Below, one piece after another: positions 1 to 64,000 of a stretch of 64,000 bases of DNA. Position numbers and translations under genes: made by a program. Source of the DNA: Desulfobulbaceae bacterium (GTDB taxonomy: Bacteria; Desulfobacterota; Desulfobulbia; Desulfobulbales; Desulfocapsaceae); contig WBUQ01000008.1 of the NCBI GenBank assembly GCA_008933635.1, forward strand, positions 1 to 64,000, written 5' to 3'. Under the pieces are notes generated by a model that did no database searches, was not told the origin of the DNA, and saw nothing but the letters and a program-made list of their open reading frames with translations. Numbering within the stretch: position 1 is the first letter of the stretch; each line of letters begins with the position of its first letter.

Positions 1-39
1 ATGCGTTTCCGGTTGTGTTGATAGCAGGTTGCCAAAAGG

Positions 40-2331
40 TCAGCAGGGTTTGAGGACAACTCCGGCAAGCGGGGGTACCTTCATGCTGACGCGGTAATCG
101 GCCTGAGCATAGGGCTCGGCGATCGGCCTGTACACCTTCTGTTCACAGCTCCCGCTGCCGCCATAGCTCGTATCGTCTGAACAGAAGACTACCCGGTAGT
201 CCCTCCCTGTCGGCAGCCCGATGGTGTAGTCGAAAAAAGTCTGCGGGGTGAAGTTGAAGATGCCGACCAGGTGGTCGTCATGATTTCTGGCAAAGCGGAC
301 AAAGGAAATGATGGAATTGTTCCGGTCCTCGAGGTCGATCCAGCGGAAACCGTGATGGGAGAAATCCTGCTGCCAGAGGGAAGCATTTTCCAGATACAAA
401 CCGTTCAGCTGCCCGACGAAGGACATCAGCATGCGATGCATGGGCTCCTGATCAAGGAGGTGCCAGTCGAGGCTTTGCTTGCAATACCACTCGGACCATT
501 GACCGAACTCACCGCCCATGAACAGCAGCTTCTTGCCGGGATGCATCCACATGGTCAGCAGCAGCAGCCGGAGATTGGCGAATTTCTGCCAGAGATCACC
601 CGGCATCTTGTCGAGGAGTGAACGCTTGCCATGAACGACCTCGTCATGCGACATTGGCAGGATGAAGTTTTCCGAGAAGGCGTACATGATGGAGAAGGTC
701 AGGGCATTGTGATGATACTTCCTGAACAGCGGGTCCTTGGAAAAATAGCTCAGGATATCGTTCATCCAGCCCATGTTCCATTTGAAGCCGAAGCCGAGCC
801 CGCCGACGTCTGCCGGTTTGGAGACGCCGTAGAAACTGGTCGACTCCTCGGCGATCATCAGCGTGTTCGGATTGTGATTGAAAACGACTGAATTGACATG
901 ACGGAGAAATTCAACGGCCTCGAGGTTCTCTCTGCCGCCGTAGCAGTTGGGGAGCCATTCGCCTTCACGCCGGGAGTAGTCGCGGTAGATCATCGACGCC
1001 ACGGCATCGACCCGGAGTCCGTCGATATGGTACTTATCGAGCCAGAACAGGGCATTGGCTATCAGATAGTTGCTGACCTCCTTGCGGCCGTAGTTGTAGA
1101 TGAGGGTCCCCCATTCCGGGTGCGCACCCAGCCTCGGGTCTTCGTGCTCGAAGAGGGCCGTGCCGTCAAACCGCCCCAGGCTGTGGGCGTCCTTGGGGAA
1201 GTGGGCCGGCACCCAGTCGAGAATAACCCCGATGCCGTTCAGGTGTGCCTGATCGACGAAGTACATTAAATCTTCAGGGATACCGTAGCGGCTGGTGACG
1301 CTGAACGGACCGGTGACCTGGTAACCCCAGGACTCGTCGAGGGGATGCTCCATCACCGGCATCAGTTCGATATGGGTGAAGCCTAGATTTTTTGCATACG
1401 GAATGAGTTTGTCCGCCAGTTCCCTGAAGGTCAGGAAACGGTCGGGGTCGGCTGGATCCCTTTGCCATGAGCCGGCATGGACCTCGTAGATCGAGATCGG
1501 CGTATCATACGGTGAAATGGTTCGTTTTCTTTCCTGCCATGCATGATCCTGCCATTGGTAACGATCCAGGTTGCGGACAATCGATGCCGTCTTCGGACGG
1601 AGTTCGCCGAAGAACTGGAACGGGTCCGATTTTTCGACTATCCCGCCCTGGGGTGTCCTGATCCGGAACTTGTACAGCTCATCTTCTCCCAGTCCCGGAA
1701 TGAACAGCTCCCAAACTCCTGACCCGCCTAGTGCGCGCATGGGATGAATCCTGCCATCCCAGCCGTTGAAATTACCGACGACGGCCACACTCTGGGCATT
1801 GGGGGCCCAGACCCTGAACATGACACCGGCAACGTGCTGGATGACGAGGCAATGGCAGCCGAGGTGGTCGTAGATCCTGTAGTTGGTGCCGAAGTTGAAC
1901 AGGTACTGGTCATCCTTGTCCAGCTGGGGCAGAAACCGATAGGGGTCGTTGATCGTCTGGACGAAGCCGCCGTGAAAATGGATGACAAACTGATAGACGA
2001 ACGGATCAAGGTTGGGGTCGGGGAGGGTTGTTCTGTCCACCACGGCCGCAAACATGCCTTCTTCCCGGATCAACTGCATCGGCAGGGCTTCCCCTCTCAC
2101 CAGCAGGTCGACGTTCGCGGCATGGGGCTGAAAAGTCCTGATTGTTGCCATCCTGTCGTTATCGGGAGAAAAATGAACACCGAGAACCTGGAACGGATCG
2201 TAATGGTTGGCGTGGATGATGCGGTTGATATGTTCGTTTAGGTCCATGGCTTGGAGGCTGCTCATCGGGAGAAGGATTGGGAGAATCAGGGAGGTTGGAA
2301 TAATTGTATGGTATTCGAGGTCTTTTGTCAT
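40..2331 (-). CDS. glgB: 1,4-alpha-glucan branching enzyme GlgB
   Basis: Introduces alpha-1,6 branches into glycogen. The protein has an N-terminal CBM48-like domain (MFRVWAPNAQSVAVVGNFNGW), then a GH13 barrel with the family motifs GLRVDAV (nucleophile Asp), IAEES (acid Glu) and MSHDEVVHGK, and a C-terminal beta domain. Length fits GlgB (E. coli 728 aa). The start is uncertain: the reading frame is open to a TTG at 2379, an ATG at 2331 has a weak GGGAAA upstream, and the conserved family sequence begins only at the ATG codons at 2265 or 2247. No other glycogen gene is visible in the window. The gene is divergent from yqgE. Confidence 0.95.
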   Translation of the reverse strand: MTKDLEYHTIIPTSLILPILLPMSSLQAMDLNEHINRIIHANHYDPFQVLGVHFSPDNDRMATIRTFQPHAANVDLLVRGEALPMQLIREEGMFAAVVDRTTLPDPNLDPFVYQFVIHFHGGFVQTINDPYRFLPQLDKDDQYLFNFGTNYRIYDHLGCHCLVIQHVAGVMFRVWAPNAQSVAVVGNFNGWDGRIHPMRALGGSGVWELFIPGLGEDELYKFRIRTPQGGIVEKSDPFQFFGELRPKTASIVRNLDRYQWQDHAWQERKRTISPYDTPISIYEVHAGSWQRDPADPDRFLTFRELADKLIPYAKNLGFTHIELMPVMEHPLDESWGYQVTGPFSVTSRYGIPEDLMYFVDQAHLNGIGVILDWVPAHFPKDAHSLGRFDGTALFEHEDPRLGAHPEWGTLIYNYGRKEVSNYLIANALFWLDKYHIDGLRVDAVASMIYRDYSRREGEWLPNCYGGRENLEAVEFLRHVNSVVFNHNPNTLMIAEESTSFYGVSKPADVGGLGFGFKWNMGWMNDILSYFSKDPLFRKYHHNALTFSIMYAFSENFILPMSHDEVVHGKRSLLDKMPGDLWQKFANLRLLLLTMWMHPGKKLLFMGGEFGQWSEWYCKQSLDWHLLDQEPMHRMLMSFVGQLNGLYLENASLWQQDFSHHGFRWIDLEDRNNSIISFVRFARNHDDHLVGIFNFTPQTFFDYTIGLPTGRDYRVVFCSDDTSYGGSGSCEQKVYRPIAEPYAQADYRVSMKVPPLAGVVLKPC

Positions 2332-2416
2332 GGTCAATTTCCCGGACCTTGTCAGGAAATGCCTGAATGGTTGCCGCAAACGGCTTTCCGGCTGCGGCGG
2401 CCATTCCGGCTGTACC

Positions 2417-2446
2417 TTGACGATCGGGAATCCGGTCTGATACTAT
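2417..2446 (+). promoter_or_regulatory. Putative sigma70 promoter of yqgE
   Basis: TTGACG (2417-2422), an 18-bp spacer and TACTAT (2441-2446) lie about 75 bp before the yqgE start, inside the glgB-yqgE divergent gap. Assignment is by consensus match only. Confidence 0.5.
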
Positions 2447-2519
2447 ACTCACAGGTATCACATCAGACAGTGCCTGCCGGACAGTGTTGTCTGAACCAAT
2501 ATCCTCGAGGTGGAACACA

Positions 2520-3095
2520 ATGACTTCAAACAATACTCCGATTATTGACACGCTGACCGGCTCGTTTCTCGTTTCCACGCCGAGGATGCCCGATCCGCGT
2601 TTTGAGGAACAGGTGATTCTGATCTGTGCGCACAGCCACGAAGGGGCGATGGGGGTGGCCGTCAACAAGCCCAATCCCGCCTTCAGTCTTTCCGAAATCC
2701 TGAATGGGGCGCACCTGCCGGTTCCTGGGAAGCGATTGCCTCCTGTGTATATTGGGGGGCCTGTGGAACTCGAATCAGCGTTCATCCTCTACCAGTCGGA
2801 TTATCAGACGGACTACCGGCTGGAGATCAGTCCGACTGTCTCCCTTTCCAGGGAAACCCGGGTCCTCGAGGATATCGCCCGGGACAGGGGACCGGAGAAG
2901 TACCTGTTCCTTCTAGGCTATACCGGATGGGGACCGGGGCAGCTCGAGCAGGAACTGGTCAGTGACGGCTGGCTTACGGTACCTGCCAGCGACCACATTA
3001 TCTTCGACACCCCGGATGAATTCAAATGGAAGGCGGCGGCGATGCAGTTCGGTATCGATATTGCGACGTTTGGCGACTATATCGGCTACGCCTAA
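2520..3095 (+). CDS. yqgE: YqgE/AlgH family protein
   Basis: Conserved protein of the UPF0301 (YqgE/AlgH) family; the molecular function is not settled, although AlgH was named as an alginate regulator in Pseudomonas. Family hallmarks are an early GSFLVSTPRMPDPRFEEQVILIC segment (about residues 15-37), GAMGVAVNKP, PVYIGGPVE, and LFLLGYTGWGPGQLEQEL. The ATG at 2520 is preferred over one at 2484 because a GAGGTGG ribosome site lies 6-7 nt upstream and it gives 191 aa, the normal family length. A Cys-cluster gene follows on the same strand. Confidence 0.93.
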   Translation: MTSNNTPIIDTLTGSFLVSTPRMPDPRFEEQVILICAHSHEGAMGVAVNKPNPAFSLSEILNGAHLPVPGKRLPPVYIGGPVELESAFILYQSDYQTDYRLEISPTVSLSRETRVLEDIARDRGPEKYLFLLGYTGWGPGQLEQELVSDGWLTVPASDHIIFDTPDEFKWKAAAMQFGIDIATFGDYIGYA

Positions 3096-3191
3096 GTGCC
3101 TCCGGCCGGATACCCTTTCGATATGATCAATCGCCTCCTGGATAATCGCCGACCCGCTGCCTCACTCACCATAGTCTGTGGAAATCCGTCA

Positions 3192-3593
3192 ATGAATGCA
3201 ATCGAACAGATATTTTCGTGTCAGCGTTGCGGCTTCTGCTGCCAGGGGGAAACGACCGTTTCACTGGATGAGCACGATCAGCGGCGGATGGTGCTTTGCC
3301 TCGGCCGTGATGTCGAGGAGGTCAGGGAGCGATTCTGGCGCGTGACCGGTACTGTCGTACAGATGAAAACGGTGGGCGGGCACTGCATCTTCTATGAAGA
3401 GGGGTGTCGCGTTCACGCAGGCCGGCCATGGCGGTGCCGGCAATGGCCGCTGCACCCGTCCATCCTTGATGACGAGCTCAATTTCCGCATTATCTCCGAA
3501 TCCTGTCCGGGCATACGAGCCGAGATCGGCTACGGGGAATTCTGCCGTATCCTCCGTCTGATCATGGCCGAAACCGACAAGATCGCCTGCTGA
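3192..3593 (+). CDS. YkgJ-family cysteine cluster protein
   Basis: Small protein of about 133 aa with an N-terminal CxxCxxCC cluster (C10, C13, C16, C17 from the chosen start) followed by an HCIFYEEGCRVHAGRPWRCRQWP stretch with further Cys, typical of the YkgJ/UPF0153 family, predicted to bind Zn or an Fe-S cluster. The substrate is unknown. The frame is open back to a GTG at 3096 that abuts the yqgE stop; the ATG at 3192 is chosen because the conserved Cys block starts right after it, but its ribosome site is weak. Likely co-transcribed with yqgE. Confidence 0.8.
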   Translation: MNAIEQIFSCQRCGFCCQGETTVSLDEHDQRRMVLCLGRDVEEVRERFWRVTGTVVQMKTVGGHCIFYEEGCRVHAGRPWRCRQWPLHPSILDDELNFRIISESCPGIRAEIGYGEFCRILRLIMAETDKIAC

Positions 3594-3624
3594 GGCCGCG
3601 GGACGTGAAGTCTCACTTCTGCCT

Positions 3625-4356
3625 CTACTTCCGGGAATGAAGAAAGATCAGGAACTCCTTGTTGCCTTTGGGGCCAAGGATGGGTGAAGCGACGACCCCC
3701 CCTGAGCTCAGCCCGAATCCCCGGGCGGCGGCAGTCACGCTGTCGATCGCCGCCTGGTGCAGTTCCTCGAGAAGGACGACGCCTCCTGCAGGGACCATCT
3801 CCCTGGGCAGTTCAAACTGGGGCTTTATCAGTGCCAGAAGGGCAACGCTGCCGGCGAACAGCGGCAGCAGGGGAGGGATGAGCTTGGTGATCGAGATGAA
3901 GGACGCGTCCATCACCGCCAGGTCAAGCGGGTCGGGGATAAGGGCGGCTGTCAGCTGCCGGGCATTGCACCTCTCCAGGACCACGACCCGCGGATCCTGC
4001 CGGATCTTCCAGTCCAGTTGACCGTAAGCGACGTCTACCGCGTACACTTTTGCGGCGCCGTGCTGCAGCAGGCAATCGGTAAAGCCGCCGCTCGATGCGC
4101 CGATATCGATACAGACCTTATCGCCCGGGTCGATGCCGAAGTGACCGAGACCCTTTTCGAGTTTCAATCCGCCACGTGAGACATACGGACATTGACGCCG
4201 GATCCTGATTGGTGCCAGCTGCTCGCAGGGGGCTCCGACCTTGTCCACCACTCTGTCATGTACCAGGATCTCGCCTGCGATGATCAGGGCTCGTGCCTTT
4301 CCGATATCAGGGACCAGTTTCCTCTGCAGCAGGAGTTCGTCGAGACGGATTTTCAC
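3625..4356 (-). CDS. tlyA: TlyA-type rRNA 2'-O-methyltransferase (hemolysin A family)
   Basis: Has an N-terminal S4 RNA-binding domain (RLDELLLQRKLVPDIGKARALIIAGEILV) followed by an FtsJ/RrmJ-like Rossmann methyltransferase with the SAM motif DIGASSGGFTDCLL, then MDASFIS and LIKPQFEL, which hold the Asp and Lys of the K-D-K-E tetrad. TlyA enzymes methylate the 2'-OH of cytidines in rRNA. The start is a GTG 21 nt past the TGA of the upstream cpoB-like gene, with no clear ribosome site, so translational coupling is likely. It is the last gene of the leftward tol transcript. Confidence 0.9.
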   Translation of the reverse strand: MKIRLDELLLQRKLVPDIGKARALIIAGEILVHDRVVDKVGAPCEQLAPIRIRRQCPYVSRGGLKLEKGLGHFGIDPGDKVCIDIGASSGGFTDCLLQHGAAKVYAVDVAYGQLDWKIRQDPRVVVLERCNARQLTAALIPDPLDLAVMDASFISITKLIPPLLPLFAGSVALLALIKPQFELPREMVPAGGVVLLEELHQAAIDSVTAAARGFGLSSGGVVASPILGPKGNKEFLIFLHSRK

Positions 4357-4377
4357 GGCGCTATCATCGGGCCGTTC

Positions 4378-5511
4378 TCACATCTTGTTTAACTTTTCCT
4401 GAGCCTGAGCGGCTTCAGGTGACGAACCGTAACTTGAGACTATCTTCTGGTAGATGATCTTGGCGGTTTCGTTGTCAGAGAGCTTCTCAAAGGCCATCCC
4501 CTGACGAAGCATTGCTGCCGCGGCCCTGGGATGCTTGGCCTGCTGGGCGATGATTTTTTGATACTGCAGGATTGCCTGATCGAATTCCTTCTGCTGAAAG
4601 AGGCATTCGCCCATCATGTAGCGTGCCTCAATGGCGTCATTGCCGGATGGATTGTCTCTGATGTACTGTTCGTAAAGGGAAAAGGACTGCTGGTATTTCC
4701 CGCTGTCAAAGAGATTCTTGGCTTCAGCAAGGCCGCCGCCGGCTGTCGATGCGGGTACCGCTGCGGTTGCTGCTGCTTTAGCCTGGGGCTGCTGTGATGG
4801 AGTGACGACTTCCGTGCCCGGCTGCGGCATTTCAGGTTCTGTAGCTGCGGCTGCGGCGGGTGCCGGCGGAGGAGTGGCGGCCGCCTGGGGAGGCGGGGCC
4901 TGTGTTGCAACGGCCGGTTCAGCGGCGGCGGTGGAGAGCAATTTTTTCTGCTGCGTTGCCCCTATCTTGATCGCCCCTGCGCTGCCGGCGGTCAGTGCAC
5001 TGCTGGCAGCCTGCGTTCTTGCCCTGGCTTTTTCCGCTGCCAGCTTGGCTTCCCTGGCGCGGCGGTCGGCCTCGCGGACGCGGGCCTCCTGCATCGCCTG
5101 CAGGCTTTCCTGTTGTGCCTGCATCTTTTCGGCCAGTTCCGCTTCCTTGGCCTTCTGCTGTTCCTCGATCCGTTTCAGCGCCTCTTCACGCTTGGCGGCC
5201 TCCTGCTGGCTGTAGGAAGTCATTGTATTCTCCAGTTCGCTGCGCAGCTGGGTGTTCAGCTGTTTGCTTTCCTCGAGCTGACTTTTCAGGGTCATGATTT
5301 CCTGTTCCAACTGGCTCAGCTGACCGGAAGAGTCGGCCTGGCGCTTGGCGATGGTGTTCACCTGATTGGCTTTCATGTCTTCCAGCTTCTTGTTCATCAC
5401 CCGGAGCTGGTACTGCAGATTCTGTACCTCGTTCTGGGTGGCGCAGTGTGTCAGGAAGGGGGAAATGGCGCAGATGAGAGCGAATTGAATGATGGATTTT
5501 TTCATATGCAT
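4378..5511 (-). CDS. cpoB: CpoB/YbgF-like TPR lipoprotein
   Basis: Protein of 377 aa with a lipobox signal peptide (SPFLTHC, Cys23), a long charged coiled coil (about residues 28-165), an Ala/Pro/Gln-rich linker (about 170-260) and C-terminal tetratricopeptide repeats (about 262-377). This matches the CpoB/YbgF family that couples Tol-Pal action to septal peptidoglycan synthesis in E. coli. Here it appears lipid-anchored rather than soluble and lies right after tolB, where pal normally sits; no OmpA-type peptidoglycan-binding domain is present. It could therefore partly replace Pal as an envelope anchor (inference). Confidence 0.82.
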   Translation of the reverse strand: MHMKKSIIQFALICAISPFLTHCATQNEVQNLQYQLRVMNKKLEDMKANQVNTIAKRQADSSGQLSQLEQEIMTLKSQLEESKQLNTQLRSELENTMTSYSQQEAAKREEALKRIEEQQKAKEAELAEKMQAQQESLQAMQEARVREADRRAREAKLAAEKARARTQAASSALTAGSAGAIKIGATQQKKLLSTAAAEPAVATQAPPPQAAATPPPAPAAAAATEPEMPQPGTEVVTPSQQPQAKAAATAAVPASTAGGGLAEAKNLFDSGKYQQSFSLYEQYIRDNPSGNDAIEARYMMGECLFQQKEFDQAILQYQKIIAQQAKHPRAAAAMLRQGMAFEKLSDNETAKIIYQKIVSSYGSSPEAAQAQEKLNKM

Positions 5512-5539
5512 TGGCAGACCTGTTTTAAGTTTGGATCGC

Positions 5540-6820
5540 TCAGCGAGACCAACGGGGATAGGTGTTGCTGCCCGGAAAGGAGAAGATCGGTCTCTGGAAA
5601 CTGCCGTTTTTCATGACAGCATGTATCTGGTGCCGGTTACCGCCGCGTTTGGCGAAAATGACCTGGTTGCCATCGGGTGACCAGCTGGGCATTTCATGGT
5701 GACTGAGATCGTTGGTTATCTGCTGCGAGGCGGATCCGTCGGGTTTGATCGTGCAGATCTGGTAGACGCCGTTGCGCAGGCTCGAATAGACGATCAGGTC
5801 CTCAGTGGGAGACCACGATGGCTCTGCATTTTCCGTCCCCTCGAAGGTCAGGCGCTGAACCTGGCGGGAGGCGAGGGTCATGATGTAGAGCTGCGGTTTG
5901 CCGCTGCGGTCGGAGACAAAGACGATGCGGCTGCCATCGGGAGACCAGGATGCAGAGACATTGATGCCGGAGCGATCGGTCAGCTGTTCGATGATATTGG
6001 CATTGCTGTCGCAAAGATACAGATCCGGGTTGCCGTTCATCGACAGGGTCAGGATCATATTCCGGCCATCCGGGGACCAGGCCGGGGCGAGGTTCATCCC
6101 CTTGCGCTTGGAGATGAGGCGTGTTGTCTTGCTCTGACTCAGGTCGGTGATATAGAGATTCTGGTTGCCGGAGTGGTACGAGGTATAGCAGAGCTTGCGG
6201 CCATCAGGCGTGAATCTCGGTGAAACGACGAGATTGCGGTGACGTGTGACCTGCCTGAGTTTGTGGCCGAGGATGTCGGTAATATAGACCTCCTTGGCAT
6301 TTTTCGTGTAGGAGATGAAGGCGATCTTGGTGGAGGCGATACCAGGCTTGCCGGTCAAGGCCTCGATCACGCTGTCGCAGAATTTGAACAGCATGTCGTC
6401 CTGCTGGCCGGTGGTGCCGGTATAGGATTTGCCGAGCAGGACCTGATTGGTGGCGATATCAAGGACGCGGATCTCGAGGGAGAGATTTTTCCCCGCGAGG
6501 CTGAATTGACCCAGGACAGCATAATCAACACCCAGCTGACGCCAGTTTGCCGACTGGGTTCCACCGTACTCGGCGGTTGGCGAAATGCCGATGACACCAT
6601 GAAATTCGAGGGCCCGGGCAAGGGTATCGGCGAGTTCCTTGCCTTTTCCCTGGCTCTGTCCGGCCATCTGCCGGTCGGCGAACCATGGCACGGCAAAATT
6701 GATCTTGCGGGTGCTGGATGCCGTAATATCCACATACACCCTGTCATCGGCCTTTGTGGCGAGAGGGGTGAAGAGCAGCGACAGAATGAGCAGGAACAGG
6801 GCAGAAGTTGTTTTAATCAT
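5540..6820 (-). CDS. tolB: Tol-Pal system protein TolB
   Basis: Periplasmic beta-propeller protein. Starting at the ATG at 6820 gives a clean signal peptide (MIKTTSALFLLILSLLF), the TolB N-terminal domain (about 25-160), and five or six WSPDG-type propeller blades (for example WSPDGRNMIL, WSPDGSRIVF, WSPDGNQVIF). A GTG at 6865 overlaps the upstream TGA as GTGA and is in frame, so coupled initiation giving 15 extra residues is an alternative. It belongs to the tolQ-tolR-tolA-tolB order. Confidence 0.92.
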   Translation of the reverse strand: MIKTTSALFLLILSLLFTPLATKADDRVYVDITASSTRKINFAVPWFADRQMAGQSQGKGKELADTLARALEFHGVIGISPTAEYGGTQSANWRQLGVDYAVLGQFSLAGKNLSLEIRVLDIATNQVLLGKSYTGTTGQQDDMLFKFCDSVIEALTGKPGIASTKIAFISYTKNAKEVYITDILGHKLRQVTRHRNLVVSPRFTPDGRKLCYTSYHSGNQNLYITDLSQSKTTRLISKRKGMNLAPAWSPDGRNMILTLSMNGNPDLYLCDSNANIIEQLTDRSGINVSASWSPDGSRIVFVSDRSGKPQLYIMTLASRQVQRLTFEGTENAEPSWSPTEDLIVYSSLRNGVYQICTIKPDGSASQQITNDLSHHEMPSWSPDGNQVIFAKRGGNRHQIHAVMKNGSFQRPIFSFPGSNTYPRWSR

Positions 6821-6861
6821 GATGTTTATATGGTCGTTGTGGTTAGGGCAGGAGCAGCGGT

Positions 6862-7782
6862 TCACTGGATACCCCCCGGGCTGAATTTCAACCCCATTTC
6901 AATGCGCTGTTTGCGCAAGGCCGGTGGAATTGGCGGAAGCGGATTGGCGGCTTCGATGCTTTTGAGCACGAACTGGTCATACAGGGCATCACCGGAACTG
7001 GTTTCGATCTGAGTATCGGCTATTCCTCCGTTCTTGTTGATGGTAATGACGACGATCGTTACCAGCGACGGATCGAAGGTCTTGATCTCGGGCAGTTGGA
7101 AGAATGGCTGGATCCGGGCGGCAACGGCTGCGTAATACTGGGCGTCAAGAGCACTGGCCCCTCCACCTTGCGGCCCGGCCGCAGGCTGTGTTCCGCTGGA
7201 GGAACTCGCCTGCCCTGCCCTTATCTGCGCTAGGCGCTGCTGGGCGTCCTCGAGAAATTTCCGTTCGGCTTCAGCATCTTCTGCGGCCTGCCGTGCCTCT
7301 TCGGCTGCAGCCTGTTCGGCCTTGAGGCTTTCCGCCAGCTGCTGCCGCTTCTGCCGCTCCAGGTCTTTTTCCCGTTTTTCCGCCTCGCGCTGCACTGTAT
7401 CGTCGGGCGCCACCTTGTTCTTCACCTTCCGCTTGATCGGTTTCAGGGAGATCGCCTTGGGAGGAGCCGGCGGTGCAACTTCCTGCGGTTTCGGTGCCTC
7501 GATCGGTACCGCGTCCTTGGGAGGGATCTTGACTGGAGCCTCGGTTTTTTCAATGGTCTTCGGTTCCGGCGGAGGTTGCTGCGGCTGGGCCTTTGCCGGT
7601 GCCTGAGGCGGAGCGGCCGGCGCTGCCGGTTGCTCCATGTTCACCAGGTTGACTGAGTAGATGTCGACAAACTCCGGCTTGGACTTGAAAATAAGCGGCA
7701 GGTAAATGGTCGACAGGGCAACGAGAAGATGAAAACCGATCGCCAGATTGAGCGGAAGTTTCCACTGGTTGCTGCTGCTCAT
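6862..7782 (-). CDS. tolA: TolA/TonB C-terminal domain energy-transducing protein
   Basis: One N-terminal membrane helix (about residues 9-32), a Pro/Ala-rich stretch, a charged coiled coil rich in Glu/Lys/Ala/Gln (about 110-195), and a C-terminal TonB_C/TolA-like domain ending GLKFSPGG. This architecture and the location between tolR and tolB make it the TolA equivalent, linking the TolQR motor to the periplasm. The ATG at 7782 starts just before the membrane helix; an in-frame ATG at 7812 sits 2 nt after the tolR stop and is an alternative start. Confidence 0.85.
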   Translation of the reverse strand: MSSSNQWKLPLNLAIGFHLLVALSTIYLPLIFKSKPEFVDIYSVNLVNMEQPAAPAAPPQAPAKAQPQQPPPEPKTIEKTEAPVKIPPKDAVPIEAPKPQEVAPPAPPKAISLKPIKRKVKNKVAPDDTVQREAEKREKDLERQKRQQLAESLKAEQAAAEEARQAAEDAEAERKFLEDAQQRLAQIRAGQASSSSGTQPAAGPQGGGASALDAQYYAAVAARIQPFFQLPEIKTFDPSLVTIVVITINKNGGIADTQIETSSGDALYDQFVLKSIEAANPLPPIPPALRKQRIEMGLKFSPGGIQ

Positions 7783-7814
7783 GTATGATACCCGGATTTC
7801 CTGGTATGGCATGC

Positions 7815-8228
<414 letters not shown>

Positions 8229-8270
8229 GGATATCCGGATTATTGGCGATGGTTGATCTCGGGAACGAGT

Positions 8271-8972
8271 CTACACTCTGCTGAGCAGGTCGCGCTCGAC
8301 CAGATTCAGGAAGTCAGTGGTGAAATTCTGCATGTTCCCGTCAATATCGTTTACTCTATTTGAGAAATAATTAAAGAAAATAACGGCCGGAATGGCAACG
8401 GCCAGGCCGGCGGCAGTGGCTACGAGGGCCTCGGAGATGCCAGGGGCGACGACGGCGAGCGAGGCCGATCCGCGTTGGCCGATATCATGGAACGAGGCCA
8501 TGATACCCCATACGGTGCCGAACAGGCCGATAAAGGGGGTGGCGCTACCGGTGGTCGCCAGAAATGCCAGCGCGCTGCCGAGCTTGGTCAGTTCCTGGGA
8601 CTCTGCCTTCCGGACCGCCCTTTTCAGGTTGTCCATGGTGGCCAGCTGCATCTCGAGGGTATCCGGGGCGACGTTTTCGTCCTTCCTGCTCCGGATCTTG
8701 TTGATCTTCTGCAGTTCGGCGAAGCCTGCGGTAAAGACGGAGGCTTCCGGGCTGTACTCGAATTCCGCAGCCGCCTTGTGGGCCTCATTGAGGTTGGTTG
8801 ACGACCAGAAGGTTTCGAGAAAATCCTCGCTGTCGATCCGGACTTTACGAAAGAGCCTGGCTTTCATGAACACGATGGTCCACGAGGCTATGGAGAAGAT
8901 AAGCAATGTCAGCATGACCAGTTGGCCAACCGGTCCTGCATGGAAAATCATGTCGGTGATTGAAAGCTGCAC
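8271..8972 (-). CDS. tolQ: TolQ/ExbB/MotA-family proton channel protein
   Basis: Protein of 233 aa with an N-terminal membrane helix (about 14-36), a cytoplasmic loop, and two C-terminal helices with the family motifs TPFIGLFGTVWGIM and EALVATAAGLAVAIPAVIFFNYF. It forms the TolQR motor. The start is a GTG with an AAGGAA site 5 nt upstream; the next ATG would remove the first residues before the helix. First gene of the tol run; 180 bp separate it from the FabZ-like gene upstream. Confidence 0.92.
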   Translation of the reverse strand: MQLSITDMIFHAGPVGQLVMLTLLIFSIASWTIVFMKARLFRKVRIDSEDFLETFWSSTNLNEAHKAAAEFEYSPEASVFTAGFAELQKINKIRSRKDENVAPDTLEMQLATMDNLKRAVRKAESQELTKLGSALAFLATTGSATPFIGLFGTVWGIMASFHDIGQRGSASLAVVAPGISEALVATAAGLAVAIPAVIFFNYFSNRVNDIDGNMQNFTTDFLNLVERDLLSRV

Positions 8973-9152
8973 AGGGATTCCTTACGGTGTTTCGTCGTTT
9001 TCGGGGTTACAGGATGTTTCGGTTAACTATCTGGAAAATGAAGGAGATATCACTTTACATTAAATCCGTGATCATACTTCTTCTGAAAGAGAAATTCAAT
9101 GTTTCCGTCCTGCCTGCGTTGACTTTCGTGCCGACGAGGGGGAACTGGCCTG

Positions 9153-9602
9153 TTAACCGGTAACGGTGGGCTGGAGGGTGCAGGAAAAATCGACCTGCAG
9201 TGCGAGTTTATCGTTAACGCGTAATTTTCCTGAGAAAAAACAGGCGGAGGAGAGGACTTCCGTGAGTCTGACTTCCATGGAGATCCTGTCGCCGGGGAAG
9301 ACCGAACGTTTGAATCTGGCGTTACTGATCCGGGCCAGGACTGGGACAGCGTTTTCCATGGTCAGTGATCCTGCATTCTGCATCTTTGCCATCAGCAGCG
9401 CTCCCGTCTGAAAGACAGCCTCGCAGAGCAGGACTCCGGGCAGGATCGGGTGGCCGGGATAGTGGCCGCTGCAGATTTCGAGATCGGCGGGGATGAGCTT
9501 TTCGGTGACAATGGCATCCTGCCTGAATGCGGTTATCCGGTCGACCCAGAGGAAAGGCGGGCGATGCGGAATCAGTTGATAGATTTCCTGATCGGCCGGC
9601 AT
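9153..9602 (-). CDS. FabZ-like 3-hydroxyacyl-ACP dehydratase (hotdog fold)
   Basis: Protein of 149 aa with the FabZ hotdog motifs: IPHRPPFLWVDRI near the start, then SGHYPGHPILPGVLLCEA with His47 and Glu61 spaced 14 residues apart, as are catalytic His54 and Glu68 of E. coli FabZ. It should dehydrate a 3-hydroxyacyl-ACP to the 2-enoyl form. It begins 4 nt after the ketoreductase stop and is the last gene of the ketosynthase/CrtI-like cluster, so it is more likely dedicated to that pathway than the housekeeping FabZ. Confidence 0.85.
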   Translation of the reverse strand: MPADQEIYQLIPHRPPFLWVDRITAFRQDAIVTEKLIPADLEICSGHYPGHPILPGVLLCEAVFQTGALLMAKMQNAGSLTMENAVPVLARISNARFKRSVFPGDRISMEVRLTEVLSSACFFSGKLRVNDKLALQVDFSCTLQPTVTG

Positions 9603-9606
9603 CGGT

Positions 9607-10344
9607 TCAGATCCCTCCGTTGACGTCGAGAACGGCGCCAGTGATGTAGGAGGAGCTTCTGCCGGCGAGAAAGAGAACGGCCTCGGCCACCTCTTCGACT
9701 CTGCCGAAACGGCGCATCGGAACCATCGCCTTGTAGCCGTCGAGCTGATCGTGTGTCAGGCCGTCAAGAAAATCGGTTTCGATGAAGCCGGGTGATACGC
9801 AGTTGACGGTGATCTTTTTCCGGGCTGTTTCCTTTGCCAGGGACCTGGTCATGCCGATCTGGCCGGCCTTCGATGCGGCGTAATTGGCCTGACCGGCAAA
9901 GCCGAGATGAGCAACCGGCGAAGTGATATTGATAATGCGGCCGTACTTTTTCTTCATCATCAGCAATACCGCCTGCCTGGCCATCAGGAAGGAACCGGTG
10001 AGGTTGATGTCGATGACGGATCGCCAGTCGTCGTTTTTCATCATCGCCACCACGGCGTCCCGGCGGATGCCGGCGCAATTGACCAGGATATCGATTGTCG
10101 AGAAGCGCTCTTCGATCTCGGCATAGAAACGATTGACCTGGTCCTCGTCGGATACATCGCACTGGAACAGCTGGAGCCTGTCCGTACCTCCGCCTTCCTG
10201 CAGCAGTACATCAGCCGCCTGCCGGTTGTGCTGGTAGATGCCGAGGACGGTTGCCCCTTCCCGCAGCAGGGCCAGCGAGACGGCCCGGCCGATCCCGCGG
10301 GTTGCGCCGGTGACCACGGCAATCTGGTGTGCAAAGGAATCCAT
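9607..10344 (-). CDS. FabG-like 3-oxoacyl-ACP reductase (SDR)
   Basis: Classical short-chain dehydrogenase of 245 aa. Visible are the nucleotide motif TGATRGIG (12-19), NCAG (89-92), catalytic Ser142, Tyr155 and Lys159 (YAASK), and a C-terminal ITGAVLDVNGGI that is typical of FabG. It should reduce a 3-oxoacyl-ACP with NAD(P)H. The ATG at 10344 lies 4 nt past the stop of the preceding oxidoreductase; an ATG at 10356 overlapping that stop is an alternative. Its setting suggests it reduces the product of the cluster ketosynthase. Confidence 0.88.
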   Translation of the reverse strand: MDSFAHQIAVVTGATRGIGRAVSLALLREGATVLGIYQHNRQAADVLLQEGGGTDRLQLFQCDVSDEDQVNRFYAEIEERFSTIDILVNCAGIRRDAVVAMMKNDDWRSVIDINLTGSFLMARQAVLLMMKKKYGRIINITSPVAHLGFAGQANYAASKAGQIGMTRSLAKETARKKITVNCVSPGFIETDFLDGLTHDQLDGYKAMVPMRRFGRVEEVAEAVLFLAGRSSSYITGAVLDVNGGI

Positions 10345-10348
10345 AGTA

Positions 10349-11761
<1,413 letters not shown>

Positions 11762-11801
11762 TGGTCGTTCTGGAAACTCGTGGTTGAATGAAAGGGAAGG
11801 C

Positions 11802-13187
11802 TCAGAATCTGGCGAGCATATGTTGATTCACCATCGAAACGCCGCTGAGCATGGAACCGATGATGCCGAGGAAGCCCTGGTCGGTCCCGGCCAGGAAGAG
11901 GTTGTCGCAGCCGAGAACTCCATCTTTGATTTTCTGTGGGTGGCCGTAGATGGCGCCTTCTTTTTTAGCAGTGTAGCGCTCGATTGTCAACGGGGTGAAG
12001 GTGTCATGGTAGACAATCGCCCGGCTGAAGTCGCCGGTAATGGCTGAGAGTACTTCCCGGGAGTGGTCGGCGGTTTTGCCTTTCTCGGCCAGATACTCAT
12101 GCCGGTCGCGGGCGAGTTCTTTCCATGCGTCGTAACTGGCGAGGTGCGTCGAGCGGATCTCTTGCCGGGTGGAGGGCGGAAGACCGGCGAAGTTCTGGGG
12201 CAGGCAGATGACGCCGCTGGTGAAATCGACGGCGGTATCGGGTTTTTTGTAGTGAAATGTTGCGGAGTTGTTGAAGAAGATGATGGTCCTGTCTTCGGGC
12301 AACTGCGGGCAGAGTGCCGGTTGCAGCTGAAAGATGGTCTCGACAAAACCGAGGCGCGGCGAGTTCTGCGGCAGCGGCGGACGTCCGAGCAGAGACAGGG
12401 TTTCCTCGATGCCGATGGTTGACAGCAGGCAGTCGCAGAGGATCGTTTCGCCCGTGGCCAGCACCACTCCATCTATCCTGCCGCCCGTATGGAGTATTGT
12501 GCTGACTTCCGCGCCGGTCCGCAGCGAGCCCCCGAGGGCCCGGTAATGGGTCAGCAGCACGTCGAGGAAGTCCTTGACAGTGCCTCCGGGCCTGAACAGC
12601 CCTTCCAGAAAGATAGCCCTGAACATGATGGCGAACTGACCGAGGTCCATGTCTTCTTCGATGCTCGAGCCATAGAACATCAGTGGGCAGAGCAGCATGT
12701 CGACGAGCAGACGGTCGGGTATGTACCGGTTGAGGAACTGCCTGGCGGAGCGGAAGGGTGCGATGGTAAATGGATCGAAGCTGTGGAGAAATGCGACCAG
12801 CCGGTGGAAGCCGTCTTGGCAGTGGGGAAATTTCCGGGCGATTTCCTCTTCGATCATCGCGAAGTCATTTGAAAAAGAAAGCGACGCGCAGCCCTTGAAA
12901 ATGATTTCGCTCTGGATCTGCTGGTGGAACTGGAACTGGTCGCGGCTGAGTTTGAGCTGACGCAGCAGGCGGTTCAGCGGCGCCCTCCTGTCTTTTGCCG
13001 CAGCGTAATTGGTAATGGCGTGGAGACCGGTCTCGAAGAGCTGATTGTTCCTGAAAAAATAGGAATTGAGACCGCCGATGCGATGATGTTTTTCGAGGAT
13101 GAGGACTTCGGGGTTGAAACGGGCAAAACGGATAGCGGCGGCAAGGCCTGACAGCCCGCCGCCGATGATGAGAAATGGTATTTTCAC
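11802..13187 (-). CDS. Phytoene-desaturase-like FAD oxidoreductase (second of pair)
   Basis: Protein of 461 aa, same superfamily as its downstream neighbour but clearly diverged. It opens with [20 protein letters not shown] (FAD dinucleotide fold) and [13 protein letters not shown], and ends [21 protein letters not shown]. The start is a GTG 4 nt after the acyl carrier protein stop, suggesting coupling. Together the two genes give the cluster a pair of FAD-dependent redox enzymes, as in two-step or heterodimeric CrtI-type desaturase/isomerase systems. The substrate is unknown; acyl-ACP is inferred from context. Confidence 0.84.
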
Positions 13188-13190
13188 GCC

Positions 13191-13442
13191 TCAGGCGTCT
13201 TTCAGGAGCGGTTCCAGGTAGTCCACGCAGCTGTTCAGGGTTGCAAGATGCGGATAATCGGCTTCCGGTATCTGCAGCTGATGGCGCTTGCGGAGTTCCA
13301 TGACGATATCGAGAAAATCCATCGAATCGAGGTCCAGCTGGTCTCGGAGGGGTTTGCCGGGATCCAGGTTGTCAAAATCCGCTTCATCATCGATGTCTTG
13401 GATTATCTCCAGGATAAGTGTCTTGATATCTTCGCGCGTCAT
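13191..13442 (-). CDS. Acyl carrier protein
   Basis: Protein of 83 aa with the phosphopantetheine attachment motif LDLDSMDFLD, the modified Ser being Ser40 (DSMD instead of the usual DSLD). It is acidic, and helix I and the central helix match ACPs. The gene lies between the ketosynthase and the CrtI-like genes and is probably the dedicated carrier of this pathway, since a housekeeping acpP usually neighbours fabD/fabG/fabF. Confidence 0.9.
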   Translation of the reverse strand: MTREDIKTLILEIIQDIDDEADFDNLDPGKPLRDQLDLDSMDFLDIVMELRKRHQLQIPEADYPHLATLNSCVDYLEPLLKDA

Positions 13443-13601
13443 GGGTTTCTCCAGATGGTATCTAATAATCGGCAGAGCATATTTGCAGGAGCACTATTCC
13501 AGTTGCTCTGGTGAAAATTCAACCGGCAAAGTCAGTCTTATACCATAGATGGGCAGTCCGTTTCATGCTTTTTTTGCCATGGAGAGGAGTCTGCAGCTTT
13601 C

Positions 13602-14846
13602 TCAGGCGATGTATTTCCTCACAATCAGTGCGGAGTTGATGCCGACCATTCCGAAGGAGTTGTTGAGGATCACCGAAATCGAACCGGCATCGACCGCCGT
13701 GTTGGCGACAAGATTGGGAAGGTCGCATTCCGGATCGAGGTGATCGATGTTGATTGTCGGGTGAACGAGGTTGTCTTCGAAGGCGGGCAGATTGCCGGCG
13801 AGTTCGAGCACGCCGGCTGCACCCATGGCGTGACCGATGCAGCTCTTGGTGTTGTTGACGTAGGTCGACGGAGCATCGCCGAAGACCTCCCGGATGGCTT
13901 TGCACTCTTCGATGTCGCCCTGTTTGGTGCCGGTCGCATGGGTGTTGATCAGGTCGATATCGGCGGGCTGCAGGCCGGCACGCCTGAGGGCGAGGCGCAT
14001 GCATTCTGCCTGGCGTGGACCGTAGGGCAGGACAAAATCACGGGCATCGGAGTTCATCGCATAGCCGACGATTTCCCCCAGGATATGGGCCTTTCTGGCA
14101 ATGGCGCGCTCGAGGGATTCGATGACATAGACACAGGCTCCTTCCGAGATGACGATACCGTTGCGGTCGAGATCGAAGGGGCGGGACGCCTTTTGCGGGT
14201 CATCGGCCTCGGCGAGGGCATTCTGGGCCTTGAAGCTGGCGAAGATGCCGAAAGAACCGACTGATTCGGAGATGCCGCCGGCCAGCGCCATCTCCACATC
14301 ACCGAGCTGGATCATCTGCGCTGCCTGAATCAGGGCGGCGTTGCCGGCGGCGCAGGCTGCGCCGATCGAATAGTGGGGACCGGTGATGCCGAGGCTCATG
14401 GTGATTTCCCCGGCAGGGTTGTTCAGAACTGTTCGCGGGTTATGGTGGTGCGTCCAGTACTTGGTGTCGTAGTTGTAGCGGCTGATGTTGTAGACTTCGT
14501 TTTCCGTTTCGACCGTTCCGTGTTCGGTCAGGCCGATATAGACACCTATCCTGTCGGGGTCATAATAGGAAAGGTCAAGACCGGCATCGATCAGCGCCTC
14601 ATGGGCGCAGTAGACCCCGAGGCAACCGGCGCGAGTGCCGCGGTTGTTCTCCTTTTTTTTCCGGTGCTTGGTTTCCGGGAATGTACAGATCCCAGCCGGC
14701 GCCTTGCCGAAATAGCGCAGGTCGATTTCCTGGATGCCGCTGATGCCCTGCAGCAGCTTTTCGCGGAAGTCTTTCTTGTTGTCGGCGTTCGGAGAGGCAA
14801 GGCCGACGCCGGTGATGACGATTCTGTGCTGGGTGCTGGTGTTCAT
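13602..14846 (-). CDS. Beta-ketoacyl-ACP synthase (FabF/KAS II-like)
   Basis: Condensing enzyme of 414 aa. The Cys-His-His triad is Cys165 (GAACAAGNA), His303 (NTHATGT) and His339 (KSCIGHAMGAAG), with Lys334 also present, so it should be catalytically active and decarboxylating. The C-terminal NNSFGMVGINSALIV is typical of KAS. Residues 45-72 hold an unusual basic insert (TKHRKKKENNRGTRAG) not normal for FabF. It is the first gene of the minus-strand cluster; a 16-bp palindrome lies about 90 bp upstream. Confidence 0.9.
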   Translation of the reverse strand: MNTSTQHRIVITGVGLASPNADNKKDFREKLLQGISGIQEIDLRYFGKAPAGICTFPETKHRKKKENNRGTRAGCLGVYCAHEALIDAGLDLSYYDPDRIGVYIGLTEHGTVETENEVYNISRYNYDTKYWTHHHNPRTVLNNPAGEITMSLGITGPHYSIGAACAAGNAALIQAAQMIQLGDVEMALAGGISESVGSFGIFASFKAQNALAEADDPQKASRPFDLDRNGIVISEGACVYVIESLERAIARKAHILGEIVGYAMNSDARDFVLPYGPRQAECMRLALRRAGLQPADIDLINTHATGTKQGDIEECKAIREVFGDAPSTYVNNTKSCIGHAMGAAGVLELAGNLPAFEDNLVHPTINIDHLDPECDLPNLVANTAVDAGSISVILNNSFGMVGINSALIVRKYIA

Positions 14847-14932
14847 GGGTGACTCGCTGGTTCATAGAGGATACGCTCGCCGCCTGCCCGGCAAGCCGAT
14901 TCGGGGGCAGGGGACGGCAGCTGCGGCAATTG

Positions 14933-14948
14933 TCCTGTCGCGACAGGA
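14933..14948. repeat. 16-bp perfect palindrome upstream of the ketosynthase gene
   Basis: TCCTGTCGCGACAGGA is a perfect palindrome without spacer, 87-102 bp before the ketosynthase start, in the 270-bp gap between it and the SH3 protein gene. There is no T-run beside it, so a protein-binding site is more likely than a terminator. Confidence 0.5.
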
Positions 14949-15116
14949 TGGGGTGCGGTGGCCAAGAGAAACTGAAGCTAGGTCATATCGGGAAAAAATT
15001 CAAGGAATTTGCTTTATCTGCGGGAGCATGAAGATATATTGAGGGCTCCGTGCCGGTCTCTCGAGGTCAGGTCTGTGATTGACGGCAAGTTCATAGGGCT
15101 CGTTTTCGTCGGACCT

Positions 15117-15923
15117 TCAGTATGAGTACTTCGCTTTCTTTCTGCCCGAAATTTTACCGGAGAACATGCCTGCAAGAAAGACCAGGGCGCCGGCGCAGAA
15201 CCAGTAAATCATTGTTTTTTTGACAAGCTTTTCGTTTTCTGCGGAAAGGGTGGCGATGCGACCATCCTTGGCCTGGTTGTCTTTCCGGAGCTGCTCATTT
15301 TCCCGGACCAGGGCATCGACATCGATGCGGCCGTCGTTGAGACTTTCGATCTGCGACCGCAGGCCGGTGATCTCAGACTCCAGTTGCGTCCGTTTATCAA
15401 GAAGTTCCTGGATTTCCGAGGTCAAAGCCGCGGAATCGGCAGGAGAGGGCGGGCTTTCGGGGGCCGCCATCGCCGCCTGCAGCTCGGTGATCCGGCTTTG
15501 GGCGGTTTGCAGTTCCAGCCGAAGGCGATCGCGTTCCTTGGTGAGCGCGGTGTCGTCTGGGCCGGTGACAATGCTGTCGTCAGATTGCGGGGCCTTCCCC
15601 CTGAGCGTCTCAAGCTCCGCCTGCAGCTGTTGGATGACCAGGGTCTTCGGGACAGTCGTCGTCAGATACTGTTTGGCGATCCAGCCGATCTGTTTGGCCT
15701 CCGTCTCCACCCTGGCATAGGTGTCGTTCTCTTCCAGGACATTGACCGCCTCATTCGATCTGACCTTGGCAACGACCGTAAACGGCGGTTCGAGCCTGTC
15801 CTTGATATTGATGACCAGCTGGTCGGAGATGTAGCGGGTTTCAGCCCCGGCCTGGAGAGCGGGTGACAGCGTGAGGACGACCAGCAGGGAGGTGACTGCG
15901 TGCCGCATGGTGCGAAGGTTCAT
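15117..15923 (-). CDS. SH3-domain protein with coiled coil and C-terminal membrane anchor (TIGR04211-type)
   Basis: Protein of 268 aa with a signal peptide (residues 1-27), a bacterial SH3 domain (about 29-90, ending IGWIAKQYL), a long coiled coil with leucine heptads (about 95-237), and one C-terminal membrane helix (MIYWFCAGALVFLAGMFSG) followed by a basic tail. This order matches the TIGR04211 'SH3 domain protein' family (E. coli YgiM-like). It is probably an inner-membrane-anchored periplasmic envelope protein; the ligand is unknown. Confidence 0.85.
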   Translation of the reverse strand: MNLRTMRHAVTSLLVVLTLSPALQAGAETRYISDQLVINIKDRLEPPFTVVAKVRSNEAVNVLEENDTYARVETEAKQIGWIAKQYLTTTVPKTLVIQQLQAELETLRGKAPQSDDSIVTGPDDTALTKERDRLRLELQTAQSRITELQAAMAAPESPPSPADSAALTSEIQELLDKRTQLESEITGLRSQIESLNDGRIDVDALVRENEQLRKDNQAKDGRIATLSAENEKLVKKTMIYWFCAGALVFLAGMFSGKISGRKKAKYSY

Positions 15924-16359
15924 CGTTAAATGCTCCGATATGGATATCTCATTGATTTTTTCTTCAGCAAGGCTCGAACGGACCGGGCCCGATTGCTGAC
16001 CAATCTAAACAACATGAGTCCGTGATGTCAAACAAATAGCGGGCTGGCAGGGTTCTGCCCCCTGCGCACGGCTGCAGCTCACGCCGTCATTCTCAGGTCT
16101 GCCGGGATGGGGACAGCGACAGTTGGAACACATGGGAACGGTTCATGCTGGAAGGGCCGGCTCTGTCTGGGTGTCGAAATCGTGTGCGGCACAGGAGGTA
16201 TCCCTTTCCAAAAGAGATATCCTTTTACAATAATTGGAAAATGATTTGTGAATTAGGAGCATGGCGGAGTATAATACGATTGCTGTTTCATCTTCGGGGG
16301 AAGAACCGTTTCGGGCAGCGATGTTCGCCATGAGCTGCCGGCGTGTGTGGGGGGATTGC
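15924..16359. other. 436-bp divergent intergenic region
   Basis: Lies between the leftward SH3 protein gene and the rightward HEAT-PilZ gene. No convincing coding sequence was found; an open frame from the ATG at 16261 merely extends the downstream gene. It holds the promoter at 16246-16275. The remainder (15924-16240) shows no recognisable RNA gene or repeat. Confidence 0.6.
16246..16275 (+). promoter_or_regulatory. Putative sigma70 promoter of the HEAT-PilZ gene
   Basis: TTGTGA (16246-16251), an 18-bp spacer and a perfect TATAAT (16270-16275). The -10 box lies downstream of the upstream candidate start at 16261, so transcripts from here would begin near 16282, supporting translation from the ATG at 16360. 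Confidence 0.55.
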
Positions 16360-18717
16360 ATGGAAATTGATCAGGAAAAGCAGAAAAAAGCCATTGCCGA
16401 AGCCAGGAGAAAACTTGAGGAGGCGGAGCGGATCCGTGAAGCCCAGAGGATTTCCCGGGGCGTTGCCGAAATTGAGAACGGCAATTTCTCGGTTCTCCAG
16501 AACAATGAATTCGTCGTTAATGTCGCCGACTACATCTTTTCCCTGCTGCTGCAGAACAAGGAGGATCAAGCCTCGGCTCTACTGGCCAGGCTCGCCGAAT
16601 GCAGCCGGCATTCCGAGGCCGTCTTAAGGGAGAGGGCCGTAACGGTCATGTCCTTTCTGGTTGGACATCTGCTCGACAGGGATCATCTTGGCGCGTTCGG
16701 GCCCATGGCGCGGCTGCTTACCGGCTGGCTGCAACATGAGACCGCCTACATCACAGGTTTCGGTGTCATCTGCGGACAGATGCAGCAGCTGGTCAAGAGG
16801 ATGCTGAAACGAGGGCTCTACGCCGAGGCCGAGCCCCTGCTCGAGGTCATTCACCAGATCCAGGGCGGAATCCTCGAGAAGGGCAACACCATTCGCGGGA
16901 TGCTGGCAAAGGTGCAGGAGAATATCGCCTCACGCGACATCCTCGAAGTGCTGGTCCGCACCTATCTCGTCGATGGGGAGGCAAAGAAGACCTGTGTCGA
17001 CCATATCCTCGTCTATCTCGGGCGCCGGGCGGTCATCTTCCTTCTCAACAAACTGATGCACAGCGACAGCCGGAAGGATCGCTTCCTGATCATGCGGCTG
17101 ATGCCTGCAGCCGGCAATATCGCCGTTCCGGTGCTGGTTGAATGCCTCAGGAAGAATCCGCCATGGTTCGTCGTGCGAAACGTCATCTTCATCATCACCG
17201 AGATAGGCGATCCTTCCCTGTATTCGATTGTTCAGCCATACCTGCAGCACCGGGATATCCGGGTGCAGCAGGAGGTGATCAGCTGCATCGTCCGGCTTGA
17301 TGGCAGCCAGCTGAAGTTCCGGCTTATCGAAGCGATGGCGACCGTCGACGACGAACTGAAGATCTCGCTTGTCGTTCAGTTGGCGAAAATCGGCGGTGAT
17401 GAGGTGGCGAAGGCGCTGACCGGTCTTCTGCAGAAGCATGAGCAGTTCGCCGTGCGGGCGAAAGAGGATCTGCTCGTCAGAATTCTCCTCGCCTTGCGCA
17501 GCTTTCCAGATAAGGATTGCATTGCTGCGATCAGACAGTTTCTAGCCGTGCGACTGGCCGAACCGTTCGAGGCAAGGGTCCATGCCCTTGCCGAGGAGAC
17601 ATTGCGGATTCTCGAGCCGAAGCTGCGCCACCATCGCCAGAAGCTCTCTTCAACCCACGATAACTTGAGTTTTGACGACGATCCGCGGGAAATAACCAAG
17701 GCCGCCTCGATCATCCGTTCCTTCGAAGAGGAGATTTCCTCGATGATCAAGAATGGCGACCTGGACAGGGCGTGCCAGAAGATGTTCAGTCGCTGCGTCA
17801 ATGCAGCCCGGGATAAGGATTTCATGACCGCAGAGATGCTTCGGGACCGGCTGCTGGAGATCAACCCAATGGCCCTTCCCGAAGTGATCCGGGCCGGCGA
17901 GATCATCGAGGAAGAGAAGAGTTCTTCCATAACCGGCAATCATCTGAAAACCTGGGCGGAACTCTACGAAAAGATGAGCACCGAGGAATTCAACGCCCTG
18001 TATTATGTGATGCGGCCTGAAAAATACCGGGCGGGAGAGGTCATCGTCACAAGCGGGGAGACCGATCCCTGTTTATATTTCATCAATGCAGGTTTTGTCA
18101 GTCTGTTCAGTCGGCACAATTCCGAGGAAATTTTCCTCAAACGGATGCAGGCCGGCGAAATACTCGGCGTTGACCAGTTTTTCTCGGTTTCCGTATGGAC
18201 CATAACGTTGAAGGCGCATTCGGATGTTCAGATCCATGCGCTTGACCGGGATGCCCTGGCAGAGCTGCAGCATGCCCACCCCGGGATCGAAAGGAAGCTG
18301 CGGGACTATTGCCTGCGGTTCGATATCGTCCCCGACCTGGTCAGGATGGCCGGCAGCGACAGGCGTGAATATCCTCGTTATCCGGTATCGATGATCATCA
18401 GCAACACGCTGCTGGATCAATACGGCCATGCCGGAAAACGGACTTTCAAGGGCGAGATGATCGATATCTCGAGGGGCGGCCTGGGGTTCTCGATCAGGAT
18501 CGCCAACAGGGAAAACGCCAGATTGCTGCTCGGCAGGCAGATCGTCACGGAATTTGGCATGGTCGGGGGCAGGCTGCTGAAATGCGCAGGCTTGATCGTC
18601 GGGGTGAAGTTCCGCCATGATGTCGAACAGGACTTTTCTATCCACGTCAAGCTGTTCAATATGTTCGACCCGGCGGTTGTGACTGACCTGGCGGGTCGGT
18701 CGAAACCTCAGGCATGA
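16360..18717 (+). CDS. HEAT-repeat / cyclic-nucleotide-binding-like / PilZ protein
   Basis: Protein of 785 aa from the ATG at 16360, chosen for its GGGGGAT ribosome site; an ATG at 16261 would add 33 residues. Regions: an N-terminal charged coiled coil (2-45); helical HEAT/ARM-like repeats (about 200-430); a segment naming itself as a cyclic-nucleotide-binding fold (about 555-650: YRAGEVIVTSGE, LYFINAGFVSLF, AGEILGVDQFF); and a C-terminal PilZ domain (about 667-775) with RxxxR (RREYPR) and DxSxxG (DISRGG), the c-di-GMP-binding signature. No output DNA-binding domain is visible. It is probably a signalling scaffold responding to c-di-GMP. Confidence 0.82.
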   Translation: MEIDQEKQKKAIAEARRKLEEAERIREAQRISRGVAEIENGNFSVLQNNEFVVNVADYIFSLLLQNKEDQASALLARLAECSRHSEAVLRERAVTVMSFLVGHLLDRDHLGAFGPMARLLTGWLQHETAYITGFGVICGQMQQLVKRMLKRGLYAEAEPLLEVIHQIQGGILEKGNTIRGMLAKVQENIASRDILEVLVRTYLVDGEAKKTCVDHILVYLGRRAVIFLLNKLMHSDSRKDRFLIMRLMPAAGNIAVPVLVECLRKNPPWFVVRNVIFIITEIGDPSLYSIVQPYLQHRDIRVQQEVISCIVRLDGSQLKFRLIEAMATVDDELKISLVVQLAKIGGDEVAKALTGLLQKHEQFAVRAKEDLLVRILLALRSFPDKDCIAAIRQFLAVRLAEPFEARVHALAEETLRILEPKLRHHRQKLSSTHDNLSFDDDPREITKAASIIRSFEEEISSMIKNGDLDRACQKMFSRCVNAARDKDFMTAEMLRDRLLEINPMALPEVIRAGEIIEEEKSSSITGNHLKTWAELYEKMSTEEFNALYYVMRPEKYRAGEVIVTSGETDPCLYFINAGFVSLFSRHNSEEIFLKRMQAGEILGVDQFFSVSVWTITLKAHSDVQIHALDRDALAELQHAHPGIERKLRDYCLRFDIVPDLVRMAGSDRREYPRYPVSMIISNTLLDQYGHAGKRTFKGEMIDISRGGLGFSIRIANRENARLLLGRQIVTEFGMVGGRLLKCAGLIVGVKFRHDVEQDFSIHVKLFNMFDPAVVTDLAGRSKPQA

Positions 18718-18727
18718 TCGTGAACCC

Positions 18728-19726
18728 ATGGCGGTAATGAGCGTCAATTCCTCCATCTCGCTGCGGGGACTGCAGGTGTCCCCTCCTTTGGTCCTGGCCC
18801 CGATGGTCGGTCTGTCGCATTCAGCTCTGCGCACCCTGGTCGTCGAAGAGGGTGGAGTCGGGTTGCTGTTTACCGAGATGCTTGCCGCCAGAAAATTGCC
18901 GGAGGAAAACGAACGGACTTCACCCTTCCTTGTCCGTGGTGAGACGGAGCGCCCCCTCTTTTACCAGCTCTTCCTGACGGAGACGGAAGCGATAGGACCG
19001 GCGGTGGAAAAGCTGCACGCCCTCGATGCCCAGGGCATAGACCTCAATCTCGGCTGTCCTGCCCCGCAGCTGCGGCGCTACGGTGCCGGAGTGTTCCTTA
19101 CCGGCGATCCTGGCCAGGTCCGGCGGCTGGTCAGAACCTTGAGGGGGGCGACTTCTCTGCCGGTGAGTGCGAAAATCCGTCTGGGAGCAAGCCTTGACGC
19201 CGATGCGCTGCTGGCCTTCTGCCGGATGCTGGAGGATGAGGGGATTGATCTGCTGACTGTCCACGGCAGGCTCGACAGGGAAAAATTCTGCCGTCGCCCG
19301 CGGTGGGACTGGATCGGCAGGGTGAAAGACGCCGTCGGGATTCCGGTGCTGGCCAACGGCGGGATCTTCACGGTGGCGGATGCCCGGGAATGTCTGCGGC
19401 AATCCGGGGCTGACGGACTGATGCTTGGCCGAGGGGCGGCCTGCCGGCCGAGGCTGTTTGCCGATATTGCCCGTGAAATATATGGCCTCCCAGTTTGCGG
19501 AACGGGACGCGTCGGGCAGGAGCTGTACGAGCGATTCGCCGATCTGCTCGAGGAACGGTTTCCCGCGGAGCGTCGTCTTGGCCGGCTGAAGCAGTTCACC
19601 CATTACTACGCCCGCAATTACCAGTTCGGTCATCTTCTGGCGACCTCGGTACAGAAGAGCGAAACGCTCTCCGGCGCGAGACGGCAGGCGGAACAGTTTT
19701 TCGCTTCGTTGCGGGACCACAATTGA
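18728..19726 (+). CDS. tRNA-dihydrouridine synthase
   Basis: FMN-dependent Dus family enzyme of 332 aa that reduces uridines in tRNA. Motifs: LAPMVGLSHSALRTLV at the start, DLNLGCPAP with the catalytic Cys, SAKIRLG with the FMN-contact Lys, TVHGR with the conserved His, and ANGGI and GLMLGRGA for phosphate binding. The segment after the catalytic Cys (PQLRRYGAG) departs from the common P-x-x-K-V form. It starts 11 nt after the HEAT-PilZ stop, likely in one transcript. A second dus gene lies at 49208-50149. Confidence 0.92.
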   Translation: MAVMSVNSSISLRGLQVSPPLVLAPMVGLSHSALRTLVVEEGGVGLLFTEMLAARKLPEENERTSPFLVRGETERPLFYQLFLTETEAIGPAVEKLHALDAQGIDLNLGCPAPQLRRYGAGVFLTGDPGQVRRLVRTLRGATSLPVSAKIRLGASLDADALLAFCRMLEDEGIDLLTVHGRLDREKFCRRPRWDWIGRVKDAVGIPVLANGGIFTVADARECLRQSGADGLMLGRGAACRPRLFADIAREIYGLPVCGTGRVGQELYERFADLLEERFPAERRLGRLKQFTHYYARNYQFGHLLATSVQKSETLSGARRQAEQFFASLRDHN

Positions 19727-19743
19727 ACAACAGGAGGAATATC

Positions 19744-20070
19744 ATGTTTGAACTGATCAAGAAGGCGATGTTCACCGGCATCGGCATGGCGGCGATGACC
19801 AAGGACAAGGTTGAGGAACTGGCCGCCGATTTTATCAAGAAAGGCGATCTGTCTGAGCAGGAAGGCCGCAAGCTGGTCGATGAAATGCTGCAGAAATCGG
19901 AGGAGTCCCAGGCCGAATTGAAAAAACAGCTGGATGAGCTGGTGCGGTCGGCCCTGGAAAAGATGGAGATCGCCCGCAAGGAGCAGCTCGACGAGCTGCG
20001 TGACGAAATCCGGCAGCTGCGCGAGATGGTGGAGAAAATGCAGTCAGCCGAGGTCGATGATCAGGCCTGA
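19744..20070 (+). CDS. Phasin-like coiled-coil protein
   Basis: Acidic helical protein of 108 aa: MFELIKKAMFTGIGMAAMTKDKVEELAADFIKKG is the usual N-terminus of the phasin/PhaF-PhaI-like family, followed by heptads (ELKKQLDELVRSALEKMEI and onward) to the C-terminus. A strong AGGAGG ribosome site sits 6 nt before the ATG. Such proteins often associate with polyester granules, but no PHA synthase is visible here, so granule binding is not shown. Its end overlaps the convergent murJ stop by 10 bp. Confidence 0.8.
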   Translation: MFELIKKAMFTGIGMAAMTKDKVEELAADFIKKGDLSEQEGRKLVDEMLQKSEESQAELKKQLDELVRSALEKMEIARKEQLDELRDEIRQLREMVEKMQSAEVDDQA

Positions 20071-21701
20071 CGTCCGAATCTGGCCCTGATCCTGGCCAGC
20101 AGGTCGTTGAGTTCTGGCATGCCCAGCCGGGAAAGAACGATACCGTACAGCAGGCCTCCCGAGAGGATGAGTCCGAAGGTGGCGACGAACTGCTGGGCGG
20201 TATTGCCGTGGAGCCAGGAGGCAACAGGTCCGGCTCCGAAAGAGAGCCAGACTGCCATCAGGGCGGAAGCGGTGAGGATCTTTGTCAGTCCCTTGAACAG
20301 GTAGGGGAGGTTGAATCCCCCCATTTTCCAATAGAGGACAACGGAAAGGAAGAGAAAATTCAGCAGCATCGTGCAGGATGTCGAGAAGGCGATCGACAGA
20401 TGCTGAAAGCGGTCGATGGTCACGGTGATGATGGCGATGTTGAACAGGATGGCGAGGAAACTGGCGATAACCGGATACCTGGTTTTCCCGATGGCGTAAA
20501 AGGCCGGCACCAACACCTTGTTGGCGGAATAGGCGAACAGGCCGACGGTGTAGAGGGAGAGGGTCCTGGCGGTGGCGACCGTGTCGGCGGGAGTGAAGGC
20601 CCCGTGCTCGAATATCAGACGGATGATCGGCTCGGCGAGCAGGATCAGGCCGACGGTCGCCGGCAGGGTAAGGCAGAAGACCATGTTCAGCGAGGAGGCG
20701 AGCGTCTCCCGCATTGCCGCGATATCCTTGCCGGCGGCGTGACGGGCGAGGACCGGCATCATGGCGATCGACAGGGCGACGCCGAACAGGCCGATCGGCA
20801 GCTGGACCAGCCGGAAGGCGTAGTTGAGCCACGACACCGAGCCTTCGGCGCAGGACGAGGCGAAGTTGGTATTGATGAAGATGTTGATCTGGGTTGCTGA
20901 GAGGCCGATGGTTGCCGGCGCCATCAGCAGCAGGATCCGGATGAGGCCCGGGTCGTTGAGGTTGAGCAGCGGCTGGAAGCGGAAACCGGTCGATTTCAGG
21001 GAAGGAAGCTGCACCGCCAGCTGCATGATCCCGCCAATAAGGGTGCCGAAGGCCATGCCGACAATGGCCGGCTGACCGAAATGCGGCATCAGCCAGGCGA
21101 GTCCAACCCCGCCGACGATCGAGCCGAGGTTGAAAAAACTCGAGGCCATTGCCGGCACGAAGAATTTTCCCTCGGTGTTGAGCATTCCCATCACCACTGC
21201 GGCAAGGGAGATGAAGACCAGGAAGGGCAGCATGATCCTGGTCATCAGTGCCGTCAGTTCCGACTTTCCGGCCACCAGGCTGAAATCCGGGGCCAGCAGC
21301 GAAACGATCGGTTCGGCGAGGAAGATGCCGAGCAGCGAAATCAGGCTGAGGGCGATCGCGAAAAAGGTCAGCACATTCGAAGCCAGGCGCCAGGTATCCT
21401 GCCTGCCGCGGTTGGCGCCGTAATCGGCAAAGACCGTGACGAAGGCTGCAGAGAGAGCGCCTTCACCGAAGAGATCGCGCAGCAGATTCGGGATGCGGAA
21501 GGCGACGACGAACGAGTCGTAAGCCAGGCCGGCACCGAACATGCCGGCGAAGATCTGTTCCCGGACCAGGCCGAGTATGCGGCTGCAGAGGACCGCGCCT
21601 CCGACTGTCGCTGCCGACCGGGCAATGCCCTGACTGGTGGTTTGTGCGCTCTTCAAGGGACCCGCAGGTAGAGGATTGGAAAATGGAAAAATGCACGGCA
21701 A
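20061..21701 (-). CDS. murJ: Lipid II flippase MurJ (MviN)
   Basis: Polytopic membrane protein of 546 aa of the MOP superfamily that flips lipid II across the inner membrane. Family sequence includes SRILGLVREQIFAGMFGAGLAYDSFVVAFRIPNLLRDLFGEGALSAAFVTVF and about 14 hydrophobic helices. The start is a TTG at 21701 with AGGTAAGG directly upstream; a TTG at residue 16 is an alternative. No ATG exists before residue 54. The 3' end overlaps the phasin-like gene by 10 bp without a terminator between them. Confidence 0.92.
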   Translation of the reverse strand: MPCIFPFSNPLPAGPLKSAQTTSQGIARSAATVGGAVLCSRILGLVREQIFAGMFGAGLAYDSFVVAFRIPNLLRDLFGEGALSAAFVTVFADYGANRGRQDTWRLASNVLTFFAIALSLISLLGIFLAEPIVSLLAPDFSLVAGKSELTALMTRIMLPFLVFISLAAVVMGMLNTEGKFFVPAMASSFFNLGSIVGGVGLAWLMPHFGQPAIVGMAFGTLIGGIMQLAVQLPSLKSTGFRFQPLLNLNDPGLIRILLLMAPATIGLSATQINIFINTNFASSCAEGSVSWLNYAFRLVQLPIGLFGVALSIAMMPVLARHAAGKDIAAMRETLASSLNMVFCLTLPATVGLILLAEPIIRLIFEHGAFTPADTVATARTLSLYTVGLFAYSANKVLVPAFYAIGKTRYPVIASFLAILFNIAIITVTIDRFQHLSIAFSTSCTMLLNFLFLSVVLYWKMGGFNLPYLFKGLTKILTASALMAVWLSFGAGPVASWLHGNTAQQFVATFGLILSGGLLYGIVLSRLGMPELNDLLARIRARFGRQA

Positions 21702-21809
21702 CCTTACCTGTTCCAGTTTGATTTTTCCAGTAATTCATTGGAATTCAGGCGACCGGATCTGCCAATTTCGGCGAATTGTCTGCCGTGTACCCGCCAATGT
21801 CGATCATCC

Positions 21810-21839
21810 TTGACTTTGTCTTTTGCAATTGAATATATC
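21810..21839 (+). promoter_or_regulatory. Putative sigma70 promoter of the EF-G-like gene
   Basis: TTGACT (21810-21815), then ATATAT or TATATC at a 17-18 bp spacer, about 95 bp before the ATG at 21935. Confidence 0.45.
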
Positions 21840-21934
21840 TGATGTGTTTCGTTTTCATTAGGGGCATCCTTTGTATTGTGTATCAGCTGATTTGGTGAGG
21901 GTATTGAATAACCGTCGATTGTGAGGAGATACAA

Positions 21935-23998
21935 ATGCAGGAAACTAATCTGGTCAGGAATATCGCAATAGTAGGTCACGGAAACTGTGGAAAGACTTCG
22001 CTCGCCGAGGCAATGCTCTTCACCGCCGGCAAGATCAGCCGTCTTGGCAAGGTCGATGACGGCAATTCGGCGATGGATTACGATGACGAGGAGATCAGCC
22101 GCAAGATTTCCATCAATTCCTCATTCCATGCCTATTCCTGGAAAAAGCATGATATCTATCTGATCGACACTCCGGGTGATGACAATTTTCTCAACGAGAC
22201 CCTCTTCGCCACCCATGTCTGCGATGCCGCCATCTTTGTCACCGACGCAATCCTCGGGGTAAAGGGCCAGACGATCAAGTTCGCCAGCATGGTGGCTGAG
22301 CGGAACCTGCCGAGCATGATCGTGATCAACAAGATGGACCGCGAACGGGCGGATTTCTCCAGGACCCTCGAGGAGATCAGGGAATCGTTGCCGGTAAAAC
22401 CCGTGGTCCTGCAGATTCCCATTGGCGCCGAACAGGATTTCCGCGGGATTGTCGATATCCTCACCGGCAAGGCGTATCTGTTCGAAGAAGGCGGCAAGGG
22501 GACCATGAAGGAAGCGGCGATCCCCGATGACCTCGCCGATGAGGTGGAACTGTACCGCGAGAGCCTGATGGAGAACGTAGCGGAAACCGATGACGATCTG
22601 ATCGAAAAATTCCTCGAAGAAGGTGAACTGACCGACGATGAGATCCTCAAGGGGCTGCGCACCGGCGTCGCCAAAGCCCTGATAACCCCCGTCTGCGTCT
22701 GCTCCGCCCTGCTCAACAAAGGTACTGCAGCGCTGCTGGACAGTATCAACATGTACCTGCCGTCTCCCGTCGACCGTCCGGCCAAGACCGGGACCGTCCC
22801 CGGCAGCGGTGAAAAGGCGGAACGCAAACCGCATCCGGACGAACCGTTCTCGGCGTCGGTTTTCAAAACCATGGCCGATCCGTACGCCGGCAGACTGACG
22901 ATCTTCCGGGTATGGTCCGGCGTGCTGAAGGGAGACAGTTTCTTCAACGCCACCAAGAACACCGCCGAACGGTTCGGCCAGCTCTATGTGCTCGAGGGCA
23001 AGGACCAGAAACCAGTGGATGCCGCCGGCCCCGGCATGATCGTCGCCGTCGCCAAACTGAAAGAGACGACGACCGGCGATACCCTCTGCGCTGCGAACGC
23101 GCCGATTGTCTACGAACCGACCGAAGCTCTGCAGCCGGTCATATCCTTTGCCGTCAGTGCGAAAAAAGGTGACGAGGAGAAACTCTTCTCCACCATCACC
23201 AAAATGCTCGATGAGGATCTGACACTGCGCCTGACCCGTGAGCAACAGACCAAGCAGGTCCTGATTTCCGGCATGGGCAAGGTCCATCTCGAGGTGGTGG
23301 GGTCGCGGATAAAGAAGAAATTCGGGGTGGAGATGGAGCTGGCGCTGCCGAAGATCCCCTACATGGAGACGATCCGTGGGTCGGCCAGGGTGCAGGGCAA
23401 GCACAAGAAGCAGAGTGGCGGTCGCGGCCAGTACGGTGACTGCTGGATCGAAATATCGCCGCTGCCGGGTGGAGGGTATGAGTTCGTCGACCAGATCGTC
23501 GGCGGCGTTATCCCGCAGCAGTACCGGCCGGCCGTCGACAAGGGCATCCAGGAGGCGATGGAGCGCGGCGTCCTAGCGGGCTATCCGGTGATCGATGTCA
23601 AGATCGTGCTGGTCGACGGTACCTTTCATAACGTCGATTCTTCGGAGATGGCCTTCAAGATCGCCGGCTCGCTCGCCTTCAAGAAGGGTGCGCAGGAAGC
23701 GGGCCTGGTGCTGCTCGAGCCCTATATGAACATGGTGATCAAGGTCGGCAAGGATCATGTCGGCGATGTCATGGGCGATCTCAACTCGCGGCGGGGCAAG
23801 GTCATGGGCATGGATTCGGATGCCAAGTCCGAGATCATCAACGCCCAGGTGCCGATGTCGGAGATCCAGACCTACGCTACCGACCTGACTTCGATGACCG
23901 GGGGACTCGGCAGTTTCACCGTTTCCTTTTCCCACTATGAGGAGGTGCCGGCGCAGATCGCCGAGAAGATCATAGCCGAGCGCAAGCATGAGGACTAG
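21935..23998 (+). CDS. EF-G-like translational GTPase (FusA2 type)
   Basis: Protein of 687 aa with G1 GHGNCGKTS (14-22), G3 DTPGD, G4 NKMD, EF-G domains II to V, and a domain IV region QSGGRGQYGDCWIEISPLPGGGYEFVDQIVGGVIPQQYRPAVDKGIQ. The unusual G1 (HGNCGKTS, not AHIDAGKTT) places it among EF-G paralogues of the EF-G-like/FusA2 group rather than housekeeping FusA. Its cellular role is not established from sequence. A TGAGGAG site precedes the ATG by 6 nt. Its stop overlaps the next gene. Confidence 0.9.
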   Translation: MQETNLVRNIAIVGHGNCGKTSLAEAMLFTAGKISRLGKVDDGNSAMDYDDEEISRKISINSSFHAYSWKKHDIYLIDTPGDDNFLNETLFATHVCDAAIFVTDAILGVKGQTIKFASMVAERNLPSMIVINKMDRERADFSRTLEEIRESLPVKPVVLQIPIGAEQDFRGIVDILTGKAYLFEEGGKGTMKEAAIPDDLADEVELYRESLMENVAETDDDLIEKFLEEGELTDDEILKGLRTGVAKALITPVCVCSALLNKGTAALLDSINMYLPSPVDRPAKTGTVPGSGEKAERKPHPDEPFSASVFKTMADPYAGRLTIFRVWSGVLKGDSFFNATKNTAERFGQLYVLEGKDQKPVDAAGPGMIVAVAKLKETTTGDTLCAANAPIVYEPTEALQPVISFAVSAKKGDEEKLFSTITKMLDEDLTLRLTREQQTKQVLISGMGKVHLEVVGSRIKKKFGVEMELALPKIPYMETIRGSARVQGKHKKQSGGRGQYGDCWIEISPLPGGGYEFVDQIVGGVIPQQYRPAVDKGIQEAMERGVLAGYPVIDVKIVLVDGTFHNVDSSEMAFKIAGSLAFKKGAQEAGLVLLEPYMNMVIKVGKDHVGDVMGDLNSRRGKVMGMDSDAKSEIINAQVPMSEIQTYATDLTSMTGGLGSFTVSFSHYEEVPAQIAEKIIAERKHED

Positions 23999-24509
23999 GG
24001 ACGGAAAAGAACCGCCGGCAGGGTGCTCCTTTGCCGTGCTGACCTTGAGTGACAAGGGATCACGAGGGGAGCGCGAAGACACCAGCGGCCCCTGGCTGGT
24101 TGAACGTCTCAGCCGGGAAGGTTTTGTCCCGAAAGGGTACGCGATCATTCCCGACCGAATACCGGTTATCGTCGATGCCCTGATCGACCTTGTCGACCGG
24201 CAGAAGGTCGACCTGATCGTCACCACCGGCGGCACAGGGGTGGCACCGACCGACGTGACCCCGGAGGCGATGGGTCAGGTCATTGACAAGGAAGTTCCGG
24301 GAATGGCAGAGGCCATGCGGGCGGCAAGCCTTATGAAGACGCCGAACGCCATGCTGTCGCGGGGAAGGGTCGGGATTCGCGGACAAAGCCTGATAGTCAA
24401 CCTGCCCGGCAGCCTGAAGGCAGCAAGGGAAAATATCGAGGTGGTCCTGCCGGTGCTGCCCCACGCGCTGGAGAAAATCGGCGGTGGTACCGCCGACTGC
24501 GGCAGCTGA
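23988..24509 (+). CDS. MoaB/Mog-type molybdopterin-binding protein
   Basis: Protein of 173 aa with the MoCF-biosynthesis fold: LTLSDKGSRGEREDTSGPWL, VTTGGTGVAPTDVTPEA and LIVNLPGSLKA. MogA/MoaB proteins adenylate molybdopterin before molybdenum insertion. The ATG lies inside the last codons of the EF-G-like gene (ATGAGGACTAG), so the two are translationally coupled. The stop is followed directly by a bidirectional terminator. Assignment to MogA rather than MoaB is not possible by eye. Confidence 0.9.
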   Translation: MRTRDGKEPPAGCSFAVLTLSDKGSRGEREDTSGPWLVERLSREGFVPKGYAIIPDRIPVIVDALIDLVDRQKVDLIVTTGGTGVAPTDVTPEAMGQVIDKEVPGMAEAMRAASLMKTPNAMLSRGRVGIRGQSLIVNLPGSLKAARENIEVVLPVLPHALEKIGGGTADCGS

Positions 24510-24516
24510 AAAAGCG

Positions 24517-24545
24517 AAGGCCCTTCGTCAAGAGCGAAGGGCCTT
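24517..24545. terminator. Bidirectional intrinsic terminator between mog and purM
   Basis: Perfect 11-bp stem AAGGCCCTTCG (24517-24527) and CGAAGGGCCTT (24535-24545) with a 7-nt loop. An A-run before it serves as the T-run for the leftward purM gene, so both convergent genes can end here. Confidence 0.8.
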
Positions 24546-24570
24546 TGTCGTTCTGGTTCCGCAGAACTGT

Positions 24571-25626
24571 CTAGTCGATCACGGCAACATTCTCCGAGTC
24601 AGCGTCTTCTTTCTGCACAATCTCGCCGATAATATAGGCCTTTTCGCCTACCGCATTGAAATGATGGCAGATATCGTTCGCCTGTGATTCATTGACCACC
24701 GCCATCAGGCCGATGCCCATGTTGAAGGTACGGTACATCTCCGCCGGCGGCACATTTCCCTTGCTGGCAAGGAAGCTGAATATCGGCGGCTGCGGCCAGC
24801 GTGTGGTATGTATCACCGCCTTGCAGCCATTGGGCAGAATTCTCGGGATATTATCGTAAAAGCCCCCGCCGGTGTTGTGGACCATGCCGTTGATCCTGTA
24901 GCTCCTGAGGACATTCTGGACCGACTGGACATAGATCCTGGTCGGCCGCAGCAGTTCTTCGCCGAGGGTGCAACCCAGTTCCTCTACGTGCTGGTCGACG
25001 GTCAGCTGCAGTTCCTCGAAGCAGATCTTGCGGACCAGCGAATAGCCGTTGGAGTGCAGACCGCTGGAGGCGAGTCCGATGATGACGTTGCCGACCCGGA
25101 TGTCCGAGCCGTCGATGATGGCATCACGGTCGACCATGCCGGTGACGAAGCCGGCAAGGTCATAATCACTGTTCCGGTACAGGCCAGGCATCTCGGCTGT
25201 TTCGCCGCCTACCAGCGAGCATTTGGCCTGGCGGCAGCCTTCGGCGATGCCCTTGACGATTTCGGTGGCGATCGTCAGGTCAAGCTTGCCGACGGCGAAA
25301 TAATCGAGGAAGCATAAGGGTGTGGCGCCGCCGACGATGATATCGTTGACGCACATTGCCACCAGGTCGATGCCGATGGTGTCGTGCTTGTTGCAGAGAT
25401 GGGCAATTGCCAGTTTGGTGCCGACGCCGTCGGTCGAGGTGACCAGCACCGGCTGTTTGTATTTGTTGAGGTCGATGGCATACAGGGCCGAGAATCCGCC
25501 GATATCGCTCAGTACCCCGCGCTGGTGGGTCGAGGCGACGATTTCCTTGATCCCTTTGATGAAGGCGTTGCCCTTGTCGATATCGACACCGGCCTCGCTG
25601 TATCTCGATTTCTGTGGTTCGGTCAT
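24571..25626 (-). CDS. purM: Phosphoribosylformylglycinamidine cyclo-ligase (AIR synthase)
   Basis: Protein of 351 aa catalysing ATP-dependent ring closure of FGAM to AIR in purine synthesis. Typical sequences: YSEAGVDIDKGNAFI at the N-terminus, PVLVTSTDGVGTKL, GIDLVAMCVNDI, GGETAEMPG, GLASSGLHSNGYSLVR and the late FNMGIGLM. Full length with no gaps. It stands alone, divergent from the DUF2065 gene, with a candidate promoter at 25689-25717. Confidence 0.96.
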   Translation of the reverse strand: MTEPQKSRYSEAGVDIDKGNAFIKGIKEIVASTHQRGVLSDIGGFSALYAIDLNKYKQPVLVTSTDGVGTKLAIAHLCNKHDTIGIDLVAMCVNDIIVGGATPLCFLDYFAVGKLDLTIATEIVKGIAEGCRQAKCSLVGGETAEMPGLYRNSDYDLAGFVTGMVDRDAIIDGSDIRVGNVIIGLASSGLHSNGYSLVRKICFEELQLTVDQHVEELGCTLGEELLRPTRIYVQSVQNVLRSYRINGMVHNTGGGFYDNIPRILPNGCKAVIHTTRWPQPPIFSFLASKGNVPPAEMYRTFNMGIGLMAVVNESQANDICHHFNAVGEKAYIIGEIVQKEDADSENVAVID

Positions 25627-25688
25627 GGTGTTTCCGTTCGGAGGTTGCTGCCTTTGAAATTCACGTCAAACTGCTGGAGTATTGCGAC

Positions 25689-25717
25689 ATAGTATTAGTC
25701 CTGCCGTCAAATTGCAA
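25689..25717 (-). promoter_or_regulatory. Putative promoter of purM
   Basis: Reading leftward: TTGCAA (25712-25717), a 17-bp spacer and TACTAT (25689-25694). The region also holds overlapping TTGCAA repeats. Four of six matches in each box. Confidence 0.4.
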
Positions 25718-25801
25718 TGCAATTGCACCCGTCAGGGAAATACGGGAGGCTTGTGCCACAGTGTTCTTGAATTCCCTTTTCGGCTCTGGTAGATAGCGGG
25801 C

Positions 25802-26011
25802 ATGAAACTCCTTCTTCTTCTCATCGGGATGGTATTCATCCTCGAGGGGTTGCCCTATGTGGCTTTCCCCGATGCCATGCGCGGCTGGCTGGCCCGACTG
25901 AGCCAGACCCCGGCAACTCATCTGCGGATCATGGGGCTGATCGCGATGATCCTTGGTTTGCTGCTGTGCTGGGTTGTGCAGAAAACAGATCTGTTCGACA
26001 CCGGGATCTAG
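25802..26011 (+). CDS. DUF2065 small inner-membrane protein (YjeT-like)
   Basis: Protein of 69 aa with two hydrophobic helices (about 1-20 and 44-62) joined by a loop with GLPYVAFPDAMRGWLARLSQTPATHLRIMGL, the DUF2065/YjeT signature. The role is unknown; in E. coli yjeT lies near hflKC and purA. Ribosome site weak. It faces away from purM. Confidence 0.82.
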   Translation: MKLLLLLIGMVFILEGLPYVAFPDAMRGWLARLSQTPATHLRIMGLIAMILGLLLCWVVQKTDLFDTGI

Positions 26012-26142
26012 CCCGACAGGGCGGTTTCCGCCTCTCCCCTCCCGATTCAGCTTTTTCTCTGCGTGTATTCAGCATACAATGACGCGTGAGTGTTTCATCA
26101 GATGGATATCGCCTGTCGTCTTTCGCTGTGGAGGAAAAGCCT

Positions 26143-27291
26143 ATGCTGAACAAAGGGGCCCTGACCGGGGTCCAGGTCCTCGATCTCTCGAGGCTGCTGC
26201 CCGGTCCATACTGCTCGATGATACTTGCCGATCACGGTGCCGATGTCATCGCCGTCGAAGGAAGGAAATTCCAGGCCGACGGGATGTTCTTCAAGGAGAT
26301 CAGCCGGAACAAGCGTCATGTATCGCTCAATCTCAAAACCCAGGAAGGAAAGACCATTTTTCTCGCCCTGGCCAAAAACGCCGATGTCATTCTCGAGGGG
26401 TTCAGACCTGGCGTGGTCAAGACCCTGGGGGTCGACTACGAGACGGTGAGGGCCGTCAACCCCCGCGTCATCTACTGTTCGATTACTGGGTACGGACAGA
26501 CCGGACCGATGTGGGACCGGGTCGGTCATGACGTCAATTATCTGAGCATCTCCGGCGTCCTCGATCTGATCGGGGAAAAAGGCCATCCGCCGTCGATCCC
26601 CGGGGTGCAGTTCGCCGACATTGCCGGGGGCAGCATGAACGCCGTTGTCGGCATCCTGCTGGCCCTGCTGGCCAGGGAAAAGTCCGGGGTGGGCCAGTAT
26701 ATCGACATCTCGATGACCGACGGGATGATCGGCTACCTGACGCTGCCGTCCTTCTTTACCAAGCTGACCGGGGAAAAATACGAGAGGTCGGAGACCAGAT
26801 TCTCGCACCGCTACGCCTGCTACAACACCTATGAGACCTCCGACCATAAATATATCGCCATCGGCGCGGTGGAGGAGCGCTTCTGGCGGAATCTCTGCGA
26901 ATATTTCAACGTCCCCGAGTATATCCCCCTCCAGTATGACGAGGAACGGCGTCAGGAGATCATCGCCTTCATGCGCAGGAGCTTCGCCGGCAGGACCCTG
27001 GCGGAATGGGAGGAGGAATTTCTCGAGGTCGAAGTCTGCCATTCGCGGATCCAGGGATATGAAGATGTCCTGCGCGATCCCCTGTTCCTGGAAAGGGAGA
27101 TGATCGTGCCGGTTCTGCAGGGCGACGGGACAATCAGCAAGGCCCTCGGCATCCCGGTCAAATTGAGCGAGACTCCAGGATCGCTGCGCACCCCGCCGGT
27201 CGATTTCGGCGAGCATACCCGGCAGGTGCTGCTTGAGCTTGGGTACACCAATGCCGAGATAGATGATTTCTTCGAGCGCGGGATTGTCTGA
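26143..27291 (+). CDS. CaiB/BaiF-family (class III) CoA-transferase
   Basis: Protein of 382 aa with family III CoA-transferase motifs: LTGVQVLDLSRLLPGPYCSMILADHGADVIAVE at the N-terminus, NLKTQEGK, NPRVIYCSITGYGQTGP, and ISMTDGMIGYL, which contains the Asp that forms the acyl anhydride. It moves CoA between acyl-CoAs and free acids. The ATG at 26143 has a GGAGGAAA site; a GTG at 26086 lacks one. It converges on icmF, so it may supply or recycle CoA thioesters for the same pathway; the substrate cannot be named from sequence. Confidence 0.88.
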   Translation: MLNKGALTGVQVLDLSRLLPGPYCSMILADHGADVIAVEGRKFQADGMFFKEISRNKRHVSLNLKTQEGKTIFLALAKNADVILEGFRPGVVKTLGVDYETVRAVNPRVIYCSITGYGQTGPMWDRVGHDVNYLSISGVLDLIGEKGHPPSIPGVQFADIAGGSMNAVVGILLALLAREKSGVGQYIDISMTDGMIGYLTLPSFFTKLTGEKYERSETRFSHRYACYNTYETSDHKYIAIGAVEERFWRNLCEYFNVPEYIPLQYDEERRQEIIAFMRRSFAGRTLAEWEEEFLEVEVCHSRIQGYEDVLRDPLFLEREMIVPVLQGDGTISKALGIPVKLSETPGSLRTPPVDFGEHTRQVLLELGYTNAEIDDFFERGIV

Positions 27292-27303
27292 GACGGTCAG
27301 GGG

Positions 27304-27337
27304 AAAAAGCGGCCCGGCAGAGTTGTGCCGGACCGCT
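27304..27337 (-). terminator. Intrinsic terminator of icmF
   Basis: AGCGG-C-CCGGCA (27308-27319) and TGCCGG-A-CCGCT (27326-27337) form a stem with one C/A mismatch and a 6-nt loop; in the leftward direction it is followed by TTTTT (27304-27308). Confidence 0.72.
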
Positions 27338-27350
27338 GAGAGGGTCGGGT

Positions 27351-30300
27351 TTACATGTTGCGGCGGTAGCGGCCGCCGACTTCGTAAAGGGCGCCCGTGA
27401 TCTGGCCGAGGCTGCAGTGCCGGACGGTCTGCATCAGCTGGGCGAAGATGTTGCCGCCGTCAAGCGCGGTCTTCTGCAACCTGCGCAGCTCCGCCGCGGA
27501 TTCATCCCGGTGGAGCTGGTGGAACCGGGCGAGCCGGCGCAGCTGATCGTCCTTCTCCTCGTCGGAGGCCCTGGCCAGCTCGAGTCGGGCGTTTTCCTCG
27601 TCGAAGTTGGCATCCGGGTTGCGGAAGGTGTTGACCCCGATGATCGGATACTGGCCGGAGTGTTTCAGGGCTTCGTAGTACAGCGATTCCTCCTGGATCT
27701 TGCTGCGCTGGTAGCCGGTCTCCATCGCCCCCAGGACGCCGCCGCGTTCGGTGATCCGGTCGAACTCGGCCATCACCGCTTCCTCGACCAGGTCGGTCAG
27801 CTCTTCGACGATGAAGCTGCCCTGGTTCATGTTCTCGTTCTTCGCCAGGCCCCATTCCCGGTTGATGATCAGCTGGATCGCCAGGGCCCTGCGCACCGAT
27901 TCGGCGCTCGGGGTGGTGATCGCCTCGTCGTAGGCGTTGGTGTGCAGGCTGTTGCAGTTGTCGTAGATGGCGCAGAGGGCCTGGAGGGTCGTGCGGATAT
28001 CGTTGAACTGGATCTCCTGACTGTGCAGCGAGCGCCCTGAGGTCTGGATGTGGTACTTCAGCCGCTGGCCGCCTTCTGACGCCCCGTATTTCTCCCGCAT
28101 CGCCACCGCCCAGATCCGCCTGGCCACCCGGCCGATGACGGTATACTCGGGTTCCATGCCGTTCGAGAAGAAGAAGGAGAGGTTGGGGGCGATCTGGTCG
28201 ATATGCATGCCGCGGGCCAGGTAGTACTCGACATAAGTGAAGCCGTTGGACAGGGTCAGCGCCAGCTGGGTGATGGGGTTGGCGCCGGCCTCTGCAATAT
28301 GGTAGCCGGACACCGATACCGAGTAGAAATTCCTGACGTTGTTCTCTATGAAGAACTCCTGGATGTCGCCCATCATCTTCAGCGCGAAATCGATCGAGAA
28401 GATGCAGGTGTTCTGACCCTGGTCCTCCTTCAGGATATCCGCCTGGACAGTACCGCGGACGTTGCTGAGGACGGTGGCGCGGATCTGGCTGATTTCGTCG
28501 TCGTCCGGCTGGCGGCCGCGCTCGTGGGTGAAATGGTCGATCTGCTGGTCGATGGCGGTGTTCATGAACATCGCCAGAATGATCGGTGCCGGGCCGTTGA
28601 TCGTCATCGATACCGAGGTCGTGGGAGAGCAGAGGTCGAAGCCGTCATAGAGCAGCTTGACGTCGTCGAGGGTGCAGATGCTGACCCCGGAGGTGCCGAT
28701 CTTGCCGTAGATATCGGGACGGACGTCCGGATCCCAGCCGTACAGGGTCACCGAGTCGAAGGCGGTCGACAGGCGTTTGGCCGGGTAATTCGCCGAGAGC
28801 AGCTTGAAGCGCTGGTTGGTCTGCAGCGGACCGCCCTCGCCGGCGAACATCCGGGTCGGGTCCTCGTTCGTCCGTTTCAGCGGGAAGACGCCGCCGGTGA
28901 AGGGGAAACAGCCGGGCAGGTTTTCTTTCCGCAGCCAGGTGTAGATGTCGCCCGGATCCTGAAATTTCGGCAGGGATATCTTTGGGATACGCGTATGGGA
29001 GAGTGATTCGGTAAAGAGCGGCACCCGCAGTTCGTTGCCCCTGACGGTATAGACATACTCGTCGCCGGAATAGGCCTTCTGGACGACAGGCCAGGATTGA
29101 ACCAGCTGCAGGGTCTCGGGACTGAGGCCTGTCGAGACTGCCTCGGCCTTGCTTTTCAGCTCGGCTACCAGCACCGCGGCTGTCTCACCGCCTGTTTCAC
29201 CGAACAGTCCGGCGCTCTCGAGCAGATGCCAGCGACAGCGGACCTTGTCTGCCTGCTCGCCCGTCTCCCGGTGATAGCGCCTGATCGCCTCGGTGATCTC
29301 CGAGAGGTAACGGATCCGCTCCGGCGGGATGACGATGGCCTTCGAAGAAGAGGTCTTGCCGGCAGGCTTGGGCAGCGACGGCTTCAGGCCGCAACCGGTC
29401 TTGCTGTTGAGCAGCTCGATGATGCCGTGGTACAGGGCTGTCACCCCGTCGTCGTTGAATTTCGAGGCGATGGTGCCGTAAACCGGAAATTCCTCCGGCC
29501 TGGTGGAGAAGGCCTTGCGGTTGCGCTGTACCTGTTTTCTGATGTCGCGGATGGCATCGTCGCTGCCCTTCTTCTCGAACTTGTTGACGACGATGATGTC
29601 GGCGTAGTCGAGCATGTCGATCTTCTCAAGCTGCGAAGGGGCGCCGTATTCGCTGGTCATCACGTAGATCGAGAGGTCGGCGAGATCGGTGATCTTCGAG
29701 TCCCCCTGGCCGATGCCGGCGGTCTCGACGATGATCAGGTCGAAATCGGCCGCCTTGGCGACCATGATCGCCTCGGGCAGGGCCTCGGAGATCTCGGAAG
29801 AGGATTCCCGGGTGGCCATGCTGCGCATATAGACGCGTGTGGAGGTGGCGATCGAGTTCATCCGGATCCTGTCGCCGAGCAGGGCTCCGCCGGTCTTGCG
29901 GCGCGAGGGGTCGCAGCAGATCACGGCGATCGTCAGGTCTTCCATGTCGTGGAGGAAGCGGAGGATGATTTCGTCGGTCAGCGAGGATTTGCCGGCACCG
30001 CCGGTGCCGGTGATGCCGATGACCGGAGGTCTGTGCTTTTCAGCCAGCGGCCGGATGCGGTCGATCAGGCCTTCGAACCCGTCCGTTTCACCTGCTTTCA
30101 CCTGCTGAACGGCGGTGATGAAGCCGGCGATGCCCATTCTGTCGGCGTTGTGCAGGTTTTCAACGTTCAGGTCGTGGTAAGGCAGGGTCGAGAAATCGAG
30201 GTGTTCGATCATATGGTTGATCATCCCCTGCAGGCCCATGGAGGCGCCGTCTTCAGGAGAATAGATCTTCGTCACGCCGTAGGCCTCCAGTTCCCTGATT

Positions 30301-30629
30301 TCGTCTGCGACGATGACCCCGCCGCCGCCGCCGAAGACCTTGATGTGGGACGCCTTCTTCTCTCGCAGGAGGTCGATCATGTATTTGAAGGACTCCATAT
30401 GTCCCCCCTGGTAACTCGACATCGCGATGCCCTGGGCATCTTCCTCGATCGCGGTATCGACGAGTTCCTGGACCGACCGGTTGTGGGCGAGGTGGATGAC
30501 CTCGACGCCGGAATCCTGCAGGATTCTCCGCATGATATTGGTGGAGACGTCGTGGCCGTCGAATAGCGAGGTGGCGGTGATGACCCTGATGTTGTTTTTC
30601 AGTTTCGAGGGGGTGGTCTCGGTACTCAT
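27351..30629 (-). CDS. icmF: Fused isobutyryl-CoA mutase IcmF (B12-dependent)
   Basis: Protein of 1092 aa with the IcmF order: an N-terminal B12-binding domain (about 14-145; DGHDVS with His26 as cobalt ligand, [17 protein letters not shown]), a MeaB/ArgK-type G-protein chaperone (about 200-420; P-loop [12 protein letters not shown] at 205-216, NKFEKKG as base motif), and a C-terminal acyl-CoA mutase TIM barrel (about 540-1092; [23 protein letters not shown]). IcmF interconverts isobutyryl-CoA and n-butyryl-CoA, and some members also act on pivalyl/isovaleryl-CoA. Good AGGAG ribosome site. It lies downstream of a TetR gene, acyl-CoA dehydrogenase and acyl-CoA synthetase, and ends at its own terminator. 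Confidence 0.95.
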
Positions 30630-30782
30630 ATGCTCTCCTTCTTGAACGCAGAATGCGTGAAGCTGCCAGTTTTCAGCGGTACTGGCACGGTGCGCAGGGT
30701 TGATAGACGGGGAGAAGAAGTACAGGAGGCTGAGCGGGTATGCCGTTGACGAAAAGGGGTGAAGAGACGGGGCAGGATCGCA

Positions 30783-31430
30783 TCAACCTTTCTTCTTATC
30801 CAGGAAACACATTATAAATTCAGTTTGTTGCTCGATATACTGGTCAATGGTGAAGTATTTGGCGAAGTACCACCGCCGGAATGCCCAGGTGTGGCCGAGG
30901 ACCGAGATGTTATGGCTCATCAGGTTGATCGTCGCGTCATCCAGGTGGGGCAGCTTGCCGGTGCGCTTGAGTTCGGTCAGTGCCTCGACGAACAGGCCGG
31001 TGATCCGCATTTCTGCCTCGAGCACCTTTTTCTGCCATTTCTCCGGCAGAAAATGGGTGACCTGGTACATCAGCAGGACGTGGTCGCTCATCCGGTTGCA
31101 GACCATGAAATGCTCCCGGATGATATTGGCCAGCGCCTCCCGGCCCTGGAGGGACTTGGCCAGGACTTCTTTCAGGCCCTGTTCGACTTCCGAATGGATG
31201 GCGATGCAGACCAGGTAGAGAACATCGTCTTTGGTCGTCACATATTCGTAGAGTGAACCGATGGACAGACCTGTCGCCTTGGCCAGCGCCCGGGTGGTCG
31301 TCTTGTGGTAGCCGCGCTGGATGAACAGCTGCACGGCGGCATCGACGATCTGTCTTCTCCGTTCCCTGACCAGTTCCTTGTTTTTTATCTGGGTCTCGAT
31401 CTCCCGTGAATCGTCTCTTTCTATTTCCAT
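30783..31430 (-). CDS. TetR/AcrR-family transcriptional regulator
   Basis: Protein of 215 aa with a TetR N-terminal helix-turn-helix (RRRQIVDAAVQLFIQRGYHKTTTRALAKATGLSIGSLYEYVTTKDDVLY, about 24-72) and a helical ligand domain (about 80-215). Similar regulators control fatty-acid degradation genes and are released by acyl-CoA. Flanked by icmF and the acyl-CoA dehydrogenase on the same strand. The four palindromes in 34808-35205 are its most likely targets (inference); no copy was seen just before the tetR gene itself. Confidence 0.9.
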   Translation of the reverse strand: MEIERDDSREIETQIKNKELVRERRRQIVDAAVQLFIQRGYHKTTTRALAKATGLSIGSLYEYVTTKDDVLYLVCIAIHSEVEQGLKEVLAKSLQGREALANIIREHFMVCNRMSDHVLLMYQVTHFLPEKWQKKVLEAEMRITGLFVEALTELKRTGKLPHLDDATINLMSHNISVLGHTWAFRRWYFAKYFTIDQYIEQQTEFIMCFLDKKKG

Positions 31431-31552
31431 TCCAATTCGCTCCGCACAGGCTATTTTTGTTTGATTTTACTCAAGAAAATATCTCAGCATGAATAAACTA
31501 TACAAAATTCCTGCAGAACAAAAGAAAAATGTGAAAGATTGATCCATGTCGA

Positions 31553-31579
31553 TGGCGTGCCAGTCGGTACGGCACGCCA
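31553..31579 (-). terminator. Hairpin after the acyl-CoA dehydrogenase gene
   Basis: Perfect 9-bp stem TGGCGTGCC (31553-31561) and GGCACGCCA (31571-31579) with a 9-nt loop, 58 nt beyond the leftward stop. The sequence beyond is T-rich but has no uninterrupted T-run next to the stem, so it may be a weak terminator or mRNA-end stabiliser. Confidence 0.45.
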
Positions 31580-31636
31580 CCGCCGCGGGGTGGATACAGC
31601 GCCAGATCTCCACAGACATCGGGCGATTCTGGGTGC

Positions 31637-32782
31637 TTACCTGGTCAGTGCAGTGCCGATGACCAGGCGCTGGATTTCGCTTGTTCCCTCGTAGATCTCG
31701 GTGATCTTGGCATCCCGCATCATACGTTCTACCGGAAATTCACGGGTATAACCGTAGCCGCCGAAGATCTGCACCGCCTGGGTCGTAACCCGCATTGCCG
31801 TCTCGCTGGCAAAGAGCTTCGCCATGGCCGAATCGGTGGAGTAGGGGAGTCCGGCGCTTGCGCGGTATGCAGCCTTGTAGACCAGGAGCCTCGCCGCCTC
31901 GACCTGGGTGGCCATGTCGGCGAGTTGAAACTGCACGCCCTGGAACCTGGCGATGGGCGAATCGAACTGTCTGCGTTCCCTAGCATAGGCAACCGAGGCG
32001 TCCAGGGCCCCCTGGGCGATGCCGAGGGCCTGAGAGGCGATGCCGATGCGGCCGCCGTCCAGTGTCTTCATCGCGATCTTGAACCCCTTGCCGGCCTCGC
32101 CGAGCATGTTTTCCGCAGGAATCCGGCAGTTGTCGAAGATCAGCTCGAGGGTGGGCGAGGAGCGGATGCCCAGTTTCTTTTCCTTCTTGCCGAAGGAGAA
32201 GCCTGGCGTGCCTTTTTCGACAATAAAGGCGCTGATTCCATGGTGTTTCTCGGCATCCTTGTCGGTCCGGGCGAAAACGACATAGGTGTCGCCCTCGCCG
32301 GCGTTGGTGATGAAGATCTTGGTGCCGTTGACGACCCAGTCGCTGCCGTCGCGAACGGCGGTCGTTCTTGTGCCCCCGGCATCGGAGCCTGCCGAGGGCT
32401 CGGTCAGGCCGAAGGCGCCGAGTTTCTCCCCCTGGGCCATCGGCTTCAGGAACCGCTGTTTCTGTTCCTCTGTGCCGAACAGGAAAATGGGATTCGATCC
32501 GAGTGAAATGTGGGCCGAGAGCGTCACCCCGGTGGAGGCGCAGACGCGGGAGAGTTCCTCGACGGCGATGGCATAGCTGAGATAGTCGGCTCCGCCGCCG
32601 CCATACTGCTCGGGGAAGATGATGCCGGTTAGACCGAGCTCGGCGAGGCGGCCGAACATCAGGTCACGATCAAAGTGTTCCTCTTCGTCCCGTATCCCCG
32701 CGGAGGGTCCGACTTCCTTTTCGGCAAATTCGCGGACCATGTCACGGATCAGATTCTGTTCTTCGGTCAGGGCAAAATGCAT
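31637..32782 (-). CDS. Acyl-CoA dehydrogenase (short/medium-chain type)
   Basis: FAD flavoprotein of 381 aa. Motifs: [21 protein letters not shown] (FAD/substrate contact), [71 protein letters not shown] with the catalytic Glu365. Glu at this position is typical of short- and medium-chain enzymes. It should oxidise butyryl-CoA or a similar acyl-CoA to the 2-enoyl-CoA, passing electrons to ETF. It lies downstream of the synthetase gene on one strand. A paralogue is at 41748-42905. Confidence 0.93.
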
Positions 32783-32852
32783 GGTGATAGCTCCAGAAGG
32801 CTGAGGAGGTGAATGGATTGGATCATTGACGCCGGCCTGGATGGTTCATGAG

Positions 32853-32898
32853 GCCTCCGGAACCGCGCTCTGCCGAGCGGGGTCCTGCTTCCGGAGGC
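32853..32898. repeat. Nested hairpin between synthetase and dehydrogenase genes
   Basis: Outer perfect 10-bp stem GCCTCCGGAA (32853-32862) and TTCCGGAGGC (32889-32898); inside it CGCTC (32866-32870) pairs with GAGCG (32875-32879). No T-run follows in either direction, so RNA processing or differential stability within the operon is more likely than termination. Confidence 0.5.
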
Positions 32899-32964
32899 AC
32901 TCCGTTGAACCGGCTATTGTCTGTAACGCCCGCTACCCGGTCTCTGCGGGCAAGGTGTTGAGGT

Positions 32965-34731
<1,767 letters not shown>

Positions 34732-34807
34732 AGAATAACTCCTTATTTTTTAAATTAATGGAAAGCTGGAGGGAGTGTAGCAGCTCCTCCGGTGGTTGAC
34801 TGTTGCA

Positions 34808-34821
34808 ACCGAGCGCTCGGT
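34808..34821. promoter_or_regulatory. Putative TetR operator, copy 1
   Basis: ACCGAGCGCTCGGT, a perfect 14-bp palindrome 77-90 bp before the synthetase start. It is the most symmetric of the four copies. Confidence 0.6.
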
Positions 34822-34843
34822 CGGCAAAACGACCATATTGTCT

Positions 34844-34857
34844 ATCGAGCGCTCGCT
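34844..34857. promoter_or_regulatory. Putative TetR operator, copy 2
   Basis: ATCGAGCGCTCGCT; the core CGAGCGCTCG is a perfect 10-bp palindrome. Centre-to-centre distance to copy 1 is 36 bp. A second overlapping inverted repeat, CGAGCG-CT-CGCTCG, spans 34846-34859. Confidence 0.55.
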
Positions 34858-35102
34858 CGGACACAAAAAAGCTTAAGTCGACTTCGTTCTTTTTGTCAAA
34901 ATATTTTTTTGACCGGAAAAGAATTGAGAGCCCGTTTGGTGCTGTTCCCATGCCTCGTCTACACTATGGATGTCCACTGGAGGATGCGTATTCTGGCGTT
35001 TCTTTGCCGGATTGGTTGTCAGGAATCATCAGAAGAGAAAAGCGTCTGATTCAAGAAAAATGATTGACAAATACAGAGCAGGGGGGAATCATCGCACAAA
35101 TG

Positions 35103-35116
35103 ATTGAGCGCTTGTT
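35103..35116. promoter_or_regulatory. Putative TetR operator, copy 3
   Basis: ATTGAGCGCTTGTT followed by CGG; one half-site is degenerate. It lies about 34 bp past a TTGACA at 35064. Confidence 0.45.
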
Positions 35117-35191
35117 CGGCAATCATGCAAATCATGTTACTCACATTATTCATCTTATAACCAGGAGGAAATAAAAAACATTTCAAAATTG

Positions 35192-35205
35192 ACTGAGCGC
35201 TCGGA
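35192..35205. promoter_or_regulatory. Putative TetR operator, copy 4
   Basis: ACTGAGCGCTCGGA with a perfect GAGCGCTC core, 141 bp before the membrane protein start; overlaps a TTGACT at 35189-35194. Confidence 0.55.
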
Positions 35206-35345
35206 CGCAACGGCATGACCCCCAAAAAAACTGAGTTACAGAAGCACGATCATCGCGGGGACAAACAGGTATCGGGACGTTTACCTGATTGGACCCCCAG
35301 GCCTGAAGCGAAGTATCTACTCACGTTTTCAACAAGGAGGAGTGT

Positions 35346-36659
35346 ATGGCCGCAGGAGAATTGAAGCCGAGATGGGGGCAACCCCTGACCGGTATAATCT
35401 CGTTTGGAGTGTTTTTCGGTATAGCCTGGATTCTCTGGTATCTGCTCAGCGATCCCCGAGGACCAGTGCACGCTTTCCCGTATCCGTTCGTCCTGTACCT
35501 CGCCATGATGATCCTCGTCGGTCTCTGGCAGCACATGTTTCTCGGCGACTGGCCGTTTCAGGATATCCCCCAGCCTGCAAGGGGCGTCATCGAGACAATT
35601 GTCAATCTGGCCCTAGTCTGGTTCGTCATTCACGTCGTTTTCTACCGAATTTTCGGCCTGGGTTTCAATTTCCTCAGCCAGAGCAACCTGGAAGCGCTCG
35701 CCGGCAGCGGTTCGTATATCGCCCAGTTCAAGGATGCGGCAGGAGCGGTTGCCACCTGCGGCAAGGAACTCAACCTCGAGAAGCTCGTCGCCGGCGCCGC
35801 CCGTTATGGCGAACGGGCTGTCGTCTGCTTTGTCTTGATCGGCTTCTTCAGCTACCCGTTCATCACCATCCTGTTCGGCAAATGGCCGGTCAGGCCGAGT
35901 GACCTCAAGCAGCCGGCGGCAGGACTTGCCGAATTCGGCTGGGCGTCCCTGTGGACCCTGATATTCTACTCTGTCCTGATCGTCCCGTTCTGGGGGATGA
36001 TCTACGGCAAGGTGTTCGGCACCTCCATCGGCATGAACTTCCCCTGGTGGGGCGATATCGCCGGAACACCGCATGTGCACTGGGTATTCGGCTGGTGGGA
36101 GTGGATGATCGTCGTCCTCTTCATGACGCCGAACGTCTGGCGGATGAAGCCCTGGTCTGCAATCAACCTGCCGCAGCCGCTGAAGGGCCTGGTCTCCTTT
36201 CTGATCATCTTTGTCCTCGGCTACCTCATCGCCACGCTCTGCGTCAAACTGGCGCCCGCCTGGCTGCCCGACATGACCGCCGCACTGGAGCACAACAACA
36301 AGGACAGCCTGATGCGGTTCCTGTGGTACCATGCCGCCGAGATCGCCGGCTTCACCCTGATCCCCTTCCTTGTCTGGCACCATTATTTCGACGACATGGT
36401 GCCGATGCAGGACAAGGACTCATGGAACGCATTCTGGTTCAGGACGTTGGGCGTACTTTTCTTCTGTGTGCTCAACTACATCTTTTTCTACTACATCAAT
36501 TTCGGCCACTGGGGCCTTGGCAATCACCACATGGCGCATGACGTTGCCGACAGGATCCTCCACGGCGAGTCGCTGATCTGGAATTTCTGGTGGATCATTC
36601 CGTTGCTGTGGAATGAGTGGTTCTTCCACAAATGGCCGTTCTATACCCATGAGCACTGA
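35346..36659 (+). CDS. Polytopic membrane protein with repeated QPxxG/WP units, His- and Trp-rich
   Basis: Not recognised; 437 aa with about ten hydrophobic helices. A short motif Q-P-x-x-G opens four helices at residues 12-16, 76-80, 189-193 and 277-281, and WP or KPW motifs precede the next unit at 69-70, 180-181, 268-270 and 430-431, so the protein seems built from diverged repeats of two helices. The C-terminal third is rich in His (345, 346, 388, 394, 395, 398, 406, 428, 435, 437) and Trp, suggesting metal or haem/quinone contact. Strong AGGAGG ribosome site. It is the first gene of the plus-strand acyl-CoA operon; uptake of a short-chain acid or electron transfer to the quinone pool are both possible, neither shown. 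Confidence 0.8.
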   Translation: MAAGELKPRWGQPLTGIISFGVFFGIAWILWYLLSDPRGPVHAFPYPFVLYLAMMILVGLWQHMFLGDWPFQDIPQPARGVIETIVNLALVWFVIHVVFYRIFGLGFNFLSQSNLEALAGSGSYIAQFKDAAGAVATCGKELNLEKLVAGAARYGERAVVCFVLIGFFSYPFITILFGKWPVRPSDLKQPAAGLAEFGWASLWTLIFYSVLIVPFWGMIYGKVFGTSIGMNFPWWGDIAGTPHVHWVFGWWEWMIVVLFMTPNVWRMKPWSAINLPQPLKGLVSFLIIFVLGYLIATLCVKLAPAWLPDMTAALEHNNKDSLMRFLWYHAAEIAGFTLIPFLVWHHYFDDMVPMQDKDSWNAFWFRTLGVLFFCVLNYIFFYYINFGHWGLGNHHMAHDVADRILHGESLIWNFWWIIPLLWNEWFFHKWPFYTHEH

Positions 36660-36694
36660 AAGAGATGTGATACAATGACAGTGGTTGAGGGAAT

Positions 36695-36719
36695 GGTTCC
36701 CCGGCTGGACCGGGGAGCC
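36695..36719 (+). repeat. Hairpin 1 in the leader between membrane protein and thiolase
   Basis: GGTTCCCCGG (36695-36704) and CCGGGGAGCC (36710-36719), 10 bp with one G-U pair and a CTGGA loop, 36 nt after the membrane protein stop. No T-run follows. Confidence 0.5.
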
Positions 36720-36751
36720 TTCCCCGCTGCAGAGCGGTTGTCGAAAACAAA

Positions 36752-36777
36752 CCTGTCGGGTTTCTGAGCCCGGCAGG
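36752..36777 (+). repeat. Hairpin 2 in the leader between membrane protein and thiolase
   Basis: CCTGTCGGG (36752-36760) and CCCGGCAGG (36769-36777), 9 bp with one G-U pair and an 8-nt loop, 25 nt before the thiolase start. Confidence 0.45.
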
Positions 36778-36801
36778 GTGTGAACAGAGATGAGGAACAG
36801 T

Positions 36802-37977
36802 ATGAGAAAAGCAGTCATTGTCAGCGCAGTCCGCACTCCTCTTGGAAATTTCGGCGGGACATTGAGCACTGTCGGCGCAACCGATCTTGGCGCCCACGTC
36901 ATCCGTGAGGCCGTCAGAAGGGCGGGTATCGATGGAAAGCATGTCGATGAGTGCATCATGGGCATGGTCCTTCCCTGCGGCTATGGACAGAACCCCGGGA
37001 AGCAGGCAGCGATCAAGGCCGGCCTGCCCCAGGAGGTCGAGGCCATCACGGTCAACAAGGTCTGCGGTTCCTCGCTCAAGGCAGTGATGCTTGCCGCCCA
37101 GGCCGTGCAGTGCGGCGACGCCGATGTGGTCGTCGCAGGTGGGATGGAGAACATGAGCATGGCCCCCTATTACATGGACAAGGCCCGATGGGGTCTGCGG
37201 ATGGGGCCGGGAAAAATTGAGGACCACATGGTCCACGACGGCCTGTGGGATGTCGTCAACGACTTCCACATGGGTATGTCGAATGAACTGATCTGCGACA
37301 AATGGCAGGTCAACCGGGAAGACCAGGACCGTTTTGCCGCCGAATCCTACCGCCGGGCGCGATCTGCCTGCGAGGGCGGCGTGTTTGACGAGGAGATCGC
37401 ACCGGTCCCGGTGCCGGCCAAAAAGGGCGAAGTCACGCTCTTTGCCCGTGATGAATGTCCGGTCGAGACACCCTACGAGACACTGGCGAAGATGCGGCCC
37501 GTTTTCCGGAAAGATGGCGTCGGCACCGCCGGCAACGCCTCGATCATCAGCGATGGTGCTGCCGCACTGGTGGTGATGAGCCGGGACAAGGCCGATCAGC
37601 TCGGCTGCAAGGTGATGGCCGAGATCGGTGCCCAGGCCTCGGCCGGCATCGAACTCAGGTATGTCCTGATGGCCCCGATCCTGGCCATTCCCAAGGTTCT
37701 GAAAAAGCAGGGCATCAGTATCGGCGATATCGATATCTTCGAGATCAACGAGGCCTTCAGCGGGACTTCGGTCGCCATCAACCGGGTGCTGGAACTCGAT
37801 GGCACAAGGGTCAACGTCAACGGCGGCAGTGTCGCCCTCGGACACCCGATCGGCGCCAGCGGCGCCCGGGTCCTGACCACGCTGCTGTATCAGATGCAGC
37901 GGCAGGATGCCAGAACCGGTCTGGCCTCGCTCTGCCTTGGCGGCGGAGAGGCTGTTGCCCTGGTGGTCACGCGTTAA
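36802..37977 (+). CDS. Acetyl-CoA acetyltransferase (thiolase)
   Basis: Thiolase of 391 aa with catalytic Cys88 (NKVCGSSLKA), His348 (GHPIGASGAR) and Cys378 (CLGGGEA), full length. It should cleave acetoacetyl-CoA to two acetyl-CoA, or the reverse. The ATG at 36802 is preferred for its GAGGAA site 6 nt upstream; an ATG at 36790 is in frame. It is followed at 52 bp by 3-hydroxyacyl-CoA dehydrogenase. Two GC-rich hairpins lie in its leader. Confidence 0.94.
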   Translation: MRKAVIVSAVRTPLGNFGGTLSTVGATDLGAHVIREAVRRAGIDGKHVDECIMGMVLPCGYGQNPGKQAAIKAGLPQEVEAITVNKVCGSSLKAVMLAAQAVQCGDADVVVAGGMENMSMAPYYMDKARWGLRMGPGKIEDHMVHDGLWDVVNDFHMGMSNELICDKWQVNREDQDRFAAESYRRARSACEGGVFDEEIAPVPVPAKKGEVTLFARDECPVETPYETLAKMRPVFRKDGVGTAGNASIISDGAAALVVMSRDKADQLGCKVMAEIGAQASAGIELRYVLMAPILAIPKVLKKQGISIGDIDIFEINEAFSGTSVAINRVLELDGTRVNVNGGSVALGHPIGASGARVLTTLLYQMQRQDARTGLASLCLGGGEAVALVVTR

Positions 37978-38029
37978 TGCAGAAGTCCCGCGTATCGAAG
38001 AAATTAATTGAATAAATAGAGGAATATTC

Positions 38030-38878
38030 ATGGATATCAGGACATTCGGGGTGATCGGCGCAGGCCAGATGGGAAACGGCATCGCCCAGGTGGCGGCTGC
38101 CAGCGGACTGCAGGTGCTGATGAGCGACATCAAGGAGGAGTTCACCGCCCGGGGACTCGCCGCCATCACCAAAAATCTCGACCGCGGTGTCGAAAAGGGA
38201 AAGCTGGACAAAGCCGATCGCGACGCCATCCTGGGAAGGATCAGGACCACCACCGACCTGCAGGACATGCAGGCGGCGGACTATGTCGTTGAGGCAGCTG
38301 TCGAGCGCGAGGATCTGAAGTTCAAGATTTTCCGCGACCTCGATGCCATTTGTCCGCCGTCGGTGATCCTGGCGTCGAACACCTCATCGATCCCGATCGG
38401 CCGGATTGCCGCCCAGACCGGCAGGCCCGGCAAGGTCATCGGCATGCACTTCATGAATCCGGTGCCGGTGATGAAACTGGTCGAGGTGATCCGGGCCCTG
38501 GCGACTTCCCAGGAGACCTTTGACGTCACCTGGCAGCTCTGTCTGAAATTCGGCAAGACGCCGGCGGAGGCCAACGACTTCCCGGGATTCATCGCCAACC
38601 GGATCCTGATGCCGATGATCAACGAGGCGGTATTCTGCCTTTACCAGGGGGTCGGCAAGGCAGAGGACATCGACACGGTCATGAAGCTGGGGATGAATCA
38701 CCCGCTCGGGCCGCTGGCCCTGGCCGACCTTATCGGCCTCGACACCTGTCTGGCGATCATGGAGACCCTCTTCGACGGGTTCAAGGATCCGAAATACCGA
38801 CCCTGTCCGCTTTTGAGGAAATATGTCGAGGCCGGCTGGCTGGGCAGAAAAACCGGGAGGGGATTTTTCAGCTACTGA
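38030..38878 (+). CDS. 3-hydroxybutyryl-CoA dehydrogenase
   Basis: Protein of 282 aa, the length of the stand-alone (Hbd/PaaH) form. NAD-binding motif [17 protein letters not shown] (6-22), active-site segment [16 protein letters not shown] with the catalytic His, [12 protein letters not shown] and [15 protein letters not shown]. It oxidises (S)-3-hydroxybutyryl-CoA to acetoacetyl-CoA with NAD, just before the thiolase step encoded upstream. AGAGGAA ribosome site. Confidence 0.94.
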
Positions 38879-38918
38879 AACAGCCACTTCAGGAAGTGAT
38901 TGAGCGGGAGGTCTAGCG

Positions 38919-40124
38919 ATGGATGCATATTGCCTGGTAACGCCGCCGGAGGAGCTGCGTGAACGGATAGCGGGACTGCAGCAGTCTCTGCGGCAGAGGG
39001 AACTCGATGGGGCACTGATCGTCCAGAAAACCGACCTGTTCTATTTTGCCGCAACGGCCCAGCAGGGTTGGCTGTATGTCCCGGCGGCCGGCGAACCACT
39101 GTTGATGGTCTTCAAGGAATTTGAGCGGGCGCGGAGCGAATCGGCTCTGGCCAACGTCGTTTCCATCGCCAGCCCGAAGAAAATCACCCAGGCCATCGGG
39201 GAAGCCGGTCTGCCGCAGCCGGCGAAAGTCGGCATGGAACTCGATGTCCTGCCGACCAATCTCTATTTCCAGTACGCCGATATTTTCAAGGGCGCCAGCG
39301 TCGTCGACGTGTCGACCGAGATCCGTTTGCTCAGGGCGGTCAAATCCCCCTACGAGATCGGGCTGATCCGGCAGGCTGCCGCCTGTTCGGATGCCGTCGC
39401 CGCCAGGATGCCAGATCTGCTGCGGGAGGGGAAGACGGAGGTGGAGCTGGCAGGTGAACTCGAGGCCTATGCCAGGAGCCTCGGCCACCAGGGAATCGTC
39501 AGGATGCGATTGTGGGGCAGCGAGTTGTTCTATGGCCATCTGATGGCCGGCCCGTCAGCTGCCGTCCCGAGCTATCTCGCCTCGCCCACCGGCGGCAGCG
39601 GGGTCAGTCCGCTGATCGGGCAGGGGGCCGGCTTCAGGAAAATTGCCAGAAACGAGCCTGTCCTTCTCGATTATGTCTTCGCCCTCAATGGGTATATCTC
39701 AGACCATGCGCGGATTTTCGTCATCGGTACCCTCCCTGACGAACTGTTGCGGGCCCATGCGGCGATGCTCGAAATCCAGGAAGAGGTGAAACGGCTGGCC
39801 GTGCCTGGTGCGGTGAGCGGCGAGATCTACGACCAGATGGTCGCTTCCGCGGAACGGAAAGGGTATGGCGAGTGGTTCATGGGGGTTGGCGATCGCCGGA
39901 TCAGGTTCACCGGACACGGCGTCGGCCTGGAACTGGACGAGTTTCCCTTTCTCGCCAAGGGGCAGCGGCTCGAGCTGGCCGAAGGCATGATCATTGCCCT
40001 GGAGCCCAAGGTCATCTTCCCCGGCAAAGGGGTGGTCGGGATCGAGAACACCATGCTGGTTACGGCAAACGGTCTGGAACCGCTGACCAGAATATCTGAC
40101 GATATCACCATGCTGGCAGGGTGA
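38919..40124 (+). CDS. M24-family Xaa-Pro peptidase-like metalloenzyme
   Basis: Protein of 401 aa with an N-terminal creatinase-like domain (about 1-150) and a C-terminal pita-bread domain. All five metal ligands can be placed: Asp251, Asp262, His333 (TGHGVGLEL), Glu362 and Glu376, so it should be an active dinuclear aminopeptidase P/prolidase-type enzyme. Its place inside a beta-oxidation operon is unexplained; creatinase-like relatives act on C-N bonds other than peptides, so a non-peptide substrate is possible. Confidence 0.88.
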   Translation: MDAYCLVTPPEELRERIAGLQQSLRQRELDGALIVQKTDLFYFAATAQQGWLYVPAAGEPLLMVFKEFERARSESALANVVSIASPKKITQAIGEAGLPQPAKVGMELDVLPTNLYFQYADIFKGASVVDVSTEIRLLRAVKSPYEIGLIRQAAACSDAVAARMPDLLREGKTEVELAGELEAYARSLGHQGIVRMRLWGSELFYGHLMAGPSAAVPSYLASPTGGSGVSPLIGQGAGFRKIARNEPVLLDYVFALNGYISDHARIFVIGTLPDELLRAHAAMLEIQEEVKRLAVPGAVSGEIYDQMVASAERKGYGEWFMGVGDRRIRFTGHGVGLELDEFPFLAKGQRLELAEGMIIALEPKVIFPGKGVVGIENTMLVTANGLEPLTRISDDITMLAG

Positions 40125-40147
40125 TTCGCCGCAACAAGGAGAAGGTT

Positions 40148-40894
40148 ATGCTGAAAGACGCCACCAACCCGGCCGAATTGTCCAGGGAGGATACCGCCCG
40201 CTTCATCATCGATCTCTTCCACCGCACGATCATCCATCATGCCCTCTGGTTCGGCGAGGTCAGGCACCAGATGGGGATGGAGAGGGCGCTGGAGTTCCTG
40301 CACCAGGCAACCAGGAGCAGCTATGGCGTGCAGATGAAGCATCTGTCCCAGCTCCTCGGGTTTACGATGGAGGATGGCATCCCCGGACCTCTTCTGGCGA
40401 TGGATGAGCATGCACTCGCCGCATTGCGGGACCGGGTCGCCAAGAACTGGCTCGCCGGCGACGGGATATGGTTCCAGACGATTGAAAAAACGGAGGGACT
40501 GAACGAGGCCAAGCGCTGCAACGATTCCTGCTGGGCCCATTTTTCCCCCTTCGAGGCGTCCTCGATCAAAAAATTGCTCGATCTTCCTGAAAATCCTGGC
40601 CTTCAGGGATTGAAACGGGCGTTGGCCTTTCGTGTCTATGGCCTCGTCAACGAACAGTCATTCAGTGACGAGACGGAAAACAGTTTCGTCTTCCAGATGA
40701 ACGACTGCCGGGTCCAGAGCGCCAGGAAAAGAAAGGGACTGGCCGATTATCCCTGTAAATCTGCTGGCCTGGTAGAATACAGTTACTTTGCCAGGGCCAT
40801 CGATAAGCGCGTCTCGACGGAATGCATCGGCTGTCCGCCGGACAGCCACCCGGAAGAATGGTTCTGCGCCTGGAAATTTTCACTGGCCGGGTAG
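40148..40894 (+). CDS. Cys-containing cytosolic protein, DUF6125-like
   Basis: Protein of 248 aa without signal peptide or membrane helix. The N-terminal half is helical (ARFIIDLFHRTIIHHALWFGEVRHQMG), and the C-terminal half has conserved-looking Cys: RCNDSCWAH, MNDCRVQSARKRKGLADYPCKSAGLVEYSYFARAID, STECIGCPPDSHPEEWFCAW. The pattern resembles DUF6125 proteins of sulfate reducers; function unknown, metal or cluster binding likely. The ATG at 40148 has an AAGGAGAAGG site. It is embedded in the acyl-CoA operon between the M24 peptidase and enoyl-CoA hydratase genes. Confidence 0.75.
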   Translation: MLKDATNPAELSREDTARFIIDLFHRTIIHHALWFGEVRHQMGMERALEFLHQATRSSYGVQMKHLSQLLGFTMEDGIPGPLLAMDEHALAALRDRVAKNWLAGDGIWFQTIEKTEGLNEAKRCNDSCWAHFSPFEASSIKKLLDLPENPGLQGLKRALAFRVYGLVNEQSFSDETENSFVFQMNDCRVQSARKRKGLADYPCKSAGLVEYSYFARAIDKRVSTECIGCPPDSHPEEWFCAWKFSLAG

Positions 40895-40955
40895 GAAGAC
40901 GCAGCAGCGATTGCCGCGTCAGCGTTTGTTCTATTGAAACTGTTAGGAGATAATT

Positions 40956-41744
40956 ATGGAGTACAGCAATATCCTGTGTGAAAAAGACGGTCCACTGGCC
41001 ACGGTGACCATCAACCGACCGAAGGTCCTCAACGCCCTCAATTACGAGACCCTCCAGGAACTCAAACACTGCTTCGAGACGATCGCCGGGGATCGGTCGA
41101 CCCGGGTCGTCATCCTGACCGGGGCCGGTGAAAAATCCTTTGTCGCCGGGGCCGATATCTCGTTCATGCGGGAATTGAATCCGCTCGAGGCCCGTACCTT
41201 CGCCACCCTCGGCCAGGAGGTGATGAACACCATCGAGGGAATCGACACCCCGGTGATTGCCGCGGTCAACGGGTTCGCCCTGGGTGGAGGTTGCGAGCTG
41301 GCCCTGGCCTGCGACATCCGTATCGCCAGTGAAAATGCCCGATTTGGACAGCCGGAGGTCAATCTCGGCGTCGTTCCCGGTTTCGGAGGTACGCAGCGGC
41401 TGCCCCGCCTGGTTGGCAAAGGACATGCCTGCGAGCTGCTCTTTTCCGGCGATATCATCGATGCCGCCGAAGCCGCACGGATCGGCCTGGTCAACCGGGT
41501 AGTGCCGCAGGATCAGCTGCTCGAATCCTGCCGGCAACTGGCCGGCCGGATCTGCCTGCGCGGTCCGGTTGCGGTAAGGCTGTGCAAGGATGCGGTTAAC
41601 AACGGCCTGGAAATGGATCTTGCCAGGGCCTGCCGCTACGAGGCCGACCTCTTTGCGATGTGCTTCGCGAGCACACAGCAGCAGGAGGGCATGTCCGCCT
41701 TTCTGGAAAAGCGCCAACCAAAGTTCGAAAGCGAGAAGGACTGA
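40956..41744 (+). CDS. Enoyl-CoA hydratase (crotonase)
   Basis: Crotonase-fold protein of 262 aa. Oxyanion-hole segment GEKSFVAGADISFM, then NGFALGGGCELALACDIRIASENARFGQPEVNLGVVPGFGGTQRLPR, with both catalytic Glu (in GGCELAL and GQPEVNLG) present. It hydrates crotonyl-CoA to 3-hydroxybutyryl-CoA. TTAGGAG ribosome site. The next gene starts 4 nt after its stop. Confidence 0.94.
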   Translation: MEYSNILCEKDGPLATVTINRPKVLNALNYETLQELKHCFETIAGDRSTRVVILTGAGEKSFVAGADISFMRELNPLEARTFATLGQEVMNTIEGIDTPVIAAVNGFALGGGCELALACDIRIASENARFGQPEVNLGVVPGFGGTQRLPRLVGKGHACELLFSGDIIDAAEAARIGLVNRVVPQDQLLESCRQLAGRICLRGPVAVRLCKDAVNNGLEMDLARACRYEADLFAMCFASTQQQEGMSAFLEKRQPKFESEKD

Positions 41745-41747
41745 GCG

Positions 41748-42905
41748 ATGAATCTCGATCTGACCGAAGAACAGAAACTGATCCAGGACACGGCCCGTGA
41801 TTTCGCCCAGGCCGAACTGGCGCCGGTTGCCGCCGACCTCGACCGGAGTGAAGACAATCCGGCATTTTTCGCCAATCTCAGGAAGCTGGCGGAGCTCGGC
41901 TTCATGGGGCTCAATATCCGTGACGAATACGGTGGCGCCGAGGCCGGAACGATCGCCTTCAGTGTCGCCATCACCGAGATCGCCAGGGCCTGTGCCTCGA
42001 CCGCGGTCACCGTCTCGGTCAACAACATGGTCAACGAGGTGATCCAGGCACTGGGCACAGAAGAGCAGAAGAAGAAGTATATTCCGATGATCTGCAGCGG
42101 CGAGAGCCTCGCCGGGGCCTTCGGCCTGACGGAGACCGGGGCTGGCTCGGACCCTGCCGGGATGGCGACCACCGCCGTTCTCGACGGCGACCAGTGGGTG
42201 TTGAACGGCTCAAAGATCTTCATCACCAGCGCCCCCTATGCCGGTGTTTTCGTGGTCTGGGCGGTCACCGACCAGAAGGCGCCGAAGGGCAAGGGGATCA
42301 GCCTGTTCCTGGTGGAGGCCGGAACCAGGGGGCTGGTGATCGGCAAGAAAGAGGAGAAGATGGGGCAGCATGCCTCGTCCACCAACGAAATTCTCTTCGA
42401 AGACTGCCGTATCCCGAAAGATGCCCTGATGGGCCGGCTCAACGACGGCTTCAGGGTGGCCGTCGCCGAACTTGGCGGTGGCCGCATCGGGATCGGTTCT
42501 CTCGGTCTCGGAGTCGGTCTTGCGGCGATGGATTTCGCCACCAGATACTCCCTCGAACGGGTCCAGTTCGGCAGGAAGATATCCGAATTCCAGGCGATCC
42601 AGTGGAAGATAGCCGATATCTACACCGAGCTGGAGGCCGCCAGACTGCTGCTGATGAACGCGGCCTTTCGCAAGGAGCAGGGGCGATCCTTCGCCAAGGA
42701 AGCGTCGATGGCCAAGGTCTATGCGACCGAGGCTGCCAATCATGCCTGTTACGAGGCGATGCAGATCCTTGGCGGCTACGGCTACACCAGGGACTATCCG
42801 ATCGAACGACTGGCTCGCGACGCCAGGATCACCACGATCTATGAGGGCACCAGCGAGATCCAGCGGCTGATCATCTCGCGCGAGATCCTGCGCGAGCTCG
42901 CATGA
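41748..42905 (+). CDS. Acyl-CoA dehydrogenase (butyryl-CoA type)
   Basis: Protein of 385 aa. AGAFGLTETGAGSDPAGMATTA, FITSAPYAGVFVVWAVTD, ERVQFGRKISEFQAIQWKIADI and [34 protein letters not shown] with catalytic Glu366. It directly follows the crotonase gene, the arrangement common in butyryl-CoA dehydrogenase operons. No etfA/etfB lies beside it, so its electron acceptor flavoprotein is encoded elsewhere. It is diverged from the paralogue at 31637-32782, so the two may differ in acyl specificity (for example straight versus branched). Confidence 0.94.
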   Translation: MNLDLTEEQKLIQDTARDFAQAELAPVAADLDRSEDNPAFFANLRKLAELGFMGLNIRDEYGGAEAGTIAFSVAITEIARACASTAVTVSVNNMVNEVIQALGTEEQKKKYIPMICSGESLAGAFGLTETGAGSDPAGMATTAVLDGDQWVLNGSKIFITSAPYAGVFVVWAVTDQKAPKGKGISLFLVEAGTRGLVIGKKEEKMGQHASSTNEILFEDCRIPKDALMGRLNDGFRVAVAELGGGRIGIGSLGLGVGLAAMDFATRYSLERVQFGRKISEFQAIQWKIADIYTELEAARLLLMNAAFRKEQGRSFAKEASMAKVYATEAANHACYEAMQILGGYGYTRDYPIERLARDARITTIYEGTSEIQRLIISREILRELA

Positions 42906-42936
42906 GCCGGCATTGAATGCGCAAGGGAGGAGCACA

Positions 42937-43485
42937 ATGGCAGAGAATATGCTGTTGCAGGCCATCAGGGAAAGAAGGAGTATCCGACGGTTCGAGGACC
43001 GGGCCGTGCCACCCGAAGTGCTGGCGGAGATATTCGAGGCAGCGCGCTGGGCACCTTCCTGGGGCAACAGCCAGTGCTGCGAGATTGTCGTGGTCGACGG
43101 AAAGGAAGACAAGGAGCGGCTTGCCGCGCTGTTGTCGCCGAAGAATCCGGCCACCCTCGCCGTCTGCAACGCTCCTGTCGTCCTTGCCCTGGCCGGCCGG
43201 AAACGGACGGCAGGCTATTATAAAGATGAACCGAAGACCGTGCATGACGACTGGCTGATGTACGATCTCGGCCTCGTTACCCAAAACATCTGCCTGGCAG
43301 CCCACATCCTCGGATTGGGAACGGTGATCGTCGGCTCCTTCGACCACCGGCAGGCTGCGGGCCTGCTCTCCATTCCGGATACCTGCAGCCTGGTCAGCCT
43401 GATCCCGCTCGGCTACCCGGCCCACGCCCCATCCCCTCCCCCACGGAAATCGACTGAGGATTTCGTTCATCACCATCGGTTCTGA
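42937..43485 (+). CDS. Nitroreductase-family FMN oxidoreductase
   Basis: Protein of 182 aa with the family N-terminus IRERRSIRRFEDRAVPPEVLAEIFEAARWAPSWGNSQCCEIVVV and the FMN-binding GLGTVIVGSFD. The ATG at 42937 follows a GGGAGGAG site. It is the last gene of the plus-strand acyl-CoA operon. The substrate is unknown; members act on nitroaromatics, quinones and enoates, so a redox role linked to the pathway is possible but not shown. Confidence 0.87.
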   Translation: MAENMLLQAIRERRSIRRFEDRAVPPEVLAEIFEAARWAPSWGNSQCCEIVVVDGKEDKERLAALLSPKNPATLAVCNAPVVLALAGRKRTAGYYKDEPKTVHDDWLMYDLGLVTQNICLAAHILGLGTVIVGSFDHRQAAGLLSIPDTCSLVSLIPLGYPAHAPSPPPRKSTEDFVHHHRF

Positions 43486-43821
43486 GTTCTGTTTCAACGA
43501 CCGGATCCCGCGACCGAGCCGGTTGCGGCGATTCCGGTTGCAGGCCGGTAATTCCCGATAAGAGGCGACAGCGGCGAAAACGCCAAAGCCTCCCCTCTGG
43601 GCATTTTTGCCGGTACTTGAACAGAAAACCTTTCATTTCTCAATATTTGGCAATGATATCCGGGTGCAGCAGAGCCGGAGCGTGTCTTCGCTGAAAAATT
43701 ACGCGGAAGTCCGGCGAAGAGGGAAAATGGTTGTGGCATAGCTCAGGCAGAGCAGTATAATGACGTGACTTTGCCCGGAGCGAGCAGCGATATAGTCAAT
43801 CATCAATCGTTGGTAAAGGTT
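43486..43821. other. 336-bp intergenic region before mgtE
   Basis: No convincing gene; the mgtE frame is open to a GTG at 43765. The left half holds the structured element at 43554-43601, the right half is AT-richer and should contain the mgtE promoter, but no clear -35/-10 pair was assigned. Confidence 0.55.
43554..43601 (+). ncRNA. Candidate structured RNA element upstream of mgtE
   Basis: Three nested helices can be drawn: CCC (43554-43556) with GGG (43599-43601), AGAGG (43561-43565) with CCTCT (43594-43598), and GGCG (43573-43576) with CGCC (43581-43584) capped by AAAA, leaving asymmetric internal loops. It may be the terminator of the upstream operon (a T5 run follows at 43604) or part of a leader RNA. 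It does not match the M-box or any riboswitch that I can recall. Confidence 0.3.
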
Positions 43822-45204
43822 ATGGAAGATAAAGGGAAGAGGGAACTGATCGGCAACGAGGGGATGGTCATCCTCGACATGGTTCGTCGCCTGAGCAGAA
43901 GGGGGGCCAACGAGCATCTGATGAAGCTGGTCTCGAAAACCCATCCCGCCGATATCGCATGGGTTTTCCGGCATCTGACCGAAGAGGAGCGGACAAAAGT
44001 CTTCAACATTATCGCCCACACGGAGCAGGTCGGCGAATTCCTCAGCGAACTCGACGATTCACTGGTCGTCGACCTGGTCAGGGAGATGCCGCCGCAGTTG
44101 ATGGCCGATATCCTTGCCAACATGGCGTCGGATGACGCCGTTGACCTCCTCGAGGCGCTGCCTGAGGAGATCGCCAACGACATCCGCAAGCACATGGAGA
44201 AGCAGGACCGGGAGGAGATGGAGGAACTGCTCCAGTATAATCCCGAGTCGGCCGGTGGTCTGATGTCCCCCGATTTCATGAGCCTCGATGGCGAGCTGAG
44301 CGCGGGCGAGGCGATCACCAGCATCCAGAAGCGCAGCGAAGAGAAGGAGATGGTCTTCTATCTCTACATCACCCATGGCGATGGCAAACTGGCCGGGGTC
44401 GTCTCTCTGCGTGAACTGCTGATGCACCCGCCGCACCGGCAGCTGAAAAACATCATGAACCCGAACGTCATCTCGGTGAATACAGACACGCCACAGAGCG
44501 ACGTTGCCCATGTCGTCTCCCAGTACAACATCCTGGCCGTACCGGTCGTCGATTCGAGTTACAAGCTGCTGGGCATCGTCACCGTCGACGATATCATCGA
44601 CGTCATCCGCGAGGAGGCCACCGAGGAATTCCTGCAGATGGCCGGTGCCGGTAAAGACCGGGAGATTCTCCTCAAACCGATCCGGGAAAATGCCATCATC
44701 CGCGCGCCTTGGCTGCTGGCTACCTTCGTCGGCGGGGTCATGTCGATGCTGATTGTCGGGTTATTCTCCCATGAATTGAGCCAGATCATCGCCCTGGCGG
44801 CATTCATGCCGATCATTGCCGGCATGGGGGGCAATATCGCCACCCAGTCGTCGACCATCATTGTCCGCGGGATCGCCACCGGTCGGGTCAACATCAATGA
44901 ACTGTTCCGCATCGTCTTCAAGGAAATGCGTGTCGGGCTGATACTTGGCGGGCTGTATGGACTGCTGCTGGGGGTGGTCGCCTATCTGGGCTACGCCGAA
45001 CCCAAGGCCCTCGGTCTGGTGGTCGGCCTGTCGATTTTCTTCTCGATGGTAATGGCGGCAACCATCGGCTCACTGGTGCCGCTGATCCTGAAGCGGTTCG
45101 ATGTCGACGCCGCCATCGCCACCGGCCCCGTGGTCACGACCCTGATCGACATGCTCGGCGTTTTGGTCTATCTGTCGGTGGCGAAGGTGCTTCTCGGGCT
45201 GTAA
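43822..45204 (+). CDS. mgtE: Magnesium transporter MgtE
   Basis: Protein of 460 aa with the MgtE order: N-terminal helical domain (about 15-130; HPADIAWVFRHLTEEERTKVFNII), a pair of CBS domains (about 135-260; RQLKNIMNPNVISV, VAHVVSQYNILAVPVVD), and five C-terminal membrane helices including GMGGNIATQSSTIIVRGIATG, which lines the Mg pore, and LIDMLGVLVYLSVAKVLL. Mg released from the N and CBS domains opens the channel in homologues. The ATG at 43822 gives the normal family start. Confidence 0.94.
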   Translation: MEDKGKRELIGNEGMVILDMVRRLSRRGANEHLMKLVSKTHPADIAWVFRHLTEEERTKVFNIIAHTEQVGEFLSELDDSLVVDLVREMPPQLMADILANMASDDAVDLLEALPEEIANDIRKHMEKQDREEMEELLQYNPESAGGLMSPDFMSLDGELSAGEAITSIQKRSEEKEMVFYLYITHGDGKLAGVVSLRELLMHPPHRQLKNIMNPNVISVNTDTPQSDVAHVVSQYNILAVPVVDSSYKLLGIVTVDDIIDVIREEATEEFLQMAGAGKDREILLKPIRENAIIRAPWLLATFVGGVMSMLIVGLFSHELSQIIALAAFMPIIAGMGGNIATQSSTIIVRGIATGRVNINELFRIVFKEMRVGLILGGLYGLLLGVVAYLGYAEPKALGLVVGLSIFFSMVMAATIGSLVPLILKRFDVDAAIATGPVVTTLIDMLGVLVYLSVAKVLLGL

Positions 45205-45280
45205 CCATCTTCAGTTCACTTCTGTGAATCATTCGCTTCTGCGTCCGCCTGCCGGCGGCGAGAGGCCTGAGGGCGATCCG

Positions 45281-46375
45281 ATGAACAAAATTTCCCCGTT
45301 TCTCATCCTGTTTCTCGTGCTGTTCGGATTGTGGCTGATATTCGGTCAGCCCGTACGATCTCCGCTCAACCCGGATGCCGTGCCCCGGAGCGTGACCGCC
45401 CGCGGCGATCTGGCCGCCGACGAGCAGAACACCATCGAGATTTTCAAGAACAACTCCCCGTCAGTGGTCTACGTCACCAGCACGGCTCTGCGCCGCGGCC
45501 TGTTTTCCCTCAATGCGGTCGAGATCCCGCAGGGAACCGGCTCCGGCTTCGTCTGGGATGATGAAGGGCGCATCGTCACCAACTATCATGTCATCAGTGA
45601 CGCCAACAGTGTCCAGATCACCATGGCCGACAGTTCCACCTGGAAAGCCGTGCTGGTGGGTGCTTCTCCCGATAAGGACCTGGCCGTCCTCCAGATCGAT
45701 GCCCCGAAAAATCTGTTGCGGCCGATCACGGTCGGCGATTCGAACAATCTCCTGGTCGGCCAGAAGGTGTTTGCCATCGGTAATCCCTTCGGCCTTGACC
45801 AGACGATCACCTCGGGGATCATCTCCGCCCTCGGGCGCCAGATCAAGTCGGTCAGCGGCCGGATGATCCACGGCATGATCCAGACCGATGCCGCAATCAA
45901 CCCCGGCAATTCGGGCGGCCCGCTGCTGGACAGCGCCGGGCGGCTGATCGGCGTCAACACCGCCATCTACAGCCCTTCCGGGGCCTATGCCGGCATCGGC
46001 TTTGCGGTGCCGGTGGCGGAGGTCAACCGGGTTGTCCCGGAGCTGATCAAGTTCGGCCGGATCATCAGGCCGGGAATAGGGGCGACCCTGGCGGACGAGA
46101 ACCTGAACGCCAACCTCGGCGTCGAGGGCGTACTGATCCTCGGTCTCGAAAAGAACGGGCCGGCGGAAAAAGCCGGGCTGAGGGCCACCACCCAGTACAT
46201 GGGGGAGATCATCCTCGGCGATATCATCGTTGCCGTCGCGGGCAAGAAGGTCGATTCCTACGATGCGATACGGACAGAACTGGAACGGTTCAAGGTCGGC
46301 GATGAAGTGTCGATTACAGTATTGCGTGACGGGGAGAGGATCGATATCCCGATACGGCTCGGTGCGGTGCAGTGA
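45281..46375 (+). CDS. HtrA/DegS-type serine protease with one PDZ domain
   Basis: Protein of 364 aa with an N-terminal membrane anchor (about 4-22), a trypsin-like domain with the triad His103 (TNYHVISD), Asp133 (DKDLAVL) and Ser211 (NPGNSGGPLL), and one C-terminal PDZ domain (about 265-360, GVLILGLEKNGPAEKAGLR). An uncleaved anchor and single PDZ make it DegS-like in layout. It should act in the periplasm in envelope quality control. The ATG at 45281 follows a GAGGG site. Its stop is adjacent to the convergent CBS protein stop. Confidence 0.92.
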   Translation: MNKISPFLILFLVLFGLWLIFGQPVRSPLNPDAVPRSVTARGDLAADEQNTIEIFKNNSPSVVYVTSTALRRGLFSLNAVEIPQGTGSGFVWDDEGRIVTNYHVISDANSVQITMADSSTWKAVLVGASPDKDLAVLQIDAPKNLLRPITVGDSNNLLVGQKVFAIGNPFGLDQTITSGIISALGRQIKSVSGRMIHGMIQTDAAINPGNSGGPLLDSAGRLIGVNTAIYSPSGAYAGIGFAVPVAEVNRVVPELIKFGRIIRPGIGATLADENLNANLGVEGVLILGLEKNGPAEKAGLRATTQYMGEIILGDIIVAVAGKKVDSYDAIRTELERFKVGDEVSITVLRDGERIDIPIRLGAVQ

Positions 46376-47425
46376 TCAGGGGGAAGACCGCTGTTTCTTG
46401 ATCGAAGCGAGGTTCCTCGAACGTGCCAGTTCCCGCATATCCTTGGTCCGGTCCGTTTCGTCGACAATCTCCCTGCCGACGATCTCTTCGATGACATCCT
46501 CCAGCGAGATGACCCCGGTCATCGAACCGTATTCGTCGACGACGACAAAGAGGTGCTGGCGACGGTCGAAAAATTCGATCAGGATGCGGTTGAGCGGGGC
46601 GGTTTCCGGCACGAAATGCACCGGGTGGAGCATGCTGGAGAGGTTCAGGTCGGTCTTGGCCTCGGCCGCCGCCTGGAGGACATCCCGGCGCAGGACGATG
46701 CCGGTGACGTTGTCCGGATCATCGTGATAGACGGGAAGTCGGCTGTGGCTGACGATCAGTGACATCTGCTTCATCGCTTCTTCGATGGTCAGCTGTTCGT
46801 CGAGGGAAAAGGTTACGGTCCGCGGCGTCATGACGTCGCGGACTATCTTCTCTTTCAGGTTGAGGATGTTGACGATGACCTTTTCCTGGTCCTTTTCTAT
46901 TGCCCCGGATTCAAGGGAGAGGGTGGCGATGGTCTGCAACTCCTCCGCGCTGATATTGCCGTCGTTGGCATTGGCCGGCAGCAGGCGGGTGATCGAGCGG
47001 CAGAGCCAGACGATCGGTCTGAGGGTGACTACCATCCAGCGGATCGGATGGGCGACGATCGGCGCGAGTCGGTAGGCAAAGGTCACTCCCAGGGTCTTGG
47101 GAATAATCTCGGAAAAGATCAGAATTGTCAGGGTGAAGATGCCGGAAAACCAGATCAGGTTCTGGTCACCGAAGAGCTTGGCTGCACCAGCACCGGCGAT
47201 GGCGGCGCCGACGGTATTGGCAATGGTGTTCAGGGTGAGGATGGCGGTTATCGGCTCATTGATGTCGAAACGGAGATCCTGAAGAGTTTTGGCCGAAGAA
47301 TGACCGGCCTTCTTGAGCAGTTCCAGCTGGCTGGCGGTGACGGAATAGAGCACCGCCTCACAGAGGGAGCACAGGGCAGAGAGGAAGATGGCTGAGAAGA
47401 CAGCGGTGAGGAAAGTATGCAGCAC
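46376..47425 (-). CDS. CNNM/CorC-family (HlyC-like) membrane protein with CBS domains
   Basis: Protein of 349 aa with a DUF21/CNNM membrane domain (about 1-145; LCSLCEAVLYSVTASQLE, FSEIIPKTLGVTFA) and a CBS pair (about 195-320; VMTPRTVTFSLDEQLTIEEAM, FVVVDEYGSMTGVISLEDVIEEIVGREIVDE). It lacks the longer C-terminal CorC_HlyC domain. Relatives act in Mg or Na/Mg exchange, which suits mgtE two genes away. Its stop meets the HtrA stop with no gap. Confidence 0.9.
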   Translation of the reverse strand: MLHTFLTAVFSAIFLSALCSLCEAVLYSVTASQLELLKKAGHSSAKTLQDLRFDINEPITAILTLNTIANTVGAAIAGAGAAKLFGDQNLIWFSGIFTLTILIFSEIIPKTLGVTFAYRLAPIVAHPIRWMVVTLRPIVWLCRSITRLLPANANDGNISAEELQTIATLSLESGAIEKDQEKVIVNILNLKEKIVRDVMTPRTVTFSLDEQLTIEEAMKQMSLIVSHSRLPVYHDDPDNVTGIVLRRDVLQAAAEAKTDLNLSSMLHPVHFVPETAPLNRILIEFFDRRQHLFVVVDEYGSMTGVISLEDVIEEIVGREIVDETDRTKDMRELARSRNLASIKKQRSSP

Positions 47426-47589
47426 GGAAGCTTTACTCCGAAGCGAAAGATGAATACGGATGTGCAGGAAAGGGCGGCTGAGCGATATCGGCGGGCATCC
47501 CGCTGCTGACGCTTCCTGCCTGTGGAATCATACTGTACCCTCCCGGAAGATAACCAGAAAAATGTGAATACGCTGTGCCATGAGGTCAT

Positions 47590-49131
47590 ATGGAAACGAC
47601 AAAGCTGACAATTACCGCAAAGAAGAGCATCGACTGCAGAGAAGATTTGCTGGTGTTCTGTTTTGAACAACCCGAAAAGGGGCTGCCTGCCTGTGACGAG
47701 CTCCTCCAGCCCTTGATCGTTAAGGCCATCGAACTTGGCGATTTTACGGGAAAGATGAATGACATCCTGCTTCTCTATCCCTATGGCGGCGCAGGCGGGG
47801 TGGCTTTTGCCGCCAAGCGGATCATGATTGTCGGGATGGGAAAGCTCGCCGTGGATGCCGATAGCGACAGCCTGAGGGAGATCTGTCGGTCGGTCGGCGG
47901 AACCATTGCCCGCCAGTGCGAAAAGCTCAAGGCTGCAACTGTTGCGGTGAGCCTGCCGGTCGTCGGCAGTCTGCCGCCGGAAACGGTGGCGGAATGCCTG
48001 ACCGAGGGCGTGCTGCTGGGGGATTACCGCTTCCGGAAATATAAAACCGAAGAAAAGAATGAAAAACCGTATCTGGGGTTGAAGAAGGTCGTCCTGCTGA
48101 CGCAGGGCGCGGTGGCCCAGGTGCGTCGCGGATCCGAACGCGGCGCCCGGGCGGCAAAGGCGGCAAATGCCGCGAGGGATATGGCCAACAGGCCGGGAAA
48201 CGACTGGACCCCGACCCGCTTTGCCGAGTATGCGTGCGCGCTGGCCGAAGAAATGGCGATGAAGGTGACGATCCTGGAGAAGGCCGATATGGAGCGCCTG
48301 GGCATGGGCGGTATTCTGGCCGTCAACAGGGGCTCGGCTGAACCGCCGAAAATGGTCATCCTCGAATACCGTCCGGAAAAACCGGCGGAGACGGTGCTGC
48401 TGGTCGGCAAGGGGCTGACCTTTGATTCGGGTGGTGTGTCCCTGAAACCCGCCGCCGGCATGGAGGATATGAAATACGATATGTGCGGGGGGGCTGCGGT
48501 CCTGACCGCGATGCGGGTAATAGGCCAGGAGCGTCCGGGTGTCGGGGTGGTGGCGATTGTACCGGCGACGGAAAACATGGGCGGCAGCGCCGCTGTCAAA
48601 CCGGGTGATATTATCGTGCATTACAGCGGTATCACCTCGGAGATAGTCAACACCGATGCAGAAGGCAGGATGATTCTCGCCGATGCCCTCGCCTACGGCA
48701 TTGAGAAATATTCACCATGCTGCGTAATCGATCTGGCCACTCTGACCGGTGCGGTGATTGTCGCCCTGGGGCATCATCATACCGGAATTCTCGGGAACAA
48801 TGACGAACTGGTCGAGCGCCTGATCGACGCCGGGAGAATGAGCGGCGAGCCGCTGTGGCGTCTTCCTCTGGGGCCCGACTACAGTAAACAGATCGAATCC
48901 GAGGTGGCCGATATCAAGAACACCGGCGGCAAATCGGCCGGGACGATTACCGCTGCCGCCTACCTGCAGAAATTCATCAAGGAGATACCCTGGGCGCATC
49001 TGGACATTGCCGGGACCGCCTGGGAGTTCACGGAAAAATCATACATACCGAAAGGGCCAGCCGGGATCTGCACACGTACACTGGTCAACCTCGTCCGGAA
49101 GTGGCAGAAATTTCCATCCGACAGGAACTGA
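47590..49131 (+). CDS. pepA: Leucyl aminopeptidase PepA (M17)
   Basis: Protein of 513 aa with an N-terminal macro-like domain (about 1-175) and a C-terminal M17 catalytic domain with the signature NTDAEGRM, plus LVGKGLTFDSGGVSLKP (metal-binding Lys and Asp) and DLATLTGA. It forms a dinuclear zinc/manganese hexamer that removes N-terminal residues. Full length. Divergent from the CNNM gene, with 164 bp between them. Confidence 0.94.
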   Translation: METTKLTITAKKSIDCREDLLVFCFEQPEKGLPACDELLQPLIVKAIELGDFTGKMNDILLLYPYGGAGGVAFAAKRIMIVGMGKLAVDADSDSLREICRSVGGTIARQCEKLKAATVAVSLPVVGSLPPETVAECLTEGVLLGDYRFRKYKTEEKNEKPYLGLKKVVLLTQGAVAQVRRGSERGARAAKAANAARDMANRPGNDWTPTRFAEYACALAEEMAMKVTILEKADMERLGMGGILAVNRGSAEPPKMVILEYRPEKPAETVLLVGKGLTFDSGGVSLKPAAGMEDMKYDMCGGAAVLTAMRVIGQERPGVGVVAIVPATENMGGSAAVKPGDIIVHYSGITSEIVNTDAEGRMILADALAYGIEKYSPCCVIDLATLTGAVIVALGHHHTGILGNNDELVERLIDAGRMSGEPLWRLPLGPDYSKQIESEVADIKNTGGKSAGTITAAAYLQKFIKEIPWAHLDIAGTAWEFTEKSYIPKGPAGICTRTLVNLVRKWQKFPSDRN

Positions 49132-49207
49132 AGCGAACCAGGTGCCGGACCAGCGGTGGGGCGTGTACAACCAGCAGGGCGTAAGAGGACGGGGGAGACC
49201 AGGTTGC

Positions 49208-50149
49208 CTAGGCCGTCTTGTCGCGCAAGGTGAACAGCAGCTGTCTCAACGCGGCGATGGATGGGCTCTGGTAAATGGCTTTGCGGACTTCGCTGCTGCC
49301 GGGCAAGAGTTTGAAATACCTGCCGAGGTGGTTCCTGACGACACCGATCATCCGGTCGGCTGCCAGATAGTGTTCCATCAGGGTCAAATGGCGGATGGCT
49401 CCATCCAGAATCGCCGGAAGACCGGCAGGCCGCCCCTGCTCGGAGAAGACCCAGGGATTGCCGAGGGCCGCCCGGCCGATCATGACCCCGTCGCACCCCG
49501 TTTCCCGCATCATCGCCATCGCCTGCTGGAAGGAGTGGACGTCACCGTTGCCGAGAACCGGAATTGTCAGGGCCTTCTTGATCCTGGCAATCATCTCCCG
49601 GTCGACCGTCCCGGCAAACCCCTGGACCCAGGTCCGGCCGTGGACGATGACCGCTGCCGCCCCGGCCCCTTCGGCCATTCTGGCAAATTCCTCACCGTTC
49701 AGCAGGGCTGCATTGACCCCGATGCGGATTTTGACCGTAACCGGCAGGGCGGTTCGCCCCACAACCTTCTCGATGATCTGCTCGGCCCGCCCCGGATCTG
49801 TCAGCAGGGCGGCTCCAGCGCCTCGTTTCGTCACTTTTTTCACTGGGCATCCCATATTGATATCGATCATATCAGGCTGATATGATGAAAGAATAGCTGC
49901 AGCTTCGGCCATAAGGTCCGGATCGGCTCCAAACAGCTGGAAGGAGACAGGTCGTTCCTCGGGGACGGACAACAGCATATCCAGGGTCTTCTGCTGCCGA
50001 TAGCACAATCCATGGCAGCTGATCATTTCGGAGACACAGTAGCCGGCACCCTGCTCCCTGCAGAGCAGCCTGAAGGGCAGGTCGGTATATCCGGCGAGGG
50101 GGGCGAGCACCAGCGGGGAAGTGAAGGTACGGTCGGCGATTTTCAGCAT
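49208..50149 (-). CDS. tRNA-dihydrouridine synthase (DusB-like)
   Basis: Dus enzyme of 313 aa. LAPLAGYTDLPFRLLCREQGA, MIDINMGCPVKKVTKRGAGAALL with the catalytic Cys, TVKIRIG, IVHGRT and GNGDV, GVMIGRAALGNPW. The canonical P-x-K-K-V after Cys contrasts with the other Dus in this window. The ATG follows TTTTTTTCTCC, the tail of the lptE terminator, with no Shine-Dalgarno sequence. Confidence 0.93.
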   Translation of the reverse strand: MLKIADRTFTSPLVLAPLAGYTDLPFRLLCREQGAGYCVSEMISCHGLCYRQQKTLDMLLSVPEERPVSFQLFGADPDLMAEAAAILSSYQPDMIDINMGCPVKKVTKRGAGAALLTDPGRAEQIIEKVVGRTALPVTVKIRIGVNAALLNGEEFARMAEGAGAAAVIVHGRTWVQGFAGTVDREMIARIKKALTIPVLGNGDVHSFQQAMAMMRETGCDGVMIGRAALGNPWVFSEQGRPAGLPAILDGAIRHLTLMEHYLAADRMIGVVRNHLGRYFKLLPGSSEVRKAIYQSPSIAALRQLLFTLRDKTA

Positions 50150-50153
50150 GGAG

Positions 50154-50189
50154 AAAAAAACAGGCCGATCTTCGAAAGGAAAATCGGCC
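50154..50189 (-). terminator. Intrinsic terminator after lptE, abutting the dus start
   Basis: Reading leftward: GGCCGAT (50189-50183), a 13-nt loop, ATCGGCC (50169-50163), then TG and T7 (50160-50154). The T-run ends 4 nt before the dus ATG at 50149. Confidence 0.8.
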
Positions 50190-50215
50190 CGGGGGAAATA
50201 TGGGTTTGCCGGCGA

Positions 50216-50743
50216 TCAGAGTCTGGGGAGTTGGACGATTGTTCTCTGGTAGATCTTCTGGGAAAGGTCGTCGATGATCGTTTCCATCGCCACTTTTTCG
50301 TTTTCGGCGACGGTCACGGTATTGGTCGAAGTCAGGTATGACTCGGTCCACATCTCGTTCGGTGTTTCGATCAGCACCTTGCCTGTGGCGATATCCTTGA
50401 GGATATAGCGAACCCGGAGGCGGATCTCGACCTCGGCAGCTCCCCGGTTGGCATTGTAGCTCCGGCTGGGCAACGAGATGGAAACAATCTCGCCGGCAAG
50501 GATCAGGTCCGCTCCAGTACGTTCCTTGGTGACATGCAGCGACCCTGATTTCTGGAACCATCGCGCCAGTGACCGGTATATCTGGGAGTCGAGGCCGAGC
50601 TCGCTGGTGCGGTTTTTCCATTCGGTGATATAGATCGTCTTTTCAGGTCCCGAATAGACGAAAGGATTATGGTAGCCGCAGGAGGCGAGGACGGTCAGCA
50701 ACAGGGCCGTGCCAGCCAGGAGGAGTAATCGGTGCTTTTTCAA
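50216..50743 (-). CDS. lptE: LPS-assembly lipoprotein LptE
   Basis: Protein of 175 aa from a TTG start at 50743, chosen because an AAGGAG site lies 7 nt upstream and it yields a proper lipoprotein signal (LKKHRLLLLAGTALLLTVLASC, lipobox LASC). After it come GYHNPFVYSGPEKTIYI and a mixed alpha/beta LptE domain (GADLILAGEIVSISLPSRSYN, VEIRLRVRYILKD). It plugs the LptD barrel in LPS export. Directly downstream of leuS, the usual leuS-lptE linkage, and ended by its own terminator. Confidence 0.88.
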   Translation of the reverse strand: MKKHRLLLLAGTALLLTVLASCGYHNPFVYSGPEKTIYITEWKNRTSELGLDSQIYRSLARWFQKSGSLHVTKERTGADLILAGEIVSISLPSRSYNANRGAAEVEIRLRVRYILKDIATGKVLIETPNEMWTESYLTSTNTVTVAENEKVAMETIIDDLSQKIYQRTIVQLPRL

Positions 50744-50831
50744 ATGAATTCTCCTTGTATGAAATGAGGAGTTGGGCCGGTGCGTGCATCCCAGCAGCCG
50801 CAACGAGCCCGTATCGCCGCAAAGTATAGTG

Positions 50832-53321
50832 TTATATAACGATATTCACAAGTTTCTTCTTGACGACGATGGTCTTTTTTACCGGACTCTCACCGAGAAA
50901 TCTGGCGACATTGTCATCGGAGAGGGCCAGGGCTATCAGGTCGGAATCGTCGGTGTCGGCAGCGACTTCGAGCCGGCCGCGAACCTTGCCGTTGACCTGG
51001 ACGACGATTGTCAGGCGTTCTTCGGCGGCAATCTCGGGATCCCATTGCGGCCAAGACATGTCTTCGATGGCTCTCATGCCGAGTCTCTGCCACATTTCAT
51101 TGCAGAAGTGGGGTATCATCGGTGACAGCAGGAGCAGGACAGTGTCCACGGCCTCTTTCATTATGCCGGGTGCCACGGTGTCCCCCTTGTCTCCCTCGGC
51201 AGTCGTGGTGAGGACGTTGAACAGCTCCATCACCGCACTGATGGCGGTGTTGAAATGGAAATTGTTTTCTATGTTTTCGGTAACACGACGGATCGTCTGG
51301 TGGATCTTGCGGTGCAGTTTCCGCGCTGCTTCGTCAGGCTGGTTGCCGGCCGGGGCAGCGTTCATCAGGAGCTGGCGATTGTGCTCGATGAACCGGTAGA
51401 TGCGGTTGATGAAGCGGGAAGCACCTTCGACTCCCTGGGCATTCCACTCCAGGTCTTTTTCCGGAGGGGCCGCGAACAGGCTGAACAGGCGGACCGTGTC
51501 AGCTCCGTAAAGACTGATCAGATCATGCGGGTCAACGACATTGCCTTTGGATTTCGACATCTTGGCTCCGTCCTTGATGACCATGCCCTGGGTGAGGAGG
51601 TTGGTGAACGGTTCATCGATGGTCAGGTAGCCGAGATCCCTCAGGACCTTGGTGAAGAAGCGGGAATAGAGGAGATGGAGGATGGCATGCTCGACACCGC
51701 CGATGTACTGGTCGACGGGCAGCCAGTAGGATGCCTTGTCGCGATCAAGCGGCGAATCGGTGAATCGCGGGCTGGCGTACCTGGCAAAATACCAGGAAGA
51801 TTCGACAAAGGTATCCATCGTGTCCGTTTCGCGCCTGGCGGGACCGTTGCACTTCGGGCAGGTGGTGGTGTAGAAGGATGGGCGCTGGTGCAGGGGATCG
51901 CATTTGCCGCTGCCTGAATCGACATCGACCGGCAGGACCACCGGCAGCTGCTGCCGCGGTACCGGCTGAACCCCGCAGCTGTCGCAATGGATCATCGGAA
52001 TCGGCGCGCCCCAGTAACGCTGCCGGGAGATTCCCCAGTCACGGAGTCTGTATGTCACGTGGGGGGCGCCGAAACCGCCCTCGACGGCGTGGTCGATGAT
52101 TCTCAGTTTGGCCTCTTCAGATGGCAGAGAGGAAAAGGAGCCCGAGTTGGCCAGGGTCCCGGGCCCGGTATAGGCCTGATCCATGGAATCTGCAGCCAGT
52201 GTCGTCCCTTCCGGCATGATGACCGGCAGGATATCGAGGCCGTATTTCCTGGCGAACTCGAAGTCACGCTCGTCGTGGGCCGGGACGGCCATGACCGCGC
52301 CAGTCCCGTATTCCATCAGGACAAAATTGGCGATAAAGACCGGAATTTTTTTGCCATTGTACGGGTTGATGCAGTACCTGCCGGTAAAGACGCCTTTTTT
52401 CTCCGGTTCCTCTTCGTTGCTCTTGCGTTGTTTCTCGGTGATGATCTGGTCGATGAACTGCCTGATCGCCTGTTCGTTCTCGGTTCCGGGAAGCAGGATG
52501 TCGAGGAGAGGGTGTTCAGGGGCAAGCGACATGAACGTCACGCCGAAAATGGTGTCCGGGCGGGTAGTGAAGATGGATATCTTCGCATCGAGACCGTCAA
52601 CCTGGAAGTCGCAGGTGAGTCCGGTCGACTTGCCGATCCAGTTGCGCTGCATCGTGACGACCTTCTCTGGCCACCCCTGCAGTTTATCGAGATCGTTCAG
52701 CAGCTCTTCGGCATAGTCGGTGATCTTGAAGAACCAGCCGTTCATCTTGCGGGGCAGGACCGGTTCGTCGCAACGCCAGCAGCAGCCTTCGATGACCTGT
52801 TCGTTGGCGAGGACCGTCTGGCAGGATTCGCACCAGTTGACGGTGGTCACCTTCTGATAGATCAGTCCCTTTTCCCACATCTCGAGAAATATCAGTTGTT
52901 CCCAGCGGAAATACTCCGGATTGCAGGTGGCGATCTCGCGATCCCAGTCGTAGGAGAGCCCGAGTTGGCGCAACTGGTTGCGCATGTACTCTATATTGGC
53001 GTAGGTCCAGGTGGCGGGGTGGCTGTTGTTTTTCTGGGCCGCATTTTCGGCCGGGAGGCCGAAGGCATCCCATCCCATGGGGTGGAGGACATTGTAGCCG
53101 CGCATCCGCTTGTATCTGGCGACCACATCGCCGATCGAGTAATTCCGCACATGTCCCATATGGATCCGCCCGGAAGGGTATGGAAACATCTCCAGAACAT
53201 AGTACTTCTCCTTGCCGGGAACCTCGGTCGTTCTGTAGGTTGCATTTTCCTGCCAGAAATGCTGCCATTTTTCTTCAATTGCCTTGAAGTCGTATTTGCT
53301 GCTGATCGGACTGGTGGTCAT
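50832..53321 (-). CDS. leuS: Leucyl-tRNA synthetase
   Basis: Class I synthetase of 829 aa. HMGH (54-57) and KMSKS are intact; a Zn-ribbon region ([24 protein letters not shown]) and a second CPKC pair are present, with the CP1 editing domain between ([20 protein letters not shown]). Length is close to other bacterial LeuS. It lies 60 bp downstream of dnaB and upstream of lptE on one strand. Confidence 0.97.
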
Positions 53322-53381
53322 GGAATACCCTCTATGCGCTTGCCTCTGTGTTATGCTAACGCCGGTTGACGAAATGATTTT

Positions 53382-54722
53382 CTAACCTACGGCTTCGAAT
53401 TCACTTTTCAGACTCATGTTTTCAAACATAGTGAATTCTTTGAGAAATGTCAATTTTACCATACCTGTCGGGCCATTTCTCTGTTTGCCGATAATGATTT
53501 CCGCGGTGCCGCGGTTGGGATTATCCTCGGCCTTGTTGTACACCTCGTCGCGATAGATGAAACAGATGACGTCGGCGTCCTGTTCGATGGCTCCGGACTC
53601 GCGGAGGTCGGCCATCATCGGCCGTTTGTCGGTACGTCCTTCCAGGCCGCGGTTGAGCTGGGAAAGGGCGAGAACCGGAATATTGTGCTCTTTGGCCAAA
53701 GCCTTCAGGGACCTGGAGATGTCGCTTATTTCCTGGGTTCTGTTCTCAGTGTTGCTTCGTCCCTGCATCAACTGCAGGTAGTCGACGACAATCATGCCGA
53801 TCTCGTGCTGGGCGGCAAGCCGTCTGACCTTGGCCCGCATCTCGAGAACCGAAATGGCAGGGGTATCGTCGATATAGATCGGCGCCTCCGACAGCATTCC
53901 GACAGCCCTGGTCAGCTTCGGCCAGTCTTCATTCTGCAGCCTGCCGGTGCGGATGCGCTGGGAATCGATCTTTCCGACGGAGCTGAGGAGCCGCATGACC
54001 AGTTGCTCCTTCGACATCTCCAGACTGAATATGGCGACTCCGACTTTTTCGATCATCGCTGCATGCTGAGCGATATTCATTGCGAAGGCGGTTTTTCCCA
54101 TCGACGGCCTGGCTGCGAGAATGACCAGGTCGGATGGCTGGAGGCCGGCCGTCATCCTGTCGATATCGTAATATCCGGTAGGCACACCGGTGATCATTTC
54201 CTTGCGTTTGAACAGGTTTTCTACTGTCTCAAAGGCCTTGGGAACAATATGTTTGACCGCGATGAAGTGCTGGCTGCTTTTTGCCCCGGCAATATCGAAG
54301 ATAGCCTGTTCCGCCTGGTCGACGAGTGTGTCGATATCCCCCTGTTCTTCGAAGCACCGGGAAGCGATATCGGTATTGACCTGGATGAGCTGGCGCAGAA
54401 TTGATTTCTGACGGATGATCTTGGCGTAGCTGGCGATGTTCGCCGTCACCGGCACAATGGAGGTCAGGTTTGTCAGATAGGCGATTCCGCCTATGCCGTC
54501 AAGCCGGTTCAGATCGCTGAGGTGGTTCGAGAGCGTGAGAAGATCCAGCGGTTCGTTTTTTTCGAAAAGGTCGATCAGGGCCTCGAAAATGACCTTGTGG
54601 CTGTCCTTGTAAAAATCATCGGGACCGATGAGTTCCAACACGGTGCTGAAGGATTTGTCTTTCAGGAGAATTGATCCGAGGACGGCCTGTTCGGCTTCGA
54701 TATTCTGGGGGGGGACACGCAT
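53382..54722 (-). CDS. dnaB: Replicative DNA helicase DnaB
   Basis: Protein of 446 aa with the N-terminal DnaB domain (PQNIEAEQAVLGSILL), a linker, and a RecA-like helicase domain with Walker A ARPSMGKTA, VGIFSLEMSKEQL-like H1a/H2 region, VVDYLQLM (Walker B) and the arginine-finger tail. It forms the hexamer that unwinds DNA at forks. It follows the rplI terminator, so it should have its own promoter in 54723-54807. Confidence 0.97.
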   Translation of the reverse strand: MRVPPQNIEAEQAVLGSILLKDKSFSTVLELIGPDDFYKDSHKVIFEALIDLFEKNEPLDLLTLSNHLSDLNRLDGIGGIAYLTNLTSIVPVTANIASYAKIIRQKSILRQLIQVNTDIASRCFEEQGDIDTLVDQAEQAIFDIAGAKSSQHFIAVKHIVPKAFETVENLFKRKEMITGVPTGYYDIDRMTAGLQPSDLVILAARPSMGKTAFAMNIAQHAAMIEKVGVAIFSLEMSKEQLVMRLLSSVGKIDSQRIRTGRLQNEDWPKLTRAVGMLSEAPIYIDDTPAISVLEMRAKVRRLAAQHEIGMIVVDYLQLMQGRSNTENRTQEISDISRSLKALAKEHNIPVLALSQLNRGLEGRTDKRPMMADLRESGAIEQDADVICFIYRDEVYNKAEDNPNRGTAEIIIGKQRNGPTGMVKLTFLKEFTMFENMSLKSEFEAVG

Positions 54723-54807
54723 GCCGGTTCTGTTCCGAGACTGGTTGATCGCGGGGAATTCCTGTAAAGGGCAGGAATGAGAGTATGTCGCTGCAGTCTA
54801 AACAAAA

Positions 54808-54841
54808 ACACACCAGGATGGCAAGGACCATCCTGGTGTGT
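54808..54841 (-). terminator. Intrinsic terminator of the rpsF-rpsR-rplI operon
   Basis: Perfect 14-bp stem ACACACCAGGATGG (54808-54821) and its complement (54828-54841) with a 6-nt loop, then TTTTTG in the leftward direction. About 75 nt after the rplI stop. Confidence 0.88.
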
Positions 54842-54914
54842 GAAAGAGAGCAGCGGCAGCCATTGTGACTGGTCTCGTGGCCGCTGTTCAGTGTTGTGCT
54901 GAAACGTGAAAGAG

Positions 54915-55367
54915 CTATGCCTTTGAACTGGCAACCACATTGACAGTAATATCAGTGGTCATCTGGAATCCAACTTTGACGGCAACGGTGCTGGTCCCGA
55001 TGGTCTTGATCGGATCGGCAAGCATGATATGTTTTTTGTCGATATCAATGTTGCCCTCGGCCAGTTTGGCGGCGATATCGGTGCTGGTAACCGAGCCGAA
55101 CAGCCTGCCGTCATCTCCGGCAAGTTGCTCGATGACGATTTCGATGCCCGATATCTTCTTAGACAGCTCTTCGGCAGCCTGCCGTTCACTTGCCCGCCGC
55201 GCTTCGATCTCGGCCTTGTTCTGTTCGAGAATGGCCTTGTTGGCCGGGGTGGCCAGTACGGCTTTCCTCTGCGGAAGGAGGTAATTGCGGCCGTATCCGG
55301 GTTTGACGGTGACGATGTCGCCTTCCTGGCCCAGGGTACTGATTGTTTCCTTGAGTATGAGTTCCAT
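54915..55367 (-). CDS. rplI: 50S ribosomal protein L9
   Basis: Protein of 150 aa with the L9 N-terminal signature MELILKETISTLGQEGDIVTVKPGYGRNYLLPQRKAV, the long connecting helix and a C-terminal domain (LFGSVTSTDIAAKL). Binds 23S rRNA domain V. It is the last gene of the rpsF operon and is followed by a strong terminator. Confidence 0.97.
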   Translation of the reverse strand: MELILKETISTLGQEGDIVTVKPGYGRNYLLPQRKAVLATPANKAILEQNKAEIEARRASERQAAEELSKKISGIEIVIEQLAGDDGRLFGSVTSTDIAAKLAEGNIDIDKKHIMLADPIKTIGTSTVAVKVGFQMTTDITVNVVASSKA

Positions 55368-55431
55368 GACTTACTCCTTATTCATCCGTTCGTGTCAATC
55401 TGCAGGAGTAGCTGCTGCAGAATGGTGGCTT

Positions 55432-56409
55432 TTACTCTTTTGCCGACTCAGTATCGACAGGTTTTCTGATTTTCCGAAAATCGAGCCAGACATCGGCCAG
55501 GCCGGTTCCGAAAAGTATTACTGTGCCAAATGATTGAAAAACAACCATCACATAGAGGAATGCCCGAAGGAGGATCGGCAGATTCCACTTGTGAAGAAAA
55601 AAAGAAAAAACGGCCAAACCCTGAAACCAGTAGACCAGTCCTCCGACAACCAGGGCATTGATCCCGCCGGCTTTGATTATCCCAGCCGGTATCAGCGCGA
55701 TCAGAGCGGCAGCGATCATCAGCCAGACAAGTCTGTCGGGGAGGCGCCAGAATCGGTACTGGGGCCAGGGAGAACTGCCGGTCAGCAGTAAGGCGACCCT
55801 GTTGCCGGCTGCCATCGCAACCCATACTGTCAAAAGCGCCACACCGGTCAATATCGACGGCATGATCAGAGGAAGCAACGTCTTCATCTGATGCAGGCTG
55901 GCCTCCAGGACAACGAGTGTATCCGCGCTGATGGATTCACTCTGTCGATATAGTTCGAGGGCTCCGGCGATTCCTTCATCGAGAGATTCCAGGAATACGG
56001 TATACGGATTGACGTTCTGTACCGCCGTAAACGCCCCAAGGAGCAACAGCCAGCAGCCTGCCAGCGCAGCCACCCCTTTCAGTCCGGCGCGGGCGGGTGA
56101 CTCGTGCCGCAGGGCTGAATGAGCGATAGCATACCCGGAAGGAACCATTGACATCGAAATCAGTATAGGTTCGAAACGGGCAAAAACTAAGCCCGTAATC
56201 AGCACCAGGGATGCACCCGTGAGGATCATCCGGTTGCCGACATGCATGCCGAATCGGTACAGCAGCAGGAATGTCAGCAAAGGGAGGCTCCCGGTAAGCC
56301 ATCCGAAAAACGAAAAATCAAAAGCCGGCAGCAAGGTGGCAAGGGCAAGAAGCAGGATATGCTGGAAAATTCTTCTTAGCTCGGGGCCGGACTGTTCCTC
56401 GTTCGCCAC
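55432..56409 (-). CDS. DUF2232 polytopic membrane protein
   Basis: Protein of 325 aa with about eight hydrophobic helices; the arrangement and the position between rpsR and rplI match the DUF2232 (YybS-like) family. The function is unknown. The start is a GTG with an AAGGTGA site 5 nt upstream. The conserved link to ribosomal protein genes suggests shared expression rather than a shared job. Confidence 0.85.
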   Translation of the reverse strand: MANEEQSGPELRRIFQHILLLALATLLPAFDFSFFGWLTGSLPLLTFLLLYRFGMHVGNRMILTGASLVLITGLVFARFEPILISMSMVPSGYAIAHSALRHESPARAGLKGVAALAGCWLLLLGAFTAVQNVNPYTVFLESLDEGIAGALELYRQSESISADTLVVLEASLHQMKTLLPLIMPSILTGVALLTVWVAMAAGNRVALLLTGSSPWPQYRFWRLPDRLVWLMIAAALIALIPAGIIKAGGINALVVGGLVYWFQGLAVFSFFLHKWNLPILLRAFLYVMVVFQSFGTVILFGTGLADVWLDFRKIRKPVDTESAKE

Positions 56410-56429
56410 CTTTTCACCTTCTTGCCTGT

Positions 56430-56675
56430 TTAGCCCTGGGCCGCACCGGAGTATGGCAGCAGGGCGATATGTCGTGCCTGCTTGATCGCCTCACAGAGCT
56501 GCCGCTGGTGGGTTGCGCAGGTTCCGACGATCCGCCGGGGTATGATCTTGCCTCGTTCAGTGACGAAATTGCGAAGGGTCTTAACATCCTTGTAGTCAAT
56601 GGTGGCTTCCTTGTCGGCGCAGAAGCGGCAGACTTTCTTCCGGGAAAACAATTTTTTCTGTGGTTTTTGTGCCAT
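56430..56675 (-). CDS. rpsR: 30S ribosomal protein S18
   Basis: Protein of 81 aa; [63 protein letters not shown] is the complete S18 pattern, including the Cys of the zinc-type form (CRFC, GTC, QLC). The ATG at 56675 has GGAG 7 nt upstream; the ATG two codons earlier would sit directly on that site. It forms a heterodimer with S6, encoded just upstream. Confidence 0.97.
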
Positions 56676-56710
56676 GATCATCTCCAGTTCAGGAGCACGC
56701 AAGCGCGCGC

Positions 56711-57139
56711 TTATTCTTCATCAGTGGTTTCTTCGGCAAAGTCTTCATCTTCAGGCGAATGCTGTTCATCGCCCTCCGAAGCTTCCTTGGCAAATGCAGC
56801 GAGTTTGGCATCCGCTTCGGCGATGGCCTTGTCGATTTCTTCAGCCGTGATAGCTTCGGCAGTCTTGATAGTCAGATACTTGAGGACCGCATCGTCGATC
56901 CTGAACTTACGTTCGATCTCAGCTACGGCCGCAGGTGTCCCGGCATAATCGCAGAACACATACTGCCCCTGGTTTTCTTTCTTGATCGTGTAGGCAAGCT
57001 TTCTCAGGCCCCATCTGCCGAGACTGATGATACTCCCTTTCTCATCGAGAATAATCTTCTTCGTATTGTCAATGATAGTGCTGATTTCATCCTCGCTCTG
57101 GCCCGGGCGAAGAATGAAAACGGTTTCGTACCTGCGCAT
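56711..57139 (-). CDS. rpsF: 30S ribosomal protein S6
   Basis: Protein of 142 aa beginning [18 protein letters not shown], with [28 protein letters not shown] in the middle. The acidic C-terminal tail (after about residue 105, ending [13 protein letters not shown]) is longer than in E. coli S6 before glutamylation. It heads the operon and follows a strong promoter. Confidence 0.96.
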
Positions 57140-57311
57140 GGTTCCTCCTCATGGACTCATGTTATTATGGGCTCTTGCCCGGTTGGCCCCGGTATCGCGC
57201 TTGCACGCAAGGGGCGAAGAGGTTGTTGGCCCTGGGACAGGACCGGCGGCGGAGTGTGAACCCTGGAAAAGTAGCTGGGACGAGCTCGCGCCGATGGGAA
57301 GAAAACTGCGT

Positions 57312-57340
57312 AATTTATCGTTATAGAGGATAAGTGTCAA
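57312..57340 (-). promoter_or_regulatory. Promoter of the rpsF operon
   Basis: Reading leftward: consensus TTGACA (57335-57340), a 17-bp spacer and TAAATT (57312-57317). It leaves a leader of about 165 nt before rpsF, long enough for S6:S18 autoregulation; that motif was not identified here. Confidence 0.75.
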
Positions 57341-57342
57341 AC

Positions 57343-57744
57343 TTATTCTGATGCCTTCTCCTGCATTTTGATGGCAAGCCACTGTTTGCGCAACTCGTCA
57401 TCGGACAACTCGGTGTATTGGTCGAAGACATGGGGGTGGCGTCGGACAAGTTTGGAGTCTATGGCTGTGATGACGTCTTTGAGGGTAAAGCGACCGTCGT
57501 TCGAATTGATCTCGGAAAGAAGGAGGATGAGGTACAACAGGTCTCCCAGTTCTTCACAGATGTTACGGTGATCTTCTCGCTCGATGGCGGTGAGCAGCTC
57601 GCCGAGCTCGGAGCTCAGGTGTTCCCTGAGTGAAGCATTCGTCTGGCGCTTGTCCCAAGGACAGCCCTGTTCACCAAGCAGGGCCCTGACCGTATCGTGG
57701 AGTTGGGAGAAATGCTGGGAAACAGGCGTCATTTTTTCGGACAT
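57343..57744 (-). CDS. mazG: MazG-family nucleotide pyrophosphohydrolase
   Basis: Single MazG domain of 133 aa: LLGEQGCPWDKRQTNASLREHLSSELGELLTAIEREDHRNICEELGDLLYLILLLSEI carries the ExxE and EExxD metal motifs. It hydrolyses nucleoside triphosphates to monophosphates and pyrophosphate. It is about half the length of E. coli MazG, which has two such domains. The start at 57744 is chosen on homology; no good ribosome site is visible, and an ATG at 57732 is possible. Confidence 0.85.
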   Translation of the reverse strand: MSEKMTPVSQHFSQLHDTVRALLGEQGCPWDKRQTNASLREHLSSELGELLTAIEREDHRNICEELGDLLYLILLLSEINSNDGRFTLKDVITAIDSKLVRRHPHVFDQYTELSDDELRKQWLAIKMQEKASE

Positions 57745-58001
57745 GGGAAAAGTGCTCGGGAGGGGAGGGATGGCAAGGATGATTCCTGTTGTTGGGAAAC
57801 AATCCCAATTCTTGTTCCAGTCATGAAAAAAAGGTTGACAGGAATACCTGACTAAGCTAAGTAGCGTGCCGTGTAGTGTGACGTTGTGGTGCAAAACTGC
57901 CCTCAATATGATAGCAGATCGAGCTTACTTTTTTCTTACACTGTTGTCATCAGGATACTTTCGTTCGATGTAGGCCGGGTAGGCCGAATATGAGGTTGTT
58001 C

Positions 58002-58448
58002 ATGGAAGAAGAGAAAAAACAAAAATTACTCCTGGAAAAACATAAAGATATAGCAAGAATAGATCAGGAGTCGAAAAGGACGCATGGCTGGTACGTGCGT
58101 GTCAGGTTCGTCGGAAAGACCCACTCCAAGTTTTTCTCCGATCGTAAATGCGGCGGACGTTACTCAAGTCTTCTCTCTGCGATTTCCTGGAGGGATAAGA
58201 CTGAGAAAAGGCTTGGGAAGGTGAGGACCAATAAGCATATGGTGACGGTCAGTAATTCCGGTACCGGTGTGGTTGGAGTGCGATTGAATGAAAAGCTCAA
58301 CCGATACGAAGTCAGTTGGGTGACCAGGCAGGGAAAGCAGGGTAAAACCTCCGTCTCGATCAGCAAGCACGGCAAGAAAGCCGCATTTGTCAAGGCCTGT
58401 GCCATACGGCAGGAGAAGGAAAAGGCGAGACTGGAAGGCTCGGTGTAA
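58002..58448 (+). CDS. Small protein with tandem AP2-like domains
   Basis: Basic protein of 148 aa. Two segments resemble the AP2/ERF-type fold found in bacterial and phage DNA-binding proteins: residues about 28-68 (HGWYVRVRFVGKTHSKFF then SSLLSAISWRDK) and about 88-140 (GVVGVRLNEKLNRYEVSWVTRQGKQGKTSVSISKHGKKAAFVKACAIRQEK). Both follow the order beta sheet then helix ending in a charged stretch. There is no nuclease or integrase domain. The ATG at 58002 has a GAGGT site. It sits alone between mazG and rplU. Confidence 0.7.
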   Translation: MEEEKKQKLLLEKHKDIARIDQESKRTHGWYVRVRFVGKTHSKFFSDRKCGGRYSSLLSAISWRDKTEKRLGKVRTNKHMVTVSNSGTGVVGVRLNEKLNRYEVSWVTRQGKQGKTSVSISKHGKKAAFVKACAIRQEKEKARLEGSV

Positions 58449-58521
58449 AAGGTTCGAGGCGCCACCGGGCAGGCCTAATGCATCGGCGATGTGTTGAGAT
58501 GTGTATTTCCTTTAAAAAACC

Positions 58522-58551
58522 TTGACTTTTTTGTTTTCAATGAGTCATATT
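58522..58551 (+). promoter_or_regulatory. Putative promoter of rplU-rpmA
   Basis: TTGACT (58522-58527), an 18-bp spacer and CATATT (58546-58551), about 70 bp before rplU. GAGT and ACTC flank the -10 box as a short inverted repeat (58542-58545 and 58552-58555). Confidence 0.5.
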
Positions 58552-58619
58552 ACTCGTTCCTGAATTTCAGTTCCTTGCCCATAATTCGAGAATTTTTCAT
58601 TCAATGAGGTCCAACCAAA

Positions 58620-58931
58620 ATGTATGCGATAGTACGAACTGGCGGAAAACAATATCAGGTTGCCTGTGGCGATCAGCTGCGTGTTGAGAAGCTCGATGGC
58701 AACGTCGGCGACACCATCCATCTCGAAGAGGTGCTGATGGTGGTGGATGGCGATCAGGTAAAAGTCGGCCAACCGGTTCTCGAGTCTGCAAAGGTCGTTG
58801 CGAAAATCGCCGAACAGGGTCGCGCGAAAAAAGTTATTGTCTTCAAGAAAAAACGGCGAAAAGGCTTCCAGGTCAAGAAAGGACATCGTCAGTCTTTCAC
58901 CGGGCTGAAGATCGAAGAAATTTCGGCATAA
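58620..58931 (+). CDS. rplU: 50S ribosomal protein L21
   Basis: Protein of 103 aa: MYAIVRTGGKQYQV at the start and KKVIVFKKKRRKGFQVKKGHRQSFTGLKI near the end are the L21 signatures. First gene of the rplU-rpmA pair. The immediate upstream region lacks a strong ribosome site. Confidence 0.97.
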   Translation: MYAIVRTGGKQYQVACGDQLRVEKLDGNVGDTIHLEEVLMVVDGDQVKVGQPVLESAKVVAKIAEQGRAKKVIVFKKKRRKGFQVKKGHRQSFTGLKIEEISA

Positions 58932-58978
58932 TCTGTAAAGTATAGCGGAGCGCGAAACGTTCCAGGAAGGAGCAGAAA

Positions 58979-59236
58979 ATGGCACATAAAAAAGCGGGAG
59001 GCAGTTCACGCAACGGTCGTGACAGCGCCGGCCAGAGGCGTGGGGTTAAGCGCTTCGGAGGACAGGAAGTGAAGGCCGGGAATATTCTGGTGCGGCAGCT
59101 CGGCACCAAAATCCACCCCGGCACCAACGTCGGCTGCGGCAGGGATTACACGTTGTTCGCCATGGTCGACGGAGTGGTGAAGTATGAAGATTTCGGCAAG
59201 GATAAGAAAAGAGTAAGCGTTTATCCTGAAATCTGA
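58979..59236 (+). CDS. rpmA: 50S ribosomal protein L27
   Basis: Protein of 85 aa: [61 protein letters not shown]. The N-terminal tail that reaches the peptidyl-transferase centre is in the directly mature form, without the cleavable extension of Firmicutes. AAGGAG ribosome site. Confidence 0.97.
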
Positions 59237-59246
59237 TTTTCAAACG

Positions 59247-59268
59247 AATTGTTATCTCGATAACAATT
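59247..59268. repeat. 22-bp inverted repeat after rpmA
   Basis: AATTGTTATC and GATAACAATT, perfect 10-bp arms around TC, 10 bp after the rpmA stop and just before the terminator. It is AT-rich and looks like an operator rather than a terminator. Confidence 0.5.
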
Positions 59269-59271
59269 ATC

Positions 59272-59306
59272 AAAGACTCGAATGCCTTCCAGGTATTCGA
59301 GTCTTT
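59272..59306 (+). terminator. Intrinsic terminator of rplU-rpmA
   Basis: Perfect 12-bp stem AAAGACTCGAAT (59272-59283) and ATTCGAGTCTTT (59295-59306), 11-nt loop, followed by TTTCG-type T-rich sequence. Confidence 0.8.
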
Positions 59307-59357
59307 TCGTTTCTGCTCATGATGCAGCCCATTCTGGCTGCACAATCTCAACCGTGA

Positions 59358-60395
<1,038 letters not shown>

Positions 60396-60429
60396 CTAAC
60401 CCGACCAACCTGGAATCTGCTCTGAGATC

Positions 60430-61587
60430 ATGACTATTCAGATGCATCATGATGATGGCCTGTATTTTCGTCAAACCTTGTTCGACAAGGCGCGACGGGT
60501 AGTCGTCAAAGCGGGCAGCGCCATCCTCACCGACGAAAACGGCATAAATCACGACGTCATCCGCAACCTGGCCAAGGAGATCGGATTTCTTCACGGCAGC
60601 GGGCGGGAAGTCATTCTTGTGACCTCCGGTGCTGTTGCTGCCGGAAAGCAAAAAATCGGCTTTGCTCCGACTGCCGATGTCAGCCTGCCTGAGAAGCAAG
60701 CTTTTGCAGCAATCGGCCAGTCATGCCTGATGCAGGCCTATGAGGAGGCCTTTTCCCGGCACGGGAAAAAAATTGCCCAGATTCTCCTTACCTATTCCGA
60801 TCTTGCCGACCGTGACAGGTATCTGAATATCCGCAACACGATCATGACGCTGTTCCGATTCGGTGTCATACCGATAATCAATGAGAACGACACCGTATCG
60901 GTGAAGGAACTACGATTTGGCGACAACGACACCCTCGGTGCGCTCCTCACCAACATTATCGAAGGAGACATGTTCATCTGCCTGACGAACGTTGACGGCC
61001 TGTATGACGGTAATCCTTCGACGCTTTCAAACACTGCGCCGATCTATACGGTTACCGAGATAACGCCTGAAATCGAAAAGATGGTAGGCGGCGAGAAGAG
61101 CGCGGTCGGAACCGGCGGGATGGCGAGCAAGCTCAAGGCCGCAAAAATGGTGACCGTTCGCGGGGGAAGTGCGTTTATCGGCCCGGGGCGGCGGAAAGAT
61201 ATCCTGCAGGGCCTCTTCGGTGGCGAGATGATCGGGACGTTTTTCCTACCGAAAAGGGAAAAGATGCAGAGCCGCAAGCATTGGATCAGCTTTGTCCTGA
61301 AGCCCAAAGGCGCGCTGGTCCTCGATGAGGGTGCGGTGCTGGCTATCACCGGCAAAGGCAGAAGTCTTCTACCTTCAGGCATCCGCTCGGTCGAAGGGCG
61401 GTTCGGCGTCGGCGACGCAGTCCGCTGCCTCGATAGCCAAGGAAGGCCGGTGGCGGTGGGGCTCATCAATTATCCCTCGCCGGATGTGATCAAGATACAA
61501 GGGCTCAAGTCCGACCAGATCGCCGGGGCCCTTGGCTACAAGGACAGCGACGAGGTTATCCATCGCGACAACCTCGTGCTCCTTTGA
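60430..61587 (+). CDS. proB: Glutamate 5-kinase
   Basis: Protein of 385 aa with an amino-acid-kinase domain (about 20-265; VVVKAGSAILTDENG, VTSGAVAAGKQKIG, PIINENDTVSV, FGDNDTLGA) and a C-terminal PUA domain (about 285-375). It catalyses the first step of proline synthesis, with proline feedback in homologues. The proA frame begins at its stop. Confidence 0.95.
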   Translation: MTIQMHHDDGLYFRQTLFDKARRVVVKAGSAILTDENGINHDVIRNLAKEIGFLHGSGREVILVTSGAVAAGKQKIGFAPTADVSLPEKQAFAAIGQSCLMQAYEEAFSRHGKKIAQILLTYSDLADRDRYLNIRNTIMTLFRFGVIPIINENDTVSVKELRFGDNDTLGALLTNIIEGDMFICLTNVDGLYDGNPSTLSNTAPIYTVTEITPEIEKMVGGEKSAVGTGGMASKLKAAKMVTVRGGSAFIGPGRRKDILQGLFGGEMIGTFFLPKREKMQSRKHWISFVLKPKGALVLDEGAVLAITGKGRSLLPSGIRSVEGRFGVGDAVRCLDSQGRPVAVGLINYPSPDVIKIQGLKSDQIAGALGYKDSDEVIHRDNLVLL

Positions 61588-61610
61588 ATTTCCATATCGC
61601 TGGAGCAACA

Positions 61611-62873
61611 ATGGAATCCTCACTCGAACAGATTGTCGGGACCCTGGCTGTTCAGGCCCGGAAGGCGTCCCTGACGTTGATGGCACTGTCGACGGCGAAA
61701 AAGAATGCCGCCCTGCTGCGAATTGCCGAACTTCTCGATGCCGAGAGAAAGTATGTTCAGGCAGAGAACAGAAAGGATATCCTGCTGGGGCAGGAGAAGG
61801 GATTGTCGGCGGCCATGCTCAACCGGCTGGAGTTGACCGATGCGGTGGTGGCCTCGATGATTGCAGGATTGCGTGAGGTCTGCGCCCTGAACGATCCGGT
61901 CGGTGAGATTCGCGAGATGGTCAAGCGGCCGAATGGATTGATGGTGGGGCGGATGCGTGTTCCGCTCGGCGTGATTGCCATGATCTACGAGTCACGACCG
62001 AACGTCACGATCGATGCCGCCGCCCTCTGTCTTAAATCCGGTAATGCCGTCATCCTGAGGGGTGGATCGGAGTCGATCCACAGCAATATGGCCCTGGCCC
62101 GGATACTGCAGCAGGCATTCGCCGACGAAGGCATCGATCCAAATGCGGCCCAGGTGGTCCCGGTCACAGACCGTTCGGCCGTCAATATCCTGCTTGCCCA
62201 GGAACAGTATATCGATCTCGTCATTCCCAGGGGCGGAGAGGGACTGATCAGATTTGTCGCCCAGAATTCACGTATCCCGGTACTGAAGCACTACAAAGGA
62301 GTCTGCCATATCTTCGTTGACAGGGATGCCGATCTCGACAAGGCGACTCCGATCATCATCAACTCCAAGGTGCAGAGGCCCGGTGTGTGCAACTCCCTTG
62401 AAGGGTTGCTTCTGCACCGGTCTGTCGCCGGGGAATATCTTCCGCTCATCGCCGGCATCCTGCAGCGTGAGGGGGTCGAACTGCGGGGCTGTCCTCGCTG
62501 CCTGCAGATCCTGCCGGAAATGCGGCCGGCACAGGAAAGTGATTGGGGCTGCGAGCATCTCGACATGATCCTTTCCGTCAAAGTTGTCGACGGACTGGAG
62601 GAAGCCAGGGCATATATTCAGCAGTACGGTTCCCAGCATACCGAATCGATCATCACCGAGAACTACTCGACTGCCCGGGAATTCATCACCACAATCGACG
62701 CCTCGGCAGTCATGGTCAATGCCTCGACCCGTTTCAATGATGGCGGTCAACTGGGACTCGGCACGGAAATCGGCATCAGCACCACCAAGCTGCATGCTTA
62801 CGGACCGATGGGCCTGGAGGAGTTGACCACAAGGAAATTCGTTGTCTTCGGCCAGGGGCAGGTCAGGGCTTGA
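61611..62873 (+). CDS. proA: Glutamate-5-semialdehyde dehydrogenase (gamma-glutamyl phosphate reductase)
   Basis: Protein of 420 aa of the aldehyde-dehydrogenase fold: IAMIYESRPNVTIDAAALCLKSGNAVILRGG, VQRPGVCNSLEGLL with the catalytic Cys, GLGTEIGISTTKLHAYGPMGLEELTT. The ATG at 61611 has GGAG 6 nt upstream; a TTG at 61584 overlapping the proB stop is an alternative. Converts glutamyl-5-phosphate to the semialdehyde. nadD overlaps its stop. Confidence 0.95.
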   Translation: MESSLEQIVGTLAVQARKASLTLMALSTAKKNAALLRIAELLDAERKYVQAENRKDILLGQEKGLSAAMLNRLELTDAVVASMIAGLREVCALNDPVGEIREMVKRPNGLMVGRMRVPLGVIAMIYESRPNVTIDAAALCLKSGNAVILRGGSESIHSNMALARILQQAFADEGIDPNAAQVVPVTDRSAVNILLAQEQYIDLVIPRGGEGLIRFVAQNSRIPVLKHYKGVCHIFVDRDADLDKATPIIINSKVQRPGVCNSLEGLLLHRSVAGEYLPLIAGILQREGVELRGCPRCLQILPEMRPAQESDWGCEHLDMILSVKVVDGLEEARAYIQQYGSQHTESIITENYSTAREFITTIDASAVMVNASTRFNDGGQLGLGTEIGISTTKLHAYGPMGLEELTTRKFVVFGQGQVRA

Positions 62874-63523
62874 GGGACCGGATCGGCTTTTTCGGCGGGA
62901 CCTTCGACCCCGTCCATAACGGGCACCTGCGCCTTGCGGAGAATGCGCTGACAGAATGCGGCCTCCGCCAGGTTGTTTTTATCCCGGCTGCCACCCCGCC
63001 GCACAAGTCTCTTGAGAACCTCACCCCGTTCAGCCAGCGGGTGGAGATGCTGAACGAGGCCCTGCAAGGCCGGCAGGAGTTTGTCTGTTCGACAGTCGAG
63101 GCTGAATTGCCTGCGCCAACGTATACTGTTGACACGCTGCGGTATCTGCGTAAACGTTATGCACCGGATACCGGGCTGTTTTTTTTGACAGGCCTGGATG
63201 CATTCCTGGAGATCACGACCTGGAGGGAATACCGGGAACTGCTGCGGCTCGCCTCCTTCATCGTCTCGGAAAGGGATGGTGAACACTATGCCCGGCAAAA
63301 GAACAAGCTTGCCGACCTGATCGGGTATTTCCCGCAAGGGAGAATCTGGTTCGGCAAAGATGGCGCACAGCCGGTTTTTTTTCTCGCCGGCTTACCGCTT
63401 GCGCTCTCCTCCTCGATGATCAGGCAGAGGGTACGGCAGAATGTATCGATACGCGGTATGGTGCCTGACGGTGTTTACCGATATATAGAGAAATATCAAA
63501 TCTACCGCATGAAAGACGCATAA
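62870..63523 (+). CDS. nadD: Nicotinate-nucleotide adenylyltransferase
   Basis: Protein of 217 aa: RIGFFGGTFDPVHNGHLRLAENAL (GxFDPxHxGH nucleotidyltransferase motif), FIPAATPPHK, FLTGLDAF and LALSSSMIRQRV, the ISSTxIR-type motif. Forms nicotinate adenine dinucleotide. The start is a TTG whose last bases form the proA TGA, so the two are coupled. Confidence 0.94.
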   Translation: MRDRIGFFGGTFDPVHNGHLRLAENALTECGLRQVVFIPAATPPHKSLENLTPFSQRVEMLNEALQGRQEFVCSTVEAELPAPTYTVDTLRYLRKRYAPDTGLFFLTGLDAFLEITTWREYRELLRLASFIVSERDGEHYARQKNKLADLIGYFPQGRIWFGKDGAQPVFFLAGLPLALSSSMIRQRVRQNVSIRGMVPDGVYRYIEKYQIYRMKDA

Positions 63524-63662
63524 CCGGCGAGAGCGGTTGTGCATCGGCAGTGAGGTGGTTAGCAGAAGGGTGTCGTTGACCTGACATGCCGGGCCGGGTA
63601 AGGTCCATTCAGGACCTTGTGCTGTGCAACTGGAGGGATTTTTCTTACACGACCCAGACTCC

Positions 63663-64000
63663 ATGAGTGATGAGGATGTGAAAACTCTACAATACTCCCA
63701 GAAGATATCGGTTTTGATCGCCGACGATTCTCTTGTTTTCCGGCGATTTCTGCGTGATATTTTTGAAAGTTCGCCGGACGTCGAGATTGTCGGGGAGGCG
63801 CGGGACGGTATCGAGGCGCTGGAACTCGTCCTGAGGGCGTCTCCGGATGTCATTCTCATGGATCTCGAAATGCCGGTGATGGACGGAATGACGGCCCTAC
63901 AGCATCTGATGATCCATCGGCCAACCCCGACTATCATGTTTTCCAGTCTGACCAATGAGGGAACTGCCCGCTGTTTCGATACGCTCAAGAACGGTGCGGT
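63663..64000 (+). CDS. cheB: CheB-type response regulator, 5' part (cut by window end)
   Basis: About 112 residues of a receiver domain are present: VLIADDSLVFRRFLRDIF, phospho-acceptor Asp67 in ILMDLEMPVMDGMTALQHLM, TIMFSSLTNEGTARCFDTLKNGAV. The S-S-L-T and C-F-D-T-L-K-N-G-A wording is that of CheB, but the methylesterase domain lies beyond the window, so it could be another receiver protein. A GTG at 63624 would extend the start. A 7-bp hairpin (63600-63618) and a weak TTGACC box (63576) lie upstream. Confidence 0.75.
   Translation, partial: MSDEDVKTLQYSQKISVLIADDSLVFRRFLRDIFESSPDVEIVGEARDGIEALELVLRASPDVILMDLEMPVMDGMTALQHLMIHRPTPTIMFSSLTNEGTARCFDTLKNGA

Follow-up and report, generated by a model that had tools for sequence, protein, structure and literature searches.

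A membrane protein family of Desulfobacterota with five predicted helical hairpins, encoded beside acyl-CoA genes, is a candidate carrier for short and branched carboxylic acids

The window analyzed here, the first 64,000 nucleotides of contig WBUQ01000008.1 from a Desulfobulbaceae bacterium, contains an uninterrupted 437-residue reading frame on the plus strand at 35346-36659, a real and conserved gene whose frame, strand and length match those given in an initial annotation. That annotation also placed the gene first in its operon, with the best ribosome site there. AGGAGG lies 5 nt ahead of the ATG, and this is the first plus-strand gene ahead of thiolase and further beta-oxidation genes. 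The annotated start agrees with the conserved N-terminus in the family alignment. A gap of 130 bp without a convincing terminator leads to the thiolase gene, and a 614-bp gap parts the membrane-protein gene from a divergent synthetase unit on the minus strand. The main features of the locus are:

27351-30629, minus strand: IcmF, fused isobutyryl-CoA mutase/GTPase (NF045497, 1864 bits, over the cut-off of 1500)
30783-31430, minus strand: TetR-family regulator, from profiles, candidate owner of the operators described below
31637-32782, minus strand: acyl-CoA dehydrogenase (related models below equivalog cut-offs)
32965-34731, minus strand: divergent AMP-binding acyl-CoA synthetase, from profiles (best NCBIfam model MbcS, below cut-off)
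35335-35340, plus strand: ribosome-binding site AGGAGG, read from the sequence
35346-36659, plus strand: five-hairpin (10-helix) membrane protein of 437 aa, founder of the family, defined by the reading frame, its relatives and structure models
36790-37977, plus strand: thiolase (TIGR01930, over cut-off)
38030-38878, plus strand: 3-hydroxybutyryl-CoA dehydrogenase (NF004474, over cut-off)
40956-41744, plus strand: short-chain enoyl-CoA hydratase (NF004475, 383.5 bits, just below the cut-off of 394)
41748-42905, plus strand: second acyl-CoA dehydrogenase (best model below equivalog cut-off)

By these profile matches, we read these genes together as a putative isobutyrate/butyrate oxidation locus. 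Two other genes lie inside the putative beta-oxidation operon. One, at 38919-40124, encodes a 401-aa Xaa-Pro peptidase/creatinase look-alike, recognized by eye with no NCBIfam match at threshold, and keeps its position in at least five relatives. The other, at 40121-40894, encodes a DUF6125 protein (242.9 bits), and a similar gene is likewise placed in loci L004 and L055.

Scanning 84,980 species genomes returned 90 relatives at 56-87% identity, from which 79 distinct loci were retained. Relatives with a title narrower than "bacterium" or "proteobacterium" all belong to Deltaproteobacteria/Desulfobacterota, and most are sulfate reducers and syntrophs. The distribution is patchy among near relatives (present in 8 of 38 searched), and no family matches were found on plasmids. 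Some genomes carry two family copies (L005 and L073; L040 and L063; L034 and L075; G021), one of the two often stand-alone yet bearing the operator (L063, L075). A phylum-wide profile search yielded three further groups, B, C and D, in addition to the founder's family, group A.

The protein had been called unrecognized, and this description holds. Searches of Pfam (query and 62 members) and NCBIfam gave nothing above cut-off, a PHROGs search assigned no family, and the PDB searched with the family profile gave no convincing sequence match. A clear match to a known transporter or cytochrome family, named in the initial annotation as evidence that would count against it, was sought in Pfam, NCBIfam and the PDB and not found. 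Several weak candidates were rejected. Abhydrolase_9_N (PF15420) scored 23.6 bits, below its gathering cut-off of 27, was found in 9 of 62 members at E<=0.1 and is not followed by a hydrolase domain; acylphosphatase matches are attributed to chance (E >0.01, limited to the region around residues 94-158). One match of the phylum search, L111, is spurious, and an apparently split gene, G018, is a single frame aligned in two pieces. This is a real, new and widespread membrane family in Desulfobacterota.

The motifs reported for the protein are present where they were placed, with QPxxG at residues 12, 76, 189 and 277, WP at 69, 180 and 430, and KPW at 268. Shuffled sequences contained a mean of 0.044 QPxxG each and a maximum of two (20,000 shuffles), and the four positions retain the motif in 62, 58, 62 and 62 of 62 aligned family members, so that it is invariant at three of the four. 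Trp makes up 30 of the 437 residues, in line with the report of many Trp, and the last third holds 12 His rather than the ten reported. An AlphaFold model built with the family alignment (pLDDT 80.4, pTM 0.79) contains ten long helices arranged as five hairpins, 14-34/46-66, 78-106/154-176, 191-224/245-263, 279-306/319-347 and 360-383/409-426, and a second family member gave a model with identical helix layout (pLDDT 79.8, pTM 0.80). Hairpins 1-4 of the model each begin with QPxxG, as expected from the earlier proposal that this motif opens a helix, and the WP-type motifs sit in the loops between hairpins. The units, all on the plus strand, are:

35379-35564: repeat unit 1, residues 12-73, running from QPxxG to WP (motifs, helices 14-34/46-66)
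35571-35894: repeat unit 2, residues 76-183, with a loop insertion near 107-153 (helices, unit profiles, motifs)
35910-36161: repeat unit 3, residues 189-272 (helices, unit profiles, motifs)
36174-36395: repeat unit 4, residues 277-350, carrying H329xxE332 (helices, conservation)
36414-36656: repeat unit 5, residues 357-437, with the opening QPxxG lost, carrying R366, Y378 and Y382 (helices, conservation)

To compare units with one another, profiles were made from groups A, B (for the B/C homologues) and D, with reversed profiles as controls. At a threshold of 21.1, the 99th percentile of 210 reversed controls, 7 of 30 within-group pairs and 14 of 60 out-of-register between-group pairs scored above threshold, and the best pairs begin at equivalent unit positions. 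A whole-chain self-comparison with hhalign was too weak by itself to establish repeats. Taken together, the motifs, the modeled helix layout and the unit-profile matches give good support to an internal duplication of a two-helix unit. The duplication proposed in the initial annotation thus stands, and its count of four units becomes five.

Neither model matched a fold in the PDB by Foldseek (best E 0.22 and 0.44, TM-scores <0.3). By the charge rule, Lys and Arg on the two loop sides amount to 8.3 in 76 cytoplasmic residues versus 5.2 in 115, which predicts an N-in topology with helix 8 running from outside inwards. Mitochondrial carriers, which are built from three two-helix units, offer an architectural likeness, as they also combine tandem two-helix units that each contain a conserved Pro motif. 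The two families differ in having three versus five units and in the carrier signature versus QPxxG/WP, and the mitochondrial carrier repeat profile gave no Pfam match and no fold match to the five hairpins. If the protein is a carrier, its five-hairpin layout would be an unusual architecture.

Groups B and C, with proteins of about 410-470 aa, are homologous to group A along the full length, aligning over 405 columns with an E-value of 8.4e-36, and group B has an additional C-terminal helix relative to A. H329 is invariant in 62 group A and 15 B/C members and is the sole His shared by all three groups. One turn along helix 8, E332 occurs in every A member and in 13 of 15 B/C members, and R366, Y378 and Y382 are conserved in A and in most of B/C. 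The B/C proteins differ from A in having an extra HxH in helix 5 and a distinct partner, a Tat-signal metallo-beta-lactamase (MBL)-fold gene that adjoins them in all 16 of 16 loci read (L142-L157, for example L150 4021-6514). From this exported partner, a catabolic or transport setting seems plausible for B/C. We found no description of this B/C and MBL-fold pair, a two-gene system in Desulfobacterota.

Group D proteins (~363 aa) have five canonical QP/HPxxG ... (W/Y)P hairpins and lack H329, E332 and R366. Profile comparison gave 77% probability over 79 columns for A versus D and 47% for B versus D. Because the A versus D match is shifted by three units, kinship of D to A is considered probable, short of proof of common descent along the whole chain. 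Four of five group D loci also encode PEP-utilising proteins resembling phenylphosphate synthase, the alpha and beta subunits of phenylphosphate carboxylase, or both, and the carboxylase subunits score over their equivalog cut-offs. Such clusters correspond to an anaerobic phenol pathway. Within this set of phenol-degradation clusters (L160-L164), L160 also contains a UPF0261 (Tm-1-like) gene.

Co-occurrence with acyl-CoA synthetase genes, suggested earlier as a check, is evident across the relatives. A homology screen, used here in place of annotation, showed that 53 of 79 loci have an acyl-CoA ligase or CoA-transferase no more than 3 kb away and that 62 have some acyl-CoA enzyme in that range; these counts overstate significance, since loci from related species are not independent. 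The remaining 17 loci, some on short contigs, have no acyl-CoA gene within that distance. Coverage stands at 43-52% inside 2 kb and declines to about 14-16% by 6-8 kb. A ligase lies close upstream on the same strand at 18 loci, and a ligase or CoA-transferase close downstream at 29. The partners differ among relatives, and include ligases, type I and III CoA-transferases, methylmalonyl-CoA mutase and full beta-oxidation sets.

The divergent gap of the window holds four copies of a rare palindrome, GAYYGAGCGCTYRGTC, imperfect to varying degree:

34807-34822: putative TetR-type operator 1, AACCGAGCGCTCGGTC, from sequence search
34843-34858: putative TetR-type operator 2, TATCGAGCGCTCGCTC, one mismatch, from sequence search
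35102-35117: putative TetR-type operator 3, GATTGAGCGCTTGTTC, from sequence search and an aligned site in relatives
35191-35206: putative TetR-type operator 4, GACTGAGCGCTCGGAC, from sequence search and an aligned site in relatives

Its core, GAGCGCTYG, is found 39 times in the 60 kb of sequence upstream of members versus 23 times in 978 kb elsewhere, a 28-fold difference. Of the 23 sites elsewhere, at least seven precede the gene by about 1.9-2.0 kb and stand in front of a transcription unit headed by a ligase. The operator is found upstream of the gene at 19 of 79 loci and ahead of a preceding ligase in at least seven further loci. Eight of the 19 belong to the 17 copies without acyl-CoA neighbors; the site at L039 is weak and GC-rich, and the other seven are convincing (L006, L008, L053, L059, L063, L067, L075). 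The whole host genome contains five exact matches to RAYYGAGCGCTYGNNC, three of them at the window locus, a fourth beside an AMP-binding acyl-CoA synthetase (L171) and a fifth beside a gene pair for a branched-chain-type aminotransferase and a 2-oxoacid:ferredoxin oxidoreductase subunit (L167). Because the operator is spread across member loci and these host-genome sites, the gene is apparently part of a small regulon that serves the use of short and branched acyl-CoAs. The position of the neighboring TetR-family protein suggests that it binds these operators.

With regard to function, the initial annotation offered two possible roles, short-chain acid uptake and a membrane step in electron transfer to quinone. 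The neighbors, the operator and the absence of two known carrier families favor the first. SCFA_trans (AtoE) and Gpr1_Fun34_YaaH (SatP) are absent from the host genome, in searches that were positive in control genomes, and the single weak SSF match is a 527-aa frame beside a sensor kinase with no Pfam match at 0.001. This search covered three known carrier families, AtoE, SatP and SSF. With AtoE and SatP absent and the SSF match weak, this gene is the best-placed carboxylate-carrier candidate at the locus. SatP/YaaH (PF01184), AtoE (PF02667) and ActP (SSF, PF00474) would share with it the proposed uptake of short carboxylates beside activation genes. These families otherwise differ from it, as none of the three profiles matched the query or 62 members and neither model matched the fold of any PDB carrier. 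The contexts of B/C and D involve different chemistries and would have in common a need for substrate entry, which we count in favor of uptake. We therefore consider it reasonably likely, from gene context, that the protein belongs to a new family of secondary carriers that take up short and branched carboxylic acids, here most likely isobutyrate or butyrate.

Because the fold matches no known transporter, the mechanism is read from context, and we infer from it transport itself, its direction, substrate, coupling ion and active residues, as well as the pairing with the TetR protein. The five two-helix units would pack into a bundle of ten helices, whose WP/QPxxG loops probably face the cytoplasm. 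H329xxE332 in the middle of the membrane on helix 8, together with R366 early in helix 9, would be the best candidate site for a proton and carboxylate. This arrangement is reminiscent of H+ coupling in LacY, where His and Glu are likewise three residues apart in one helix and an Arg takes part; the resemblance is offered as an analogy, with no homology found. The carrier would import the acid, and the divergent acyl-CoA synthetase would then trap it in the cytoplasm as a thioester. IcmF could then turn isobutyryl-CoA into butyryl-CoA, which the downstream enzymes would oxidize. The TetR protein probably represses expression through the GAYYGAGCGCTYRGTC sites, and an acyl-CoA would lift this repression. 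Neutral short acids and phenol also diffuse across membranes, so such a carrier need not be essential. A gap of this kind has been noted in the sulfate reducer strain BzS1, for which the acetate importer is stated as unaccounted for (PMC13416013), and the passages on transport in PMC11887813 name no short-chain acid carrier. Neither a named carrier nor the operator sequence turned up in a search of the literature.

Among the alternatives, we consider it unlikely that the protein works in export or tolerance, expelling acids, acyl products or toxic phenols or protecting the membrane. Export would predict an identical gene neighborhood, stand-alone copies exist, and sequence cannot reveal direction. 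Against this, co-regulation with acid-activating ligases suits substrate use better than excretion, and complete or partial oxidizers have little cause to expel their substrate.

An integral-membrane metalloenzyme acting on the substrate is a slightly poorer prospect. H329xxE332, with its conservation across A and B/C, and an HxH near the periplasmic face could serve as metal ligands, as an HxH occurs at 243-245 in group A and in helix 5 of most B/C members. The HxH positions of A and B are not homologous, however, the probable group D has none, and the known enzymes of the window pathway leave no obvious step missing. We give equally little credence to a membrane sensor or a ligase-scaffolding partner that would help vectorial acylation: pairing with ligases is tight, but many members adjoin CoA-transferases, mutases or nothing instead, and the protein has no soluble signaling domain.

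The least likely reading is the other role offered at the outset, a membrane redox protein that moves electrons from acyl-CoA dehydrogenases to menaquinone. Acyl-CoA dehydrogenases are adjacent, the protein is rich in His and Trp, and six His are invariant inside group A (H63, H243, H329, H345, H346, H428). However, since only H329 persists in the proven homologues, a conserved transmembrane pair of His ligands of the cytochrome b type is absent across groups A, B and C, and by this comparison the His-rich tail is a subfamily trait rather than a cofactor signature of the superfamily. Redox proteins in the PDB did not match by sequence or fold, with alternative complex III and cytochrome bd appearing only at E >1 and TM <0.2. 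Electrons from acyl-CoA dehydrogenases usually reach menaquinone through ETF and an Fe-S/cytochrome-b oxidoreductase. The host genome encodes such a set elsewhere (L202 971-4776), with a canonical ETF pair, an acyl-CoA dehydrogenase and a 667-aa membrane oxidoreductase with Nitrate_red_gam, 4Fe-4S and two CCG domains, and this cluster is likely the quinone link of the host. In PMC11887813, too, catabolic modules are paired with ETF and ETF:quinone oxidoreductase. With that route already supplied, with the probable group D serving phenol carboxylation, which involves no such electrons, and with B/C partnered by an MBL-fold hydrolase-like gene, the electron-transfer role is disfavored. Overall, the observations of the initial annotation are confirmed and its interpretation is partly supported.

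In anoxic sediments and digesters, the oxidation of volatile fatty acids by syntrophs and sulfate reducers is one of the main routes for carbon, and to our knowledge most of the uptake routes of these organisms for such acids have yet to be assigned. A conserved and co-regulated membrane family without a known fold is a testable candidate for the carrier. More broadly, and more tentatively, these proteins may form an undescribed five-unit carrier superfamily, with a fold unlike solved structures, that feeds short and branched fatty acids to sulfate-reducing and syntrophic Desulfobacterota, and phenols or periplasmic MBL-fold products in its distant branches. It might thereby account for how volatile fatty acids enter the cells that oxidize them in anoxic sediments, a step so far missing, and if so, the family gene would be a marker for the acid-uptake trait.
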